Below are positions 1 through 64,000 of a DNA stretch of 64,000 bases, in pieces. The stretch is taken from assembly GCF_027497235.1 (NCBI RefSeq), contig NZ_CP114902.1, positions 2,803,501 to 2,867,500 of the forward strand, written 5' to 3'. The notes below the pieces were generated by a model. That model ran no database searches, was not told the DNA's origin, and was given only the letters and a program-made list of their open reading frames with translations. Source of the DNA: Micromonospora sp. WMMD1128 (lineage in GTDB: Bacteria; Actinomycetota; Actinomycetes; Mycobacteriales; Micromonosporaceae). Position 1 is the first letter of the stretch, and each line of letters begins with the position of its first letter. Position numbers and translations under genes: made by a program.

Positions 1-2
1 TC

Positions 3-614
3 GGCCGGCCGATCGACGGCTACCCGGAGCCGCTCTGCCTGCTCACCCGTCGGGCCGCCGAGGCGCTGCACCGGGTGCAGGCCGCCGCGCTCGCCCGGGG
101 CCGCAGCCTGAAGGTGTACGACTGCTACCGCCCACAGCGGGCGGTGGACGAGTTCGTCGCCTGGGCGAAGCGCCCCGACGAGCAGCAGATGAAGGCGGAG
201 TTCTATCCCGACCTGCCGAAGGACCGGCTCTTCGCCGACGGCTACCTCGGCGCGCCCACGGCGCACAGCCGGGCCAGCACGCTCGACCTGACGCTCGTCC
301 CGGTGCCCACCCCCGGGCAACCCGACTACACCCCCGGCCAGCCCCTGCGGCCCTGCACCGCCCCGGCCGGCGACCGTTTCGCCGACGACTCGGTCGACAT
401 GGGCACCGGCTTCGACTGCTTCGATCCCCGGGCGCACACCGCCGACGTACGGGTCATCGGCGCCGCCCGCGCGAACCGCGAGCTGCTCCGGGAGTTGATG
501 ACCGGGGAGGGGTTCGAGAACTACCCGCGCGAGTGGTGGCACTACCGGTACGTGGACGAGCCGTACCCGGACACCTGGTTCGACTTCCCGGTGGCCCGCT
601 CGTCGTTGCGGTGA
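3..614 (+). CDS. D-Ala-D-Ala dipeptidase (VanX-like, M15D), 5'-truncated by window edge
   Basis: The reading frame is open from the first bases of the window, so the N-terminus lies upstream; the GTG at 75 is internal. M15D peptidases hydrolyse D-Ala-D-Ala with one Zn2+. The zinc/catalytic set of VanX is visible with the right spacing: His at 264-266 and Asp at 285-287 (seven residues apart, AHSRASTLD context), then Glu at 531-533 and His at 540-542 (EWWHY). The DCYRPQRA segment supplies the expected conserved Arg. Members in actinomycetes occur both in glycopeptide-resistance clusters and alone; no vanH/vanA partner is visible downstream, so a general peptidoglycan or dipeptide-turnover role is as likely as resistance. 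Confident for the family, not for the physiological role. Confidence 0.9.
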   Translation, partial: GRPIDGYPEPLCLLTRRAAEALHRVQAAALARGRSLKVYDCYRPQRAVDEFVAWAKRPDEQQMKAEFYPDLPKDRLFADGYLGAPTAHSRASTLDLTLVPVPTPGQPDYTPGQPLRPCTAPAGDRFADDSVDMGTGFDCFDPRAHTADVRVIGAARANRELLRELMTGEGFENYPREWWHYRYVDEPYPDTWFDFPVARSSLR

Positions 615-715
615 CGGGGGTAACCTCATGATCCACACCGGTCGGACGGCAGGTGACCGCCACCCCGCGCGGGTGTCGGGCGCCCGGTGACCGACACCCG
701 CGCGGAAGGATGCCT

Positions 716-1222
716 GTGGAGACCGAACGGATCGGCCCGCCGCTGCTGGCCGGCGAGCGGGAGACGCTGCGCGCGTTCCTCGACTTCCACCGGGCCACGC
801 TGGCCCTCAAGTGCGAGGGCCTGACCGACGAGCAGTTGCGCCGGCAGTCCTCGCCGCCGTCGACGCTGTCCCTGCTCGGCCTGGTCCGGCACATGGCGGA
901 GGTGGAACGCACCTGGTTCCGGCGCGTCATCAACGCCGAGGACATCCCGCTGGTCTGGTCCGACACCGGTGACTTCCAGGCCGCGTACGACGCGGCCGAC
1001 GCCGACCGCGCGGAGGCGTTCGAGGCGTGGCGACGGGAGGTCGAGCACGCCCGGCGGATCGAGCGGGCGGCCGAGTCGCTCGACGTGACCGGCCACCAGG
1101 CCCGCTGGGGCGAGGACGTCTCGCTGCGCCTGGTGATGGTGCACATGCTGCACGAGTACGCCCGGCACAACGGCCACGCCGACCTCCTCCGCGAGGCCCT
1201 CGACGGCACCGTCGGGGTGTAA
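716..1222 (+). CDS. DinB/DUF664 family protein
   Basis: A 168-residue protein with the four-helix DinB/YfiT-like fold of the DUF664 branch, which in actinobacteria includes mycothiol-dependent metalloenzymes. Potential metal-ligand histidines are in LVRHMAEVERTWF and in the C-terminal VMVHMLHEYARHNGH segment. The start is taken as GTG 716 because GGAAGGA at 704-710 is correctly spaced for it; the in-frame ATG at 710 overlaps that Shine-Dalgarno and the longer start at 653 has none. Its stop codon TAA abuts a GGGGCCCC repeat element. Specific substrate unknown. Confidence 0.85.
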   Translation: METERIGPPLLAGERETLRAFLDFHRATLALKCEGLTDEQLRRQSSPPSTLSLLGLVRHMAEVERTWFRRVINAEDIPLVWSDTGDFQAAYDAADADRAEAFEAWRREVEHARRIERAAESLDVTGHQARWGEDVSLRLVMVHMLHEYARHNGHADLLREALDGTVGV

Positions 1223-1273
1223 GGCGGGGGCCCCGGTTAACGCCTGCGGTAGAAGAGGGGCCCCCTTTTAACA
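1221..1273. repeat. GGGGCCCC-centred dispersed repeat (copy 1)
   Basis: Two GGGGCCCC cores flanked by TTAA and separated by CGCCTGCGGT form a self-complementary element directly after the DinB stop. The same design recurs at 2429-2481, 43987-44040 and 44079-44131. It could fold as a terminator-like double hairpin. Confidence 0.75.
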
Positions 1274-1385
1274 TGTCGATCATGGACGCGTGGGACCGAG
1301 GTCCCGCGCGCCGGGTCCTCCGGCCCTGCCACCCGCCCGCTCCGGCGAGAAGCGTGGGGGTTGACAAACGGCGTGAGGAGGAGCC

Positions 1386-2423
1386 ATGAAGGCTCTCGTG
1401 TACGGCGGTCCGGGCGAGAAGTCCTGGTCCGAGATCGCGGATCCCACCATCGCCGGCCCCCGGGACGCGATTGTCCGGGTCGACGCGGCCACCATCTGCG
1501 GGACCGATCTGCACATCCTCGGCGGGGACGTGCCCGAGGTCCAGCCGGGCCGGGTGCTCGGCCACGAGGCGGTCGGCACGGTCGTGGCGGTCGGTGACGG
1601 GGTCGCCAACCTCGTCCCGGGCGATCGGGTCCTCGCCTCCTGCATCTCCGCGTGCGGCGTGTGCCGTTACTGCCGGGACGGCGTGTACGGGCAGTGCCTC
1701 GGCGGCGGCGGATGGATTCTCGGGCACACCGTCGACGGCGTGCAGGCCGAGTACGCCCGGATCCCGTTCGCCGACCTGTCCACGTACCGCCTGCCGGAGA
1801 GCGTCTCCGACGAGGCGGCCGTGCTGCTGGCCGACATCCTGCCCACCGCGTACGAGGTCGGCGTGCTCAACGGCGGGGTGCGCCCCGGCGACACCGTCGT
1901 GGTGGTCGGCGCCGGCCCGATCGGCCTGGCCGCGATCCAGACCGCCCGGCTCTTCTCGCCGACCCACGTGGTCGCCGTGGACAAGGCGCAGAGCCGGCTC
2001 GATGCGGCGAAGCGATTCGGTGCCGACCTGACCGTGCTCGCCGACGACGACCCGCTCGAAGCGGTCCGCTCGATCACCGGCGGGCTCGGCGCGGACGTGG
2101 CGATCGAGGCGGTCGGCGTGCCGGCCACCTTCGAACTGTGCGCCACGCTGGTCCGCCCCGGCGGCCGGGTCGCGAACGTCGGCGTGCACGGCGCCCCGGC
2201 GACGCTGCACCTGGAGCGGCTCTGGATCCGCGACGTCACCATCACCACCGGCCTGGTGGACACCCGCACCACGCCGAAGCTGCTGGACATGCTGGTCGCC
2301 GGCCAGCTCGACACCGCGCACATGGTGACCCACCGGTACACGCTGGACCGGATCATCGAGGCGTACGACGTGTTCGCCCGGCCGGCCGAGACCGGCGCGC
2401 TCAAGGTGGCGCTCACCCGTTGA
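1386..2423 (+). CDS. Zinc-dependent alcohol dehydrogenase (MDR family)
   Basis: A 345-residue medium-chain dehydrogenase. The catalytic zinc site is seen as ICGTD (Cys38) and GHE; the structural zinc lobe has the C-x2-C-x2-C-x7-C pattern around residues 89-103; the Rossmann motif is VVGAGPIGL near residue 175. It should oxidise an alcohol or reduce an aldehyde with NAD(P). ATG 1386 is preceded by GAGGAGGAGCC, a strong ribosome site. It stands alone between two GGGGCCCC repeat elements, one 113 bp upstream and one just after its stop. Substrate not deducible; overall similarity is to the general alcohol/threonine/sorbitol dehydrogenase class. Confidence 0.92.
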   Translation: MKALVYGGPGEKSWSEIADPTIAGPRDAIVRVDAATICGTDLHILGGDVPEVQPGRVLGHEAVGTVVAVGDGVANLVPGDRVLASCISACGVCRYCRDGVYGQCLGGGGWILGHTVDGVQAEYARIPFADLSTYRLPESVSDEAAVLLADILPTAYEVGVLNGGVRPGDTVVVVGAGPIGLAAIQTARLFSPTHVVAVDKAQSRLDAAKRFGADLTVLADDDPLEAVRSITGGLGADVAIEAVGVPATFELCATLVRPGGRVANVGVHGAPATLHLERLWIRDVTITTGLVDTRTTPKLLDMLVAGQLDTAHMVTHRYTLDRIIEAYDVFARPAETGALKVALTR

Positions 2424-2428
2424 GGGGT

Positions 2429-2481
2429 GTTAAGCGGGGCCCCCGCCTATACCGGATGCGTTAAGCGGGGCCCCCGCCTTA
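2429..2481. repeat. GGGGCCCC-centred dispersed repeat (copy 2)
   Basis: Two near-identical TTAAGCGGGGCCCCCGCC units in tandem, separated by TATACCGGATGCG. It lies between the convergent alcohol dehydrogenase and esterase genes, and its last bases TTA (2479-2481) form the TAA stop codon of the esterase on the minus strand. Probably works as a bidirectional terminator. Confidence 0.8.
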
Positions 2482-3249
2482 CACCCGCAGCGGCAGCCAG
2501 GCCAACACGTCGGCGATACGCGCGTCCCAGTACGCCCAGTCGTGGTCGCCCGGACCGAAGTCGACGGTGACCGGCCGACCGAGCCGCCGCGCGGTGTCGA
2601 CGAACAGGACGTTGTCGTCGTGGAGGAAGTCCTCGGTGCCGCACGCGACGTAGAGCGCCGGCAGGTCGTCGCCGGCCCGTTCCAGCAGCACCACGGTGTC
2701 GTCCTCGTCGGGCGGGGTGCGGTCGCCCCAGACGGTGTGCCAGACCGCCGGGTCGAGCGGGCTGGTCGGGTGGTGACGTCGACGCACCACGTCGAGCGCG
2801 CCGGAGAGGCTGGCCGCCGCGGCGAACCGGTCGGGGTGGCGCAGCGCCCACTTCATCGCGCCGTAGCCGCCCATCGACAGACCGGCGACGAACGTGTCCT
2901 CCCGGCGGGTCGACAGGCGGAAGAACGACCGGCACACCTCGGGCAGTTCCTCGCTGAGGAACGTCCAGTATTTGTTGCCGTGCTCCTCGTCGCGGTAGAA
3001 GCTCCGCTGCACCTGCGGCATCACCACGGCCAGGCCGAGCGGGGCGACGTAGCGTTCGATCGACGAGCGCCGGGTCCACGCCGTGTCGTCGTCGGTCAGG
3101 CCGTGCAGCAGGTAGAGCACCGGCGGTTCGCCGTCACCGACAGCCCCGGCCATGCCGATCCCGGCCGTGCCGCGGTCGGGCAGCAGCACGGTCATCGAGG
3201 TGCCCATGCCGAGCGCCTGGGAGAAGAAGTCACAGCGGATCCGGGCCAT
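2479..3249 (-). CDS. Alpha/beta-hydrolase esterase (esterase D / antigen-85-like)
   Basis: A 256-residue putative carboxylesterase of the esterase D superfamily (S-formylglutathione hydrolase / mycolyltransferase-like fold). The oxyanion strand LLHG precedes a long cap, the nucleophile is Ser125 in GLSMGG, and the C-terminal GDHDW holds the catalytic His; the acid is probably in the CGTEDF segment. No signal peptide, so probably cytoplasmic. ATG 3249 has no Shine-Dalgarno but a TACGCT -10-like hexamer (3263-3258) ends 8 nt before it, consistent with a leaderless mRNA. The stop codon is supplied by the adjoining repeat element. Confidence 0.88.
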   Translation of the reverse strand: MARIRCDFFSQALGMGTSMTVLLPDRGTAGIGMAGAVGDGEPPVLYLLHGLTDDDTAWTRRSSIERYVAPLGLAVVMPQVQRSFYRDEEHGNKYWTFLSEELPEVCRSFFRLSTRREDTFVAGLSMGGYGAMKWALRHPDRFAAAASLSGALDVVRRRHHPTSPLDPAVWHTVWGDRTPPDEDDTVVLLERAGDDLPALYVACGTEDFLHDDNVLFVDTARRLGRPVTVDFGPGDHDWAYWDARIADVLAWLPLRV

Positions 3250-3403
3250 GAGCCGGCAGCGTACCCCCGGTCCCGATGGAGGCCGGATGCACCGTTCCTA
3301 TTGCCGCGGGCCGTCCCGGCGGGTCAGGATGGCCTTGCGTGCCGGAAACGTGTTCGTAACCTGCGCGCTGCTGGTCTCTGTCACGAGGAAGTGGGAGTCA
3401 GGC

Positions 3404-3796
3404 ATGAGCGACGTCTCGGCGGCACTGGGTGTGCGCCTCTACCCGGATCTGGTCGAGCCCGGCGGCCTGGCCCCCGCGCTCGCGCGGACCGCGACCGCGC
3501 ACCGGCTCGACGTCGGCCAGGTCAGCGCTCCCGAGCAGGGCCGCAGCCGGTTCACCTGCGCCGAGTTGACCTCCGGCCGGGGGGTGGTCTGCGTCAGCCT
3601 CGGCGCCCAGGCCCGCTACTTCATGATCGACCTGCGGATCGACGGCGAGGTCCAGGCCCGCGGCGACGCCACCGACCTGCTCCAGGTCGCGCAGGTGGCC
3701 GACGCCTGGCGGGCCGGCGCCACGCTCGCCGAGCTCACCGCGCGGTTCCCGTTCATGGAGCAGATGAAGCGCCACCCGGTCGCCCAGGCCGGCTAG
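3404..3796 (+). CDS. Hypothetical protein, DUF6193-like
   Basis: A 130-residue soluble protein starting at ATG 3404 with GGGAG seven bases upstream. The pattern LYPDLVEPGGLAPALA, a central beta-rich part and a C-terminal block (ARGDATDLLQVAQVADAWRAG, then LAELTARFPFM) resembles the DUF6193 family seen in actinomycetes, which has been labelled natural-product-associated without a known function. No catalytic motif is evident. It stands alone between an esterase and a regulator. The family assignment is from memory of the pattern and is tentative. Confidence 0.7.
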   Translation: MSDVSAALGVRLYPDLVEPGGLAPALARTATAHRLDVGQVSAPEQGRSRFTCAELTSGRGVVCVSLGAQARYFMIDLRIDGEVQARGDATDLLQVAQVADAWRAGATLAELTARFPFMEQMKRHPVAQAG

Positions 3797-3849
3797 GGTC
3801 GCCGAGCATCCGTGGTCGCCCGGGCGACCACGCACGAAGCCGGCGCCGG

Positions 3850-5052
3850 TCACGCCTGACCGGCCCGCCGGGTGAGGCCGATCGCCGTCGTCAGGTGCGA
3901 CACGCCGGCCGGTGCCGGGCCGCCGCGCGCCACCTCGCCGATCACGGTACGCGCCAGCGGTCGCATCCGGATCTCGTCGGGCGCGATCCGGTCGGCCTCG
4001 GTCAGGGCGCGGCCCGCCCGGAGCAGGTCACCGATCTGGAGGTACGCCCGCGCGGCGTCGACCAGGTGCGCGGCCCGGTGCTCGACGGGCAACCGCCGCC
4101 AGCCGTCCGTCCCGATGACCGCCTCGTGCCGGGCGACCGCCTCGCCGCCGTCACCGAGTTCGACCGCCGCCGCCACGTGCGCCACCTGCACGGTCGCCGG
4201 CCCGAACCCACCGAGGTGCGGGTCGTGGCGGTCGTCGACCCGCCCGGCGATCTCGGCGGCCAGCCCGAGCCACTCCGCGGCGCTGTGCGCGTCGCCGCAG
4301 GACGCTGCCGCGAGAGCCGCCTCGACCCAGAGTGTCCCGCCGAGCGTCGGCCCCGCCGACGACCGGTCGTGCGCCGCGGCGATCCGGTTCGCGGCGGCGA
4401 TCGTCACCATCGTCGCCAACCGCCCGCGCCCCGTGGCCCGTAGCGCCTGGCCCAGCGGCACCGCCGCGACCGCGGTCCATCCCGGGTCACCGGCGGCCAC
4501 CGCCACGGCCCGGTCGGCCGCCAGCCACGCCACGTCCGGCTCGCCCAGCTTCACCAGCACCGACGCCGTGATCCGGTAGACCCGCACCAGCAGACCGGTC
4601 GTGCCGTGCCCGCCACCGGCGGCGTGCGCGCGTCGCGCGGCGTCGAGCAGGTCGGGCACCAGCCGCATCACCTGCGCATGACGTGCGTGCTGGTACGCCG
4701 ACCACGCGTGCTCCACCCGCCGACCCAGGTCGGGCGTCGGCGCCGCGGATCCGGTCGCGGCCCGCGGCAGGTCGTAGCGCGCCAGCGCGGCCCGCAGGCC
4801 CTCCACGCCCTCGACGTCGACGCTGCCCGCCGGCCGCGACTCCCGACCCACAAGCGTCGCCGGTTCCACCCGCAGCACCCTGGCCACGTCCTGGATGACG
4901 GAGAACCGATCGAGGCTACGCACACCACGCTCGACCTTGTCGACCCAGCTCTTCGACTTGCCCAGCCGGTCGGCGAGCATCTGCTGGGTCATCCGACGCC
5001 GGATCCGCCACTGTGCGACCCGCCGGCCGACCGGCACCTCACCGCTGGTCAC
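3850..5052 (-). CDS. XRE-family regulator with C-terminal helical repeats
   Basis: A 400-residue protein with an N-terminal helix-turn-helix (about residues 9-65, VAQWRIRRRMTQQMLADRLG followed by SWVDKVERG) and a long alpha-helical, TPR-like C-terminal part (about 110-390). Such proteins are common in actinomycetes as ligand- or peptide-responsive transcription factors. The GTG start at 5052 lies inside the end of a short upstream gene (5039-5206), implying translational coupling. A second regulator of similar architecture lies 165 bp upstream of that gene (5371-6486). Targets unknown. Confidence 0.85.
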   Translation of the reverse strand: MTSGEVPVGRRVAQWRIRRRMTQQMLADRLGKSKSWVDKVERGVRSLDRFSVIQDVARVLRVEPATLVGRESRPAGSVDVEGVEGLRAALARYDLPRAATGSAAPTPDLGRRVEHAWSAYQHARHAQVMRLVPDLLDAARRAHAAGGGHGTTGLLVRVYRITASVLVKLGEPDVAWLAADRAVAVAAGDPGWTAVAAVPLGQALRATGRGRLATMVTIAAANRIAAAHDRSSAGPTLGGTLWVEAALAAASCGDAHSAAEWLGLAAEIAGRVDDRHDPHLGGFGPATVQVAHVAAAVELGDGGEAVARHEAVIGTDGWRRLPVEHRAAHLVDAARAYLQIGDLLRAGRALTEADRIAPDEIRMRPLARTVIGEVARGGPAPAGVSHLTTAIGLTRRAGQA

Positions 5053-5206
5053 GACGCCGCCGGTCGGGCACCGCGGTGGTCGTCTCCTCGACCGGTATCC
5101 GGTCCGCCTCGGCCTGCGCGAGGAGCCGTTGTCGCGCCGCCTCCCGCTCGGCCTCCTGAATCTGCTCGCCCCGGCTCACCGTCGGCTTGTCACCACGCTT
5201 GCGCAT
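5039..5206 (-). CDS. Small coupled protein (55 aa) upstream of XRE regulator
   Basis: Reads MRKRGDKPTVSRGEQIQEAE, continuing as a charged helical peptide rich in Glu, Arg and Ala, 55 residues in all. ATG 5206 is preceded by GGAGGTGGGT, a clear ribosome site, which is the main reason to believe the gene. Its last 14 bases overlap the GTG start of the XRE regulator, so the two are probably one transcript with coupled translation. No similarity recognised; it could be a small partner or antagonist of the regulator, or a leader whose translation sets regulator expression. Confidence 0.6.
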   Translation of the reverse strand: MRKRGDKPTVSRGEQIQEAEREAARQRLLAQAEADRIPVEETTTAVPDRRRRDQR

Positions 5207-5370
5207 ACCCACCTCCGTTGTTGGAGGGTGTCGGCGGGTTCGTGAAGGACCGTCACCGTCACCCTCGACGATGGACGCGGTTTGTGGTGGAAGTGGCGCT
5301 CTTCCGACAAGCCGGCCATGAGGTCAGCATCCAGCGATTGAGCGACGACGGTCGAGAACCAACGCGTCCG

Positions 5371-6486
5371 CTACCGACGTGCGGACAATGCGCGGACGGC
5401 GGCCTCAGCCTGATCGACGAGGGCGGTCGTGCGGGTGACCCGTCCGAGGCTCTCGGCCCGTTCATAGATGGCGAACGCCTCGTCCACGTCGCCGGTGTCC
5501 GCGAGCGCCGCTGCGAGACGCAGGAGGTAGGGGCCGGTCCACGCCGCGCCGCACGACTCCGCCGGCAGCCCGGTCAGCCCGCGCCGCAAGTGTTCGATCG
5601 CGTCCGCATTCCAGCCGAGGAGCCGGTAGGCGAGACCACGCTGCATGGCCAGATAGGCGGACGAGTGGAAGTAGATCCACGGCGGTTCACGGTCGGGTGC
5701 CTGGCTGGCCGTCTGGCTCAGTTCGACGGCTCTGTCGAGCAGATCCGTGACGGCGCTCGTGTCGCCGATGAGGGCGTGACCACGGGCTTGCTGCTGCGTC
5801 GCGATGGCCCGTACGCCGGGACTCGCGGGTTGTCGGGCCGCTGCGGCGGACAGGTCGATCATCGCCTCCGCGCGGCGTTCCGACCAGGCCAGATGCCCAC
5901 GCATGCTCAGGACGGTGGCGGTCATGTCCGGGTTTCCGGCTTCCGTGCCCCACTCCAGCGCGACGCCGTACCACCGGCCAGCGAGACGGCCTCTGTCGCT
6001 CGCGGCGTACAACCAGCCGCCGAACTGGGCCCACTGCGCGGCGACGTCGACGACCTGCGACCGGAGCGCGCCGGCGGTCTCGGCCACCAGCGTGCTCACC
6101 ATGTCCAGTTGGGCGCGAACCGTCGGCAGCAGCGACGTGGCGCCCAGGTTGTCTTCGAGCCGGCGGTGTGCGGCGAGCGAATCGACCAACGCGTGCAGCG
6201 TGGCGGCATCGATCCGGCGAGGATAGCGGGTGACGTAGGCCCACCTTTCCGGATCGGCCGGTGGAGGTGCCGGACGCAGCATGCTCGACAGAAGGCCGTT
6301 GGTGTCGAGCGTCGCGTCGAGACGGCCGGCCAGGTCGACGGTCGGCTGGCGTCGCCCTGTCTCCAAGTCGTGCAGGTGCCCCCGGCTGGACAGAACGAGC
6401 GGGGCGAGTTGTCGCAGCGAGAGGCCCGCCGCCGTGCGGAGCCGACGCAGCTCGGCACCGAACCGACCGTCGATGACGGGTGGCAT
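5371..6486 (-). CDS. XRE-family regulator with TPR-like C-terminal domain
   Basis: A 371-residue protein: helix-turn-helix at about residues 8-62 (ELRRLRTAAGLSLRQLAPLV and GHLHDLETGRRQPT), followed by about 290 residues of helical repeats. It starts at ATG 6486 with GAGGATCG upstream. It is similar in design but not closely similar in sequence to the 3850-5052 regulator, so the pair is more likely co-localised paralogues than a recent duplication. The divergent upstream gap holds two possible short genes on the plus strand. Regulatory target unknown. Confidence 0.85.
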   Translation of the reverse strand: MPPVIDGRFGAELRRLRTAAGLSLRQLAPLVLSSRGHLHDLETGRRQPTVDLAGRLDATLDTNGLLSSMLRPAPPPADPERWAYVTRYPRRIDAATLHALVDSLAAHRRLEDNLGATSLLPTVRAQLDMVSTLVAETAGALRSQVVDVAAQWAQFGGWLYAASDRGRLAGRWYGVALEWGTEAGNPDMTATVLSMRGHLAWSERRAEAMIDLSAAAARQPASPGVRAIATQQQARGHALIGDTSAVTDLLDRAVELSQTASQAPDREPPWIYFHSSAYLAMQRGLAYRLLGWNADAIEHLRRGLTGLPAESCGAAWTGPYLLRLAAALADTGDVDEAFAIYERAESLGRVTRTTALVDQAEAAVRALSARR

Positions 6487-6535
6487 GACCGGCGATCCTC
6501 ATCTCCACGGATGCGGGCGCACGCCCGCGGGACCG

Positions 6536-6682
6536 ATGTCGGGCTACCACTTCGGACGGTACACCCGATCCGGCTTCCGCAGGTGTCACCACGCGTACGG
6601 AGAGCAACTCGCGCTGCTTCGTGGTGCGATCAGGGCTGGGGAATATCGCGTTGCTGTCTCCGTTGCGGCGCCCGTACCGTGA
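6536..6682 (+). CDS. Possible small protein (48 aa), weak
   Basis: In the 415-bp gap divergent to the XRE regulator, ATG 6536 opens a 48-codon frame (MSGYHFGRYTRSGF... ending AVSVAAPVP). Composition is protein-like with several aromatic residues, but the upstream GCGGGA is a poor ribosome site and no family is recognised. Listed as a candidate only. Confidence 0.25.
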   Translation: MSGYHFGRYTRSGFRRCHHAYGEQLALLRGAIRAGEYRVAVSVAAPVP

Positions 6683-6721
6683 TCGGGCAACGTCAGCCCG
6701 ATCCACCCGGGGGAGCCCACC

Positions 6722-6874
6722 GTGTCGCAGCAGAATCGCACCCGAGCCGAGCGGCCCGCGCCGCGCGCCGGTGCCCTGCTCTCCACACCGGGTGCCGGCC
6801 GTCGCCGAGACCGATCGTGGCGCTACGACGTCCGGGAGTTGCTTCCATCGGCGGGCGGACGAACGACCGCGTAG
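6722..6874 (+). CDS. Possible small basic protein (50 aa), weak
   Basis: GTG 6722 is preceded by a good ribosome site (GGGGGAG, spacing 6) and opens a 50-codon Arg-rich frame (MSQQNRTRAERPAPRAG..., ending SAGGRTTA). GC at third positions is only moderately high, so coding is uncertain. It could be co-transcribed with the 6536 candidate. The rest of the 6487-6902 gap shows no other signal. Confidence 0.3.
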   Translation: MSQQNRTRAERPAPRAGALLSTPGAGRRRDRSWRYDVRELLPSAGGRTTA

Positions 6875-6902
6875 GTTCGAAGCCGCGGCGTCCGATCCAC
6901 GG

Positions 6903-7190
6903 TCACCGGGTGCAGTTGACGAGCGCCCGCACCTGGTAGAGGCCCGGCCACGGCTGCGTCGCGAAGTTCCCGCCGGGGCTGCACTGCGTGGCCGGATCGA
7001 ATCCGTCCGCGCTGGCCTGGGCCCACGCGTCGTTCGTGGCGTAGTAGAGCGCGGTGAAGTAGTTGTTGTTCAACCCGAGACCCACGTAGGACCTGGTTTC
7101 GGCGGCCTGGGCCGGGCCACCGACCAGGACGCTTGCGGACACCGCCCCGGCCAGCACCGTGGCTGCGGCGATCCGACGAAGTGCGGGCAT
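6903..7190 (-). CDS. Small secreted protein of unknown function
   Basis: A 95-residue protein with a classical signal peptide: RR near the N-terminus, hydrophobic core ATVLAGAVSASVLVGG, and a likely cleavage after AQA (residue 29). The mature 66 residues contain two cysteines (Cys70, Cys93) that could form a disulphide, and are rich in Asn/Tyr. GGAGGAG precedes ATG 7190. It is divergent from rtcB across an 87-bp gap. No family recognised. Confidence 0.75.
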   Translation of the reverse strand: MPALRRIAAATVLAGAVSASVLVGGPAQAAETRSYVGLGLNNNYFTALYYATNDAWAQASADGFDPATQCSPGGNFATQPWPGLYQVRALVNCTR

Positions 7191-7277
7191 GCGGGCTCCT
7201 CCTGCTCGATCCGACGCCCGAGCCTGACAGACACATAGACGCATTGACAAGCCTGCCCCGCGAGCAAGGAGATGACG

Positions 7278-8477
7278 ATGGGTTTCACCCCGCTGGCCGG
7301 TACCCGGGCGCCGGTCCGGGTCTGGACCGACCCGTACGCGATCGAGGCGCAGGCGGCCCGGCAGCTGCGCAACATCGGCGCGCTGCCCTGGGTGCAGGGC
7401 GTCGCGGTGATGCCGGACGTGCACTTCGGCAAGGGCGCGACCGTCGGCTCGGTCATCGCCATGCGGCAGGCCGTGTCGCCGGCCGCGGTGGGCGTCGACA
7501 TCGGTTGCGGCATGTCCGCGGTGCGTACCTCGCTCACCGCCGCCGACCTGCCCGACGACCTCGGGCCGCTGCGGTCGGCGATCGAGGCCGCCATCCCGGT
7601 GGGCTTCGCGATGCGCGACGACGCGGTCGACCCGCGCCGGGTACGCGGGCTGGAGCAGGCCGGCTGGGACGACTTCTGGCGGCGGTTCGGCACGCTCGAC
7701 CGGAGGGTGGCGCAGCTCCAGACACGGGCGCAGCGGCAGCTCGGCACGCTCGGCGGCGGCAACCACTTCATCGAGGTCTGCCTCGAACAGGGTGGCCCGG
7801 ACGACGGTCGGGTCTGGTTGATGCTGCACTCCGGCTCCCGCAACATCGGCAAGGAGCTGGCCGAGCGGCACATGGCGGTGGCCCGCGGGCTGCCGCACAA
7901 CACCGACCTGCCCGACCGTGATCTCGCGGTGTTCCTCGCCGGCACGCCGGAGATGGACGCCTACCGGCGGGACCTGTGGTGGGCGCAGGAGTACGCGCGG
8001 CGCAACCGGGCGGTCATGCTGGCCGTGCTCGGCCAGGTGGTCCGGGAGGCGTTCCCGCAGGTCGGCTACGACGAGGCGATCTCGTGCCACCACAACTACG
8101 TGGCCGAGGAGCGCTATGACGGGGTGGACGTGCTGGTGACCCGGAAGGGCGCGATCCGGGCCGGCGCGGGCGACCTGGGCATCATCCCGGGCTCGATGGG
8201 CACCGGCTCGTACATCGTGCGGGGGCGGGGGAACGTCGACGCGTACTGCTCGGCGTCGCACGGCGCGGGGCGGCGGATGTCGCGGGGGCAGGCGAAGCGG
8301 ACGTACAGCACCGCTGACCTGGCCGCGCAGACGGCTGGCGTGGAGTGCCGCAAGGACGCCGGGGTGGTCGACGAGATCCCCGGCGCCTACAAGGACATCA
8401 CCGAGGTGATGGCCCAGCAGGAGGATCTGGTCGAGGTGGTCGCCCACCTCAAGCAGGTGGTCTGCGTGAAGGGCTGA
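7278..8477 (+). CDS. rtcB: RNA-splicing ligase RtcB
   Basis: A 399-residue GTP- and Mn2+-dependent RNA ligase that joins 2',3'-cyclic-phosphate or 3'-phosphate ends to 5'-OH ends during RNA repair. Visible signatures: MPDVHFGKGATVGS, GVDIGCGM (metal-binding Cys), LGTLGGGNHFIEV, HSGSRNIGK and SASHGAGR with the His that becomes guanylylated. Length fits the shorter bacterial RtcB branch. ATG 7278 was preferred over ATG 7272 because AAGGAG directly abuts 7272 but is well spaced for 7278. No archease or rtcA neighbour is present in the window. Confidence 0.95.
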   Translation: MGFTPLAGTRAPVRVWTDPYAIEAQAARQLRNIGALPWVQGVAVMPDVHFGKGATVGSVIAMRQAVSPAAVGVDIGCGMSAVRTSLTAADLPDDLGPLRSAIEAAIPVGFAMRDDAVDPRRVRGLEQAGWDDFWRRFGTLDRRVAQLQTRAQRQLGTLGGGNHFIEVCLEQGGPDDGRVWLMLHSGSRNIGKELAERHMAVARGLPHNTDLPDRDLAVFLAGTPEMDAYRRDLWWAQEYARRNRAVMLAVLGQVVREAFPQVGYDEAISCHHNYVAEERYDGVDVLVTRKGAIRAGAGDLGIIPGSMGTGSYIVRGRGNVDAYCSASHGAGRRMSRGQAKRTYSTADLAAQTAGVECRKDAGVVDEIPGAYKDITEVMAQQEDLVEVVAHLKQVVCVKG

Positions 8478-8520
8478 GGCAGGGCCGGCGTCGAGGGGGC
8501 GCCGGCCCTGCCGGGCGGTC

Positions 8521-8742
8521 TCATCGGTCCTCGTCCTCGTCGTCGACCCATTCGAGCAGGTCACCCGGTTGGCAGTCGAGGACGCGGCACATGGCCTCCA
8601 GGGTGCTGAATCGAACGGCCTTGGCGCGGCCGTTCTTCAACACGGCGACGTTTGCCGGGGTGAGCCCGACGCGTTCGGCGAACTCACCGACGCTCATCTT
8701 GCGCTTGGCCAACTCGACGTCGATGCGCACGACGATGGGCAT
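8521..8742 (-). CDS. Small XRE/HTH regulator paired with DUF2975 protein
   Basis: A 73-residue single-domain helix-turn-helix protein (VELAKRKMSVGEFAERVGLT, then FSTLEAMCRVLDCQPGDLLEW) of the YozG/Cro-like type always found with DUF2975 membrane proteins. Its ATG (8742) shares one base with the TGA stop of the upstream membrane gene, so the two are translationally coupled. The C-terminus is strongly acidic (DDEDEDR). Confidence 0.92.
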   Translation of the reverse strand: MPIVVRIDVELAKRKMSVGEFAERVGLTPANVAVLKNGRAKAVRFSTLEAMCRVLDCQPGDLLEWVDDEDEDR

Positions 8743-9221
8743 CAGATCACCGCTTCCATGTCGGTGCGCAGCGTGGTGGCCTGCCGCAGCAGCGCGCGCA
8801 TCACGACCATCAGCAGGCCGAGCACGGTGACCCCGGTGGTGAGCAGGAGGAGCAGCAGCGGCAGGCCGGGATCGTTCGCGTTGAACCCCACCCAGAGGAA
8901 GACGCCGAGGAGCGTCACCCAGGCGGCGGCGACGGCCCAGACGATTCCGTCGACCCATGCCAGGGACGCCTCGGTGAAGATGCGGTCCCGCTTGACCAGG
9001 GTGAGCAGCTGCCAGGTGCACACGATCACCACCTGGACGCAGAGCACCCAGAACACGGTCACCGCGGTCGCCGGCCAGCGCAGGTGCGCGTCGTCCGGGT
9101 TCTCCCGGGCCATGTACGCGAACTGCCCGGGCAGCGACATGGTCTGGAACAGCAGCAGGATGCCGAACAGCAGGACGAGGAAGGCGCGGAGTGCCATTAC
9201 CGCGCGCTCAGTAGTCACCAT
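8742..9221 (-). CDS. DUF2975 membrane protein
   Basis: A 159-residue integral membrane protein with four predicted transmembrane helices (about residues 8-28, 50-72, 92-112 and 120-142). DUF2975 proteins occur in two-gene operons with a small XRE regulator, as here (next gene, overlapping by one base); the membrane protein is thought to act as sensor or partner of the regulator, but its role is not established. ATG 9221 has no ribosome site and sits 6 nt after a -10 hexamer, so the message is probably leaderless. ATG at about 9197 is an alternative start. Confidence 0.9.
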   Translation of the reverse strand: MVTTERAVMALRAFLVLLFGILLLFQTMSLPGQFAYMARENPDDAHLRWPATAVTVFWVLCVQVVIVCTWQLLTLVKRDRIFTEASLAWVDGIVWAVAAAWVTLLGVFLWVGFNANDPGLPLLLLLLTTGVTVLGLLMVVMRALLRQATTLRTDMEAVI

Positions 9222-9227
9222 ATATCG

Positions 9228-9256
9228 ACTATCGCTCGCAACCTATCGAAAGTCAA
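9228..9256 (-). promoter_or_regulatory. Promoter of the DUF2975-HTH operon
   Basis: On the minus strand TTGACT (9256-9251), a 17-bp spacer and GATAGT (9233-9228) end 6 nt before ATG 9221. The block is unusually A+T-rich for this genome and carries repeated TATCGA/CTATCG half-sites, possible operators for the operon's own XRE protein. Confidence 0.65.
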
Positions 9257-9276
9257 TCGGTTCGGTTGAGGCGCAC

Positions 9277-9870
9277 TCAGCCGTACACCGGGTGTTCGGC
9301 CTGGAAGGCCAGCCGGTGGTCGGCGCCGGCGGCCAGTTCGGCGAGCACGTCGTCGAGGTCCAGGAACGTCTGCCACGGCTCCTGCCCGGTGATGCCGGCG
9401 AGCCGGTCCACCACGAGCTGCTCCAAATCGGTGACCCGGCGGCCCTTCCACACCTTGTCGGCGAGGCTGACCAGCAGGTCCTCCAACTGCACGCCGGGGG
9501 CGTGCCAGGCGGCGTGGGTGGCGGCGAAACGGGCCCGCTCCTCGGGTACGCCGAAGCGCAGCAGCAACTGGTAGCCGGCCTCCTCGTGCGCCGAGCCGGG
9601 GCCGGTCAGCTCGGCCGGATGCTCGACCTTGCCGAGGTCGTGCACGGCGGCGCCGAACAGCACCGCCTGCCGGTCGAACGGCACCGCCCCGAAGCGCTCG
9701 GCGAACGCGGCGGTGAGGTGCCAGGCGACGTCGTGCACCAGCCGCAGGTGCGCGCCGAGCCGGGGCGGCGCGTCCAGGGCGGCCAGCAGCTCGACGGCCA
9801 CGCCGGGCAGCGGGAGCAGCGGCGGGTCACCCGGCTCGGTCAGGGCCCGGTGCAGCGCGTCTGAGGTCAC
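9277..9870 (-). CDS. HD-domain protein (putative phosphohydrolase)
   Basis: A 197-residue protein with an HD-type metal site: His in LVHDVAWHL, the HD pair in AVHDLGKVEHP, and further His residues in ATHAAWHAPG; a later Asp (SLADKVWKG) could complete the site. HD proteins hydrolyse nucleotides or other phosphate esters. GTG 9870 gives a natural N-terminus (MTSDALHRALTEPG); extension to GTG 9942 adds 24 low-complexity residues. Substrate unknown. Confidence 0.8.
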   Translation of the reverse strand: MTSDALHRALTEPGDPPLLPLPGVAVELLAALDAPPRLGAHLRLVHDVAWHLTAAFAERFGAVPFDRQAVLFGAAVHDLGKVEHPAELTGPGSAHEEAGYQLLLRFGVPEERARFAATHAAWHAPGVQLEDLLVSLADKVWKGRRVTDLEQLVVDRLAGITGQEPWQTFLDLDDVLAELAAGADHRLAFQAEHPVYG

Positions 9871-10008
9871 CGGGGCGAGGGTACCCGGCGGCGTGCGGCT
9901 CACCACCTGTGGTGACCGAGTGGCCGACGGTGAACGGTCCACTCATCCGATCCCGCCGCGATCGTCCGGTCAGGAGGGTGAAGCGACACCTATCACGGGG
10001 GAGACCGC

Positions 10009-10965
10009 ATGACCGGAATGAATCGTCGTACGCTGCTGCGCGCCGCCACGCTTACCGGCGCCGCCGCCGCGACCGGGCTGGCCGGCGGGCTGGTCGCCGC
10101 CACGTCCGCCGCCGCCGCCGAGGCGGTGAACGGGCCGTGGCTGGTGAGCGTCGGCTGGGGTGTGCTCCAGGTCGACCCGGGCCGCACCACGCCACGGGGG
10201 CTGCTCGACGACGGCAACCACGCCAAGGCGTCACCGGACGGCCGGTACGTGGCCTGGGTGAACACGGCCTGGTCGGGCGACGGCACGCTGCTGCCCTACG
10301 TCGCGGTGTACGACCGGGTCACCGGCCAGCGGCGCACGCTGCTCGCCGACCCGCCCGGCGTCCTCTACGGCGCTCCCACCTGGTCGCCGGACGGGAAGGA
10401 GATCGCCCTGGTCACCGGGGCGCAGGAGGACACGCTGATCGCCGTCGACGTGGCCACCGGCGGCACCCGGGTGCTGGTCCAGGGGCACTCCATGCGGGAC
10501 CCGGACTGGTCCCGCGACGGCTCGATGATCGTCATGCAGTGGCGCAGCCGGTCCGAGGGCCTGCAGCTGCGCGTGCTGGAGGTGGCGACCGGCACCGTGC
10601 GGCGGCTCTACGCGCCGCAGGCGGGGGAGCGGATCAACAGCCCGGTGTTCACCCCCGACTCCCAGCGCGTGGTGTTCTGCACCACCCGCTGGTATCCCGA
10701 CCTGCCGGTCAACAACCAGTCGCTGGCGTCGGTGCGGCTCGGCGGCACCGGCCTGAAGCAGCTCACCGACGAACCGCGGTTCTACCTGTCGCCGGTGTTC
10801 TCCCCGGACGGGCGTTACTGCGCCGCGCTGTCCATCCCGCCGGAGAACGAGTACCCCGACGGCGGCAACATCATCGTCTCCACCAGCGGCTTCGGCGAGC
10901 CGTGGTGGGTCCCCGGCGACGAGTACGACGACAGCTCCCGGCTGGACTGGGCGCGGGCGATCTGA
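10009..10965 (+). CDS. Exported beta-propeller (PD40/TolB-like) protein
   Basis: A 318-residue protein with a Tat-type signal (NRRTLLRAATLTGAAAATGL, cleavage near ASA/AEA about residue 38). The mature part has at least four PD40-type blades marked by SPDG motifs (ASPDGRYVAW, WSPDGKEIAL, FTPDSQRVVF, FSPDGRYCAA) as in TolB-like propellers and the N-terminal part of prolyl oligopeptidases; no hydrolase domain follows. GGGGGAGACC precedes ATG 10009. Function unknown, perhaps ligand or cell-wall binding. A perfect hairpin terminator follows. Confidence 0.85.
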   Translation: MTGMNRRTLLRAATLTGAAAATGLAGGLVAATSAAAAEAVNGPWLVSVGWGVLQVDPGRTTPRGLLDDGNHAKASPDGRYVAWVNTAWSGDGTLLPYVAVYDRVTGQRRTLLADPPGVLYGAPTWSPDGKEIALVTGAQEDTLIAVDVATGGTRVLVQGHSMRDPDWSRDGSMIVMQWRSRSEGLQLRVLEVATGTVRRLYAPQAGERINSPVFTPDSQRVVFCTTRWYPDLPVNNQSLASVRLGGTGLKQLTDEPRFYLSPVFSPDGRYCAALSIPPENEYPDGGNIIVSTSGFGEPWWVPGDEYDDSSRLDWARAI

Positions 10966-10976
10966 CGTACCCCATC

Positions 10977-11008
10977 GACGCGGCGGCCGGACGACCGGCC
11001 GCCGCGTC
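10977..11008 (+). terminator. Intrinsic-type hairpin, 14-bp stem
   Basis: GACGCGGCGGCCGG, loop ACGA, CCGGCCGCCGCGTC: a perfect stem just after the propeller gene. No U-tract, as usual in high-GC actinomycetes. Confidence 0.8.
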
Positions 11009-11106
11009 GGCGTGCTCCCGGGGTGGTGTGCACGCCAGCGGCGGTGATGGTGCGAGGCTTGGGGCGGACGCCGCCGACGGGGCCGGCGACCGCCGTGGGA
11101 GGTGTG

Positions 11107-11883
11107 ATGGCCGAGCCGCCGACCGGGGCGTCCGCGCACCGCGCGCAGGCGCACGGCCGGCACGCCAACCACCGCAGCTACCACGACGGCGCGCAGGTCG
11201 ACGGGTACGTCGACGACCCGTACCACCGGGTGCGCCGGGGCGTCGCGGCCCGGTTGGTGGCCGACGGGGTGACCGGCGGCGGGCCGGTGCTGGAGTTGGG
11301 CTGCGGGCCGCGCGCCATGCTCGACCCGGCAGCGCTGTCCGGCCCGCTCGTGCTCGCCGACATGGCCGAGACGGCGCTGGGCACGGCCCGGCGGGCGGCC
11401 GGCGGCCGGGCGCTGCCGGTCTGCCTGGACGCCACCCGCGGGCTGCCGTTCCGGGCGGGCAGCTTCGCCGGGTTGCTCGCCGGTGAGCTGATCGAGCACG
11501 TCTACGACCCGCTGGCGCTGCTGCGGGAGTGTCACCGGGTGCTGGCCCCGGACGGCCTGCTGGTGCTCACCACGCCGAACCTGGCCCCGGCGCAGGACCG
11601 GTTGGCGTTCCTCGCCGGGCGGGCACCGCGCCAGGTCGACCCGCTGCACCCCTACCTGTGGCTGCACATCCGCCCGTTCACCGCGTCGCTGCTGCGTCGG
11701 GCCTTGCGTCGGGCCGGGTTCACCCCGCTGGCGATGCGCTCCAACGAGGTCGGCTGGCGGCTGCCGGGCGGGCGGTGGGTCTCCTCGCGGTGGCTGGCCC
11801 GGGCGGCCCCGGGGCTCGGCGGATCGCTGATCTGCGCGGCCCGGCGGCGCGCCGCGCCGCCACCGCCCGGAAACAGCGCGTGA
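11107..11883 (+). CDS. Class I SAM-dependent methyltransferase
   Basis: A 258-residue methyltransferase. Motif I is LELGCGPRAMLD, an acidic post-motif II Asp follows in LVLADMAETA, and motif IV-like GELIEHVYDPLALLREC and the strand DGLLVLTTPN match the Methyltransf_11/UbiE group. The acceptor is not deducible. ATG 11107 has GGGAGGT upstream, preferred over the longer frame from 11023. It may be co-transcribed with the 11938 gene 55 bp downstream, though a new promoter is possible. Confidence 0.88.
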   Translation: MAEPPTGASAHRAQAHGRHANHRSYHDGAQVDGYVDDPYHRVRRGVAARLVADGVTGGGPVLELGCGPRAMLDPAALSGPLVLADMAETALGTARRAAGGRALPVCLDATRGLPFRAGSFAGLLAGELIEHVYDPLALLRECHRVLAPDGLLVLTTPNLAPAQDRLAFLAGRAPRQVDPLHPYLWLHIRPFTASLLRRALRRAGFTPLAMRSNEVGWRLPGGRWVSSRWLARAAPGLGGSLICAARRRAAPPPPGNSA

Positions 11884-11937
11884 TTACGCATTGACAAAGG
11901 GCTATCATGGAGGCTCTGTCGTGGACCGGGGGATGTC

Positions 11938-12948
11938 ATGGCGCGCCTGCTCGGCTGGGTCGTCAGCAGTCTCGACGCGTTCATCGGTCTGGTGCTGGCG
12001 GTCACGGTGGCCGTCCTCGGCCTGACCAACACGGTCGGCCAGGACGTGGTCAACAGCGCCATCCTGCTGGTCCTCGCCCTGCTCGCGCAGGCGGTGCTGC
12101 GTGACCGGCTGCGCCGTCGCACCGCCGAGCAGGAGGTCCGTCAGGTCATCGTGGACACCCGGGAGCGGCTCACCGCCCTGGCGCCGTCGATGCGGGAGCT
12201 GACCGGCCCGGAGGGCACCCTGAGCCGGGCCCGGGAGGCGATCCACAGCTCGTCGATGGTGCGCGTGCTGCACGGCAGCGAGGTCGGCCAGGCGCTCGAC
12301 GAGGCACGTCAGCACACCGACAGGTGGGACTTCAAGGGCGGCACTGGCACCTACCTCCGCGCGGTCACGCTGCCGGAGTGCGTGAAGCACGCCCGCCGCC
12401 GCAACGCCACCCTCACCCTCGCCGTCGAGATCATCGACCCGACCGACGAGGAGGTCTGCGAGCGGTACGCGCGGTTCCGGCGCAGCCTGGAGTCGGGCGA
12501 GTCGGCGAAACCGGTCGAGCCGTGGACGGTCGACCGCACCCGCAAGGAGTCGTACGCGACGGTGCTCGCCGCCTGCTGGCACCTGCAACGGTCCGGCCTG
12601 CTCACGGTCGACATCCGGCTCTCCGCCCAGATGACCACGTTCCGCTACGACCTCTCGTCCTCCTGCGTGGTCATCACCCAGGAGAACCCGCAGACGCCGG
12701 CGCTGCGGATCGACCGCGGTGAGGTCTACTACAACCGGTTCAACATCGAGCTGGACTACAGCCGCCGGCAGAGCCGGCGGGTGCCGGTCGAGTCGGCCGG
12801 CCAGGTCAGGCTCGACGACGAGCCGTCGGTCGAGCAGGTCCGCCGGCTGTTCACCGCGCTCGGGCTGACGCTGCCCCGGTCGTTCGGCGACCGGGAGGTG
12901 GCCGACGTCGTGCGCAAGGCCCTCCAGGCGAGGAACCCGTACGCATGA
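11938..12948 (+). CDS. Two-TM membrane protein with uncharacterised cytosolic domain
   Basis: A 336-residue protein with two adjacent N-terminal transmembrane helices (about residues 8-30 and 37-55), a basic charged linker, and a soluble domain of about 270 residues. Recognisable blocks are DFKGGTGTYLRAVTLPE and AVEIIDPTDEEVCERYARFR; these recall phospholipase-D-like-adjacent domains of uncharacterised actinobacterial proteins but no HKD motif is present. GGGGGATGTC precedes ATG 11938. Its stop overlaps the next gene's ATG (ATGA at 12945-12948), and a phosphatase-family gene follows, suggesting a three-gene operon. Function not known; the membrane anchor plus sensor-like domain suggests a signalling or defence role (inference). 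Confidence 0.75.
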   Translation: MARLLGWVVSSLDAFIGLVLAVTVAVLGLTNTVGQDVVNSAILLVLALLAQAVLRDRLRRRTAEQEVRQVIVDTRERLTALAPSMRELTGPEGTLSRAREAIHSSSMVRVLHGSEVGQALDEARQHTDRWDFKGGTGTYLRAVTLPECVKHARRRNATLTLAVEIIDPTDEEVCERYARFRRSLESGESAKPVEPWTVDRTRKESYATVLAACWHLQRSGLLTVDIRLSAQMTTFRYDLSSSCVVITQENPQTPALRIDRGEVYYNRFNIELDYSRRQSRRVPVESAGQVRLDDEPSVEQVRRLFTALGLTLPRSFGDREVADVVRKALQARNPYA

Positions 12949-13598
12949 CCAGCTACGCCGAACTGGCACGGGAGATCGACCGGGGCACCCGGCCGGAGTT
13001 GCTGCGCGGCTGGGTGCTTGAGGTGCTCGGCGACGTCGCCGACGGGCGACGGCCGCTGCGCGCGGTCCGGCACCCGCTCGGTTTCACCTGCCTGCCGGTG
13101 GAGCGCGACGGCCCGGACGGGATCTGCGTGCACGCCTGGCCGGCCGAGCCGCCGCCGGTGCGCCCCACCACCTCGGCCGTGCACTCGCACAGCTGGGACC
13201 TGCTCAGCCACGTGCTGCACGGCTCGGTCCGCAACGAGCTGATCGACGTCACCGACGCGCCCGCCGACCCGTCCTGGCGCGTCTACGAGGTGCACAGCCT
13301 CGGCGAGGTGGACGAGGTGGCGGCCACCGACCGGCTGGTCACCGCCATGACCGCGACCGTGGAGACGCACACGACCGGCGCCTCGTACGCGCTGCGCGCC
13401 GGCGGGTTCCACACCTCCGAGGTCACCCCCGGCGCGCCGGCGGTGACCGTGGCGCTCGGCCGGACCACCCCCGGCGCGTGCGACCTGAGCCTCGGCGCGG
13501 TGGACGGGCGCAGCCACCGCGTACGCCGGGACCGCTGCGACGCGGCGGAGACCGCGCGGATGGCGCGGCAGATCGCGCGACTTGTGGCACGGGGCTGA
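12945..13598 (+). CDS. Cupin-like protein of three-gene cassette
   Basis: A 217-residue soluble protein. HSHSWDLLSHVLHG followed some 60 residues later by AGGFHTSEV looks like the two metal-binding motifs of a cupin barrel, as in cysteine-dioxygenase-like folds, giving at least three candidate His ligands. Whether it is an enzyme or binder is unknown. The ATG overlaps the stop of the 2-TM gene by 4 bp and the next gene starts 15 bp after its stop. Confidence 0.7.
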   Translation: MTSYAELAREIDRGTRPELLRGWVLEVLGDVADGRRPLRAVRHPLGFTCLPVERDGPDGICVHAWPAEPPPVRPTTSAVHSHSWDLLSHVLHGSVRNELIDVTDAPADPSWRVYEVHSLGEVDEVAATDRLVTAMTATVETHTTGASYALRAGGFHTSEVTPGAPAVTVALGRTTPGACDLSLGAVDGRSHRVRRDRCDAAETARMARQIARLVARG

Positions 13599-13613
13599 CT
13601 GGCTGGAGGAGCC

Positions 13614-14516
13614 ATGGACGTGGAGCCGAACAGAGGCGGACCCGACCTGCGCGACGCGCACCGGTTCGCGGTGCAGGCGGCCCGGGCGGCCGGCCGGTTG
13701 CTGCGCGGGGGCCTGCGCGGGGAGGTGCACGCCCGGGCCAAGGACGACTCCGGTGACCTGGTCACCGACCTCGACCTGGCCGCCGAGCGGCTGATCGTCG
13801 ACCGGATCCGGGCCCGCTGGCCGGCACACGGGGTGATCGCCGAGGAGGGTGGCGAGTACGCGCCGGACACCGCCTGGGCGTGGCTCGTGGACCCGCTCGA
13901 CGGCACCAACAACGTGGCGATCGGGCTTCCGGCCTACGTGGTGGGCATCGCCCTGTGCCGGGACGGTTCACCGGTGCTCGGCGTGGTGCACGACCCGGTC
14001 GCCGGCCGGACCTGGTCCGCGGTGCGTGGCCGGGGCGCGTTCGTGCACGGTGCCGACGCGGTGGGCCGACCGCTGCGCGCCGCGCGCCGGGAGGTGCCGG
14101 CCGCGCCGGTGCTGGCCTGGACCCAGGGGCACGGGGTACGCCGGGACGACAGCACCGCCCGGGCGTTGAAGGTCGTCCTCGACAGCACCGCCCGCCGGGT
14201 GCTGCAACTGTGGGCGCCGCTGCTGTCCTGGGTGATGCTGGCCCGGGGCGACATCGACGGCATCGTCGGCTACCACCCCGAGGCGGTCGACCTGCCGGCC
14301 GGGATGTTGCTGGCCGCCGAGGCCGGGATGGCCGTGCGCGCGCTCGACGGCGGCACGTTCGACGACAGGTACGGCACCCCGGCGGACCGGCGCAGTTTCG
14401 TGGCCGGCCCGCCGGAGACGATCGACCGGCTGGTCAAGCTGGTCACCGCGGCGCAGTGGATCGAACCGCAGGTGCGCCGCCTCACCCCGGTCAGTCTCGG
14501 CTCGGTCGGCTGGTGA
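13614..14516 (+). CDS. Inositol-monophosphatase-family phosphatase
   Basis: A 300-residue Mg2+-dependent phosphatase of the IMPase/FBPase/CysQ superfamily. Metal ligands are visible in IAEEGGEY (Glu), VDPLDGTNN (DPLDGT) and VDLPAGMLLAAEAG (distal Asp). The family dephosphorylates inositol phosphates, histidinol phosphate, fructose bisphosphate or 3'-phosphoadenosine nucleotides; the sequence does not decide which. GGAGGAGCC precedes ATG 13614. It is the third gene of the cassette with the 2-TM and cupin-like proteins, so a substrate linked to them is likely. It runs 26 bp into the convergent SDR gene. Confidence 0.88.
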   Translation: MDVEPNRGGPDLRDAHRFAVQAARAAGRLLRGGLRGEVHARAKDDSGDLVTDLDLAAERLIVDRIRARWPAHGVIAEEGGEYAPDTAWAWLVDPLDGTNNVAIGLPAYVVGIALCRDGSPVLGVVHDPVAGRTWSAVRGRGAFVHGADAVGRPLRAARREVPAAPVLAWTQGHGVRRDDSTARALKVVLDSTARRVLQLWAPLLSWVMLARGDIDGIVGYHPEAVDLPAGMLLAAEAGMAVRALDGGTFDDRYGTPADRRSFVAGPPETIDRLVKLVTAAQWIEPQVRRLTPVSLGSVGW

Positions 14517-15291
14517 GCTGACCGCCCGGCCGGGGCAGCCGCTCGGCCAGGAAGTCGTCCCAGGTCCGTACGCCCCGGGTCGCGCCCGGCCGGGCCAGGT
14601 TCGCCCCGTCGCGGTAGGCCCGTCCGGCCCTGCCGGGCAGGCGCACCGGCAGCCGCAGCCGGCGCCGCCCGGTGGCAGCCAGATAGCCGGCCAGCAGGTC
14701 GTCGAGGCCGAGCGTGGCCGGCCCGGCCAGGTCGGGCGCCAGCCCGGCCGGCGCGCCGAGCGTCAGTTCCACCAGCCGCGCGGCCACCTCGGCGGCGTCG
14801 ACGGGTTGCAGCCGCAGGCCGCCGGGGACCGGCACCACCGGCAGCTTCGCCATCGCGGACAGCATGGTCAGCACCAGGTCGTGGACCTGCGCGGCCCGCA
14901 GCACCGTCCACGGCAGGCCGGAGTCGACGACGGCCCGCTCGGCGTCGAGCTTGGCGCGCAGCCAGGCCAGCGGCACCCGGTCGACGCCGGTCACCGAGAT
15001 GTGCGCCAGGTGCGTCACCCCGGCCCGCCGCGCGGCGTGGACCAGGTTCGCGGCGGCCCGGTCGTCGCCCTTCGCGCCGCCGGCCAGGTGCAGCACGGTG
15101 GCCACACCGTGCAGCGCAGGTTCCAGCTCCGAACCGGTGGTCAGGTCGGCGGTCACGTGGGTGACACCGTCACCCGGCGGGCCGCCGCGTCGGCTGAGCA
15201 CGCGGACCGGGTGGCCGGCCGCCCGCAGCAGCGGCACGACGTGCCGGCCGAGCGTACCGGTGCCGCCGGTGACCAGAATGGGTGCGTTCAT
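14491..15291 (-). CDS. NAD(P)-binding SDR (NmrA/atypical epimerase type)
   Basis: A 266-residue atypical short-chain dehydrogenase. The Rossmann glycine motif is VTGGTGTLGRHVV at residues 6-18; HISVTGVDRVPLAWLRAKL takes the place of the catalytic region and lacks a canonical YxxxK, typical of NmrA-like or NAD(P)H-sensing epimerase relatives. ATG 15291 has GGAGGACGAC upstream. It is divergent from an ECF41 sigma gene and has an ECF41-type promoter. Genes of this oxidoreductase/epimerase group are the known companions and targets of ECF41 sigma factors. Confidence 0.88.
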   Translation of the reverse strand: MNAPILVTGGTGTLGRHVVPLLRAAGHPVRVLSRRGGPPGDGVTHVTADLTTGSELEPALHGVATVLHLAGGAKGDDRAAANLVHAARRAGVTHLAHISVTGVDRVPLAWLRAKLDAERAVVDSGLPWTVLRAAQVHDLVLTMLSAMAKLPVVPVPGGLRLQPVDAAEVAARLVELTLGAPAGLAPDLAGPATLGLDDLLAGYLAATGRRRLRLPVRLPGRAGRAYRDGANLARPGATRGVRTWDDFLAERLPRPGGQLTSRPSRD

Positions 15292-15324
15292 GTCGTCCTC
15301 CGGGATCGGTTGCCGTACCCGGTC

Positions 15325-15351
15325 GACCCGCGGCGCCCCGCCCGTGTGACG
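15325..15351 (-). promoter_or_regulatory. ECF41-type promoter of the SDR gene
   Basis: Minus strand CGTCACA (15351-15345), 16-bp spacer, GGTC (15328-15325), 33 bp before ATG 15291. It matches the published ECF41 consensus TGTCACA-N16-CGTC closely and has exactly the layout of the plus-strand site at 15373-15399. Confidence 0.75.
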
Positions 15352-15372
15352 AATGTGATCGGCGTCACCCGC

Positions 15373-15399
15373 CGTCACACCGCTCGCCGGCCGCGGGTC
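15373..15399 (+). promoter_or_regulatory. ECF41-type promoter of the sigma-factor gene
   Basis: CGTCACA (15373-15379), 16-bp spacer, GGTC (15396-15399), 25 bp before ATG 15425. Identical elements and spacing to the divergent SDR promoter, implying autoregulation. Confidence 0.75.
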
Positions 15400-15424
15400 G
15401 GACGGTGAGGAGAGGGAGGCCACG

Positions 15425-16303
15425 ATGGACGGGCACACCTGGCTGGTGGAACGGTTCGAGCGGGAGCGACCCCGCCTGCGCGCGGTGGCCTACCGGCTGC
15501 TCGGCTCACTGACCGAGGCCGAGGACGCCGTGCAGGAGACCTGGCTGCGGCTGGCCCGCACCGACGCCGACGCGGTCGACAACCTGGACGCCTGGCTGAC
15601 CACGGTGGTGGCCCGGGTCAGCCTGAACACGCTGCGGTCGCGCGCCGCCCGCCGGGAGGACCCGCTCGACGTACGCCTGCCCGACCCGGTGGTCGAGACG
15701 CCGACGCCGGACGTGGACCCCGCGCACGCCGCGGTGCTCGCCGACTCGGTGGGCCTCGCGCTGCTGGTGGTGCTGGACACGCTCAACCCCACCGAGCGGC
15801 TCGCGTTCGTGCTGCACGACATGTTCGGGGTGCCGTTCGACGAGATCGGCCCGCTCGTCGACCGCTCACCGGCGGCGGCCCGGCAGCTCGCCAGCCGGGC
15901 CCGCCGCCGGGTACGCGGGCAGGCGCCCACGCCCGACCCGGACCTGGCCCGCCAGCGGGCGGTGGTGGACGCCTTCCTGACCGCCGCCCGCGACGGCGAC
16001 TTCGACGCGCTGATCGAGGTGCTGCACCCGGACGTGGTGCTGCGGTCCGACGGCGGGACCGCCCGCGCCCGGCACACGACCGTGCTCACCGGCGCGCGTG
16101 AGGTGGCCGCGCAGGCCACCACGTTCGGCCGGCTCTTCCCGTTCGCCCGGCCGGTGCTCGTCAACGGCGCCGCCGGGGTGCTCGTCAGCGCCGGCGGCCG
16201 GCCGCTGTCGGTGATGGCGTTCACGGTCACCGGCGGGCGGATCGCCGCGGTGGACGTGATCGCCGACCCGCACCGGCTGGCCGCGCTCGGCCGCACCGAC
16301 TGA
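15425..16303 (+). CDS. ECF41-family RNA polymerase sigma factor with SnoaL-like C-terminal domain
   Basis: A 292-residue extracytoplasmic-function sigma factor. Region 2 is RAVAYRLLGSLTEAEDAVQE; region 4 is NPTERLAFVLHDMFGVPFDE followed by VDRSPAAARQLASRARRR. Residues from about 180 on (VVDAFLTAARDGDFDALIEV...) form the SnoaL-like fold that in ECF41 members senses a signal and tunes sigma activity, in place of a separate anti-sigma factor. The divergent SDR gene and the matching promoters on both sides complete the ECF41 layout. Inducing signal unknown. Confidence 0.93.
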   Translation: MDGHTWLVERFERERPRLRAVAYRLLGSLTEAEDAVQETWLRLARTDADAVDNLDAWLTTVVARVSLNTLRSRAARREDPLDVRLPDPVVETPTPDVDPAHAAVLADSVGLALLVVLDTLNPTERLAFVLHDMFGVPFDEIGPLVDRSPAAARQLASRARRRVRGQAPTPDPDLARQRAVVDAFLTAARDGDFDALIEVLHPDVVLRSDGGTARARHTTVLTGAREVAAQATTFGRLFPFARPVLVNGAAGVLVSAGGRPLSVMAFTVTGGRIAAVDVIADPHRLAALGRTD

Positions 16304-16334
16304 GCCCTCCGCCTCGGGCTGTTCCGTCGCCCGG

Positions 16335-17210
16335 TCAGGGCACGACGACCAGGTTGGCCATGTCCACCACCGGCCGGAAGCCCAGCCGGGCGTAGAGCCG
16401 GTTCGAGGCCGGGTTCGCCTGGTCGGTGAAGAGGCACACCCGGACGCCCTCGGCGCGCAGCCCGCGACTGACCTCGGCGACCGCGTTGCCGGCCCACCCG
16501 CGCCCACGGTGCTCCGGCGGCGTGTAGACCGGGCCCACCCGGGCGACGCCGAACGCCGGCGCGTTCGCGGCGGTGAGATGCACCGGACGGCCCGCCCCGT
16601 CGGTCCAGAACCAGATCCGGCCGCTGCGGATCCAACGCAGCAACTCGCCCCGCTCGGGTGTGGCGTGGGCGCTGGCGCCGCGCGGGCGTCCCGCCTGCTC
16701 GTCGGCATCGGCCATGAACGCGTCGAACCAGGCGGTGACCAGGTCCACGTCGTCCGCGCCGGCCACCGCCAGCGCGCCCGGCGCCGGCGTCGGCGGCACG
16801 AGTGTGTCCAGTTCGTGCAGCCGGGTGTGCTGGGCGACCTCGACCCGGCCGCCGCCCAGACGCGCCACCTCGGCGGCGCAGTAACGGGCCGCCGGCAGCG
16901 CGCCGTTGACCGCCGACACCATCTCGCCGCGCTCGTGCCAGGTCCGGGCCAGCGCGACCGCCGCCTCCGCCGGCATCGGCAGCAGGAACGGCGCGGTCCG
17001 CATCCCCGCGCCCACCACCGCGCCGGAGGCGTCCCGGACCACCAGCCACCAGTCGTCCTCCGGCAGTGCGATGCCGTCGGCCCTGCGGGCCGCCATCCGG
17101 TGCGCGACGGAGGCGACCACGGTGTTGAGCACCGGGTCGGCGGCCAGGTGGTTGCCGGCGGCGTCCAGGAACTCACCGGGGTCGGCGTGGAAGTGCAGGG
17201 TGGCGGTCAT
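16335..17210 (-). CDS. GNAT N-acetyltransferase
   Basis: A 291-residue protein with a degenerate N-terminal half and a C-terminal GNAT domain: VGPVYTPPEHRGRGWAGNAV contains the acetyl-CoA pyrophosphate loop (Q/RxxGxG/A variant HRGRGWAG), and NPASNRLYARLGFRPV is the typical C-terminal helix. The substrate is unknown. ATG 17210 lies 6 nt after TAACGT (17222-17217), suggesting a leaderless transcript. Convergent with the sigma-factor gene. Confidence 0.9.
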   Translation of the reverse strand: MTATLHFHADPGEFLDAAGNHLAADPVLNTVVASVAHRMAARRADGIALPEDDWWLVVRDASGAVVGAGMRTAPFLLPMPAEAAVALARTWHERGEMVSAVNGALPAARYCAAEVARLGGGRVEVAQHTRLHELDTLVPPTPAPGALAVAGADDVDLVTAWFDAFMADADEQAGRPRGASAHATPERGELLRWIRSGRIWFWTDGAGRPVHLTAANAPAFGVARVGPVYTPPEHRGRGWAGNAVAEVSRGLRAEGVRVCLFTDQANPASNRLYARLGFRPVVDMANLVVVP

Positions 17211-17319
17211 GCGGGCACGTTAGTTGCTGGCCGCTGCCCGGCCGTAGCCGTTTTTCCGCCCGGCCGGTGTCAGTTGCCGTCCGTCCGAGGCCGGCTCCCG
17301 CCCGGCCGGCGCCGCTGGC

Positions 17320-18033
17320 TCAGGCGGCGGCCAGCTCGGCGAACCAACGGCCGCCCGCCTTGTGCAGGTCCCGCACGGCCAGCCCGGCCGCGGCGGCCGG
17401 CCCGTGCACCGCCCGGGTGTCCAGCCGCGCCCAGCCGAAGCTGGGCCCCCGCCGCCGGCCGGACACCACGTGCGCCTCGCCCTGCCAGGCGCCGCTGCCG
17501 GGCGGGTCCAACTCCACAAGCACCGCGCCGTCCGGGCGCAGCAACTCCCGGCACCGGCGCAGCAACCGGGCCGGGTCGCCGCCGATACCGATGTTGCCGT
17601 CCAGCAGCACCACGTGCCGCCACCGGCCCTCCGCGGGCAGCGGCCCGAACAGGTCGGCCCGCACCGCGACCGCGCCCCGGGCCCTGGTCAACGCCACCGC
17701 CCGCGCACAGACGTCCACCCCGACTGTGGTGACGCCGGCCCGGGTCAACGCCGCTGCGACCCGTCCCGGCCCGCAACCCAGGTCCAGCGTCGGGCCGTGG
17801 CAGCGGGCCACCACCGCGACGGTGGCCGCCTCCGCCGGGCCGTGCCACCGCTCCACCGGCAGCCGCCGGCGGACCCCGTCGGCGTGCACCAGCCAGTGCA
17901 CACCGGTCCGCCACCGCAGCGCACCACCGAAGCCGTCCGGGGCTCGCAAGCCCGGCTCGCTCCTCGCGCTCGCGGGGCCGGTCTGCGTTCGCGACTGCGG
18001 GGCTCGCAACCCCGGCTCACTCCTCGCGCTCAC
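17320..18033 (-). CDS. Class I SAM-dependent methyltransferase (last gene of GT2 operon)
   Basis: A 237-residue methyltransferase with motif I LDLGCGPGRVAAAL, VGVDVCARAV, and HVVLLDGNIGIGG as a motif IV-like strand. GTG 18033 overlaps the stop of the DUF2064 gene by 4 bp. The first 35 or so residues encode a directly repeated peptide (SARSEPGLRAP twice, 20 residues apart) from a 60-bp DNA repeat, so the ancestral protein probably began near the RWRTGVHW segment. Acceptor unknown; context with GT2, DUF2064 and a nucleotide-sugar epimerase suggests cell-surface glycan or lipid modification. Confidence 0.87.
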   Translation of the reverse strand: MSARSEPGLRAPQSRTQTGPASARSEPGLRAPDGFGGALRWRTGVHWLVHADGVRRRLPVERWHGPAEAATVAVVARCHGPTLDLGCGPGRVAAALTRAGVTTVGVDVCARAVALTRARGAVAVRADLFGPLPAEGRWRHVVLLDGNIGIGGDPARLLRRCRELLRPDGAVLVELDPPGSGAWQGEAHVVSGRRRGPSFGWARLDTRAVHGPAAAAGLAVRDLHKAGGRWFAELAAA

Positions 18034-18037
18034 CGGG
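17939..18037. repeat. Two direct copies of a ~40-bp sequence, 60-bp period
   Basis: Plus-strand copies beginning GGGGCTCGCAAGCCCGGCTC (17939) and GGGGCTCGCAACCCCGGCTC (17999) differ at a few positions. On the minus strand they read GAGCGCGAGGAG-(C/T)GAGCCGGG, a sequence common at actinomycete gene borders. Being 60 bp apart they stay in frame and extend the methyltransferase N-terminus. Confidence 0.8.
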
Positions 18038-18716
18038 CACCGCCGGCAAGCACCGCCGGCCGTGCCGCGGCCACCGCGCGGGCGAACCGGCCGCCGGGCG
18101 TGGACCGGGCCACCGCCAGCGCGTCGGCCCAGTCGTCCACGTCGCGCAGCGTGGGCAGCGCGTCGACCCGCAGGCCGGCGTCGACAAGCGCCGCCCAGGT
18201 GAGCCGGCAGGTGGCGGCGGTGGACATCGGTACGCCGCGCAGCGCCGCCGCCCGCTGTGGGTCGCGCAGGCCCAGCCCCCACCAACCACCGTCCGCGGCC
18301 GGGCCGAGCACCGCGTCCACGCCGGGCACCGACAACCGGTGTACGGCGTCAGCGAGCCGTGCCGGCGTCACCTGCGGCGTGTCCATGCCGATCTGCACCA
18401 CCGGCCGCCCCGGGTAGGCGTCGGCCACGTCGGCGTGCGCGTACGCCAGCCGGTCGGCCAGGCCGTCGCCCCGCTGCGCCAGCACCGGCCAGCCCGTGAC
18501 GGCGGCGGCCAGGCCGGGACCGTCCTCGCCGTCGGCGAGGCGCCCGGCCAGCGCCAGCACCGGCACCACGCCCTCGGTGGCGGCCACCGCGGCCACCGTG
18601 TCACGCAGCGCGGCGGCGGCGATCCGGGCCGCCTGCGTCGGCGTGGCCGGCGGGCAGAGCCGGGTCTTCACCGCGCCCGGCACCGGGGCCTTCGCCACCA
18701 CCAGCAGCACGGTCAC
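18030..18716 (-). CDS. DUF2064 / TIGR04282-type glycosyltransferase-fold protein
   Basis: A 228-residue nucleotide-diphospho-sugar-transferase-fold protein of DUF2064. N-terminal LLVVAKAPVPGAVKTRL is the nucleotide-binding block and IGMDTPQVTP plus GPAADGGWWGLGL are family signatures. Some relatives are linked to arsenosugar biosynthesis, but the family is broad. GTG 18716 overlaps the stop of the GT2 gene by 4 bp, and its own stop overlaps the methyltransferase start, giving a tightly coupled three-gene operon. Confidence 0.9.
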   Translation of the reverse strand: MTVLLVVAKAPVPGAVKTRLCPPATPTQAARIAAAALRDTVAAVAATEGVVPVLALAGRLADGEDGPGLAAAVTGWPVLAQRGDGLADRLAYAHADVADAYPGRPVVQIGMDTPQVTPARLADAVHRLSVPGVDAVLGPAADGGWWGLGLRDPQRAAALRGVPMSTAATCRLTWAALVDAGLRVDALPTLRDVDDWADALAVARSTPGGRFARAVAAARPAVLAGGAR

Positions 18717-19387
18717 CGGGGACCCTCCACACTGCGCAGCACCGCGAGGAAGTCGCGGGTGGCCCGCACCGTGCCGCGTACCGAGCCGGACACCTTGGAC
18801 TTCGTGCCGGCGGCGCGCGGGGCGTACCGTACGTCCCGCTCGTGGATCCGCCAGCCCGCCGCCGCGGCCCGGATCATCAGCTCCAGGGGATAGCCGAACG
18901 CCCGGTCGGTGACCCCGAGCCCGAGCAGCGCCTCGCGCCGGGCGACCCGGATCGGGCTGAGGTCGCGCAGCGGCACCCCACGTTGCCGCAGCAGCGCGGC
19001 GACGAGCGCGGTGCCGGCCCGCGCGTGCCACGGCCAGGCCCCGGTGGACACCGGCCGGCGGCGGCCCACCGCCAGGTCGGCCGTGCCGGCGGCCACCGGG
19101 GCGACGAGCGCCGGCAGCTCACCCGGGTCGAACGAGCCGTCCGCGTCCAGCACGCACACCAGCTCGGTCTCGGCGTGCGTCAACCCGGTGTGCACGGCCG
19201 CGCCGTAGCCGCGCCGGGGTTCGCGTACCACCCGCGCGCCGAGCCGGGCCGCCACCTCCGGCGAGCCGTCCCGGGAGCCGTTGTCCACCACGATGGCCCG
19301 GTAGCCCGGCGGCAGCGCGGTCAACACCCCGGGAAGGGCGGCGGCCTCGTCCAGGCACGGCAGCACCACGTCGATCTGTGTCCGCAT
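18713..19387 (-). CDS. Family 2 glycosyltransferase (dolichol-phosphate-mannose-synthase-like)
   Basis: A 224-residue GT-A enzyme: LPCLDEAAALPGVL, the UDP/GDP-binding IVVDNGSRDGS, the metal-binding LDADGSFDPGEL, and the later SPIRVARREALL and FGYPLELMIRAA blocks of the DPM1-like branch. It lacks C-terminal transmembrane helices. It probably transfers a sugar to a polyprenyl phosphate or a small acceptor. First gene of the minus-strand operon; ATG 19387 lies 7 nt after TAGCGT (19400-19395), with a direct-repeat operator further upstream. Confidence 0.92.
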   Translation of the reverse strand: MRTQIDVVLPCLDEAAALPGVLTALPPGYRAIVVDNGSRDGSPEVAARLGARVVREPRRGYGAAVHTGLTHAETELVCVLDADGSFDPGELPALVAPVAAGTADLAVGRRRPVSTGAWPWHARAGTALVAALLRQRGVPLRDLSPIRVARREALLGLGVTDRAFGYPLELMIRAAAAGWRIHERDVRYAPRAAGTKSKVSGSVRGTVRATRDFLAVLRSVEGPR

Positions 19388-19394
19388 GCCGCCG

Positions 19395-19450
19395 ACGCTA
19401 GGCCGGCAGCCGCCCGGTTGAGCCCCGATCGTGCTTACGGAACCCTTACC
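19395..19450 (-). promoter_or_regulatory. Promoter and direct-repeat activator site of the GT2 operon
   Basis: Minus strand: GGTAAGGGTTCCGTAAGC (19450-19433, GTAA units 11 bp apart), then 32 bp, then -10 TAGCGT (19400-19395), 7 nt before ATG 19387. The same arrangement occurs upstream of the molybdopterin oxidoreductase (22906-22962). The 11-bp-phased repeats resemble OmpR/PhoB-family sites. Confidence 0.6.
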
Positions 19451-19532
19451 GACCAGGTATTTCTTACCATCTCGTGACGGGCCGGCGATTGCCGTCCCGG
19501 CCGGCGCCGGCGGGCCGTACCGTGCGGTCGTC

Positions 19533-21197
19533 ATGAGATCCGCACCCACGCTGCGCCGCGCCCCCGCCCCGGACCGCACCGGCCCCCCGCACCGGGGCGA
19601 CCTGGCCGCGGTCGCCGTCGAGGTGGCGCTGCTCGCCGCCGCCGTCGTGGTCGGGCTGGTGCTCAACCGGCGCGGCGTCGGCCTGCACGCCGACACCGCG
19701 CCGCTGTACGCCACCTGGCGGCCACACCTCGGCTGGGGTACGCCGCTCGCGGCGCTCGTCGTGCTGGCCGTGCTCGGGCCGGGGCTGCGGTGGGCGCGTA
19801 CCGCCCGATGGGGGCCGCTGCTGGCCGCCGGCTGGCTGGCGGCGGTGGCCTGGACGCTGGCGCTGGCCCTGGTGGACGGGTGGACCGTGGGGCTGGCCCG
19901 GCGGTTGACGCCGCAGGCGGAATACCTGCACGAGGTGCCCGGGGTGACCGACATCCCCCGGATGCTGGCCGGGTTCACCGACCGGATCCTCGACTTCCAG
20001 CCCGACTCCTGGTCCACCCACACCGCCGGGCACCCGCCCGGCGCGCTGCTGGTCTTCGTCTGGCTCGACCGGGTCGGGCTCGGGGGCGGCGCCGCCGCCG
20101 CGCTCTGCTGCGTGCTTGTCGGCGCGACGGTCGCGGTCACCGTACCGGCCACGCTGCGCGCGCTGGGCGCCGCCGACGCGGCCCGGGCGGTGTTGCCGTT
20201 CCTGGTGCTGCTGCCCGGGGCGGTGTGGCTGGGCGCCTCCGCCGACGCGGTGTTCACCGGCGTGGTCGCCGCCGGGCTGGCCCTGCTGGCGGTACGCGGG
20301 CCGCTCGCCGCGCTGGCCGGCGGGCTGCTGCTCGGCTTCGCGCTGCACCTGTCGTACGGGTTCGTGCTGGTCGGCGTGCTGGCGGTGACCGTGCTGGCGT
20401 TGCGGCCGGACCGCCGCCGGGAAGCCCTGCTCGCCGCCGTTGCCGGTGTCGCGGCGGTCACGGCGCTCTTCGTGCTCGGCGGTTTCCGCTGGTGGGAGGG
20501 GTACGAGCGGGTCGTCGAGCGCTACTACCAGGGTTGGGCGGCCGACCGCCCGTACGCCTACTGGGTCTGGGCGAACCTGGCCGCGCTGCTGCTCTCCGCC
20601 GGCCCGGTGCTCGGGCCGGCGCTGCGCCGCACCGCCGTCGCCGCCCGAGCCACCTGGCACGCCGTTGGCGGTCCCGGAGTCGTCGGGCACGCAGCCGTCG
20701 GGCAGGGAGTCGTCGGGCACGCCGTCGCCGGGCACGCCGTCGTCGGGCACGCCGTCGTCGGGCCTGATGCCGCCGGGCCTGATGCTGCCGGGCATGCTGT
20801 CGTCGGGCCTGCTGTCGTCGGGCCTGCTGTCGTCGGGCCTGATGCCGCCGGGTTGGTGAGGTCGGGCGCTGTGGAGGCTGGGCCGGCTGGCAGTCGCTTC
20901 CAGGGCTCCACGGGCGACGTGCCGTCATCGGTCGGCTGGCCGGCCCGGGCCCTCCGGGCGCGACGATTTGTCGGGCTCGGGCCGACGGTGCTGCTACCGG
21001 CCGCCGCCGCGCTGGTGGTGGCCGCCGCCGACCTGTCGGGAATGAGCAAGGCCGAAGTGGAGCGGATCTGGCTCCCGTTCGTGGTCTGGTTGCTCGTCGC
21101 CGTCGCGCACCTGCCCCCGCCGGCCCGCCGCTGGTGGCTGGCCGCCCAGGCACTGACCGCCCTGCTCGTCAACCACCTGCTCCTCACAGTCTCCTGA
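19533..21197 (+). CDS. Polytopic membrane protein, putative GT-C/mannosyltransferase-like
   Basis: A 554-residue integral membrane protein with roughly 10-12 hydrophobic helices. The extracytoplasmic loop containing DSWSTHTAGHPPGALLVFVW resembles the first loop of GT-C glycosyltransferases that use polyprenyl-linked sugars. Residues about 380-440 are a low-complexity Val-Val-Gly-His/Pro-Ala tract encoded by a 15-bp minisatellite, placed in a loop before the last helices. Start ATG 19533; TACCGT lies 9 nt upstream. It is divergent from the GT2 operon, so the two may act together in envelope glycan synthesis (inference). Confidence 0.8.
   Translation: MRSAPTLRRAPAPDRTGPPHRGDLAAVAVEVALLAAAVVVGLVLNRRGVGLHADTAPLYATWRPHLGWGTPLAALVVLAVLGPGLRWARTARWGPLLAAGWLAAVAWTLALALVDGWTVGLARRLTPQAEYLHEVPGVTDIPRMLAGFTDRILDFQPDSWSTHTAGHPPGALLVFVWLDRVGLGGGAAAALCCVLVGATVAVTVPATLRALGAADAARAVLPFLVLLPGAVWLGASADAVFTGVVAAGLALLAVRGPLAALAGGLLLGFALHLSYGFVLVGVLAVTVLALRPDRRREALLAAVAGVAAVTALFVLGGFRWWEGYERVVERYYQGWAADRPYAYWVWANLAALLLSAGPVLGPALRRTAVAARATWHAVGGPGVVGHAAVGQGVVGHAVAGHAVVGHAVVGPDAAGPDAAGHAVVGPAVVGPAVVGPDAAGLVRSGAVEAGPAGSRFQGSTGDVPSSVGWPARALRARRFVGLGPTVLLPAAAALVVAAADLSGMSKAEVERIWLPFVVWLLVAVAHLPPPARRWWLAAQALTALLVNHLLLTVS
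20671..20853 (+). repeat. 15-bp in-frame minisatellite within membrane-protein gene
   Basis: About twelve units of 15 bp based on GTCGTCGGGCACGCC, with variants ending CCTGCT or CCTGAT, encode VVGHA/VVGPA/VVGPD-type pentapeptides. The unit length keeps the frame open at any copy number. Confidence 0.85.
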
Positions 21198-21244
21198 CCA
21201 CCCGAGGCATGTGTCCCGCCGACCGGGCACGAGCATGATTCGTC

Positions 21245-21313
21245 GATCATGGAGTTGTGGCGTCAGTGAATGCCGGCTACGCCCGTTATCGGAGGTGCCA
21301 CAAGTCCAAGATC
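21245..21313. repeat. Inverted repeat element, family GATC(A/T)TGGA
   Basis: Left arm GATCATGGAGTTGTGGCG (21245-21262) pairs imperfectly with the right arm GCCACAAGTCCAAGATC (21297-21313). A half copy of the right arm in opposite orientation (GATCTTGGACTTGTGGTG) is at 31888-31905. It lies in the 558-bp non-coding gap 21198-21755. Confidence 0.65.
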
Positions 21314-21350
21314 GCGGTGCGAGTGGGCGGCATCCCGCCTCCGATGCCGC

Positions 21351-21405
21351 GATCATGAGGTTGACGGCTCTGTTGATCTCGGCTGATGCCGCCAACCTCA
21401 TGATC
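21351..21405. repeat. 55-bp palindromic element GATCATGAGGTT (copy 1)
   Basis: Arms GATCATGAGGTTGACGGC and GCCGCCAACCTCATGATC (one mismatch) close a variable 19-bp loop. Elements of exactly 55 bp with the same arms occur at 31942-31996 and 53447-53501. Confidence 0.8.
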
Positions 21406-21540
21406 GACGTCGGGCCCCTTCGGTTGGATTTGGGGCGGGAGGAGAGCGCGTGGCGAGTTTCGGTCGATGATCGGCACCGGTTCGGTGAAGTGGTGGCATC
21501 CCCGCCGGCCGGATACCGCCACCTCGCCGAGCTGGCGTCC

Positions 21541-21622
21541 GGCCACCCAGCCACCCAGCCACCCGGCCACCCGGCCATCCGGCCATCCGGCCATCCGGCC
21601 ATCCGGCCACCCGGCCATCTCG
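21541..21622. repeat. 8-bp tandem repeat array
   Basis: About ten units of CCACCCGG/CCATCCGG (consensus GGCCAYCC). It sits in the same non-coding gap as the two palindromic elements. No gene is supported in 21198-21755. Confidence 0.85.
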
Positions 21623-21755
21623 GCTAACTGCGTCACGCCACGGCGTCGCGCAGGTGGGAACCTGGGCCCGCCCGCCATTCGAGAGCAGGGCAACCGCCGG
21701 TTGACGTGCCCCGCGGGCCACCGCCCAGCCCGGCGCCGAGCCGAGCCGAGGGGTG

Positions 21756-22826
21756 TCAGGCGGGTTGAGGGGAGACGGTGGCGGGGGAGCGGAGGGGATC
21801 GGTCGCGAAGGCGGTCACGCCCTCGGTGAAGGTGACCCGCGCGGTGTAGCCGAGCAGCTCCCGGGCACGCGCCGGATCGGCCACCACGTGCCGGACGTCG
21901 GCCGCCCGCGCGCCGCCGGCGACCACCGGCTCCGGGCCGTCCATCGCCCGGGCCAGCGCCGTCGCCAGGTCGCCGACGGTGTGCGGCTCGCCGGAGCAGA
22001 CGTTCACCGGCACCAGGCCCTCGGGCGGCGGGGCGGTCAGCGCCAGCAGGTTCGCCCGCGCCACGTCCGTGACGTGCACGAAGTCCCGGCGCTGCCGGCC
22101 GTCCTCCAGCACCGTCGGGGCCCGGCCGGCAGCAAGCGCGGAACGGAACAGCGAGGCCACCCCGGCGTACGGGGTGTCGCGGGGCATCCGGGGGCCGTAG
22201 ACGTTGTGGTAGCGCAGCGCCCACACCCCGCCGCCGGTCTGCCGGGCCCACGCCGCGGCGTAGTGCTCCTGCGCGAGTTTGCTTGCCGCGTACGTGCTGC
22301 GCGGCTCCAGCGGCGCGTCCTCGGGCACCAGCGCCGGGGCGAGCGTGCCGCCGCAGTCGAGGCAGGTCGGGTCGTACCGGCCGGCGGCCAGGTCGGCGGC
22401 GCGGCGCGGGGCGGGCCGGACCACGCCGTGCCGGGCGCAGGTGTAGCGGCCCTCGCCGTAGACCACCATCGAACTCGCCAGGACCAGCCGGCGTACCCCG
22501 GCGGAGTGCATGGCGGCCAGCAGCACCGCGGTGCCGAGGTCGTTGTGTGCGGCGTAGTCGGGCGCGTCGGACGGGTCGAGTCCGTGCCCGACCATGGCCG
22601 CCTGGTGGCAGACCGCGTCCACGCCGGACAGCAGCCGGTCGAGCAGCGCGGCGTCGCGCACGTCGCCGACCACCGGGTCGTGCCGCCGGGACCACTCCGG
22701 CAGCGTCCCGCCGTGCGCCTGCGGCAGCAGGGCGTCCACGCAGACCGGCTCGTGGCCCTCGGCCGCCAGCAGGTCGGCGATCTGCGATCCGATGAACCCG
22801 GCCGCGCCGGTGACCAGTACCCGCAT
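21756..22826 (-). CDS. NAD-dependent epimerase/dehydratase (extended SDR)
   Basis: A 356-residue nucleotide-sugar epimerase-type enzyme. It has the Rossmann motif VTGAAGFIGSQIA (residues 5-17), Asp for NAD ribose in CVDALL, SSMVVYGEG with the catalytic Ser, and YAASK as the Tyr/Lys pair. An insertion between them carries YTCARHG and CLDCGG, a likely small zinc-binding or disulphide lobe seen in a subset of actinobacterial epimerases. It probably makes an unusual NDP-sugar for the neighbouring glycosyltransferases. ATG 22826 lies 8 nt after TAGCGT (22840-22835), so it is probably leaderless. Confidence 0.92.
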   Translation of the reverse strand: MRVLVTGAAGFIGSQIADLLAAEGHEPVCVDALLPQAHGGTLPEWSRRHDPVVGDVRDAALLDRLLSGVDAVCHQAAMVGHGLDPSDAPDYAAHNDLGTAVLLAAMHSAGVRRLVLASSMVVYGEGRYTCARHGVVRPAPRRAADLAAGRYDPTCLDCGGTLAPALVPEDAPLEPRSTYAASKLAQEHYAAAWARQTGGGVWALRYHNVYGPRMPRDTPYAGVASLFRSALAAGRAPTVLEDGRQRRDFVHVTDVARANLLALTAPPPEGLVPVNVCSGEPHTVGDLATALARAMDGPEPVVAGGARAADVRHVVADPARARELLGYTARVTFTEGVTAFATDPLRSPATVSPQPA

Positions 22827-22834
22827 ACCGGCCC

Positions 22835-22840
22835 ACGCTA
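22835..22840 (-). promoter_or_regulatory. -10 element TAGCGT of the epimerase gene
   Basis: TAGCGT on the minus strand, 8 nt before ATG 22826; identical hexamer to those serving 19387 and 22971. Confidence 0.55.
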
Positions 22841-22905
22841 GGGCACCCGGGCCGGGTCGGAGGCCGGTTCACGCCGGACGTCAGCGGTCCGTAAGGGTCG
22901 GCGGC

Positions 22906-22962
22906 GGTAAGGCTTCGGTAATGCGGCAAACGCCGTCGCCGGCCGCCGTCGCGGTCTAGCGT
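22906..22962 (+). promoter_or_regulatory. Promoter and direct-repeat site of the molybdopterin oxidoreductase operon
   Basis: GGTAAGGCTTCGGTAATG (22906-22923; GTAA units 11 bp apart), then 33 bp, then TAGCGT (22957-22962), 8 nt before GTG 22971. The distance from repeat to -10 is 51 bp here and 50 bp at the GT2 operon, in the same orientation. A further GTAAGG lies at 22891. Confidence 0.6.
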
Positions 22963-22970
22963 CCCATCCC

Positions 22971-24293
22971 GTGACCACCACCGACGCCCCACCCCCGGAC
23001 GAGCCGGGGTACGCCGCGCCGGCCCGGTTCTGGCGCGCCCTGGACCGGAGCCGTCCGCCTGGTGTCGACGCGGTCGGGCGGGCCTGGCGCAGCCCGGTAC
23101 GCGGGCCGTGGCTGACCTCCGTGCTGGGTGCCGCGCTGCTGGTCACCCTGCCGCTGGTGGTGGTCACCGGGCTGCTCGACTGGATCGCCTACGGTCCCCG
23201 CTTCGACCAGGCGTTCCCCCGGGACGTGGGCTGGCTGCACCCGCCGGTGTTCGACTGGCCGACGCGCCCGGCCTGGCTGTTCCGGGTCACCCAGGGGCTG
23301 CACGTGACGCTCGGCATCGTGCTGGTGCCGGTGGTGCTGGCGAAGCTCTGGTCGGTCGTGCCGAAACTGTTCGCGTGGCCGCCGGCCCGCTCGGCGGCGC
23401 AGGTGCTGGAGCGGCTGTCGTTGCTGCTGCTGGTCGGCGGCATCCTGTTCCAGAGCGCGACCGGTCTGCTCAACGTCCAGTACGCATATTTGTTCGGCTT
23501 CGACTTCTACACCGCGCACTGGTACGGCGCGTGGGTCTTCACGGTGGCGCTCGTGGTCCACGTGGCGATCAAGCTGCCCCGGATGGTGACCGCGCTGCGC
23601 GGGCCGGGCTTCGCGCGTACCCCGGTGGCACGGACCCGGCCCGAGCCGGCGGATCCGGACGGCCTGGTGGCCCGCGACCCCGGGCCGGCGACGATGAGCC
23701 GCCGGGGGGTGCTGGCGCTCGCCGGCGGCGGCGCGTTGCTGCTGGCCGCGCTGACCGTGGGGCAGAGCGTGGACGCGCTGCGGCGTACCGCGTTGCTGCT
23801 GCCCCGGGGCCGGCGGGCCGACGACGGGCCGACCGGCTTCCCGGTCAACCGCACCGCCGCCGCGGCCGGCGTCACGGCCGACCGGGTCGGGCCGGGCTGG
23901 CGGCTGGCGCTGCGCGCCGGCGCCCGCACGGTCACGCTGGACCGGGCCGGGCTGCTCGCGCTGCCGCAGCACACCGCCACGCTGCCGATCGCCTGCGTGG
24001 AGGGCTGGTCGACGTCGCAGACCTGGACCGGGGTACGCCTGCGCGACCTCGCCGCGCTCGTCGACGCCGCCGGGGCCGGCGCGGCGCGGGTCCGGTCGCT
24101 GGAGCGCGGCGGGCTGTTCAGCCGGGCCACCCTGCACGGCGGCCAGGTGTCCGACCCGGACGCGCTGCTCGCGCTGCGTGTCAACGGCGTGGACCTGAGC
24201 CCCGACCACGGCTTCCCGGCGCGGGTCGTGGTGCCCGCGCTGCCGGGCGTGCACTGCACCAAGTGGGTGGAGGAGATCGTGTTCGATGGCTGA
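22971..24293 (+). CDS. Membrane-anchored molybdopterin-dependent oxidoreductase (sulfite-oxidase fold)
   Basis: A 440-residue protein. Residues about 45-215 contain four hydrophobic helices with conserved His (RVTQGLHVTLG, LVVHVAIKLPR), resembling a cytochrome b561/formate-dehydrogenase gamma anchor. A fifth segment (SRRGVLALAGGGALLLAALT, about 243-262) carries a twin-arginine-like start. The C-terminal domain (about 300-440) has the Mo-ligand cysteine in PIACVEGWSTSQTWTG and GVHCTKWVEEI typical of YedY/SUOX-type enzymes. Heme, anchor and Mo domains in one chain suggest an electron-transfer enzyme acting outside the membrane; substrate unknown. GTG start, probably leaderless. Confidence 0.88.
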   Translation: MTTTDAPPPDEPGYAAPARFWRALDRSRPPGVDAVGRAWRSPVRGPWLTSVLGAALLVTLPLVVVTGLLDWIAYGPRFDQAFPRDVGWLHPPVFDWPTRPAWLFRVTQGLHVTLGIVLVPVVLAKLWSVVPKLFAWPPARSAAQVLERLSLLLLVGGILFQSATGLLNVQYAYLFGFDFYTAHWYGAWVFTVALVVHVAIKLPRMVTALRGPGFARTPVARTRPEPADPDGLVARDPGPATMSRRGVLALAGGGALLLAALTVGQSVDALRRTALLLPRGRRADDGPTGFPVNRTAAAAGVTADRVGPGWRLALRAGARTVTLDRAGLLALPQHTATLPIACVEGWSTSQTWTGVRLRDLAALVDAAGAGAARVRSLERGGLFSRATLHGGQVSDPDALLALRVNGVDLSPDHGFPARVVVPALPGVHCTKWVEEIVFDG

Positions 24294-24714
24294 GTTCCGG
24301 CGGGCGTACGGCGCGGCGGCCTGGCACCTGCTGCTCCTGGTGGGCTGCTTCGCGGTGACCGGGTGGATCGCGCTGCGGCTGGCCGGCGAGCCGACCGCCG
24401 GCCGGATGCTGCTCTGGTTCCTCGGCGCGGTCATCGCCCACGACCTGGTGCTCTTCCCGTTGTACGCGGCCCTCGACCGGGCGCTGCGTCGCGCCGGCCC
24501 GTCGTTGCGCAACCACGTCCGGGTGCCGGCGTACCTGTCGGCGCTGCTGTTCGGGGTCTACCTGCCGACCGTGCTGGGCCTCGGCGACGGCACGTACGCG
24601 GCGGCCACCGGCCTGTCGCCCCGGCCCCTGCTCGGCCGCTGGCTGGCGGTCACCGCCGTGCTGTTCGCCGCGAGCGCGGCGCACTACGCCATCCGCCGCC
24701 CGCGCCGGCGCTGA
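24286..24714 (+). CDS. Small membrane protein, partner of the Mo oxidoreductase
   Basis: A 142-residue protein with four predicted transmembrane helices (about 12-30, 42-62, 82-100, 112-132). Its ATG overlaps the end of the oxidoreductase gene by 8 bp, so they are translationally coupled. No family recognised; a subunit, electron-transfer partner or assembly factor is a reasonable inference. Confidence 0.8.
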   Translation: MAEFRRAYGAAAWHLLLLVGCFAVTGWIALRLAGEPTAGRMLLWFLGAVIAHDLVLFPLYAALDRALRRAGPSLRNHVRVPAYLSALLFGVYLPTVLGLGDGTYAAATGLSPRPLLGRWLAVTAVLFAASAAHYAIRRPRRR

Positions 24715-24751
24715 CGCGCGCCGGCCGTGCGGGCGCTTCCCGGGGCGGCGG

Positions 24752-25981
24752 TCAGGCGCCCGGGCCGACCAGCAGGGCGAGCACCGTGCCGGCGGTGGCG
24801 AGGGCGGCGAGCGCGGCGCTCGTCGCCACGAACCGGCCCAGCGGCACCGCCACGCCGGCGGCCCGGCACCGCTCGTACCAGATCAGCGTGGCCAGCGACG
24901 CCCACGGCGTGGCCAGCGGGCCGACGTTCGTGCCGACGAGCAGCGCCAGCAGTTGGGTGTGCCGGTCGGCGGCGATCACCGCCTCACCGGCCAGGTACGC
25001 GGGCAGGTTGTTCACCGCGTTGCTGAACAGCGCGCCGACGGCGCCCGCCCGCAGCGCGCCCTCCGCACCCGGGTCGGTGCCGATCAGCGCGCCCATCACA
25101 TGGTCCAGGCCGTGTCGCCCGATGGTCTGCACCACCAGGAACAGCCCGGTCACGAACACCAGCAGCCGCCACGGCACCAGCGCCGGGCGCAGCCGGTGCC
25201 GGGCCCGTACCGCGAAACCGGCGACCAGGATCGCGGCGGCCACCCCGGAGGCGACGCCGATCTCCACGCCGGCCAGCACCCCGGCGACGAAGAGCAGGCA
25301 GGCGACGAGCGCGGTGCGGAAGACCACCCGGTCCGGTGGCTGGTAGGGCGGCGGCGGGACGAACGGGTCGGCGTCGGCGCGCGCCGGCCGCCAGTACCAC
25401 CACCACAGCAGCAGCATGGTGACGGCGATGGCGACCACCTGCGGCCACCACATCCGCGCCGCCCACGGCAGCGGGTCCAGGCCGATCCGGTTGCTGGCCA
25501 GGATGTTCGTCAGGTTGGACACCGGCAGCAGCAGGCTCGCCGTGTTGGCCAGCCACACCGTGGTCATGGCCAGCGGCGTCGGCGGCACGTTGAGCGTCCG
25601 GGCCAGGGCGATCATCACCGGCGTGAGCAGCACCGCAGTGGTGTCCAGGTTGAGCGCGATGGTGGTCACCGACGCGACGACGACGCAGAGCCAGAACAGC
25701 GCCCGGAAGCTGCCCCGCGCGGTGATCGCCACCCGGGCGGCGAGCGCGTCGAAGACGCCCGCGATCGCGGTCAACTCGGCCAGCACCACCACCGTGCCGA
25801 GGAAGATCAGGATGGGGCCGATCCGGCGCATCGTGGCCTCGGCGTCCGCGCGCGGCAGCAGGCCGGTGAGGACGCAGAGCACGCCGGCCACGGCCAGCCC
25901 GATCGCGATCCAGTCCAACGGGTGCAGTTGCCGACGGGGCCGGTCCGGCGCGGCGGACGGCGGGTCGCCGACGGTCTCCAC
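24752..25981 (-). CDS. ArsB/NhaD-type arsenite/anion transporter-like protein
   Basis: A 409-residue protein with about ten transmembrane helices of the ion-transporter superfamily. Signatures NLDTTAVLLTPVMIALART, TVWLANTASLLLPVSNLTN and SNAVNNLPAYLA match actinobacterial ArsB-like proteins (arsenite/antimonite or dicarboxylate-type permeases). The GTG at 25981 has GAGGATCG upstream and fits the family length; an in-frame ATG at 26080 would add 33 residues and leave only 9 bp to the divergent TIR gene. No arsR or arsC lies next to it, so arsenic specificity is unproven. Confidence 0.85.
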   Translation of the reverse strand: METVGDPPSAAPDRPRRQLHPLDWIAIGLAVAGVLCVLTGLLPRADAEATMRRIGPILIFLGTVVVLAELTAIAGVFDALAARVAITARGSFRALFWLCVVVASVTTIALNLDTTAVLLTPVMIALARTLNVPPTPLAMTTVWLANTASLLLPVSNLTNILASNRIGLDPLPWAARMWWPQVVAIAVTMLLLWWWYWRPARADADPFVPPPPYQPPDRVVFRTALVACLLFVAGVLAGVEIGVASGVAAAILVAGFAVRARHRLRPALVPWRLLVFVTGLFLVVQTIGRHGLDHVMGALIGTDPGAEGALRAGAVGALFSNAVNNLPAYLAGEAVIAADRHTQLLALLVGTNVGPLATPWASLATLIWYERCRAAGVAVPLGRFVATSAALAALATAGTVLALLVGPGA

Positions 25982-26077
25982 GAACGACGATCCTCGCACA
26001 TCAGGTGTCGGAGGTCCGACCCGACGCGACCCCCGGTCCGAGCTGCCGTGGGTGTCGATCCGTTGACCGTCGGTGGT

Positions 26078-26083
26078 CATAAT
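26078..26083 (+). promoter_or_regulatory. -10 element CATAAT of the TIR-NACHT gene
   Basis: CATAAT ends 6 nt before GTG 26090 and there is no ribosome site, so the large TIR gene is probably transcribed without a leader. No clear -35 at 17 bp. Confidence 0.5.
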
Positions 26084-26089
26084 GACCAC

Positions 26090-29000
26090 GTGGCTGTAGG
26101 CGCGCACCCCACCCGGTCCGACCGCCCGATCGACTTCTTCATCAGCTACTCGCCCGCCGACGAGCGCTGGGCGACGTGGCTGGCCTGGGAGTTCGAGGAG
26201 GCGGGCTACCGCACCCTGCTCCAGGCGTGGGACTTCGTCGCCGGCACCAACTTCATCGACTTCATGGACCGTGGGGTCCGCGAGGCCGAGGTGGTGGTGG
26301 CGGTGCTGTCCGAACGCTACCTGCACTCGACGTACGGCAAGCTGGAGTGGCAGGCGGCGCTGCGCGCCGACCCGGACGGCACCGGCAACAAGCTGGTCAC
26401 GGTGCGGGTGGAGGACTGCCCGATCGACGGCCTGCTCGCCACCATCACCTACGTCGACCTGGTCGGGGTGGACGACCCGGCGCGGGCCCGCGCCCGGGTG
26501 CTGGACCGGATCCGGGAGGCGCTCGACGGCCGGGCCAAACCGATGCGCCAGCCGATGTTCCCGCGCCACCTCGACGATCCCGCCGGCGTGCTCGCCGGGC
26601 CCGTCGCCGGTGCGCCCGCGCAGCGCCGGCCACGGCGTACCCCGATCAACCCGCCGCCGTTCCCGCCGGCCGCGGCGGCGCCGCCGACCGCCCGCGACAC
26701 CATCACCGTGCTCCAGGTGGGCGGCCCGCGGTTCGGCCGTGGCGTCATCTCCCCGGGCGCCCCGGTCACCCCCGGCGAGGTTCAGGAACACCTGATGGGC
26801 GACCTGACGCTGCTGATGAACGACGGGGTGCCCCGGCCGGACCTGCTGGTGGTGGCCGGCAATCTGACCGAGTCGGGCAGCGCACGCGAGTTCTCCGACG
26901 CGCTGAGCTTCCTCACCGGGCTGCGGGTGCTGCTCGGCCTGGAGCCGCACCGGCTGGTCGTGGTGCCCGGCCCGCGCGACGTGACGATGGCCGCGTCCCG
27001 GGCCTACTTCGCCACCTGCGAGGCCGACGATGTCGACCCGCAGCCGCCCTACTGGCCCAAGTGGCGGCACTACGCGCGGCTCTTCGACGACCTCTACCAG
27101 GGCCTCGACGACCGGATCTTCGACAGCGAGCAGCCCTGGACGCTGTTCGCGGTGCCCGACCTGCGGGTGGTGGTGGCCGGGTTGAACTCCACCATCGCCA
27201 TCACCCACCGCGAGGAGGACCGGTACGGCTTCCTCGGCGAGGCGCAGTCCGCCTGGTTCGCCCAGCGGCTGCGGCACTACCAGCAGTCCGGCTGGCTGCG
27301 GCTGGGCGCGATGGCGCACGCCCCCGGCCCCCGCAGCCCGTACGCCGACGAGGTCCCGCCGGACCGGGTGTCGCTGCGCGACCGCGGCTCGGTCAACCGG
27401 CTGGTCGGCCCGATGCTCAACCTGCTGCTCTCCGACGCCGCGCCGACCGGGCGGGCCGACCCGGTGGTGCCGCTCGTCGCCGCCCCGCGCGACGGCCGGG
27501 CCCAGGTGCTGCGGCTCGGCGCGGACGGGATGACGCGCTGGGTGCTCGGCCGCGACGACCGCCGGGACGCCGGCGAGTCGACCGCGGTGGGCTGGCCCCG
27601 GGCCGAGGCGACGTTCGGCGCGTCCGGCCCGGCCCAGGTGCCCGACCCGCGGCGTCCGGCCACCGGGGAGGGCCCCACCCAGGGCGAGGCCGCCCCGGCG
27701 GTGGCGGCGGCGACCCCGGTGGAGCGGCTGCTCGACCGCCTCGCCGAGGTGTGCGAGGCCCGCTACGACCGGGTGCTGGTGCGCCGGGTCGACGCCGACC
27801 CGCCGCATCTGTACGTCAGCTACCGCTCCGACGGCGTGGTCCGGCAGCAGCGGGTCGGCGCGCACGTGGGCACGCCCGCGCCGGCCGACGTGGACCGGTT
27901 CGCCCGCCGGGTGCACGCCACCGACCCGGACATTCCCTCGGAGCTTGTCTACGACGGCGACCGGGTGCCGCGCGGGCTGGCCGAGGAGGCACAGCGGCGC
28001 GGCGTCCGGGTGCTGCACCTGACCGAGTTCCAGGGCCTGCTCGACCTGCGCGACTACGTCGCCGCGCAGACCGCCCGGCTCCAGGCCGACCGGCTCTACC
28101 CGCCGGGCCAGTACGTGCCGCAGCGCTACCGCCACCTGGTCGGCGCCGACCAGCGGGTCCGCGAGGACGTGGTGGACGAGCTGCTGGAGACGGTCTCCGC
28201 GCCGGACGGCCGGTTCGTGCTCGTGCTCGGCGACTTCGGCCGGGGCAAGACGTTCGCGCTGCGCGAGGTGGCCCGCCGGCTGCCCACCGCCGCGCCGGAC
28301 CTGATCCCGATCCTGGTCGAGCTGCGCGCGCTGGACAAGGCGCACTCCGTCGACGGCCTGGTCGCCGCGCACCTGGCCAACCACGGCGAGCAGGTGATCG
28401 ACCTGAAGGCGTTCCGCTACATGCTGCGCCAGGGCCGCATCGTGCTGCTCTTCGACGGGTTCGACGAGCTGGTGGCCCGGGTGACCTACGACCGGGCGGC
28501 CGACCACCTGGAGACACTGCTCCAGGCGGCCGAGGGCGCCGCGAAGATCGTGGTGAGCAGCCGCACCCAGCACTTCAAGACCAACTCGCAGGTGCTGACC
28601 GCGTTGGGCGAGCGGGTCGGCCTGCTGCCGCACCGCCGCGTGCTCTCGGTGGAGGACTTCACCCCGGGCCAGATCGAGTCGTTCCTGCGTAACCGCTACG
28701 GCGGCGACGAGACGGCGGCCCGGGATCGGATGAGCCTGCTCGCCGGCGTGAACGACCTGCTCGGGCTCTCCCGCAACCCGCGCATGCTCGGGTTCATCGC
28801 CAACCTGGACGAGGGGCGGCTGGCCGCGGTGGCCGGGGCCGGCGGCACGTTCAGCGCCGCCACGCTCTACCGGGAGATCCTGGCCGCCTGGCTGGACTTC
28901 GAGGAACGGCGTACCCAGGGCATCCCGGGCGCGCCGGTGAATTTGCGGCGGCCCGAGCTGTGGCAGGCGGTGAGCCGGCTGGCGTTCCAGCTCTGGGAGA

Positions 29001-31867
29001 GCGGCGAGTCCTACCTGCGGCTGGCCGAGCTGACCGAGGCCACCGGCCAGCTCGCCGGGCGGGCCGAGTCCCGGCTGTCCGGGCCGCAGGCCGCCCACGC
29101 GGTGGGCGCCGGCAGCCTGCTGGTCCGCACCGACGACGGGCTGTTCGGGTTCATCCACACCTCGGTGATGGAGTGGCTGGTCGCCGACGGCGTCGCGGAC
29201 CAGCTCAACCGGGGGGAGGAGCCGACCGCGCTGGCGGTGCGGTCGCTGTCCGCGCTGGCCGTGGAGTTCCTCGGCGACCTCGCCGACCCGGCCCGCTGCA
29301 CCGCGTGGACGGCCCGCGTGCTCGGCGACGAGTCGGCCGGCGAGACGCTGCGCGCCAACGCGATGCGGCTCAGCGCCCGGCTGCGCCTGCCCGACCGGGC
29401 CGACCTGCGCGGCGCGGTGCTGCGCGGCGAGGACCTGTCCCACCGGGAGCTGGCCGGGGCCGACCTGACCGGCGCCGACCTGACCGACGCCCGGCTGGTG
29501 GCCACGAACCTGACCGAGGCCCGGCTGGAACACGCCCGGCTGCGGGGCGCGCGGCTCGACCAGGCCCGCCTCGCCGGGGCGGACCTGCGCGACGCGGACC
29601 TGGCCGGCGCCCGGCTGTTCCGGGCCGACCTGCGCGGGGCGCGGACAGCCGGCAGCAGCTGGCACCGGACGGCGTTGATCGACGTCAACGCCGACCCGGG
29701 GTTGCTGCGGGCCCCGGAGCTGCGCGGAGCGGTCGTCGCGCCGGGCCGGCCGGTGACGCCGGGCCTGGCCCCGCCCGCGGTGGGAGTCGGGTACGGCTTC
29801 GAGGTGGGACGGCTGCCGGTGCCGGTCGCCTACAGCCCGGACGGCGCGGTGCTGGCGGTCGGCAACGACGACGGTGGCGTGCTGCTCTGCGACACGGCCA
29901 CCGGGCTGGCGGTGCGTACCCTCCAGGGCCACCGGTCCCGGGTCTACGCGGTCCGCTACGACGCCGCCTCGCACCAACTCGTCACCGGCGCGGCGGACCT
30001 CACCGTACGGTTGTGGGACGCCGACCACGGCGACGTGCGGCACGTCATCGAGGACGTCTTCACCGGCTGGGTGTGGCCGCTGCTCACCGACGGGCGCCGG
30101 GGCCGGCTGGTGGTGGGTGACGCGGCCGGCGTGGTCCGGCTCTACGACACCCGCACCGCACGGCTGCGCCACACGTGGCGGGGGCACGCGGCGCCGATCT
30201 GGGGAACCTCGTTCAGCCCGGACGGCCGGCGGGTCGTGGTGGCGGACAGCGCCGGCACGGTCCGCGGCTGGGACGTCCACACCGGCCGGCTGGCGTTCGA
30301 GGTGCGCGAGCCGGAGGTGGTCTACCGGGTGGTGCACTCACCGGACGGCCGGCTGCTGGCCGCCGTCGGGCAGCACGGGCGGGTCTGGATCCGCCGGGCC
30401 ACCGACGGCGAGCTGCTGCGCCAGCCCCGCGGCCACGAGGCCGACGTGTACGCCCTCGACATCCACCCGGACGGCACGCTGATGGCCACCGGCGACACGC
30501 ACGGCGCGCTGCGGCTGTGGGAGACGGAGACCGGCCGCCCGGTGCGGGTGCTCGGCCGGCAGCGCGGCGCCATCTACAGCGTCCGGTTCAACGGCGACGG
30601 CAGCCTGCTCGCCACCTCCGCGAGCGACGGCGCGATCCAGCTCTGGGACACCGACGACGGTCAGGTGCGGCACGAGCTGACCCGGCACCGGGGCTCGGTC
30701 TGGCCGGTGGTGTGGCGGCCGGACCAGGCGCAGGTGGCGACCAGCAGCAACGACGGCACCACCCGGCTGTGGGACGTGCGCACCGGGCAGCTCCAGCAGA
30801 CGCTGCGCGGGCACGGGCGGCGGGTCACCGCGCTCTCCTTCCGCGACGACGGGGAGGTGCTGGCGGCCTGCGGCAACGACGGCCTGATCCGGCTCTGGGA
30901 GCCGCGCACCGGCCGCCTGCTGCGGCGGCTCGCCACCCCGGCCGACCGCCTGCTCTCGGTGGTCTTCTGCCCGGACGAGCCGATGGTGGCCACGCCCAGC
31001 GGCGACGGCGGTGTGCACCTGTGGAACACCGACACCGGCGCCGACGAGCGGGAACTCAACGTGGACACCGATCACGTCTGGGCGGTCGCGTTCAGCCCGG
31101 ACGGCGACGCGCTCGCGACCGCGAACGACGACGACACCGTACGCCTGTGGTACCGCCGCACCGGCCGGCATTTCGCCACGCTCACCCCGCACGGGGGGCG
31201 GGTGCGCACGGTGGCGTTCAGCCCCGACGGCGAGACCATCGCGACCGGCGGCGACGACCGGACGGTACGACTGTGGGACGCGGCCACCGCCACCTGCCGG
31301 CTGACCCTGGAACACCACACCGACCGGGTCTACTCGGTCGGCTTCAACGCCGAGGGCACGCTGCTGGCGAGCGCCGGCAACGACGGCACGGCGGTGATCT
31401 GGGACGTGTCCACCGGCGAGCGACGCACCGTGCTCACCGCGCACGTCGGGCGGCTCTGGTCGTGCGCGTTCAGCCCGGACGGCAACCTGCTCGCCACCGC
31501 CGGGGACGACCTGGTGATCCGGCTGTGGGATCCGGGCACCGGGCGGCTGCACGGCACCCTGGCCGCGCACACCCGGCGGGTCTGGTCGGTGCACTTCAGC
31601 CCGGACAGCAGCCTGCTCGCCAGCGCCGGCGACGACGGGACGGTCCGGCTGTGGGACGTGGCGGACCCGGAGCACGCCCAGTTGCGGACCACGCTCATCG
31701 GCCTGCCGGACGGTTGGGCGGCGGTCAGCCCCGACGGCCGGTACAAGCTGGACGGCGACCCGGGCGGCCAGTTCTGGCACGTCATCGGCACCTGCCGCTT
31801 CGAGGTCGGCGAGCTGGATCCTTATCTCACCCACGTCCGCCGCCTACCCGTCGACGCCCCCTTCTGA
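26090..31867 (+). CDS. Multidomain STAND protein: TIR - degenerate metallophosphoesterase - NACHT - pentapeptide repeats - WD40
   Basis: A 1925-residue protein, GTG start. Domains in order: TIR (about 10-150; DFFISYSPADERWA, catalytic-position Glu86 in GKLEWQAAL). A calcineurin-like phosphoesterase fold follows (about 204-410) with its metal motifs changed: GNLTE for GDLTE, GPRD for GNHD. Residues about 544-683 are an uncharacterised domain ending SELVYDG...VLHLTEFQGL, possibly nuclease-like. NACHT NTPase (about 684-1000) has Walker A GDFGRGKT at 714-721, Walker B LLFDGFDE at 786-793 and sensor SSRTQ. Pentapeptide repeats (ADLxGA type) span about 1103-1184. About 15 WD40 blades run from about 1240 to 1885, ending in an FWHVIGTCRFEVGELDPY cap. 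STAND proteins recognise a trigger through the repeats, oligomerise and activate the effector; a TIR effector usually degrades NAD+. A role in antiphage defence or programmed death is inferred. No dedicated partner gene is adjacent. Confidence 0.93.
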   Translation: MAVGAHPTRSDRPIDFFISYSPADERWATWLAWEFEEAGYRTLLQAWDFVAGTNFIDFMDRGVREAEVVVAVLSERYLHSTYGKLEWQAALRADPDGTGNKLVTVRVEDCPIDGLLATITYVDLVGVDDPARARARVLDRIREALDGRAKPMRQPMFPRHLDDPAGVLAGPVAGAPAQRRPRRTPINPPPFPPAAAAPPTARDTITVLQVGGPRFGRGVISPGAPVTPGEVQEHLMGDLTLLMNDGVPRPDLLVVAGNLTESGSAREFSDALSFLTGLRVLLGLEPHRLVVVPGPRDVTMAASRAYFATCEADDVDPQPPYWPKWRHYARLFDDLYQGLDDRIFDSEQPWTLFAVPDLRVVVAGLNSTIAITHREEDRYGFLGEAQSAWFAQRLRHYQQSGWLRLGAMAHAPGPRSPYADEVPPDRVSLRDRGSVNRLVGPMLNLLLSDAAPTGRADPVVPLVAAPRDGRAQVLRLGADGMTRWVLGRDDRRDAGESTAVGWPRAEATFGASGPAQVPDPRRPATGEGPTQGEAAPAVAAATPVERLLDRLAEVCEARYDRVLVRRVDADPPHLYVSYRSDGVVRQQRVGAHVGTPAPADVDRFARRVHATDPDIPSELVYDGDRVPRGLAEEAQRRGVRVLHLTEFQGLLDLRDYVAAQTARLQADRLYPPGQYVPQRYRHLVGADQRVREDVVDELLETVSAPDGRFVLVLGDFGRGKTFALREVARRLPTAAPDLIPILVELRALDKAHSVDGLVAAHLANHGEQVIDLKAFRYMLRQGRIVLLFDGFDELVARVTYDRAADHLETLLQAAEGAAKIVVSSRTQHFKTNSQVLTALGERVGLLPHRRVLSVEDFTPGQIESFLRNRYGGDETAARDRMSLLAGVNDLLGLSRNPRMLGFIANLDEGRLAAVAGAGGTFSAATLYREILAAWLDFEERRTQGIPGAPVNLRRPELWQAVSRLAFQLWESGESYLRLAELTEATGQLAGRAESRLSGPQAAHAVGAGSLLVRTDDGLFGFIHTSVMEWLVADGVADQLNRGEEPTALAVRSLSALAVEFLGDLADPARCTAWTARVLGDESAGETLRANAMRLSARLRLPDRADLRGAVLRGEDLSHRELAGADLTGADLTDARLVATNLTEARLEHARLRGARLDQARLAGADLRDADLAGARLFRADLRGARTAGSSWHRTALIDVNADPGLLRAPELRGAVVAPGRPVTPGLAPPAVGVGYGFEVGRLPVPVAYSPDGAVLAVGNDDGGVLLCDTATGLAVRTLQGHRSRVYAVRYDAASHQLVTGAADLTVRLWDADHGDVRHVIEDVFTGWVWPLLTDGRRGRLVVGDAAGVVRLYDTRTARLRHTWRGHAAPIWGTSFSPDGRRVVVADSAGTVRGWDVHTGRLAFEVREPEVVYRVVHSPDGRLLAAVGQHGRVWIRRATDGELLRQPRGHEADVYALDIHPDGTLMATGDTHGALRLWETETGRPVRVLGRQRGAIYSVRFNGDGSLLATSASDGAIQLWDTDDGQVRHELTRHRGSVWPVVWRPDQAQVATSSNDGTTRLWDVRTGQLQQTLRGHGRRVTALSFRDDGEVLAACGNDGLIRLWEPRTGRLLRRLATPADRLLSVVFCPDEPMVATPSGDGGVHLWNTDTGADERELNVDTDHVWAVAFSPDGDALATANDDDTVRLWYRRTGRHFATLTPHGGRVRTVAFSPDGETIATGGDDRTVRLWDAATATCRLTLEHHTDRVYSVGFNAEGTLLASAGNDGTAVIWDVSTGERRTVLTAHVGRLWSCAFSPDGNLLATAGDDLVIRLWDPGTGRLHGTLAAHTRRVWSVHFSPDSSLLASAGDDGTVRLWDVADPEHAQLRTTLIGLPDGWAAVSPDGRYKLDGDPGGQFWHVIGTCRFEVGELDPYLTHVRRLPVDAPF

Positions 31868-31941
31868 CCCTGCCGCGGGTTTTCGTCGATCTTGGACTTG
31901 TGGTGCCATGCTGTCCGTGCCTACCCCGCCTCCAACGCCGC

Positions 31942-31996
31942 GATCATGAGGTTGACGGCGGTGTCATTCTCCGTTGATGCCGTCAACTTCATGATC
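31942..31996. repeat. 55-bp palindromic element GATCATGAGGTT (copy 2)
   Basis: Arms GATCATGAGGTTGACGGC and GCCGTCAACTTCATGATC. It is preceded at 31888-31905 by half of the 21245-type element. The gap 31868-32116 holds no gene. Confidence 0.8.
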
Positions 31997-32116
31997 GCCG
32001 CTCCTCGCGCCCCCGCCTGCTCCCACCCGGATCCGGCCAGCTCGCCCAACGAGCCGGGAAGCGGCCCGAACGCGCCACCTCATCAACCCCTCGACAACTC
32101 AGAGAACGGCGTGGAT

Positions 32117-32713
32117 TCAGCGGGTGGCGGGGCCGGCCCACCGGACCTCGCCGTCGTGCCACACGTCCGTGGGGGCCAGGCCGCAGGCCGTGGCCACCGC
32201 CGCCGACGCGCGGTGGTCGGGATGGATGTGGGCCACGAGGGTACGCACACCGCGCCGCCCCAACCAGCCGACCATCCCGCGTGCGGCCTCGGTGGCGATG
32301 CCACGCCCCTGCCAGGGTGTGCCCACCACCCAGGCGATCTCGGCGACCGGCCCGTCGTCGACCGGATCCGCGTCGTCGAGGTGCCGGTGCCCGACCGCCC
32401 GCGCGCTCCCCGTGGCGGCGTGCCGGGTCGGAGCCTCAGGTTCGGTGACGGTGGCCTGGACGGTGCCGGCCAGCCGGCCGTCGTCGCGGAGCTGGACGAC
32501 CCAGTTGCACCACGACTCCGCCGGGTCGGGGGAGCCGGCGACCAGCCGCTCGTAGCGAGCCCGCAACGACGCCGGATCGGCCGGGCCGCCGCCGATGAAG
32601 GTGTGCAGCGCCGGGTCGGCGAGCACGGCGGCCATCTCCTCGGCGTGCGCGACGCCGAGCGGCAGCAGGAGCAGCCGGTCGGTGGGGATGGGCTCCGGCG
32701 CGATCCCGCTCAT
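32117..32713 (-). CDS. GNAT acetyltransferase (RimJ/RimL type)
   Basis: A 198-residue GNAT protein. TDRLLLLPLGVAHAEEMAAV is the typical RimJ/L N-terminus, IAWVVGTPWQGRGIATEAAR holds the acetyl-CoA loop (QGRGIA), and NPDH-like HPDHRASAAVATACGL closes the fold. Substrate unknown. It lies 6 bp downstream of the DUF397 gene on the same strand, so it may be part of that operon. Confidence 0.92.
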   Translation of the reverse strand: MSGIAPEPIPTDRLLLLPLGVAHAEEMAAVLADPALHTFIGGGPADPASLRARYERLVAGSPDPAESWCNWVVQLRDDGRLAGTVQATVTEPEAPTRHAATGSARAVGHRHLDDADPVDDGPVAEIAWVVGTPWQGRGIATEAARGMVGWLGRRGVRTLVAHIHPDHRASAAVATACGLAPTDVWHDGEVRWAGPATR

Positions 32714-32719
32714 CGGAAG

Positions 32720-32911
32720 TCAGCGCCGGTGCGCCAGGTGGGCGACGAACGCCCGCCATGCCGGCGGCGCGAAGACGAGGACCGGGCCGGTCGGATCCTT
32801 CGAGTCCCGTACGCCGACCAGAGCGGCCAGGTTGTCGGCCACCTCGACGCAGTCGCCGCCGTTGTTGCCGCTCTTCGTGCTCTTGCGCCACCGCGCACCG
32901 GTCAGGCCCAT
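32720..32911 (-). CDS. DUF397 protein
   Basis: A 63-residue DUF397 protein (RWRKSTKSGNNGGDCVEVAD, VRDSKDPTGPVLVF). DUF397 proteins are nearly always encoded with DUF5753-XRE regulators in actinomycetes, as here, where its start overlaps the regulator's end by 10 bp. Such pairs behave like two-part regulatory modules, often linked to development; the biochemical role is not settled. Confidence 0.95.
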   Translation of the reverse strand: MGLTGARWRKSTKSGNNGGDCVEVADNLAALVGVRDSKDPTGPVLVFAPPAWRAFVAHLAHRR

Positions 32912-33669
32912 GAACGTGCCGCTTCTCTGATGACGTCGAGGGAGTGTGCCCTGGACAGCGCCTCGCCACGCAGCCGCTCCCAGCGCCGCTCCAGGGTAGC
33001 AATCCCCTCGGCTTTTTCGATGATCTGCGCCTGGGCCTGACTGTCGACGTGCGCGACCCGTCCGCCGTCAGGTAGCTCCGCCAGGGTGAAGGGCCCGCCG
33101 AGCCCCGGATACATGCCGGCCGACAGCGGCACGATGTAGACCTGAACCGCGGACAGCGCGGCACATTCAGCCAGGTGGGTGAGCTGCTCAGCCATCATCG
33201 TCCGGTCATCGCCGGCGGTACGCCCGAGGACGGACTCGTCGATGACGGCGATCAGGAGCGGAGGACGATCCCGGCGCAGGATGGCGTGCCGGGCGATGCG
33301 GGCGGAGGCTAGGCCGGCGATCTCGGCCTCCGACAACGCCTCTCCCGCGAGAGTCGCCCGCGCATAGGAGTCTGTCTGGAACAGACCCGGGATCCAGGCC
33401 AGTTGGAAGGTGCGCAGTGCCGTCGCTTCGCGTTCGATGTCGGCCCACGGGCGGAACCAGGCTGGCTCCCGGCGCTTGAGCGCGTCCGGCCACAACTCGG
33501 CGGCGTCCTTCCCGAGCAGCTCGGCGACCTGGGCGCGGTGCCGGGTCTGCGGAATCCGCCCCTGACTCGCCCATCGGGCCGCGGTCTTCGGGTCGACACC
33601 GACCCGCTCGGCCAGGCTCTCGGCGGTGTGCCCCGCCTCGGACATCGCGGCCACCACGGCTCGGTTCAT
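32902..33669 (-). CDS. XRE regulator with DUF5753 domain
   Basis: A 255-residue protein: HTH at about residues 5-55 (VVAAMSEAGHTAESLAERVG, PKTAARWASQGRIPQTRH), then DUF5753 (about 75-250) with the family signatures FQLAWIPGLFQTDSYARA and EQLTHLAEC. ATG 33669 is chosen for GAGGAGGAC seven bases upstream; in-frame ATGs at 33696 and 33738 lack one. DUF5753 is the presumed ligand- or partner-binding part and DUF397 its partner. Divergent from two small Cys-rich genes. Confidence 0.93.
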   Translation of the reverse strand: MNRAVVAAMSEAGHTAESLAERVGVDPKTAARWASQGRIPQTRHRAQVAELLGKDAAELWPDALKRREPAWFRPWADIEREATALRTFQLAWIPGLFQTDSYARATLAGEALSEAEIAGLASARIARHAILRRDRPPLLIAVIDESVLGRTAGDDRTMMAEQLTHLAECAALSAVQVYIVPLSAGMYPGLGGPFTLAELPDGGRVAHVDSQAQAQIIEKAEGIATLERRWERLRGEALSRAHSLDVIREAARSWA

Positions 33670-33792
33670 CCCTGTGTCCTCCTCGAACATCCCGGCCATC
33701 CCGATGCCATCCTGCAACGCAGTGTGACTGTCCCGCAACGCTCGGCAGGGTTCTGGTGAACGGCGTGTCGGAGCGACGGAGAGGGACGCTTG

Positions 33793-34140
33793 ATGCCGGA
33801 GGAGCAGGCGCGCGGTGAGCGGCCGGACGTACCGACCGGGGAGCCGGACGAATCGTGGACGGTGTCAGCGATGACCGCGCTGCACTCGACGGCGGCACCG
33901 GCCTGGGTCTGCGACGACTGCGGTGCGGACTGGCCGTGTCCGGCGTGGACGTCCGCGCCGACCGACGCTGCGCGGCGGGCGGAGTTGTTGCCGGAGTTCG
34001 TCCGGTTGACCCGGCGGGCGATCCACGACCTGCGCGGCCGTCCCGGCGGACCACAGCCGCCGGAGATCGTCCGGCGGTTCCTGTGGTTCCTGTCGTTGAA
34101 CGACGAGGAGGCGCGGGCGGTCGCGCGGCGGTTGCGATGA
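33793..34140 (+). CDS. Small Cys-rich protein (C-x2-C..WPC motif)
   Basis: A 115-residue protein starting at ATG 33793 with GGAGAGGGA upstream. A central VCDDCGADWPCPAW motif supplies three cysteines for a probable zinc ribbon; the C-terminal half is helical and basic. Its stop overlaps the next ATG (ATGA), giving a coupled pair divergent from the DUF5753 regulator. The same WPC motif occurs in the next protein and, less exactly, in 57520-57852. Function unknown. Confidence 0.75.
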   Translation: MPEEQARGERPDVPTGEPDESWTVSAMTALHSTAAPAWVCDDCGADWPCPAWTSAPTDAARRAELLPEFVRLTRRAIHDLRGRPGGPQPPEIVRRFLWFLSLNDEEARAVARRLR

Positions 34141-34382
34141 GCCGGGGTCGCCGGGAGCACGTCCCGTCGCGGCCGACGTGGCGGTGCCGGGCCTGCGGCA
34201 TCGCCTGGCCCTGCTCGGCGGCGAAGCTGCGGCTGCTGGCCGCCTACCGGGAGGCCCGGCCCGCGCTGTTGATCCACCTGGCCACGCTGTATGTCGAGGC
34301 CGAGGCGGACCGGCCCGCGCCGGACGGTGCGGACCGCTACCGGCGTTTCGTCGGCTGGGCGCGACGCCGGGGCGGGCGGTGA
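34137..34382 (+). CDS. Small Cys-rich protein, partner of the preceding gene
   Basis: An 81-residue protein (start ATG 34137, overlapping the previous stop). WRCRACGIAWPCSAAKLRLL holds a C-x2-C and a following Cys in the same WPC context as its neighbour, followed by a helical part (AAYREARPALLIHLATLYVEA). Database relatives are sometimes mislabelled flavin reductase; nothing here supports that. Probably a DNA- or protein-binding zinc peptide (inference). Confidence 0.72.
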   Translation: MSRGRREHVPSRPTWRCRACGIAWPCSAAKLRLLAAYREARPALLIHLATLYVEAEADRPAPDGADRYRRFVGWARRRGGR

Positions 34383-34411
34383 GCGCCGCCCACCCCGGCT
34401 CACCGAAGCGG

Positions 34412-35647
34412 TCAGCGCCGCCACTTCTGGTTGGCGGTGCCGCCGCACTCCCAGATCTGCAACCGGGTGCCGTCGGCTGAGCTGTTCCCGGTGGCGTCCA
34501 GGCACTTGTTGGCCTGCGGGTTGACGATGTCGCCCGCGGCGCTGAACACCCACTTCTGCGCGCCGGTGCCGTTGCAGTCGTAGAGCTGCACCTTGGCGCC
34601 GTTGGCGGTCGACCCGGAGGCCACGTCGAGGCACTTGCCGAGCGCGCGCACCGAGCCGTCCGCGTTCCAGGTCCAACGCTGCGCGGCGGTGCCGTTGCAG
34701 GTCCAGAGTTGCACGGCGGTGCCGTTGGCGGTGGCGGCGCTGGCCACGTCGACGCACTTGTTGCCGTACCCGACGATCTGACCGCCGGTGCCCCCGCCGC
34801 CGTTGTCCCAAGCCTGCACCCGGACGTAGTCGATGGTCATGGTCTGCGGGAACGTGGTGGCGCCGTCCGGCGAGCCGGGCCAGTTGCCGCCGACCGCGAC
34901 GTTCATGATCATGAAGAACGGGTGGTCGAAGACCCAGCGGTTGCCGCCCGCGTCGGCCGGCGTCTTGCGGGAGTACGCCACACCGTCGAGATACCAGGTG
35001 ATCGAGTCCGGGGCCCAGTCGACGGCGAACGTGTGGAACGCGTCGGCGAGCGCCTGGCCGTTCGGCAGCGAGGTGGACGCGCCGATGCCGTTGCCGCCGG
35101 AGTAGCCGGGACCGTGCAGCGTGCCCCACACCGTGGACGGCGCGTAGCCGACGTTCTCCATGATGTCGATCTCGCCGCTGTTGGGCCACGGGTTGCTGCC
35201 GATGTCGTTGCCGAGCATCCAGAACGCCGGCCACAGCCCCTGCCCGCGCGGGATCTTGATGCGGGCCTCGAACCGGCCGTACGCCTGGGCGAACGTGCCG
35301 TTGGTGAGCAGCCGGGCCGACGTGTACTGGCAGCTTCCGTACCAGCAGGAGTAGCCGGACGGGTTTTCCTTGCGGGCGGTGATGACCAGGTTGCCGTTGC
35401 CGTCGAGCGCGGCGTTGCGGGTGCTGTTGGTGTAGTACTGCAACTCGTTGTTGCCCCAACCGCCGCCGCCGATGTCGTAACGCCACTTGCTCGCGTCGGG
35501 GGCGGCGCCGGCCGGGCCGTTGAAGTCGTCGGACCAGGTGACCGCGCCGGGGGCGGCCACCGCTGGGGTGCTCGGGACGGTGGTGAGGGCGGCCGTGAGG
35601 CCGACCGCCGCCATCGCCAGGGCGGCGACGCTACGGATGCTGCGCAC
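34412..35647 (-). CDS. Secreted GH16 beta-glucanase with ricin-type (CBM13) domain
   Basis: A 411-residue exported glycoside hydrolase. Signal peptide about residues 1-32 (AVA/APG cleavage). The GH16 domain (about 35-280) has the catalytic signature GEIDIMEN with both acid residues. After a GGGG linker, residues about 290-411 are a ricin-type beta-trefoil with three QxW repeats (AQRWTW, AQKWVF, NQKWRR). It probably cleaves beta-1,3 or mixed-link glucans such as laminarin or fungal wall. GTG 35647 has AGGAGGCACC upstream. Likely induced by substrate, but no operator was identified. Confidence 0.93.
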   Translation of the reverse strand: MRSIRSVAALAMAAVGLTAALTTVPSTPAVAAPGAVTWSDDFNGPAGAAPDASKWRYDIGGGGWGNNELQYYTNSTRNAALDGNGNLVITARKENPSGYSCWYGSCQYTSARLLTNGTFAQAYGRFEARIKIPRGQGLWPAFWMLGNDIGSNPWPNSGEIDIMENVGYAPSTVWGTLHGPGYSGGNGIGASTSLPNGQALADAFHTFAVDWAPDSITWYLDGVAYSRKTPADAGGNRWVFDHPFFMIMNVAVGGNWPGSPDGATTFPQTMTIDYVRVQAWDNGGGGTGGQIVGYGNKCVDVASAATANGTAVQLWTCNGTAAQRWTWNADGSVRALGKCLDVASGSTANGAKVQLYDCNGTGAQKWVFSAAGDIVNPQANKCLDATGNSSADGTRLQIWECGGTANQKWRR

Positions 35648-35765
35648 GGGGTGCCTCCTGCGGTGGTGGGGGTCGCTCACCGTCCGGTCGGCCGGCCCCG
35701 CGCCGGAACGGTAAACAAACTTCAAAGATAGTCTTCGATGAAGGTATGAACGAAGTCGTCCACTG

Positions 35766-37046
35766 TCAAGAGACCGCTTCCCGCCGATCCCGTTCCGGTT
35801 CGGGCTGACGCACCTGCGGCGGTGGCGGCGGCCGGCGCATCGTGCGCCACGGACCGCCCAGCAGCGGCGTGAGCACCACCAGCAGGTAGCAGGCGCCGAT
35901 GGTGACGAGCGTGGACGTGGTGCCGAACCGGTCGGCGGCCAGCCCGGCACCGAGCGCGCCCACGGGCATGGCGGCCCAGGCGCCCGCGCCGATCACCCCG
36001 TAAACCCGGGCCCGCATCCCGGCCGGCACCCGTTCCAGTTCCACCGCGCCCATCAGCGGGTTGAGCGCGCCGGCGGCCAACCCGGCCACCGCGACGACCG
36101 CGACCACCACCGGCAGCGGCGGCGCGGCGGCCAGCGCCCACAGCGGCGGCGCGCCGCACACCGCGTACGCGGTGACGAACGTGGCCCGGCGGGGCAGCCG
36201 GTGCCCGATCGCGCTGAACACCAGCGAGCCGACGAGCGCGCCGCCGCCCATGACGCCGACAAGCAGGCCGAACGCGGCAGGTCCGCCCAGATCGCGGTTG
36301 GCGACGACCGGCAGGAGCACGTTGCTCTTGGCCGCGTCGAAGAGGTTCGTGACCAGCACCAGCAGCACCATGGCGCGCAACAGCGGCTCCCGGACCAGGA
36401 AGCGCAGCCCGGCGGCGAACTGACGCCAGTAGCCGCCGGCCTCCGCCTCGTCGTCCTCGGTGGACGGGCGCAGGCCGCGTGGCACCAGCAGCGTCACCGC
36501 AAGCGCCGAGACGGCGAACGTCGCCGCGTCCACGGCCAGCACCGGCAGCGCGCCGAGCAGGCCGACAAGCAGGCCGGCCACCGGCGCGCCGATCATCCGG
36601 GCGCCGCGCGAGGTGGCCTCCGCCCAACCGATCGCCCGTTCGATCGGCACCCCGGCCACGGCCGCCGCCTCCGGCAGCAGCGCGGTGCGGGCGGTCTGCC
36701 CCGGGGTGTCCAGCAGCCCGCTGACGAAGACCAGCGCCAGCAACGCCGGGAACGGCAGGCCGACCGTGGCGTGCAGCACCGGCACGGCGGCGACGGTCAC
36801 GCCGGAGACCACGTCGGCAAGCACGCTCGACCGGCGGTAGCCGATCCGGTCGACGAGCACGCCGCCGAACGCGCCACCCAGCACCACCGGCGCGGTGGCG
36901 AACGCGCCGGCCAGCCCGGTGGCCGCCGGTGAACCGGTCTCGGCCAGCACGTAGAGCGGCAACGCGATGAGCGTCAGCACGTTGCCGGTCAGCGAGACGG
37001 CGTGCCCGATCAGCAGCCCGGCCAACGGCCGGCGGTCGCGGGTCAC
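35766..37046 (-). CDS. MFS transporter (EntS-like, DHA3 group)
   Basis: A 426-residue major-facilitator protein with about 12 transmembrane helices. GGVLVDRIGYRRSSVLAD is the loop 2-3 motif A of drug/siderophore exporters. GTG 37046 overlaps the ArsR-family regulator's stop by 4 bp, so it is controlled by that regulator's promoter. It probably exports a toxic or secreted small molecule; substrate unknown. Confidence 0.92.
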   Translation of the reverse strand: MTRDRRPLAGLLIGHAVSLTGNVLTLIALPLYVLAETGSPAATGLAGAFATAPVVLGGAFGGVLVDRIGYRRSSVLADVVSGVTVAAVPVLHATVGLPFPALLALVFVSGLLDTPGQTARTALLPEAAAVAGVPIERAIGWAEATSRGARMIGAPVAGLLVGLLGALPVLAVDAATFAVSALAVTLLVPRGLRPSTEDDEAEAGGYWRQFAAGLRFLVREPLLRAMVLLVLVTNLFDAAKSNVLLPVVANRDLGGPAAFGLLVGVMGGGALVGSLVFSAIGHRLPRRATFVTAYAVCGAPPLWALAAAPPLPVVVAVVAVAGLAAGALNPLMGAVELERVPAGMRARVYGVIGAGAWAAMPVGALGAGLAADRFGTTSTLVTIGACYLLVVLTPLLGGPWRTMRRPPPPPQVRQPEPERDRREAVS

Positions 37047-37618
37047 TGCGGCCCCCGGTATGCCTGCCAGATCAGCGTGACCATTTCCGCGCCGGGCCGG
37101 CCGGGCGCCCCGCGCCGGTGCCAACGCCGGCCCAGCTCGGACAGCTCGTCGCGCAACTCACCCAACTCGTCGGGGGTCAGGTGCAGCACCGTGTCGCTGC
37201 TCGTGGTGCCACGCACCCAGGCCAGGTCGAGGCTCGCCTCGGACTCCAGATAGGCCTGGTAGCGGGCCACGTAGCGCTCCATCGCGGCCCGCCGCAGCAG
37301 ACTGCCGGCGAGTTGCTGCTCCGGGTCGTCGAGCAACTCGACCGGATCCCAGTCGGTGGTGGCGTGCGCCGCCCGCCACCACCGCTCCCGGCGGTTGCGG
37401 GCCAGGTCGGGGGCCTCGGCCACGAAGCCGTGCTCGGCCAGCTTGCCGATGTGCCAGCTCACCGAGCCGACCGCCTCGCCGACGCGCTCGCTCAGCATCC
37501 CCACCGTCTGCGGGCCGCGCAGCCGCAGCTCGCCGAGCAACCGCAACCGGGTGGGGTGGGCCAACGCCCGCATGGCACGGGGGTCGGTCAGGTGCACGTG
37601 GTTCGGCTCGTCCGCCAT
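37043..37618 (-). CDS. ArsR-family winged-helix regulator
   Basis: A 191-residue regulator: winged helix at residues about 12-85 (RALAHPTRLRLLGELRLRGP, SVSWHIGKLAEHGFV), with a C-terminal extension of unknown sensing role and no obvious metal-binding Cys motif. First gene of an operon with an MFS exporter. ATG 37618 starts 6 nt after TAGCCT and the promoter's -35 is overlaid by the palindrome ACAAGGCTCCTTGT, the likely operator for its own autorepression. Confidence 0.92.
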   Translation of the reverse strand: MADEPNHVHLTDPRAMRALAHPTRLRLLGELRLRGPQTVGMLSERVGEAVGSVSWHIGKLAEHGFVAEAPDLARNRRERWWRAAHATTDWDPVELLDDPEQQLAGSLLRRAAMERYVARYQAYLESEASLDLAWVRGTTSSDTVLHLTPDELGELRDELSELGRRWHRRGAPGRPGAEMVTLIWQAYRGPQ

Positions 37619-37624
37619 GCCGCC

Positions 37625-37663
37625 AGGCTAGACCGACAAGAAGGGAAGTACAAGGCTCCTTGT
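37625..37663 (-). promoter_or_regulatory. ArsR-MFS promoter with overlapping operator palindrome
   Basis: Minus strand TTGTAC (37653-37648), 17-bp spacer, TAGCCT (37630-37625), 6 nt before ATG 37618. The perfect palindrome ACAAGG-CT-CCTTGT (37650-37663) covers the -35, well placed for repression. Confidence 0.65.
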
Positions 37664-37666
37664 GCG

Positions 37667-38104
37667 TCAGTCGAGGCAGAACTCGTTGCCCTCCGGATCG
37701 GCCAGCACCAGGTGACCGGCGTCGAGCGGGGGAGCGGGCTCGTGGCGCCCGACGCGGATGGCGCCGCGCGCGACGAGCCGGTCGGCCGCCGCCTCCAGCG
37801 CCGCCATCCGGGCGTCGCCGGTCAGCCCGGGCGCGGCCCGCACGTCGAGGTGCACCCGGTTCTTGCCCCGCTTCGGCTCGGGCACCCGCTGGAAGAACAG
37901 CCGTGGTCCGGCGCCCTCGGGGTCGACCACGGCCGAGGCGTCGTTGTGCCGCTCCACCGGTACGCCAAACGCGGTGAGCGCCTGCTCCCACGAGTCGAAG
38001 CCCTCGGGTGGGCCCTGGACCTGGTAGCCGAGGGCCTCGGCCCAGAACGCCGCCAGCGTGGCCGGGTCGGCGCAGTCGAAGGTGAATTGCACGTCGCGGG
38101 CCAT
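37667..38104 (-). CDS. VOC family protein (glyoxalase/dioxygenase fold)
   Basis: A 145-residue vicinal-oxygen-chelate protein with paired beta-alpha-beta modules: VQFTFDCADPATLAAFWAEA and NRVHLDVRAAPGL, ending LADPEGNEFCLD. This is the glyoxalase-like domain common as small-molecule binding or isomerase proteins in actinomycetes. GAAGGAGAG precedes ATG 38104. Substrate unknown. Confidence 0.93.
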   Translation of the reverse strand: MARDVQFTFDCADPATLAAFWAEALGYQVQGPPEGFDSWEQALTAFGVPVERHNDASAVVDPEGAGPRLFFQRVPEPKRGKNRVHLDVRAAPGLTGDARMAALEAAADRLVARGAIRVGRHEPAPPLDAGHLVLADPEGNEFCLD

Positions 38105-38181
38105 CTCGGCTCTCCTTCGGTCGGGTCCCGGCCAGCCTGCCCCAGACAGCGGTCAGGCGCTGTCCGCGACCCGCGGGAAGG

Positions 38182-38658
38182 TCAGGCCCGCCCCTTGAGC
38201 CGGCGGCCCATCTCCCGGGCGATCTCCCGCTTGGCGTCCCGCTCGGCGAGCGCCTGGCGCTTGTCGTACGAGCGGCGGCCCCGGGCCAGGCCCAACTCCA
38301 CCTTGGCCCAGCCGTCGGCGAAATACATCGACAGCGGCACCAGCGTGACCCCGCCGTCGCGCAGCCTCTCCAGGATCCGGGCGATCTCCACCCGGTGCAG
38401 CAGCAGCTTGCGGGTGCGCCGGGGCGCGTGGTTGGTCCAGGTGCCGAAGCCGTACTCGGCGATGTGCAGCCCGTAGAGCCAGATCTCGCCGTCGCGTTCC
38501 TGGGCGAACGCGTCGACGAGCGACACCCGCCCCTCGCGCAGCGACTTCACCTCGGTGCCGGCCAGCACGATGCCCGTCTCGTAGGTCTTGAGGACGTCGT
38601 AGTCGTGCCGTGCCTTCTTGTTCGAGGCGATCAGCTTGCGCCCGTTCTCCCTGGCCAC
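38182..38658 (-). CDS. smpB: SsrA-binding protein SmpB
   Basis: A 158-residue protein that binds tmRNA and brings it to stalled ribosomes for trans-translation. Signatures: [53 protein letters not shown], and the C-terminal basic tail [23 protein letters not shown] 38658 gives the family's usual N-terminus ([15 protein letters not shown]) and starts 6 nt after TATCGT (38670-38665), so the mRNA is probably leaderless. The ssrA gene itself was not found in the window. Confidence 0.97.
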
Positions 38659-38691
38659 CCCCGCACGATACCCGCGCCCCCGGACCCCCGA

Positions 38692-38743
38692 ATTCCCGGA
38701 GAGAGTGCCGGTCCGGGCCGGCGTGGCCACTGTTTCCGGGAAT
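38692..38743. repeat. Inverted repeat ATTCCCGGA between smpB and the dehydrogenase gene
   Basis: Left arm ATTCCCGGAGAGAGTGCC and right arm GGCCACTGTTTCCGGGAAT pair with a few mismatches around a GC-rich centre. It lies upstream of both divergent genes; could be a dispersed element or an operator. Confidence 0.6.
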
Positions 38744-38821
38744 GAGCGCGCGGGTGCGGTGACGGGGAGTTGGGTAGGGAGTGGGGGTGGCGGTTCGGAC
38801 GGTGACGGAGGGGAGCGGCGG

Positions 38822-39694
38822 ATGACACGGGTGGCGGTGCTCGGGCTCGGCGGCATGGGTACGCCGATGGCGGCGAACCTGATCCGGGCCGGACTGGACA
38901 CGGTGGTGTGGAACCGGCGTACCGACCGGGCCCGCGCGCTCCGGGACCACGGCGCCGAGGTCGCCGCCGATCCGGCCGAGGCGGTCCGCCGGGCCGACGT
39001 GGCGGTGACCATGGTGACCGACGCGGGCGCGGTCCGTGCCGTCGCGGTCGACCAGGGCATGCTCGCCGCCCTGCCGGACGGCGCGGTGTGGGCGCAGATG
39101 AGCACCGTCGGCGTCGCCGAGACGCAGCGCCTGGTCGAGCTGGTCGCCGCCGAGCGACCCGACGTCACGTTCGTGGACGCGCCGGTGGCCGGCAGCCGGG
39201 GCCCGGCCGAGCAGGGGAAGCTGACCGTCCTCGCGTCCGGCCCCGAGCAGGTCCGCGACCGGGTCGCCCCGGTCTTCGACGCGGTCGGGCAGCGGACGCT
39301 CTGGCTGGGCCCGGCCGGCGCCGGTTCGCGGCTCAAACTCGTCAACAACCTGCTGCTCGCGTTCGTCAACGAGGGCGTCGCCGCCGCGATGGCGCTCGCC
39401 GACACGCTCGGCCTGGACCGCGACACCGTGCGGCAGGCGTTCGACGGCAGCCCGCTCGTCTCGCCGTGGGCGGCGGAGAAGCTGGCGCGGGTCGCCCGCG
39501 ACGAGCACGGCCCGCAATACTCGCTCGCGCTGGCGCTCAAGGACGTCGAGCTGGCGCTGCGCGAGGCGCCGACGGGCAGCTTCCCGGCCGCCGAGGCGCT
39601 TGCCGCCGAGTGGCGCGACGCGGTGGGCCGGGGGCTCGGCGGCGACGACCTGACCGTGGTCACCCGGCTGCTGGGGCCCGGCGCGGCCCGCTGA
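38822..39694 (+). CDS. Beta-hydroxyacid dehydrogenase family oxidoreductase
   Basis: A 290-residue NAD(P)-dependent enzyme of the 3-hydroxyisobutyrate / 6-phosphogluconate dehydrogenase-like family. [20 protein letters not shown] is the Rossmann motif (residues 4-23), [16 protein letters not shown] is the substrate-binding signature, and [17 protein letters not shown] carries the catalytic Lys. Start ATG 38822 is preceded by GGAGGGGAG. Relatives include glyoxylate/succinic semialdehyde reductases and imine reductases, so the substrate is open. Confidence 0.93.
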
Positions 39695-39769
39695 CCACCC
39701 GGCTTCCGACGGTGGCCGGACCGGGACCCGCCGCCGCGCGGGCGGCGCCGCGCACCGCCGCCCCGCCGG

Positions 39770-40405
39770 TCAGGCGGGCACCGCCTCCGGCTCCCGGTCC
39801 GCGCCGACGCGGTCGGCCACCCAGCCGGTGACGATCAGCAGCAGCGCCGCACCGTAGGTGCCCATCACCAGCAGACCCGCGCCGGGCAGCTCCGTGCCGG
39901 CCGCGCCCACGCCGATGAGCAGGTCGGAGACGAGGAAGCACGCGCCGCCGGCGGCGACCCGCGCCGACACGCCGGTCGCGGCGGCGGCCATCAGGCACAG
40001 CGCCAGGCTGTAGCCGAGCACCGGCAGCCGTAACGGCCCCAGCGCGCCCCACAGCAGCGCGTTCCCGGCGGCCCAGGCGAGCAGGTAGCCGCCCCACGCC
40101 ACGGCCGTCGGTCGCCCCCGATCCAGGAAACCGGTGAGGAACGCGAGCTGCGCGATCAGGAAGAACCCCATCCCGAGCAGGAACGCGGCCCGTCCCGGCA
40201 CGAGCAGGGCCACGTCGCCGGCGGTGGCCGCGACCAGGCCGGCGGCCACCGCGTCCAGCCGGCGTCGGTGCGCGATGAGGTACGCCAGCAGCACCGGCGC
40301 CAGCAGCGGCTTGGCCAGCCACTGGAGCAGTGTCGAGTCGAGCGCGACGCCGACCAGCTCGACCGCGGCGACGACGCCGAACAGGGTGAGCCAGGAGCGC
40401 CTCAC
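39770..40405 (-). CDS. YhhN/TMEM86-family protein (lysoplasmalogenase-like)
   Basis: A 211-residue integral membrane protein with about seven to eight helices. The block [20 protein letters not shown] and the following [16 protein letters not shown] match YhhN/TMEM86, whose characterised members hydrolyse the vinyl-ether bond of lysoplasmalogens. GTG 40405 overlaps the stop of the hydroxylase gene by 4 bp. Last gene of the GntR / AGMO-like / YhhN operon, which strengthens an ether-lipid role. Confidence 0.9.
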
Positions 40406-41229
40406 CGGACCGGCTGCCAGCCGGGGCGGCCCAGCAGGTAGCCGAGTCGGTGCCGCCAGCAGGTGGCCCGGCGTACGTCGGAGAAGATCGCGGCGAATTC
40501 GTGGGTGGCCACCCGCAGCGGGTTGTAGGTCTGGATGTTCTTCGTCAGCCCGTAGCGCGCCGCGGCCCGCTCCGGCGCGAAGCTGCCGAACACCCGGTCC
40601 CAGACGATCAGGATGCCGCCGTAGTTGCGGTCCAGGTATTCGGTGTTCGAGCCGTGGTGCACCCGGTGGTGCGACGGCGTGTTGAAGATCCACTCGATCG
40701 GCCGGGGTAGCCGGCCCACCCGCTCGGTGTGCAGGAAGAACTGGTAGAGCAGGCTGATCGACTGCTGAAGGAAGATCATCCACGGCGGAATGCCGAGCAG
40801 CGCCAGCGGCAGCCAGAACGGCAGCGAGGTCATCGGCGTCCAGCTCTGCCGCAGCGCGGTGGACAGGTTGTAGTGGACGCTGGAGTGGTGCACCACGTGG
40901 CTCGCCCAGAGCACGCGCACCTCGTGGTGCGACCGGTGGAACCAGTAGTAGGCCAGGTCGTCGGCGAAGAAGACGATCGCCCAGGTCCACCAGTCGCCGG
41001 GGGACAGGTGCACCGGCGCGACCGTCCACAGCGCCGCGTAGAGCCCGACCGTGAGCAGTTTCCACGGCACGCCGACGAGCTGGCTGCCCAGCCCCATGGA
41101 CAGGCTGGTGGCGGTGTCACGCAGCTCGTAGCCGCGCTCGTCGTCGTCGGGCAGGAAGCGGTAGGAGGCCGCCTCGATGACGATCAGCAGCAGGAACGCC
41201 GGGACGGCGTACAGCACAGCGGGGATCAT
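40402..41229 (-). CDS. Fatty acid hydroxylase superfamily protein, alkylglycerol-monooxygenase-like
   Basis: A 275-residue membrane di-iron enzyme with at least four transmembrane helices. The histidine boxes are HRSHH, HVVHHSS and HHRVHHG. The regions HHSSVHYNLSTALRQS, LLYQFFLHTE and FNTPSHHRVHHG followed by NYGGILIVWDRVFGSF are much closer to human alkylglycerol monooxygenase (AGMO/TMEM195) than to sterol desaturases. AGMO cleaves the ether bond of alkylglycerols using tetrahydrobiopterin. The start overlaps the GntR stop (ATGA) and the end overlaps YhhN's start. The exact substrate is inferred. Confidence 0.9.
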   Translation of the reverse strand: MIPAVLYAVPAFLLLIVIEAASYRFLPDDDERGYELRDTATSLSMGLGSQLVGVPWKLLTVGLYAALWTVAPVHLSPGDWWTWAIVFFADDLAYYWFHRSHHEVRVLWASHVVHHSSVHYNLSTALRQSWTPMTSLPFWLPLALLGIPPWMIFLQQSISLLYQFFLHTERVGRLPRPIEWIFNTPSHHRVHHGSNTEYLDRNYGGILIVWDRVFGSFAPERAAARYGLTKNIQTYNPLRVATHEFAAIFSDVRRATCWRHRLGYLLGRPGWQPVR

Positions 41230-41945
41230 GCGCGCGCTTCCCTTCCGGGGGTGGGGGTGGTGACCGGGGCGGTCAGCAACGTCCGGGCCTGCCGGGCCGC
41301 CGCCGCGCCCTGGCCGGAGGCGATCGCGGCGGCGAGGCTGCGGTGGCCGGCCACGTCGAGCAGTTCGGCGGTGCGGGCGTCCGGGGGCACGTCGCCGACC
41401 GCGAACGTGCCGGCCACCAGGCTGTTGAAGGCGAGCTGGTAGGCGGTGTTGCCGCTGCCGCGCACCACCAGCCGCCAGATGCGGATGTTCGCTTCGGCCA
41501 TCCGGTCCAGGTCCGGCGCGAGCGCGCCGTACTCCTCGGCGGCCCGGACCAGCGCGGCGCCGGTCGCCGCGTCGCCGCGCTCGGCGCAGAGCCGGGCCGC
41601 GTCGGTCCCGACGCAGGCCCGCATCTCCAGCATGTCGCGGACCAGCGTCTCGACCGGGAGTACGTCGCCGGAGCGCGCCAGCGCCAGCGCCAGGTCGAGC
41701 CCGGCGTGCACCCGCCAGTCGAGCACCCGGGTGGCGCCGCCCTGACTGACCCGGACCAGGCCGAGCTGTTGCAACCGGCGCAGCGCCTCCCGGACCGCGT
41801 GCCGGTTGACCGCGAACGCGGCGGCCAGCTCGCGCTCGCCGGGCAGTGTCTCGTCCGGCTGGTGGCGACCGGCGACGATCGCGTCGCGGAGTTGGCCGAA
41901 GACGTGGTCGGAGACCGAGGCGCGGGGCGCGGGGACGAAGGCCAT
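41226..41945 (-). CDS. GntR/FadR-family regulator
   Basis: A 239-residue regulator: winged helix at about residues 8-75 (HVFGQLRDAIVAGRHQPDET, GERELAAAFAVNRHAVREAL, GLVRVSQGGATRVL) and a C-terminal FCD-type effector domain (about 90-225; LVRDMLEMRACVGTDAA). First gene of a three-gene operon overlapping the AGMO-like gene by 3 bp. ATG 41945 was chosen because it directly precedes the conserved domain; ATG 41969 is possible. A TNGTNNNACNA palindrome upstream (41982-41996) fits autoregulation. Confidence 0.92.
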   Translation of the reverse strand: MAFVPAPRASVSDHVFGQLRDAIVAGRHQPDETLPGERELAAAFAVNRHAVREALRRLQQLGLVRVSQGGATRVLDWRVHAGLDLALALARSGDVLPVETLVRDMLEMRACVGTDAARLCAERGDAATGAALVRAAEEYGALAPDLDRMAEANIRIWRLVVRGSGNTAYQLAFNSLVAGTFAVGDVPPDARTAELLDVAGHRSLAAAIASGQGAAAARQARTLLTAPVTTPTPGREARA

Positions 41946-41981
41946 GGCCAGCAGTGTGGCCCCGAACACATCAACCCGTCA

Positions 41982-41996
41982 ACTGGTTGTACCAGT
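41982..41996 (-). promoter_or_regulatory. GntR/FadR-type operator ACTGGT-TGT-ACCAGT
   Basis: A perfect palindrome containing TGGTTGTACCA, which matches the FadR-subfamily consensus TNGTNNNACNA. It overlaps by one base a possible -35 (TTGACG, minus 41982-41977), upstream of the gntR operon. Confidence 0.65.
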
Positions 41997-42091
41997 GTTC
42001 GTCGCATGGGTACGCCGGCCGGTGCGTGCCGTCGCCGTCACCCCTCGTATCCTTTCCGCCGTAGGCCCGCCACGAGAGGAAGGGAGCCGGT

Positions 42092-43984
<1,893 letters not shown>

Positions 43985-43986
43985 GT

Positions 43987-44040
43987 GCAAGGCGGGGCCC
44001 CTTTTTATCGCCTACGCGATAGGAAGGGGCCCCGGTTAAC
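43987..44040. repeat. GGGGCCCC-centred dispersed repeat (copy 3)
   Basis: Directly after the htpG stop: GCAAGGCGGGGCCCC, an inner CGCCTACGCG hairpin, and AAGGGGCCCCGGTTAAC. Probable terminator-type element. Confidence 0.8.
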
Positions 44041-44078
44041 ACCTCTGCCGGGCGAGCCGGGGGAGGTGGATCAGAACT

Positions 44079-44131
44079 GTTAAGCGGGGCCCCTTCCTAT
44101 ACCGCAGGCGTTAAGCGGGGCCCCCGCCTTC
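44079..44131. repeat. GGGGCCCC-centred dispersed repeat (copy 4)
   Basis: GTTAAGCGGGGCCCCTTCC, then TATACCGCAGGCG, then TTAAGCGGGGCCCCCGCC, touching the stop of the minus-strand LLM-hemerythrin gene. With copy 3 it insulates two convergent genes. Confidence 0.8.
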
Positions 44132-45692
44132 ATAGCTGGCCGGGGAAGAAGCCGTGGCGGGCCAGCGGCTCGACGATCTGGTGCTCCTCGTACGACAGGT
44201 GCGACAGCAGCGTGTCGGTGAGCAGGTCCACCGCCTCCTGCAACGCGGTGAAGTCGCCGGGCGAGCCGATCAGCTCCACCAACGCCCGGTCGACGCTCTC
44301 CACCACCCCGTGGATCACCACGTGTTCCTCCTCGAGGCGGTCCAGCACCGGTGCCAGGCCCGCGTCGGAGCGGCGCAGGTGCGGGAAGATCGAGGCGTCC
44401 TCCAGGCCGTGGTGCTGGGTCACCACCGTGCAGTACGCGGCGCAGTACGCGCCGAGCGTCCAGTTGTTCTGCCGCATCGTCATCTCGTTCAACGCGGCCC
44501 GCGCCCCGCCCGGCGAGACCGTGCCACGCGTGACCTGTGCCAGCAGGTCACGCACCTGGGCCAGCTCCTGGCGCAGGTGGTCGTGCACGTCCACCAGGTG
44601 CTGCCCGGCGGCCTGCGCACGGGCCGGGTAGACGTGTCCGGCCGGCGCCGGTGGGGCGCTCGGCCGGTCCGCCTCGTCCCAGAGGCGGCGCGCGCTCAGG
44701 CGTACCCCCGGATCCGGGGTGGGGGTGACCGCGAGCGCGGTCGGGAAGCCGGTGGCGGCCTGCTCCTCGGCGACCGCGCGGGCGCCGCTGCCCGGCGTGG
44801 TGCGCTCGGCGGCGACCAGCTCCCGGACGGCCGGCGCCACCTCCTGGGCGAAGAGTTGGATCGCGCGCGGCTCGTCGCTGCCGAGGATGAAGGTGGTGAT
44901 GCCGTGTTCCAGCGTCAGCCCGGCCAGCTCCTCCACCCACTGTTCCGGCGGGCCGGCGAGGAAGCCGGTGGACGAGCGGGCGAACGTGCCGGTGACGTTG
45001 AGCATCCGGCGGATCGCGCCCGGGTCCCGGCCTGCGGCCCGCGCGCCGTCGTCGACGAGCGTGTTGAGCGCCGGCAGGTCGTCCGGCCCTTTCGGCAGGT
45101 ACGCCAGCGACGGCAGCCAGCCGTCTGCGGCGCGCCCCACCAGCCGCAGCATGCGCGGCTTGTACGCGCCGACCCAGATGCCCACCGGGTGCGCCGGGGC
45201 CGGCCCGCGTTTCGCGCCGACCACGCGGTAGTGCTCGCCGGCCACCCGGATCATGCCGCGCCGGCCGGTGTCCCAGACCTCGCGGATCACGGTGATCGCC
45301 TCGTCGAGCGCGTCGACCGCCGCGCCGGGGGAGAGCCGCCGGCCGCCGGTCGCCTCGATGGCGTCCCAGAACGCGCCCGCGCCCAGCCCGAGTTCGATCC
45401 GGCCACCGGTGAGCAGGTCCAGGCTGGCCACGCTGCGGGCCAGCACCACCGGCTGACGCAGCGGCAGGTTGAGCACGTTGCCGGCCAGGCCGATCCGGTC
45501 GGTGGCGGCGGCCACGTACGACATCAGCGTCCACGTGTCCAGGAAGCCGGGCTGGTACGGGTGGTCCTGGAACGTGACCAGGTCCAGCCCGGCCTGCTCG
45601 CAGAGCGTCGCCAGCGCCACCACCTGCTCGGGGTGCCCGGCGGCGGGGGTGAGGAAGCCGCCGAAGGTCAGCTCGTGTCCGTGTTCGGTCAT
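44130..45692 (-). CDS. LLM-class (F420/flavin) oxidoreductase fused to a hemerythrin domain
   Basis: A 520-residue two-domain protein. Residues about 1-300 form a luciferase-like TIM barrel (FQDHPYQPGFLDTWTL, RIELGLGAGAFWDAI, VGAYKPRMLRLVGRAADGWL) typical of F420- or FMN-dependent oxidoreductases. After a Pro-rich linker, residues about 365-520 are a hemerythrin/HHE four-helix bundle with His/Glu ligands in VDVHDHLRQEL, QHHGLEDASIFPHL, EEEHVVIHG and LSYEEHQIVEP. The hemerythrin part could bind O2 or NO, or deliver iron. Start ATG 45692 (GAGGAGC upstream); longer starts run into the riboswitch-side spacer. Substrate unknown. Confidence 0.9.
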   Translation of the reverse strand: MTEHGHELTFGGFLTPAAGHPEQVVALATLCEQAGLDLVTFQDHPYQPGFLDTWTLMSYVAAATDRIGLAGNVLNLPLRQPVVLARSVASLDLLTGGRIELGLGAGAFWDAIEATGGRRLSPGAAVDALDEAITVIREVWDTGRRGMIRVAGEHYRVVGAKRGPAPAHPVGIWVGAYKPRMLRLVGRAADGWLPSLAYLPKGPDDLPALNTLVDDGARAAGRDPGAIRRMLNVTGTFARSSTGFLAGPPEQWVEELAGLTLEHGITTFILGSDEPRAIQLFAQEVAPAVRELVAAERTTPGSGARAVAEEQAATGFPTALAVTPTPDPGVRLSARRLWDEADRPSAPPAPAGHVYPARAQAAGQHLVDVHDHLRQELAQVRDLLAQVTRGTVSPGGARAALNEMTMRQNNWTLGAYCAAYCTVVTQHHGLEDASIFPHLRRSDAGLAPVLDRLEEEHVVIHGVVESVDRALVELIGSPGDFTALQEAVDLLTDTLLSHLSYEEHQIVEPLARHGFFPGQL

Positions 45693-45881
45693 CCGCCCCG
45701 CTCCTCGCGTGATCTTGCCCGGTCCCGCCCACGGTAGCTCCGTCGTCGGGCCGGACGGCCGTGTACCCGGCACCGATCCCGTGCGGCGCGACCGATTCCG
45801 CCCCCACCGCGCTCGCCTGGCCCGATCGCCCGGCTGGGTGAAGAACGTCACAAGAAGTGGGCAATCGCGGATATTCGTCCC

Positions 45882-45887
45882 TAGCGT
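45882..45887 (+). promoter_or_regulatory. Putative -10 (TAGCGT) of the riboswitch-rpf transcript
   Basis: TAGCGT about 30 bp ahead of the riboswitch, giving a transcript with a leader of about 190 nt; GTCACA is seen upstream but no standard -35. Confidence 0.4.
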
Positions 45888-45916
45888 CGGTTCCGTTCGC
45901 AGACGCGGACACCACG

Positions 45917-46751
<835 letters not shown>

Positions 46752-46805
46752 TCCTGAGTCGTGTCGCGTCGCGATCCTGGGGACCGCGTCGCGCCCACGA
46801 GCGAT

Positions 46806-46842
46806 GCGAACGCCCGGCCGGGCCGTCCGGCCGGGCGTTCGC
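46806..46842 (+). terminator. Hairpin terminator after the rpf-like gene
   Basis: GCGAACGCCCGGCCGG, 5-nt loop, CCGGCCGGGCGTTCGC: a perfect 16-bp stem 55 bp after the stop. Confidence 0.85.
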
Positions 46843-46984
46843 CGTCGCGCGACACGCCGGGAACGGCCGGCGTACGTCCTGCGTGCGGCGTCGGCGGCCG
46901 GTCCGGTACGGCGGGTGACGAGGTTCCGACGTCGACGGTTGCTATGGTCACGAGGCTTGGCTAGGACGTGAAGAAAGCGCGGAT

Positions 46985-47434
46985 ATGACCAACGATGCGT
47001 TCTCGGCCGCCGCGAGCCTCGACGAGCTGCTGACCCGCACCCAGCAGGCGCTGGCCGCGATGCGGTCCCGGGCCACCGTGCACGCCGACGGCGAGCCGGG
47101 CGAGCTGCTCCGGGCCGAGGGCACGGCGGCCGGCGGCCGGGTGCGCGCGGTCGCCGTCCAGGGTGGCCGGTTGGACTCCGTCGCCGTCGACCCGGCGCTG
47201 GCCGACGAGCCGCTTGACGTCCTCTGCGGACACCTCGTCGTCGCCGTCAACGCCGCGCTGACCGAGTTGGACGCGCAGGTCAGCGCCTCGGCCCGGGCGG
47301 ACACCGACGCGCTCGCCGCCCGGCTCGGCGGCCTGCCCGACCAGGCGGAGCTGTTCAGCCGCGCGATGCACGAGGTGGCCGCGCGCATCCGGCGAGACCG
47401 CGCCGTCGCGTCCCGCGCCGCCCGCCCCGCCTGA
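46985..47434 (+). CDS. YbaB/EbfC-family nucleoid-associated protein
   Basis: A 149-residue protein with the YbaB/EbfC fold: helix LDELLTRTQQALAAMRSRAT, central strands GGRVRAVAVQGGRLDSVAVD, and C-terminal helix CGHLVVAVNAALTELDAQVS. Family members bind DNA as dimers. This is a stand-alone actinobacterial paralogue, not the copy next to dnaX/recR. Start ATG 46985. Role in this organism unknown. Confidence 0.85.
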   Translation: MTNDAFSAAASLDELLTRTQQALAAMRSRATVHADGEPGELLRAEGTAAGGRVRAVAVQGGRLDSVAVDPALADEPLDVLCGHLVVAVNAALTELDAQVSASARADTDALAARLGGLPDQAELFSRAMHEVAARIRRDRAVASRAARPA

Positions 47435-47583
47435 CCAGGTCCGTCCACCCGGCCGGCCCATGCGGCACCGGCCGCGCCGCGTCCGACTGCTCGCCCGGTG
47501 CTCCGGCAAAGCGCCGGCGTCGGCGAACGCGCCTTCCCTGGTCTGCTTACTGGGATTGACCTTCCGAATAGCGGGAACGGCAG

Positions 47584-47633
47584 AGATCTTGGTAGGAAAG
47601 TGCCCCCATAGGGGCCGTTTCGTACCAAGATCT
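47584..47633. repeat. 50-bp palindrome AGATCTTGGTA
   Basis: AGATCTTGGTAGGAAA and TTTCGTACCAAGATCT flank GCCCC-CATA-GGGGC; nearly the whole 50 bp can pair. A strong hairpin in the 341-bp gap 47435-47775, which holds no gene. Confidence 0.8.
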
Positions 47634-47640
47634 CGAAGCC

Positions 47641-47719
47641 GGGAGCCGGGAGCCGGGAGCCGGGAGCCGGGAGCCGGGAGCCGGGAGCCGGGAGCCGGGA
47701 GCCGGGAGCCGGGAGCCGG
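47641..47719. repeat. 7-bp tandem repeat array (GGGAGCC)n
   Basis: Eleven perfect copies of GGGAGCC plus a partial one, starting 7 bp after the 50-bp palindrome. The 7-bp unit is not a multiple of three, arguing against coding. Confidence 0.9.
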
Positions 47720-47775
47720 GGATACGGAACGGCCGGCCGTCGAGGAGGACGACGACCGGCCGTTCCGCGTCGCGG

Positions 47776-49836
47776 TCAGCTCAGCGTGACCGCGGTGTCG
47801 TCGACGACGAAGGACGTCTGGAGCGAGGCGTCCTCCACGCCGCTGAACGAGATGGTCGCCGTGGTGCCGGCCAGCGACGAGACGTCGAAGGACCGCTGCA
47901 CGTAGCCGGTGGCCTTGTTCAGGTTGGAGTAGGTGGCGAGCGTGGTGCTGCCGGCCTTGACGGTCAGCTTGTCGTAGGCGGTGGTGCTGGTCGACTCCGC
48001 GCTGTCGATGTGCAGCCAGAAGCTCAGCGTCGCCCGGCACCCGGACGGGATGGTCACCGACTGGCTGAGCGTGTCGGTGTGCGAGGAGCCGTAGCCGTCG
48101 AGCCACGCCTTGTACGAGCCGCTGTGGGAGGCCTGGCCGCTGTCGGTGGTGATGACGCCGGACGTGGCGCTCCAGTTCGCGCTGCCCGACTCGAAGCCGG
48201 GATTGGCGAGCTTGTTGCCGGAGCAGCCGCCCGACGGCGGGGTGGAGGTGGCGGTCGGGGACGGCGTGCCGCCGCCGGAGCAGGTCGGGTCGCCCGACTG
48301 CGCCGGCACGCTCACCGCGTCCCAGGCGGCCTTGACCGTGTTGAACTCGGTGCAGCCGCTCGGGTAGAGGTTCTTCGCCGCCTGCAGCGTCCAGGTGCGG
48401 TACTTCAGGTACGACGAGGACGAGGTCTTCAGCAGCATCGCGTTATACATGATCTTGATGGCCTTCTGGATGCCCAGGCCGGTCACGCTGCCGCCGTTGC
48501 AGGTCGAGCTGCTGGGCTGCCCGTTGGTCGGGCTGTTGCCGTTGGCCAGCAGGTAGAACCAGTGGTTGCCCGGTCCGGCGGAGGCGTGCACCTCGCCGGA
48601 GGGCACGCTGCTGGAGTAGCAGTTCGGGTCGCCCAGCGCCGACGGGTTGTACATGTTGCGGATCGGGCCGGAGCCGACCAGGTTGATCTTTTCGCCGACC
48701 AGGAAGTCCGGCGCGTCGTAGCTGGACGGCTCGTTGGCGAACCACTCGGTGGCCGCGCCGAACGTGTCCGCCACGAACTCCTGGGTGCCGCCGCGGGAGA
48801 TACCGCCCGGGGTGTGGTCGTCGATGCCGTGGCCGATCTCGTGGGCCACCACGTCGAGCGAGCCGATCCACTGGCCGGCGGTGTTCTTGCCGATCTGGAC
48901 CTGGGAACCGTCGTAGTAGGCGTTCTGGTCGTTCAGGCCGACCCGGATCGGCCAGTAGCCGCCGTTGCCGTCGGCGCCGTTGCGGCCCAGCCACTGGCTG
49001 AGCATCTTGTGCTCGGTCTGCGCGCTGAACAACGCGTCGACGCAGCCGGTCTCCTTGTTGGTGGCGGTGCCGTTGCCCCAGGCGTCGTCGGTGCCGCTGA
49101 ACGTGCTGTTGTTCGCGGCGTCCTGGCAGCTGAGGTTGGTGACGCTCGGGTCCTTCATGGTGTAGGTGCTGCCCGACTTGGTGGTGTTCAGGGTGAGCGG
49201 GCTCGGCCCGTTCCAGGCGCCGGTGCCGGTGCCGTTCACGACGTGCTCCAGGGTGCCCAGGACGGCGCCGGTGTGGGCGTCGACGTCGACGGTGAGTCGG
49301 CTCGGCCCGTCGGCGCCGGTGCCGCGCACCGTGGTCTCCCAGGCCAGCGCCGGCTTGGCGCCGAGCGTGTAGACGACGAGCGTGCTGCCCTCGACCGCGC
49401 TGACGGTCTTGAGCTGGGCACGTGCCGTCTTGACGGCGGCGGCCGAGGTCAGCTTGGGGGTGGTGGCGAGGGCGCCGATGGGGCGCTGCTGCGCGACGGA
49501 GGCGTACTTCAGGTTGCCGGCGGAGTCGGTCGCGAGCACGAAGTCGCCACCGACCACCGGCAGGCCCTTGAAGGTGCGCTCGTAGGGCACGTACTGGGTG
49601 CCCTCGGAGGAGATGACGGGCTTCTGCACGAACGCGTCGTCGGAACCGGCCTGGAGGTAGGCGGGACGGTTCGCGACGAGCGTGCGGGCCGACTCGGCGG
49701 CCGTGGCGCGGGCCTGGGCGAGGCTGGGTGCGGCGGGCCCGGGCGGCGCGGCCTGCACCGCCGCGGCGGTGCCGGCGGCGAGCACGCCGGCGGCAGCCGC
49801 GCCGGTGAGCGCGGCGAGGCGAGGTGAGAGCTTCAA
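47776..49836 (-). CDS. Secreted M4 (thermolysin-like) metalloprotease with FTP propeptide and C-terminal beta domain
   Basis: A 686-residue exported protease. Signal peptide about 1-33 (AAAVQA/APP). FTP/PepSY propeptide follows (about 60-190, YVPYERTFKGLPVVGGDFVL). The M4 catalytic domain (about 200-540) has HEIGHGIDDH with zinc His residues and catalytic Glu, and EFVADTFGAATEW with the third ligand. After a Thr/Ser/Pro linker the last 130 residues (NPGFESGSANWSATSGV...) are a carbohydrate-binding-like jelly roll. TTG 49836 (CAGGAG upstream) gives a natural signal peptide; upstream in-frame starts add non-signal sequence. Made as an inactive zymogen that self-processes outside the cell. Confidence 0.93.
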   Translation of the reverse strand: MKLSPRLAALTGAAAAGVLAAGTAAAVQAAPPGPAAPSLAQARATAAESARTLVANRPAYLQAGSDDAFVQKPVISSEGTQYVPYERTFKGLPVVGGDFVLATDSAGNLKYASVAQQRPIGALATTPKLTSAAAVKTARAQLKTVSAVEGSTLVVYTLGAKPALAWETTVRGTGADGPSRLTVDVDAHTGAVLGTLEHVVNGTGTGAWNGPSPLTLNTTKSGSTYTMKDPSVTNLSCQDAANNSTFSGTDDAWGNGTATNKETGCVDALFSAQTEHKMLSQWLGRNGADGNGGYWPIRVGLNDQNAYYDGSQVQIGKNTAGQWIGSLDVVAHEIGHGIDDHTPGGISRGGTQEFVADTFGAATEWFANEPSSYDAPDFLVGEKINLVGSGPIRNMYNPSALGDPNCYSSSVPSGEVHASAGPGNHWFYLLANGNSPTNGQPSSSTCNGGSVTGLGIQKAIKIMYNAMLLKTSSSSYLKYRTWTLQAAKNLYPSGCTEFNTVKAAWDAVSVPAQSGDPTCSGGGTPSPTATSTPPSGGCSGNKLANPGFESGSANWSATSGVITTDSGQASHSGSYKAWLDGYGSSHTDTLSQSVTIPSGCRATLSFWLHIDSAESTSTTAYDKLTVKAGSTTLATYSNLNKATGYVQRSFDVSSLAGTTATISFSGVEDASLQTSFVVDDTAVTLS

Positions 49837-50191
49837 GAGGGTTCGCTCCTGTTCTGAGGCGCGCCGCACGGAGCCCGGTGGGGTCGGGCGGCGCGATGGT
49901 GCGAGGCAGGTGACGGTCGGTCTCCGGAGCTGCCGGCGTGGCTCCGGGTCGACGGATCGACCGTCCGAGCCGCCGGGGGTTGGCGACTCGGAGAGCACGA
50001 TCACACGCCGCTGGATCCGGGAGCAATGGGTGACCTGGGCAACCGACAGCCGTCGGACATCCCGCCGGCACGGCGAATTCAGGAAGCCATGATCTTCAAT
50101 AGCCCCTGATCAGGGGGAACATTGTCGGCGACCGCCCGGCGGGTGTCCGACCTGCGTGCAATGCCGCTGTTCGCCGATGGCGCACATAGAT
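49837..50191. other. 355-bp gap upstream of the M4 protease gene
   Basis: It contains one exact 14-bp palindrome, CCCCTGATCAGGGG (50103-50116), between the stop of the penicillin-binding protein gene and the M4 protease, both on the minus strand. The palindrome may be a terminator for the former or an operator for the latter. Nothing else was recognised. Confidence 0.5.
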
Positions 50192-52498
50192 TCAGCGCGG
50201 CCCTCGGGTCCGCGTCGGCAGCCCGGTCGGCACCGGCGGCAGCGAGGGAGAACCGGTCGGCCCCGGGAGGGGCGTCCCGCTCGGACTCGCGCTCGGGGTC
50301 GGGCTCGACGGCGTGGCGCTCGGCGTCGGTGCGGCCGACCGGCTCGGTGCCACCGTGCGCGGCGGCGGCGCCGGGCGGGTCGGCTCCGGAGCGTCGCGGG
50401 GGAAGGCCGGGTCGTGGAAGCGGTAGCGGTCCGGGTCGAGCTTCATCGCCTCGGTAGCCCGGGTCATGAACTGCCGCCAGATCGGCGCGGCCCCGGTCGA
50501 GCCGTACACCTCGTAGCTGCCGCCACTGGTCCGCAACGGCTTGCCGTCGGTGGTGCCCAACCAGACCGCCGAGGCGAGCGCGCCGGTCCACCCGACCATC
50601 CAGGTGTGCACGTTCTTCGTGGTGCTCTGCCCGGCCTGCCAGGTGCCGGTCTTGCCGGCGGAGTCCCAGCCGTTGTCCAGCCGGGCCGCCCGCACGCGGC
50701 GCAACGTCCAGTCGAGCTGGTTCACCGCCTCGGCGTCGAGGTCGAGATCGGTCTGCCGGAGCCGTTCCGTCCACACCGTGTCGTCACCCTTGGTCACCGA
50801 CCGGACGAAGTGCGCGTCGGCCCGCCTGCCGCCGGCCGCGAACGTGGCCATCCCGTTGGCGTGGTCCTGCACGGTGATGCCGTACTGCCCGATGCCCACC
50901 TCGGTGGAGAAATGCTCCGCCAACCCGTCGGCGGGGTCGTCGCGCAGGTCGACCCGCTGCGGTCGCGGATTGCCCCGGACGGTCTCCCACATCGACTCCA
51001 CGCCCGCCTGGCGGGCCATCTCGATCACCTTGGCGGTGCCGAGCTTCTCGGTCAGCTCGAAGTAGGTGACGTTCAGCGAGGCGACCGTGGCCTCCCAGAG
51101 CGCGCAGTCCGGCTGGCAGGGCGCGTGCTCGGCGTTGCGGATCGGACCGGCTGCGCTGCCCCGGGTGCGCCCGGACGCGGGGAACTCCTTGGTGTCCGGG
51201 GAGTCGAACCGCTGCTTCACCGAGATGTCGTCGCGCACGGCGGCGGCCAGGTCGTACACCTTGAAGGACGACCCCGGCGGGTGCTGGCCGAAGCCGCGCG
51301 CCTGGCCCTGCTCGTCGGTGTACCAGCCGGCGTAGTCGGCGCCGGAGCCGCGGTCGCCGCCGTAGTAGCCGAGCACCCGGCCGCTGCCCGGCTCCACCGC
51401 GACCAGCGCCGCCTGCCAGTTCTTCGGCTGGCCGCGGACCGCCGCCGGCGCGCTGTCCCGGCGGATGTCCGCCGCCGCCTCGGCCGCGTCCTGCACCCGC
51501 TTGTCGATCGTGGTGACGATGCGGTAGCCGCCGTCGCGGATCACCTCGTCCGGCTTGCCGCGGAACGGCTCGGCGCCGCGCAGCTCCGCCAGCACGTGGT
51601 TGACCACCAGCCCGGTCGGCCGGTCCAGGTCGGAGCGGCCGGCGTCGCGGTCGATCGGCCGCACCGTGTCCGGGTACGCCAGATCCGCCGCCTGCCCCGG
51701 GGTGAGGTAGCCGAGCTTCACCATGCCGTCGCGGATGTAGTTCCAGCGGTCGATCGAGTTCTGCTTCGCCAGGGCGTTGCGGCGCGGGTCGTAACCGGGG
51801 GCGCCCTGCGGGTCGGCCGGGTCCGCCTCCGGCTGCTTCACCATCGCGCAGAGCACCATCGCCTCGGCCGGGGTGAGCTGCTGTGACGCGGGCGCGTCCC
51901 GGCGCACGGTCTTGCCGAAGAAGGTCTGCGCCGCCGCCTCGATCCCGTACGCGCCCCGGCCGAACGGGACCGTGTTCAGATAGAAGCCGAGGATCTCCTC
52001 CTTGCTGTACTTGTCGTCGAGCTTCCAGGCGATGACCGCCTCGCGCAGCTTGCGCGAGTAGGTGACACCGCGCAGGTCCGCGGCGACCCGCGCGTACTGC
52101 TGGGTGAGCGTCGACGCGCCCTGCCGCTGCCCGCCGCTGACGTTCGCCCACGCCGCCCGCAGCACGCCCTTGACGTCGATGCCGCGGTTGGTCCAGAAGG
52201 TCCGGTCCTCGGCCGCCACGATGGCCTGCTTCGCCGAGTCGTTCATCGCCTCGTACGGGACGATGGTGCGGTTCTGCGCCCCGAGCTTCGCCATCGGGGT
52301 GCGACCGTCGGCGTAGTAGACCGTGGTCGACTCGGGCAGCTTCAGGTCGGTGGGGGTCGGCACGCTGTCGAAGTAGTATCCGCCGGCCACCAGCCCGGCC
52401 CCGGCCAGCAGCGCGACGACCGCCAGGATGACGAGCAGGCGCCGGCCCCGGCGTCGCGGTCGCGCCGGGACCGCGCCGATCTCTCCGCTGTGCCGCAC
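50192..52498 (-). CDS. Bifunctional class A penicillin-binding protein (PBP1A type)
   Basis: A 768-residue peptidoglycan synthase. A cytoplasmic basic tail and one transmembrane helix (about 20-43) are followed by the GT51 glycosyltransferase domain (about 65-245; VAAEDRTFWTNRGID with the catalytic Glu, and GASTLTQQYAR). The transpeptidase domain (about 340-660) has PGSSFK (active Ser), SLN and GKTGT. A Pro/Ser/Thr-rich tail of about 70 residues ends the protein, as in many actinobacterial PBPs. GTG 52498. It polymerises and cross-links glycan strands at the cell surface. Confidence 0.96.
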   Translation of the reverse strand: MRHSGEIGAVPARPRRRGRRLLVILAVVALLAGAGLVAGGYYFDSVPTPTDLKLPESTTVYYADGRTPMAKLGAQNRTIVPYEAMNDSAKQAIVAAEDRTFWTNRGIDVKGVLRAAWANVSGGQRQGASTLTQQYARVAADLRGVTYSRKLREAVIAWKLDDKYSKEEILGFYLNTVPFGRGAYGIEAAAQTFFGKTVRRDAPASQQLTPAEAMVLCAMVKQPEADPADPQGAPGYDPRRNALAKQNSIDRWNYIRDGMVKLGYLTPGQAADLAYPDTVRPIDRDAGRSDLDRPTGLVVNHVLAELRGAEPFRGKPDEVIRDGGYRIVTTIDKRVQDAAEAAADIRRDSAPAAVRGQPKNWQAALVAVEPGSGRVLGYYGGDRGSGADYAGWYTDEQGQARGFGQHPPGSSFKVYDLAAAVRDDISVKQRFDSPDTKEFPASGRTRGSAAGPIRNAEHAPCQPDCALWEATVASLNVTYFELTEKLGTAKVIEMARQAGVESMWETVRGNPRPQRVDLRDDPADGLAEHFSTEVGIGQYGITVQDHANGMATFAAGGRRADAHFVRSVTKGDDTVWTERLRQTDLDLDAEAVNQLDWTLRRVRAARLDNGWDSAGKTGTWQAGQSTTKNVHTWMVGWTGALASAVWLGTTDGKPLRTSGGSYEVYGSTGAAPIWRQFMTRATEAMKLDPDRYRFHDPAFPRDAPEPTRPAPPPRTVAPSRSAAPTPSATPSSPTPSASPSGTPLPGPTGSPSLPPVPTGLPTRTRGPR

Positions 52499-52630
52499 GC
52501 GATGCCTCCGACTGCTCGGCCGAATCGTCCATGCCCGGCTCGCAGGCTAACCGACCGGCATCGACGTCACCGGCATGCGGCGCGCCGACCCGGGCGGACG
52601 GGCCCGGCGCCCGCCGGGCAGGATGCGGGC

Positions 52631-53416
52631 ATGCGGGACGACGTCCGTGACTACCTCGCCGACCTGGTCCGACGCGCCCGGGACGTGCTCGGCGCGGACC
52701 TGCTCGGCGCGTACGCGGCCGGTTCGGTCGGGCTGGGCGCGTACCAGCCCGGGCGCAGCGACGTGGACGTGGCGCTGCTGGTCGCCGGTCCGCCGGCCGG
52801 CGCGGCGAAGCGGTCGCTCGTGGACCGGCTGCGGCACGAGTCGCTGCCCTGCCCGGCACGCGGCCTGGAACTGGTCGTCTACCGGCGGGACGTGGCCGCC
52901 GCCGGCCTCCCCGAGCCGGGCTTCGAGGTCGAGCTGAACACCGGCGCGACCATGCCGTTCCGGGCCACCTACGACCCGGCCGACCGGCCTGCCGCCGACG
53001 GGCGGTTCTGGTACGCGCTGGACCGCAGCATCCTGCGCCAGTCCGGCCTGACGCTGCTCGGCCCGAGCGCCGCCGACGCCTTCGCCGACCCGCCGCCGGC
53101 CGCGCTGCGGGCGCTGCTCGTGGACGCGCTGCGCTGGTGGCTGGCGCTGCCCACACCGCCCGGCGACGAACCGGCGCCGGGCGCCGAGGACGCGGTGCTG
53201 GGGGCCTGCCGTGCGCTGGTGCGCTCCCGCGACGGCGTCTGGTTGGCCAAGGCCGACGCCGGGCGGCGGGTGGCCGTCGACGACCCGGACGCCGCGCTGA
53301 TCCACCGCGCGATCGCCGCCCGCCGGGGTGGCCCGCCACCCTCCGGACCGGCGGCCCGCGCGTTCCAGCGGCGGGTGCTGGCCCGGCTCACCGCCGCCGG
53401 TTCGGCCCCGTCGTAG
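52631..53416 (+). CDS. Nucleotidyltransferase-fold protein (aminoglycoside adenylyltransferase-like)
   Basis: A 261-residue protein with the pol-beta-type nucleotidyltransferase motif AAGSVGLGAYQPGRSDVDVA (Gly-Ser and the Asp-x-Asp pair) and a third acidic position in LELVVYRRDV. The C-terminal part (DUF4111-like, LRALLVDALRWWLA) resembles AadA-type streptomycin/spectinomycin 3''-adenylyltransferases. Similarity is to the broad family only; resistance is not established. ATG 52631 with no ribosome site. Confidence 0.85.
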   Translation: MRDDVRDYLADLVRRARDVLGADLLGAYAAGSVGLGAYQPGRSDVDVALLVAGPPAGAAKRSLVDRLRHESLPCPARGLELVVYRRDVAAAGLPEPGFEVELNTGATMPFRATYDPADRPAADGRFWYALDRSILRQSGLTLLGPSAADAFADPPPAALRALLVDALRWWLALPTPPGDEPAPGAEDAVLGACRALVRSRDGVWLAKADAGRRVAVDDPDAALIHRAIAARRGGPPPSGPAARAFQRRVLARLTAAGSAPS

Positions 53417-53446
53417 GCCACCCCGAGCACGGTGAGGCACGCCGGT

Positions 53447-53501
53447 GATCATGAAGTTGGCGGTGACAATTCGGACGGCGGAGGCAGCCAACCTCATGAT
53501 C
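53447..53501. repeat. 55-bp palindromic element GATCATGAAGTT (copy 3)
   Basis: Arms GATCATGAAGTTGGCGG and GCAGCCAACCTCATGATC; same length as copies at 21351 and 31942 but with a different centre. Confidence 0.8.
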
Positions 53502-53549
53502 AACGGGCTTGTGGAGTCGGCCCGGCTAGGGTGATGGGGGAGGTGACGC

Positions 53550-53969
53550 GTGCGCAGTTGGTGGTTCGCCGGCCTGATGCTGATCGCGGGCGTGGTGACG
53601 GGGGTCGGCCAGTCGGGTCCGGCGTCGTTCGCTCTGGCTTTCCTGCCCTTCGCGGTGCTGGGGGTGCTCTTCTCGCCGCTCGCGTTCCCCTGGTCGCTGA
53701 CCGCGGCCCAGGCGCGGCGGCGCAGCGCCGAGAACGGCCGGCCGGTCATCTACTGGCGGCCGGGCTGCACCTACTGCCTCCGGTTGCGGCTGCGACTGGG
53801 CCGGCGCGCCGGGCGGGCGTACTGGGTGGACATCTGGCGGGACCCGGAGGCCGCGGCGGCGGTCCGGGCGGTCACCGGCGGCGACGAGACCGTGCCGACC
53901 GTGGTGCTGCCGGAGGGCGCGGTGGTGAACCCCGACCCGGCGTGGGTGCGCGACCGGCTCCCGGCCTGA
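53550..53969 (+). CDS. Membrane-anchored glutaredoxin/mycoredoxin-like protein
   Basis: A 139-residue protein. Two N-terminal transmembrane helices (about 3-21 and 28-50) are followed by a glutaredoxin fold with IYWRPGCTYCLRLR (CxxC redox centre), the cis-Pro segment ETVPTVVLP and a C-terminal helix. Mycoredoxins reduce mycothiol mixed disulphides; the anchor places this one at the membrane. GTG 53550 has GGGGGAGGTG upstream and TAGGGT (53527-53532) as a possible -10. Confidence 0.9.
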   Translation: MRSWWFAGLMLIAGVVTGVGQSGPASFALAFLPFAVLGVLFSPLAFPWSLTAAQARRRSAENGRPVIYWRPGCTYCLRLRLRLGRRAGRAYWVDIWRDPEAAAAVRAVTGGDETVPTVVLPEGAVVNPDPAWVRDRLPA

Positions 53970-54038
53970 CCCGGTCACCGGCCGCCACCGTCCGCCGGCC
54001 GTGAGCCCGGCGCCCCGGTCCGGGGCGCCGGGCACCGG

Positions 54039-57011
54039 TCACCCGGTGTACGGCAGGGTGACGGTGGAGCCGTCGCCGGTGCCGACCGTGGTGGCGGCGT
54101 TGCCGATGGCGTTCCACAGCTCGACCTTCACCGTGCCGCCGGCCAGGTCGCCGAGCGTGCCGGTGGCCGAGGCCAGGCCCTGGGTCTGCCGGTAGCGTTC
54201 CATCCCGACGATCGGGTCGGTGGCGAAGTACCGGTAGGTCTCCACCCGGTCGAAGCTGCCGTCGCCGGTCAGGTCGTACGACACCCGGGCCTGGACGCCG
54301 TTGCCGACCACGACACCCGCGTCGACGCCCAGGTCGAAGGCGGTGTTCCCGCCGGTGTACGTACCGGTCAGCCCGGTGGCGGTGAACACCTGCGGGTTGG
54401 TCGGCGTGCCGTCGTGGTTGCCGTTGGCGGCGGTCACCGTGACCGTGCCGGCCGGGCCGGCGGTGGCGCCCAGCTCCCCGCCGGAACGCAGGTAGCGGGT
54501 CGGGTTCAGCGGCGCCGGGGTGCTCGGGTCGGGACTCGGGCTGGTCGGCGTCGGGCTGGGCGTGGTCGGCGTCGGGCTGGGCGTGGTCGGGGTCGGGGTC
54601 GGCGTCGAGGTCGGCGGGGGACCGGTCGGCACCGCCACGCCGCCGGTCGCGCTGCCACCGCTCCAGGTGTACGCCCCGGAGGTGGCGGTCTTCCCGGCGG
54701 GCACGGCGAGCGTGGTGCCGTCGGAGAACGTGACGGTCAGCGGCGCGGCGGTGATGTTCGACGCCACGTACGTGCGCGCGGTGCCCTTGCGGAACACCTT
54801 GGCCAGCGGGTGGTTGGCGGTGACCGAGGTGTCCACCGTGCCGAGGGCGGCGAGGTTCCGGATCCAGTGGAACGTGTGCGCCTTGCTCTCGCCCTCCTCG
54901 CTCGTGAAGCCGCTGTTGGCCCGGAAGTTGCGCAACGCCTGGTCGCCGTCGCCGAGGGCCAGGAACTCCCAGAGGATGTCCTGCCACACCGTCGGCGGGC
55001 CGCCCTTGTTGGCGACCAGCTCGGCGTAGTTGGCCTTGACGTAGTCGGGATATTCGCCCAGGTAGAGGTGACCGCCGGTGATCGGCAGCATGTTGATGCC
55101 CTGGATCATCTCGGGGGCCGCGGAGAACCAGGTCGAGTACGACCCGCCGTCGCCCCACACCATGCCGACGGTCTTGTGCCCGAAGGTGGCCGGGAAGTTC
55201 TCGTCGTGCACGTCGAACCAGTATTCCGAGATGGCCGCGGACTGGGTGGTCCACAGGTAGACGCCGGCGTCGCGGACGGCGGTGTCGCCGGTGGCCTGGC
55301 CCCACTGGATCAGCGCGTTGGCGAAGTTCATCCCCTCGGAGGACGACTCCTGGTTGTTGCCGGCGAAGAACGGCGCCAGGCCGGAGGCCCAGTCGTGACC
55401 GGCGTAGATGTCGAAGTCCCGCAGGTAGGGGAAGCGCTCGTCGGCGCGGTCGTAGTTGTTGGCGTCGCGGATGAGCAGGTCGACCATGCCGCCGTAGCGG
55501 GTGTCGTCGGCCCAGCCGGGGTCGAACTTGGCCACCGTGGCCGCCGCGGCGACGAAGTAGCCGTAGTGGAAGTGGTGGTCGTTGAGATCCTCGTCGGAGC
55601 CGTACGAGGCGGGGTAGCCGATGAGCGTGCCCCAGTTGCGGTCGTAGTAGAAGAGTTGGCCGGTCTCGCCGGAGCCGGCGGTGAGCCAGTTGGTGAGCCG
55701 GGCCTTCATGGCCGTGACGGCCTTGTCTCGCACGGCGGTGAGCCCGAGCTGGTCGGCGATCTCGGCGATCCGGGCGGCCCGGCCGAGCCCCTTGCCGGCC
55801 CAGTAGGTGTCGGTGCCGCTGACCCCCTCCGGGTTGGCCAGCTCGGCGTTCAGGTAGCCGGTGACGGTGTTCAGGTCCGCGCCGGTGGCGTCACCGACGG
55901 CCGGCACCTCCGGCAGCACGCCGGTGAAACGCATCGAGGTGGTGAACGACGGTACGCCGGCGAGCACCCGCATGGCACCGCGCGCCGAGACGTACGTCGG
56001 GGTGATCGGGGTGGCGCCGGTGAGGCTACGCCACTGGTGCGGGTAGAGCGCCACCACCGTCTTGGACTCGGTTCCCTCCCGGGGCGTGGTGGTGAACGCG
56101 TAGGTGGTGCGCACCGTGCCGGCCGCCGGGTCGTACGCGTAGCTCATCCGGGTGCCGGTGACGTGCGCGTGGGCGTACCTGCCGTAGGTGTCGGCCAGGG
56201 CGGCCTTGTCCGCGCCGCCGGGCAGCACGGCGACCGAGAAGTAGCCCTTACCGGCAAGCGTCGAACTGATGCCCGCGCCGTCGACGGTCCAGGTCGCGCC
56301 GGTCGGCGCGTACGCGACGTAGTCGTGGCCGTGGACCGTGAAGCCGATGGTGGCGCCGGAGTTGCGCCACACGGTGGGCGTCGCGGCGGCGGTGAGCTGC
56401 GCGGCCCCGCCACCGCTGACGGTGTAGTAGCTGAACGGCAGCCCGTGGCCGATGGTGGCCCGCATGCTCCGGTTGCCGTCGCTCCAGTCGGCGGTGACCG
56501 TCCAGTCCGTCCAGTCGGCGGCCTTGACCACCGGCGCGGACAGCCCGGCCACCCCGACCCGGACGTCCTCCGTGTACGGGTAGTGGTATTCGCCGACTCC
56601 GGTGGCGGTGCCGCTGATCGCCGGCGTGGTGGTGTAGGACAGCCCGAGCCCGTTGTTCTCGGCGTGGAACGCCAGCGGGTGGGCCTGGAGGTTCTCGCTG
56701 GTCCCGCAGTTGTTGCGCTTCCAGATCAGCGAGGACCACCAGTCGTTCGTGGGGATCGCGCCGGCCGGCGCGTCCGAGGTGGCGAAGATCCTTGGGTTGG
56801 TGCTGACGGCGCCGCAGCCCTTGGGCAACGCGGCGCCGGGCGGCAGCGTCTCGGTGTAGCTGCCCGCGCCGACGGTGCCGGCGGTGGCGGTGCCACCACC
56901 GGTGACCACGACGCCGAGGAGGCCGGCGGCGAGTACGGATGCGGCGGCGAGGGCGGTCGCCCGCAGCCGACGCGGACGGGCGGGGGAGACGTCCCACAGG
57001 GGGAGTGTCAT
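54039..57011 (-). CDS. Secreted GH81 endo-beta-1,3-glucanase
   Basis: A 990-residue exported hydrolase. Long signal region about residues 1-45. The GH81 catalytic body (about 60-740) shows DEDLNDHHFHYGYF (catalytic Asp) and NNQESSSEGMNFANA (catalytic Glu residues). A Thr/Pro/Ser linker (about 800-840) leads to a C-terminal beta-sandwich of about 150 residues (TRYLRSGGELGA... ETYRYFATDPIVGMERY) that is probably a beta-glucan-binding module. It should degrade fungal or callose beta-1,3-glucan. Two identical 14-bp palindromes flank its promoter, so it is likely repressed by a LacI-type regulator. ATG 57011. Confidence 0.95.
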   Translation of the reverse strand: MTLPLWDVSPARPRRLRATALAAASVLAAGLLGVVVTGGGTATAGTVGAGSYTETLPPGAALPKGCGAVSTNPRIFATSDAPAGAIPTNDWWSSLIWKRNNCGTSENLQAHPLAFHAENNGLGLSYTTTPAISGTATGVGEYHYPYTEDVRVGVAGLSAPVVKAADWTDWTVTADWSDGNRSMRATIGHGLPFSYYTVSGGGAAQLTAAATPTVWRNSGATIGFTVHGHDYVAYAPTGATWTVDGAGISSTLAGKGYFSVAVLPGGADKAALADTYGRYAHAHVTGTRMSYAYDPAAGTVRTTYAFTTTPREGTESKTVVALYPHQWRSLTGATPITPTYVSARGAMRVLAGVPSFTTSMRFTGVLPEVPAVGDATGADLNTVTGYLNAELANPEGVSGTDTYWAGKGLGRAARIAEIADQLGLTAVRDKAVTAMKARLTNWLTAGSGETGQLFYYDRNWGTLIGYPASYGSDEDLNDHHFHYGYFVAAAATVAKFDPGWADDTRYGGMVDLLIRDANNYDRADERFPYLRDFDIYAGHDWASGLAPFFAGNNQESSSEGMNFANALIQWGQATGDTAVRDAGVYLWTTQSAAISEYWFDVHDENFPATFGHKTVGMVWGDGGSYSTWFSAAPEMIQGINMLPITGGHLYLGEYPDYVKANYAELVANKGGPPTVWQDILWEFLALGDGDQALRNFRANSGFTSEEGESKAHTFHWIRNLAALGTVDTSVTANHPLAKVFRKGTARTYVASNITAAPLTVTFSDGTTLAVPAGKTATSGAYTWSGGSATGGVAVPTGPPPTSTPTPTPTTPSPTPTTPSPTPTSPSPDPSTPAPLNPTRYLRSGGELGATAGPAGTVTVTAANGNHDGTPTNPQVFTATGLTGTYTGGNTAFDLGVDAGVVVGNGVQARVSYDLTGDGSFDRVETYRYFATDPIVGMERYRQTQGLASATGTLGDLAGGTVKVELWNAIGNAATTVGTGDGSTVTLPYTG

Positions 57012-57061
57012 GGAGGTCCCCTTCAGGAGAAGGTGGTGTTCGGATGGTGATCCGACAGTCG

Positions 57062-57141
57062 AGAGAGCGCTCTCTTGAGAAGCGAGATTAGGTTCCGGTT
57101 ACGTGCGCGTCAATGTTTTGTTGCCTGAGAGAGCGCTCTCT
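57062..57141 (-). promoter_or_regulatory. GH81 promoter with two AGAGAGCGCTCTCT operators
   Basis: Minus strand TTGACG (57113-57108), 17-bp spacer, TAATCT (57090-57085). Exact palindromes AGAGAGCGCTCTCT at 57062-57075 (just downstream of the -10) and 57128-57141 (upstream of the -35), centres 66 bp apart. They share the GAGCGCTC core of LacI/CebR-type operators of actinomycete glycoside-hydrolase genes. Confidence 0.8.
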
Positions 57142-57340
57142 GCATGTCGCGACGTCTGCCCTCCCGGGCCTTGAGAGCGCCCCCGAACAGGAAAAACCGG
57201 CTCTGCGGCGCACTCCCACCGCACTCCCACCCGGCCGAGTTGGTTTCGCCGACCCCGTCCCGCGCCGCGCACCGTCCCGCGCACCGCCGAACCGTCCGTC
57301 CGCAGCCGCTGGCGTCAACGCACCGCGAGACATCCGTAGC

Positions 57341-57376
57341 GTTCCACCCGTGGTGGGTGCTGGCGGTGGGTGGAAC
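57341..57376. repeat. Inverted repeat GTTCCACCC in the GH81 upstream gap
   Basis: GTTCCACCC (57341-57349) and GGGTGGAAC (57368-57376) pair perfectly across an 18-nt loop. The rest of 57142-57519 shows no gene or clear signal. Confidence 0.5.
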
Positions 57377-57519
57377 GGTATGGGTGTTGGGTACGCCTAG
57401 TCAGGTTGGCCGGCATCGCCGGGCGCACCCTGATCCGCCTGTCGATCACCCCTGACGCGGAAAGCGCGCCGGACGGGGATGCGGCCGGACCGCGATCAGG
57501 ATGCGGTCGAGCGAGACTG

Positions 57520-57852
57520 TCAGGCGGCGGTGGCGACGAGACGGTCCTCACCGGTCACCGGCGCCGACGTGGTGCCCGGACCATCGCCGTCGGCGGCGGG
57601 CCGTGCCCCGCTGCGCGGCGCTGTGTGCGGCGGCGCGGTGGCGGTGTTCGGCGTGCGGGCGGCGCTCAGCCCGACCTGGGCGGTGTCCCAGGCGGCGCAC
57701 GGCCAGGCCGCCCCGGCGCAGCTCGGGCTGGCGCACCTCCGCGTCGCGTCGGGCTGGTGCGCGTCGGCGACCGCGGCGGACAGGTCCCACAGCAGTGGGT
57801 CGGTCACCTCCGCCGGACGGTCCTCGGCACGCTCGGTGTTGACTCCGGACAT
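57520..57852 (-). CDS. Small Cys-rich hypothetical protein
   Basis: A 110-residue protein starting at ATG 57852 with GGGGGAT upstream. The N-terminal part is helical (DPLLWDLSAAVADAH), then CASPSCAGAAWPCAAW supplies three cysteines in a WPC context like the pair at 33793-34382. The last 50 residues are Pro/Ala/Thr-rich and probably disordered. It might be a short zinc peptide or, given the tail, something surface-exposed; no signal peptide is seen. Confidence 0.55.
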   Translation of the reverse strand: MSGVNTERAEDRPAEVTDPLLWDLSAAVADAHQPDATRRCASPSCAGAAWPCAAWDTAQVGLSAARTPNTATAPPHTAPRSGARPAADGDGPGTTSAPVTGEDRLVATAA

Positions 57853-57948
57853 GGTCGATCCCCCCTGTGGTGAACGGCCCCCACCTGTTTCCGGAACCGG
57901 CCCCGGGCAAACCTGCGGATGATCGGGAGCGGGCATAGGCTGGCCGGC

Positions 57949-58569
57949 GTGGCGAGGTATTACGACCTGCATCCGGACAATCCCCAACCGCGGGTGATCC
58001 GGCAGGTGGTGGACCTGTTACGGGCGGACGGGGTGATCGTCTACCCGACCGACTCGTGCTATGCCCTCGGCTGCCGGCTCGGCAACCGCGACGGCGTGGA
58101 GCGGATGCGGGAGATCCGGCGGCTCGACCAGCGGCACCCGTTCACGCTCGTGTGCGCCGACTTCGCCCAGCTCGGCCAGTTCGTCAAGCTCAGCAACGCG
58201 GTCTTCCGGCAGGTCAAGGCCGTGATCCCGGGCAGCTACACGTTCCTGTTGCCGGCCACCTCGGAGGTGCCCCGCCGGCTCCAGGACCCGCGGCGCCGGG
58301 TGGTCGGCGCACGGGTGCCGAAACACACCGTGACCCAGGCGCTGCTTGCCGAGTTGGGCGAGCCGCTGCTCTCGAGCACCCTGCTGCTCCCGGGTGAACC
58401 GGAGCCGATGACCCAGGGCTGGGAGATCAAGGAACGGCTCGACCACCAGGTCGACGCCGTGGTCGACGCCGGGGACTGCGGTCTCGAACCCACCACCGTG
58501 GTCGACCTGTCCGGCCCGGAACCGGAGATCCTGCGCCGCGGTGTCGGCGACCCCTCCCGCTTCGAGTAG
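57949..58569 (+). CDS. Sua5/YciO/YrdC-type protein (threonylcarbamoyl-AMP synthase family)
   Basis: A 206-residue YrdC-fold protein: GVIVYPTDSCYALGCRLGNR, HPFTLVCADFAQLGQFVKLS and PGSYTFLLPATSEVPRRLQ match the family, with the YciO-like subgroup features. Sua5/TsaC members make threonylcarbamoyl-AMP for the t6A tRNA modification; the YciO subgroup has an uncertain role. GTG 57949 follows TAGGCT (57936-57941) by 7 nt, so the message is probably leaderless; the in-frame ATG at 57919 would precede that -10. Confidence 0.9.
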   Translation: MARYYDLHPDNPQPRVIRQVVDLLRADGVIVYPTDSCYALGCRLGNRDGVERMREIRRLDQRHPFTLVCADFAQLGQFVKLSNAVFRQVKAVIPGSYTFLLPATSEVPRRLQDPRRRVVGARVPKHTVTQALLAELGEPLLSSTLLLPGEPEPMTQGWEIKERLDHQVDAVVDAGDCGLEPTTVVDLSGPEPEILRRGVGDPSRFE

Positions 58570-58644
58570 GGATCGGCCCGTTCCGCCCCACCGGGCCGTC
58601 GGGTGCGGCACGGTGGATCCGGCGGACCGTGACGGGGGTACGGC

Positions 58645-60219
58645 GTGAACGCACTCGTGCTGATCTCGGTGCTCGGCGTCACCGTGGTCGTCGGCACCAC
58701 CATCGGCGGCCGGTACAGCGTCGCGCCGCCGGTGCTGCTCATCGCCATGGGCGCGCTGCTCGGCCTGCTGCCACCGTTCGAGAACGTGGTCCTCGAACCC
58801 GAGGTGGTGCTGGTGCTGTTCCTCCCGGCGATCCTCTACCGGGAGAGCCTGGTGACCAGCCTCCGCGAGATCCGCGCCAACCTCGCGGTGATCGTGCTGC
58901 TGGCCGTCGCGCTGGTGATCATCACGATGGTGGCGGTCGCGTACGTGACCCTGGCCCTCGGTGTGGAACCGCACGCCGCCTGGGTGCTCGGCGCGGTCCT
59001 GGCGCCCACCGACGCCGCCGCCGTCGCCGGCCTGGCCAAGCGGATGCCGCGTGGCATCCTCACCACGTTGCGCGCGGAGAGCCTGGTCAACGACGGTACG
59101 GCGCTTGTGCTCTTCGCGGTGGCGGCCGGTGTGATCGCGGGTGGGAAGGTGCCCGGTCCGTTCGCGCTCGCCGGCCAGTTCGTCGGCAAGTCGTTGGGTG
59201 GGGTGCTCGCCGGGCTGCTCGTCGGCGGGCTGGTGATCCTGATCCGCAAGCACGTCGACGACCCGATGCGCGAGGGCGGGCTGAGCATCCTCACCCCGTT
59301 CGTCGCGTTCCTGCTCGCCGACGCGGTGCACGCCAGCGGGGTGCTCGCGGTCGTCGTCTCCGGGCTGCTGGTGTCGTACGCGGGACCGCGGGTGATCCGG
59401 GCCCGGTCGCGGCTCACCGCGTACGCGTTCTGGGACCTGTCCACCTTCATGATCAACGGCAGTCTGTTCGTGCTGCTCGGCATGCAGGTGCCCGGCTCGC
59501 TGCGTAACATCACCAGCCACTCGCCGGCGGCGTCGTTCGGCATCGCCGCGCTCGTTGCGCTCGTGGTGGTCGCCACCCGGCTGGGGTGGGTGCACCTGGC
59601 GGTGTCGGTGTTGCAGGGCGTCGACCGGCGGGAGTCGCGGCGGTCGTCGCATTTCGACGCGCGGATGCGTACCGCCGCCGGCTGGGCCGGTTTCCGGGGC
59701 GCGGTCTCGCTCGCCGCCGCGCTCGCCGTGCCGGTGACCATGCACGACGGCACCCGGGTGTACGAGCGGGATCTGATCATCTTCGTCACCGTGGTGGTGA
59801 TCGTGCTGATCATGGTGGTGCAGGGCACCACGCTGCCGGCCGTCGTCGGCTGGGCCGGCCTGACCGGCGACCGGCAACGCGACGACGAGGTGCGCCGGGC
59901 GCGGATCCGGGCCACCGAGGTGGTGCTGGAGGCGTTGCCGGGGGTCGCCGCCGACCTGGGCGTCGCGCCGGACACGGTGGAGCGGCTCCGCGCCGGCTAC
60001 CAGGACCACCTGGCGGACGTCCGCGACCCGCGCAGCGAGGAGGCGGAGCGGGAGCGGGAGCTGTCCCGCCGGTTGCAGCTGGCGATGCTGGACCGCAAGC
60101 GTCGGGAGGTCACCCGGCTGCGCAACAGCAACCAGATCGACGACGCGGTGCTGCGGGAACTCCAGGCGGCCACGGACATCGAGGAGATCCGCCTGCTGGG
60201 CCCCGAGACCGAGGACTGA
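58645..60219 (+). CDS. Na+/H+ antiporter, NhaP/CPA1 family
   Basis: A 524-residue antiporter with about 12 transmembrane helices and a cytosolic tail of about 110 residues rich in Arg and Glu. The ion site is in VLAPTDAAAVAGLAKR (TDA) and ESLVNDGTALVLF (ND), both CPA1 hallmarks, and AGFRGAVSLAAALAVP near residue 355 carries the conserved Arg. It exchanges Na+ or K+ for H+ in pH and salt homeostasis. GTG 58645. A 20-bp hairpin terminator follows. Confidence 0.94.
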   Translation: MNALVLISVLGVTVVVGTTIGGRYSVAPPVLLIAMGALLGLLPPFENVVLEPEVVLVLFLPAILYRESLVTSLREIRANLAVIVLLAVALVIITMVAVAYVTLALGVEPHAAWVLGAVLAPTDAAAVAGLAKRMPRGILTTLRAESLVNDGTALVLFAVAAGVIAGGKVPGPFALAGQFVGKSLGGVLAGLLVGGLVILIRKHVDDPMREGGLSILTPFVAFLLADAVHASGVLAVVVSGLLVSYAGPRVIRARSRLTAYAFWDLSTFMINGSLFVLLGMQVPGSLRNITSHSPAASFGIAALVALVVVATRLGWVHLAVSVLQGVDRRESRRSSHFDARMRTAAGWAGFRGAVSLAAALAVPVTMHDGTRVYERDLIIFVTVVVIVLIMVVQGTTLPAVVGWAGLTGDRQRDDEVRRARIRATEVVLEALPGVAADLGVAPDTVERLRAGYQDHLADVRDPRSEEAERERELSRRLQLAMLDRKRREVTRLRNSNQIDDAVLRELQAATDIEEIRLLGPETED

Positions 60220-60246
60220 ACCCTCAATCCCCACCGCGCCCTCATG

Positions 60247-60292
60247 CACGGAAAGAGTGGCTATCCGGTCGCGGATAGCCACTCTTTCCGTG
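60247..60292. terminator. Bidirectional hairpin terminator, 20-bp stem
   Basis: CACGGAAAGAGTGGCTATCC, 6-nt loop, GGATAGCCACTCTTTCCGTG: a perfect 20-bp stem between convergent nhaP and xylanase genes. Confidence 0.9.
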
Positions 60293-60314
60293 AAACAGGG
60301 GTAAGGGAGGGGGA

Positions 60315-61811
<1,497 letters not shown>

Positions 61812-61827
61812 TCACGGTGTCGGCTCG

Positions 61828-61852
61828 GGCGCGGCCGCCCGGAGGCCGCGCC
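61828..61852 (-). other. Hairpin in the xylanase 5' leader
   Basis: GGCGCGGCC, 7-nt loop, GGCCGCGCC lies between the proposed promoter and the xylanase start; may stabilise the mRNA or act as an attenuator. Confidence 0.45.
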
Positions 61853-61908
61853 GGCCGGGGAGACGACTCCCCGGCACCGTGGGTTGATCGACGTGAATCT
61901 GTGCCCCG

Positions 61909-61937
61909 AGCCTACCGGAACCGTTCCGAAAACTTAA
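61909..61937 (-). promoter_or_regulatory. Candidate xylanase promoter with CGGAACCGTTCCG palindrome
   Basis: Minus strand -10 TAGGCT (61914-61909) with the exact 13-bp palindrome CGGAAC-C-GTTCCG (61916-61928) between -10 and a weak -35 (TTAAGT, 61937-61932). Such a position suits a repressor operator. Confidence 0.45.
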
Positions 61938-62184
61938 CGCTCTCGATATGTCGATTCCCCGGCGGGGCGCGGCGGTCGAGGCGTCGAACGCGCCGGCCGG
62001 GGGCGGTCGGTGGGCGGTGCCCGGCCCGGCGCTCCGGGTCCGGAAGTTTCGGCGGCACGCGACCTTCCGGGCCGGGTCGCCCGGCCCGCTGTCCGCGACC
62101 GGACGACGCCGGCGCTTGAACGCGGGGGCCCGAGGCGCGATCCTGTCCCTACATCGACACCAAACGATGGAAGAGGTCCTCCGG

Positions 62185-63009
62185 ATGCGCCGACCGTCGC
62201 TCGTCGTCCTCGTCCTCGCCGCCCTGCTCGCGGCCACCCCCGCCGCGGCCCGGGCCGGCGCCGCCCCACTCACCGAGCTGCGCACCGCCGGCACCGCCTG
62301 GGGGCCCGACCCGGCCACCGGCCGCCTGACCGTCACCGTCGACGACACGGTACGCGGACCGGAGCTGGCCGCGTTGCGCCGGGCCGCCACCCGCTCCGGC
62401 GCGGTTCTGCGGCACGAGCCGGGCCGGCTGCGCACGCTCATCGCCGGCGGCCAGGCGATCTACGGCGGCGGTGGGCGGTGCTCGCTCGGCGTCAACGCGC
62501 GCAGCGGCAGCACCTGGTACTTCGTCACCGCCGGGCACTGCACGAACCTCGGCGCCACCTGGTACGCCGACAGCGCCCGCACCAGCGTGCTGGGCAGCCG
62601 TACCGGCAGCAGCTTCCCCGGCAACGACTACGGGCTGGTCCGCTACACCGGCGCGGTGGCGCACCCCAGCGCGGTGTACACCTACCCCGGCCAGGTGACG
62701 ATCTCCGGCGCCGGCAGCGCCTACGTCGGGCAGGCGGTCTGCCGCAGCGGCGCCACCACGGGCGTGCGGTGCGGGGTGGTCACCGGCTTGAACCAGACCG
62801 TCAACTACGCCGAGGGCCGCGTCACCGGCCTGATCCGCACCAACATCTGCGCCGAGCCGGGGGACAGCGGCGGGCCGCTCTACGTGGCCGCCACCGGCAC
62901 CGTCCTCGGGATCCTCTCCGGTGGCAGCGGCACCTGCGCCAGCGGCGGCACCAGCTACTACCAGCCGATCCTGCAGATCCTCGCCGCGTACGGCCTGAGC
63001 ATCCCGTGA
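62185..63009 (+). CDS. Secreted S1-family serine protease (streptogrisin/trypsin-like)
   Basis: A 274-residue exported protease. Signal peptide about residues 1-24 (AAARA), then a short propeptide (about 25-95; [20 protein letters not shown]). The catalytic domain begins at [12 protein letters not shown] and shows the triad VTAGHC (His), GNDYGLVRY (Asp) and EPGDSGGPL (Ser), with paired cysteines as in streptogrisins. ATG 62185 is preferred over ATG 62167 because GGAAGAGG (62169-62176) is correctly spaced for it. Divergent from the xylanase across 427 bp that contain the xylanase promoter. Confidence 0.93.
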
Positions 63010-63063
63010 CCGCCGGCCCGAGGGCGGAGGCCACGGACGCCGGCGGCTCGCTAGCCTGACGCG

Positions 63064-63369
63064 GTGACCGTCTACGCCCTCGCGCAGCTCACCGTTCACG
63101 ACCGGGCGCGCTACGACACGTACGTCGCCGCCTTCCTGCCGGTGCTGGCCCGGCACGGCGGCCGGCTGCTCGTCGCCGACCCCGCCCCCCGGGTGGTGGA
63201 GGGCGACTGGCCGCACGACAAGGTGGTCCTGGTGTCCTTCGACCGCCGGGAGGACTTCGAGCGCTGGTCCACCTCGCCGGAATACCGGGAGATCTCCCGG
63301 GACCGGGAGGCGGCGACCGAGGGGGTGGTCCTGCTGCTCGACGGCATCGGCCACGCCTGGCCGGCCTGA
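63064..63369 (+). CDS. DUF1330 protein (dimeric alpha-beta barrel)
   Basis: A 101-residue DUF1330 protein (AQLTVHDRARYDTYVAAFLP, HDKVVLVSFDRREDFERWST, SPEYREISRDREAATEGVVLL). The fold is a ferredoxin-like dimeric barrel related to EthD; no activity is established. GTG 63064 lies 6 nt after TAGCCT (63052-63057), with no ribosome site, so a leaderless mRNA is likely. Confidence 0.92.
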   Translation: MTVYALAQLTVHDRARYDTYVAAFLPVLARHGGRLLVADPAPRVVEGDWPHDKVVLVSFDRREDFERWSTSPEYREISRDREAATEGVVLLLDGIGHAWPA

Positions 63370-63373
63370 CCGC

Positions 63374-64000
63374 TCACCGCGCTCGGCCACCGGCGCGCAG
63401 GTAGGCGAGCACGGCCAGCACCCGGCGGTTGGTGTCGTCGTCCGGCGGCAGGTCCAGCTTGGCCAGGATGTTGCCGACGTGCTTCCCTACCGCCGCCTCG
63501 GTGACGTGCAGCCGGCCCGCGATCGCGCCGTTGGAGTGCCCCTCGGCGACCAGGCCCAGCACCTCCCGCTCGCGGCGCGACAGCGCGTCGAGCGGGTCGC
63601 GCGGGCGGCGCAGCAGGTGCCGCACCACGTCCGGGTCGACGGCCGTGCCGCCGGCGGTCACCCGGCGCAGCGTGTCGGCGAACTCGGCGACGTCGGCGAC
63701 CCGGTCCTTGAGCAGGTACCCGACCCGCCGGCCGTCGCCGCTGTCCAGCAGCGCCGCCGCGTACCCGCTCTGCACGTGCTGGCTGAGCACGACCACGGCG
63801 AGGTCCGGCCGTTCCGCGCGCAGCGCGACCGCCGCGCGCAGGCCGTCGTCGCGATGCTCCGGCGGCATCCGGATGTCGGTCACCAGCAGGTCGGGTCGGT
63901 GCGTGCGGACAGCCGCCACGAGCGCCGGGGCGGAACCGACCGCGGCGGCCACCGCGAAGCCGAACCGGGTCAGCAGGCCGACCAGGCCCTCCCGGAGCAG
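63374..64000 (-). CDS. NarL/LuxR-type response regulator, truncated at its N-terminus by the window edge
   Basis: The frame is open to the window end, so the first part of the receiver domain (including the Asp-Asp pocket) lies beyond 64000. Visible are the phosphoacceptor Asp in DLLVTDIRMPP, the switch VVVLSQHVQSGY, Lys in GYLLKDRV, a linker, and the LuxR HTH (LSRREREVLGLVAEGHSNGA, VTEAAVGKHVGNILAKL). It is the output half of a two-component system; its histidine kinase is probably upstream, outside the window. Confidence 0.94.
   Translation of the reverse strand: MLREGLVGLLTRFGFAVAAAVGSAPALVAAVRTHRPDLLVTDIRMPPEHRDDGLRAAVALRAERPDLAVVVLSQHVQSGYAAALLDSGDGRRVGYLLKDRVADVAEFADTLRRVTAGGTAVDPDVVRHLLRRPRDPLDALSRREREVLGLVAEGHSNGAIAGRLHVTEAAVGKHVGNILAKLDLPPDDDTNRRVLAVLAYLRAGGRAR

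Follow-up and report, generated by a model that had tools for sequence, protein, structure and literature searches.

The window, by which we mean the whole stretch of 64,000 nucleotides analysed from Micromonospora sp. WMMD1128, contains an intact open reading frame on the forward strand (26090–31867), with a GTG start, no internal stops and a deduced product of 1925 residues; the same start was picked by a codon-position gene caller written for this analysis. The preliminary description had placed in this single gene a TIR domain, a metallophosphoesterase (MPE) fold, an extra domain, a NACHT domain, pentapeptide repeats and about 15 WD40 repeats, and this entire architecture was recovered with Pfam, profile searches and a repeat script. 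The genes and features of the locus are as follows.

11104–11880, + strand: class I methyltransferase gene adjoining TM336
11938–12945, + strand: TM336, partner gene; two N-terminal hydrophobic helices, a long helix and a domain that is weakly PLD-like and lacks HKD
12945–13595, + strand: p217, partner gene; predicted 3-His cupin (His80, His82, His156), cysteine-dioxygenase-like (model and conservation)
13614–14513, + strand: IMPase, partner gene; inositol-monophosphatase-family enzyme (Inositol_P), DPLDGT motif kept
24752–25981, − strand: ArsB/CitMHS-family transporter, divergent partner gene (profile); start uncertain, up to about 26082
26078–26083, + strand: −10-like hexamer CATAAT, 6 nt before the GTG
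26090–31867, + strand: TIR-pseudoMPE-NA-iREase3-NACHT-pentapeptide-WD40 gene, 1925 aa (ORF, Pfam and gene caller)
26135–26491, + strand: TIR_2 domain, residues 16–134, with Glu86 (Pfam, E 1.6e-34)
26699–27589, + strand: degenerate MPE fold, about residues 204–500; GGPRFG, GNLTE, PGPRDV, no GHxH (profile and homology)
27722–28048, + strand: NA-iREase3 (PF22739), NACHT-associated inactive restriction endonuclease, residues 545–653 (Pfam)
28211–28693, + strand: NACHT domain (Pfam), with Walker A (GDFGRGKT, residue 714) and Walker B (LLFDGFDE, residue 786)
29396–29653, + strand: pentapeptide repeats, about residues 1103–1188 (Pfam, E 2e-19)
29774–31699, + strand: 15 WD40-like repeats of about 42 residues each (script and eye)

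Of 90 upstream regions, 64 carry a hexamer of this −10-like form 4–9 nt before a start codon (0.9 on average after shuffling) and 26 do not; its position in the window suggests that the TIR-NACHT gene is probably transcribed without a leader. This hexamer is the sole recurring element at the divergent start, a palindrome having been dropped because it is absent from the relatives.

Domains and selection

Since a PF22739 survey of 296 genomes of the phylum, with at least two found, scored part of its candidates, relatives were instead surveyed with a core alignment (A1) of the MPE, iREase and NACHT regions. This identified at least 455 relatives in species genomes; the best 80, all actinobacterial by their record titles, were studied and make up, with the window protein, 81 aligned rows. 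Inspection of the sequence placed Glu86 and both Walker motifs at the residues originally indicated. Glu86, which we take to be the TIR catalytic position, is kept in all 78 rows that reach it. The TIR fold with Glu at this position is what is expected of a TIR NADase, and the domain may well have this activity; nevertheless, the TIRs of Toll-like receptors also have Glu at the equivalent position, so that Glu86 is no proof of it. The NACHT domain (PF05729, E 2.2e-9) scores above its cut-off, and Lys720, Asp789, Asp792 and Glu793 of the Walker motifs are present in 81/81 rows. The combination of TIR, NACHT motifs and a C-terminal repeat platform supports the STAND, NLR-like logic first proposed, and by its motifs the protein belongs with the NACHT-clade STAND switches.

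The extra domain is indeed present, but it is not uncharacterised, as had been stated: it matches the named family NA-iREase3 at E 2.1e-38 with the piece and 3e-36 with the whole protein, over profile positions 2–118 of 118, and we saw no domain-level difference from the family.

Pfam detects 12 WD40 stretches, versus the 15 repeats found by script and eye. Mean identity among the blades is 30.5 %. Mean dN/dS among 15 Micromonospora orthologues was lowest of the six domains for the TIR (0.061), followed by NACHT (0.125), the pentapeptide repeats (0.140), MPE (0.169), WD40 (0.172) and iREase (0.212), indicating purifying selection, on average, on all six. The blade identity and the mean dN/dS, which are averages over sites, gave no indication of a hypervariable WD40 sensor, and on that average the sensor carries no sign of an arms race.

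The degenerate phosphoesterase domain and its variants

The MPE region of the window protein gave no Pfam match above cut-off. However, the family profile of this region matches PDB 2hy1 (Rv0805, which we take to be a cyclic-nucleotide phosphodiesterase) at 1.3e-7, NCBIfam DS9_1 matches it at 4.9e-12 (45 bits, for a cut-off of 420), and Pfam assigns Metallophos (2.9e-13) to the corresponding region of homologue L148, which is co-linear over the whole core; the three matches together identify the MPE. Active calcineurin-type MPEs bind metal through the motifs DxH, GDxx, GNHD and GHxH. The Asp that is the first of these ligands is present in 0/81 rows, the motif II Asp in 50 and the motif III Asn and His in 3 and 24, respectively; only the motif III Asp and the motif IV His are kept in all 81. 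This motif check thus found neither an active calcineurin-type nor a DS-8-type ligand set in the window protein, in agreement with the initial designation as a pseudo-phosphoesterase. Its mean dN/dS indicates that the dead domain is still constrained.

A near-intact MPE (SD-x-Q, GDLxET, PGNHDVN, HHNP and GHxH) occurs in L147, L148, L149 and L154, which form a separate paralogue group in the tree of the iREase-NACHT part, where the deepest branches are weakly supported. Their family (f99) is probably Frankiaceae, judging from the placement of its members beside named Frankia loci. The first motif, D-x-Q, presumably resembles that of Mn-dependent ADP-ribose diphosphatases. No TIR precedes the MPE of L148, and this MPE matches the antiphage phosphoesterase model DS9_1 at 1.1e-30, below the cut-off, while L148 also matches DS8 weakly (1.2e-7). 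A rule by which the MPE would be intact only where the TIR is absent is broken by L147, L149 and L154, which have both a TIR and a near-intact MPE.

A TIR of the same type precedes the core in 77 of the best 80 homologues. Two of the three exceptions are cut by a contig end (L047 and L101) and the other, L030, has a broken start; L023, apparently on the same contig as L030, has the TIR in another frame. Elsewhere the TIR is replaced by an XRE-like (L021) or a trypsin-like (L022) domain, both labelled by eye, and the MPE is absent from other relatives, such as L157, L159 and L160. Two more, divergent NACHT-core proteins lie apart from any such module in G676 (L213:249-12738), beside a gene that by eye looks trypsin-like.

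In G006, the gene caller gives an XRE-MPE-iREase-NACHT-WD40 protein of 1854 aa, encoded in an apparent operon together with p217, a methyltransferase and a separate 505-aa TIR-MPE protein; G680 has the same arrangement, its TIR-MPE frame containing a stretch of unknown bases. In both, p217 is the one partner that travels with the split form; none of the other three occurs in the 20 kb fetched. Effector and switch have only the MPE domain in common here, suggesting, from two genomes of one genus, that the MPE pairs them. Alternatively, the separate TIR-MPE may be a truncated remnant.

Conserved partner genes

The preliminary description regarded the gene as standing alone, a one-gene system. 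This view does not hold, because an ArsB/CitMHS neighbour is found in 78 of the best 80 loci and three more genes co-occur with it. Neighbourhoods were called with the codon-position gene caller, clustering by raw ORFs being too noisy. The transporter gene is adjacent in 89/95 gene-called neighbourhoods (83 divergent, and 6 directly downstream on the same strand); by profile, it lies divergently upstream in 76 of the 78 loci and downstream on the same strand in L084 and L089. The two loci where it was not seen, L047 and L101, lie on contigs that end just before the gene, and it is present in 76/76 of the best-80 loci that have 2.2 kb of upstream sequence.

The other partners, TM336, p217 and IMPase, occupy 11938–14513 in the window, ca. 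12 kb from the TIR-NACHT gene. Of the 74 loci that extend 6 kb or more upstream, 67 contain TM336, 70 p217 and 66 IMPase, and 64 have all four partners. Of the ten loci short of all four, five from Micromonospora and L070 may hold the rest beyond the stretch; IMPase is missing outright in L068 and L086, where p217 abuts ArsB; no IMPase match was found in the stretch for L081; and neither TM336 nor IMPase occurs within 8 kb in L089. The usual order is TM336> p217> IMPase> <ArsB TIR-NACHT>. Six Frankiaceae-type loci (L084, L089, L136, L138, L139 and L140) have directly downstream a different ArsB-like gene, about 31 % identical, and two of them (L138 and L140) retain all partners in a rearranged order, TM336> p217> IMPase> NACHT> ArsB-like>. 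Methyltransferase homologues adjoin the module in some Micromonospora and Frankiaceae loci. None of the four partners was seen within the stretches fetched for Frankia-type paralogues (L142–L150 and L152–L169).

The transporter matches CitMHS (6.2e-33), ArsB (6.2e-22) and a solved arsenical pump (6e-24). IMPase matches Inositol_P at 1e-41 and falls below the cut-offs of HisN, CysQ and every other curated NCBIfam model. The model of p217 (pLDDT 92.4) has its best PDB matches among cysteine and cysteamine dioxygenases, at E about 1e-5 and with TM-scores mostly of 0.3–0.5; His80, His82 and His156 are invariant across 31 rows and probably bind metal. The modeled cupin fold and these three residues make p217 a candidate 3-His thiol-dioxygenase-like protein. 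The TM336 model is of lower confidence (pLDDT 83) and gave weak PLD-like fold matches, the best at 7.1e-4; with no HKD and no invariant His in 30 rows, we do not assign it to the PLD superfamily. In a PADLOC search, none of TM336, p217, IMPase and ArsB had a match at E 0.01; the methyltransferase matched mad2 weakly.

Also in the window, the ORF list shows short amino-acid-level repeats (VVGHAVVG-like and GWPDGRMAGWPDGR-like) in overlapping frames at 20500–20800 and 21398–21620.

Co-occurrence was examined in three sets of genomes, scoring part of each genome's first-look candidates. Among 41 relatives, the TIR-type core occurs in eight genomes and p217 in seven of these plus G006; the exception, G022, has its core on a 4.3-kb contig. 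The survey of 151 genomes of the genus scored the NACHT core, without checking the TIR genome by genome, and a strong core was defined by at least 535 bits. Cupin and core were both present in 39 genomes and both absent from 106, with core only in two (G022 and the trypsin-type G023) and cupin only in four (G607, full-length at 2.5e-44; G604, G610 and G630, weak and partial), p217 being found at E <1e-60 in 39 of the 41 genomes with a strong core. The association (Fisher, 4e-29) is descriptive and ignores kinship. Among 296 genomes of the class, 11 contain the orthologous clade, of which ten are either the window itself or were assigned by the tree, and G504 by its 1693 bits; p217 occurs in 11/11 and in 3/285 others (G459, G541 and G566), and TM336 in 10/11 (not in G432) and in the same three others.

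In G459 and G566 (L201 and L202) the TM336-p217 pair lies between coaE and uvrB, with no NACHT, ArsB or IMPase in the stretch, and represents a reduced or independent two-gene form. In G541 (L203:8263-13253), TM336, p217 and IMPase are divergent from a different TIR protein, of 646 aa, which gave no Pfam match at E 1 beyond its TIR. These loci and G607 show that the partners are not strictly bound to the TIR-NACHT gene. The transporter also occurs alone in Micromonospora genomes lacking TIR-NACHT, as a sister group of the linked ArsBs, which qualifies the idea that ArsB and NACHT are always together. In such genomes (L184–L193), a 64–74 % identical ArsB is situated elsewhere, and several of these transporter genes lie near a UDP-glucose dehydrogenase-like gene.

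Inheritance, known systems and proposed function

In the ArsB tree, the transporters cluster according to taxonomic family. The block of Streptosporangiaceae and Thermomonosporaceae has coaE, a GNAT gene and rpsA on one side and often uvrB on the other (the labels coaE, rpsA, uvrB and polA on flanking genes are our assumption from the sequences, with no family search), and other families have different flanks. Housekeeping contexts, which had initially been named as an argument against defence, thus exist in these two families, the rest having other surroundings. Their presence also raises the possibility that the neighbours reflect conserved core synteny with no functional tie, as does the absence of single partners from some members. 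However, cupin and core are mostly jointly present or absent in the genus despite the ca. 12 kb between them in the window, the block of the Frankiaceae-type loci has a new order and another ArsB-like gene, and p217 accompanies the split form without the other three partners; mere synteny is therefore very improbable.

We found no phage records matching at 1e-10; five viral contigs have distant matches to parts of the iREase-NACHT region, and the single match in a plasmid collection at 1e-20 is an 11.85-Mb record. These searches, together with the flanking genes seen in the called neighbourhoods, do not point to a gene of mobile defence islands. It also weighs on the original proposal of a stand-alone antiphage abortive-infection gene, swapped between strains like other defence genes. 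That proposal draws on the TIR-STAND logic, on the patchy distribution in the genus (strong core in 41/151 genomes), on the DS9_1 match of the L148 MPE and on DS-8, an MPE-NACHT protein from DefensePredictor which is described, in the accessible part of its report, as a validated antiphage protein that needs its MPE catalytic residues (PMC13092281). Conserved, co-occurring neighbours, a partner tree grouped by family, the coaE/rpsA-uvrB site in two families and a WD40 mean dN/dS of 0.17 argue against it, and we consider it unlikely.

The metabolic type of the partners, together with the same family-wise inheritance, core-chromosome site in two families and conserved WD40, would suit a regulator of signalling or homeostasis (anion, thiol or nucleotide stress, or hyphal development), and not of immunity, in which the TIR would make a signal, the cupin and IMPase would work on small molecules and ArsB would export. 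Against this, the TIR-NACHT layout and the comparable DS-8, as far as its report was available (PMC13092281), favour immunity, and IMPase stays below every curated NCBIfam cut-off. This is a serious competitor, although we rate it as the less probable one.

The preliminary description could not place this architecture in a described system. Its parts do have precedents. DS-8 shares with the window protein a metallophosphoesterase and a NACHT in one polypeptide; the metallophosphatase of DS-9 is called homologous to that of DS-8 (PMC13092281, available portion), and the NCBIfam model DS9_1 matches the MPE here. As compared by description, the window protein differs from DS-8 in the loss of the MPE catalytic residues, the TIR in front, the iREase, pentapeptides and WD40 behind, and the four partners (same source). 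N-terminal TIR or calcineurin domains are likewise coupled to STAND NTPases in the STAND and TRADD-N conflict systems of multicellular bacteria (PMC7159879, PMC8195603), but the accessible text of these papers presents them as alternatives and mentions no such partner set, whereas here TIR and dead MPE stand in series with NA-iREase3. Bacterial NLR-like bNACHT proteins, such as bNACHT25, have the central NACHT domain in common, but not the TIR effector, dead MPE, WD40 repeats or gene cluster. NCBIfam EruA matches the window protein weakly (2.8e-7, 29.1 bits, for a cut-off of 1000). No description of the serial TIR-dead MPE-iREase-NACHT layout with its partner set was recognised in the literature covered, mainly titles and abstracts, with subscription papers and some preprints outside its scope. 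The domains and general logic are already known, and what seems to be without a printed precedent is the serial layout with conserved partners.

Taken together, we interpret the gene as the NLR-like TIR switch of a conserved, vertically inherited five-gene module (TM336, the p217 cupin, IMPase, the ArsB-type transporter and TIR-NACHT), with a probability of about 0.5. Because DS-8 needs the MPE active site, and this site is gone here, the TIR is by analogy the likeliest effector. For such a module, the WD40 and pentapeptide repeats would keep the protein off and sense a constant internal or infection-made cue. Assembly of the NACHT domains, driven by ATP, would bring the TIR domains together, leading to NAD+ cleavage, with depletion or an ADP-ribose-type signal, and to arrest or death of the hyphal compartment. 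The dead MPE and inactive endonuclease would not cut, being retained for structure or for pairing the effector with the switch, and the transporter, phosphatase, cupin and membrane protein could set, transmit or reset the signal. A role in defence is in this sense presumptive. More tentatively, the module might constitute a new innate-immunity or cell-fate system of filamentous actinobacteria, inherited vertically, in which the dead phosphoesterase is a pairing adaptor joining interchangeable effectors (TIR, XRE or trypsin-like) to a NACHT-WD40 switch, and the transporter, thiol-dioxygenase-like cupin, IMPase-family enzyme and two-helix membrane protein form a signalling arm.

The product is an exceptionally large bacterial protein related to the immune switches of animals and plants. 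What was a lone odd gene becomes a testable unit of five parts, which filamentous soil bacteria tend to keep as a set; it occurs in several of their families and can be worked on in laboratory Streptomyces. The relatives provide a natural series, from a near-intact phosphoesterase to a dead one with a TIR and to separate TIR-MPE and MPE-NACHT proteins, which lets one ask how a receptor of the immune type exchanges one effector for another and reuses an old enzyme as a scaffold. NLR-like proteins kept vertically in the core genome would escape defence-island searches.
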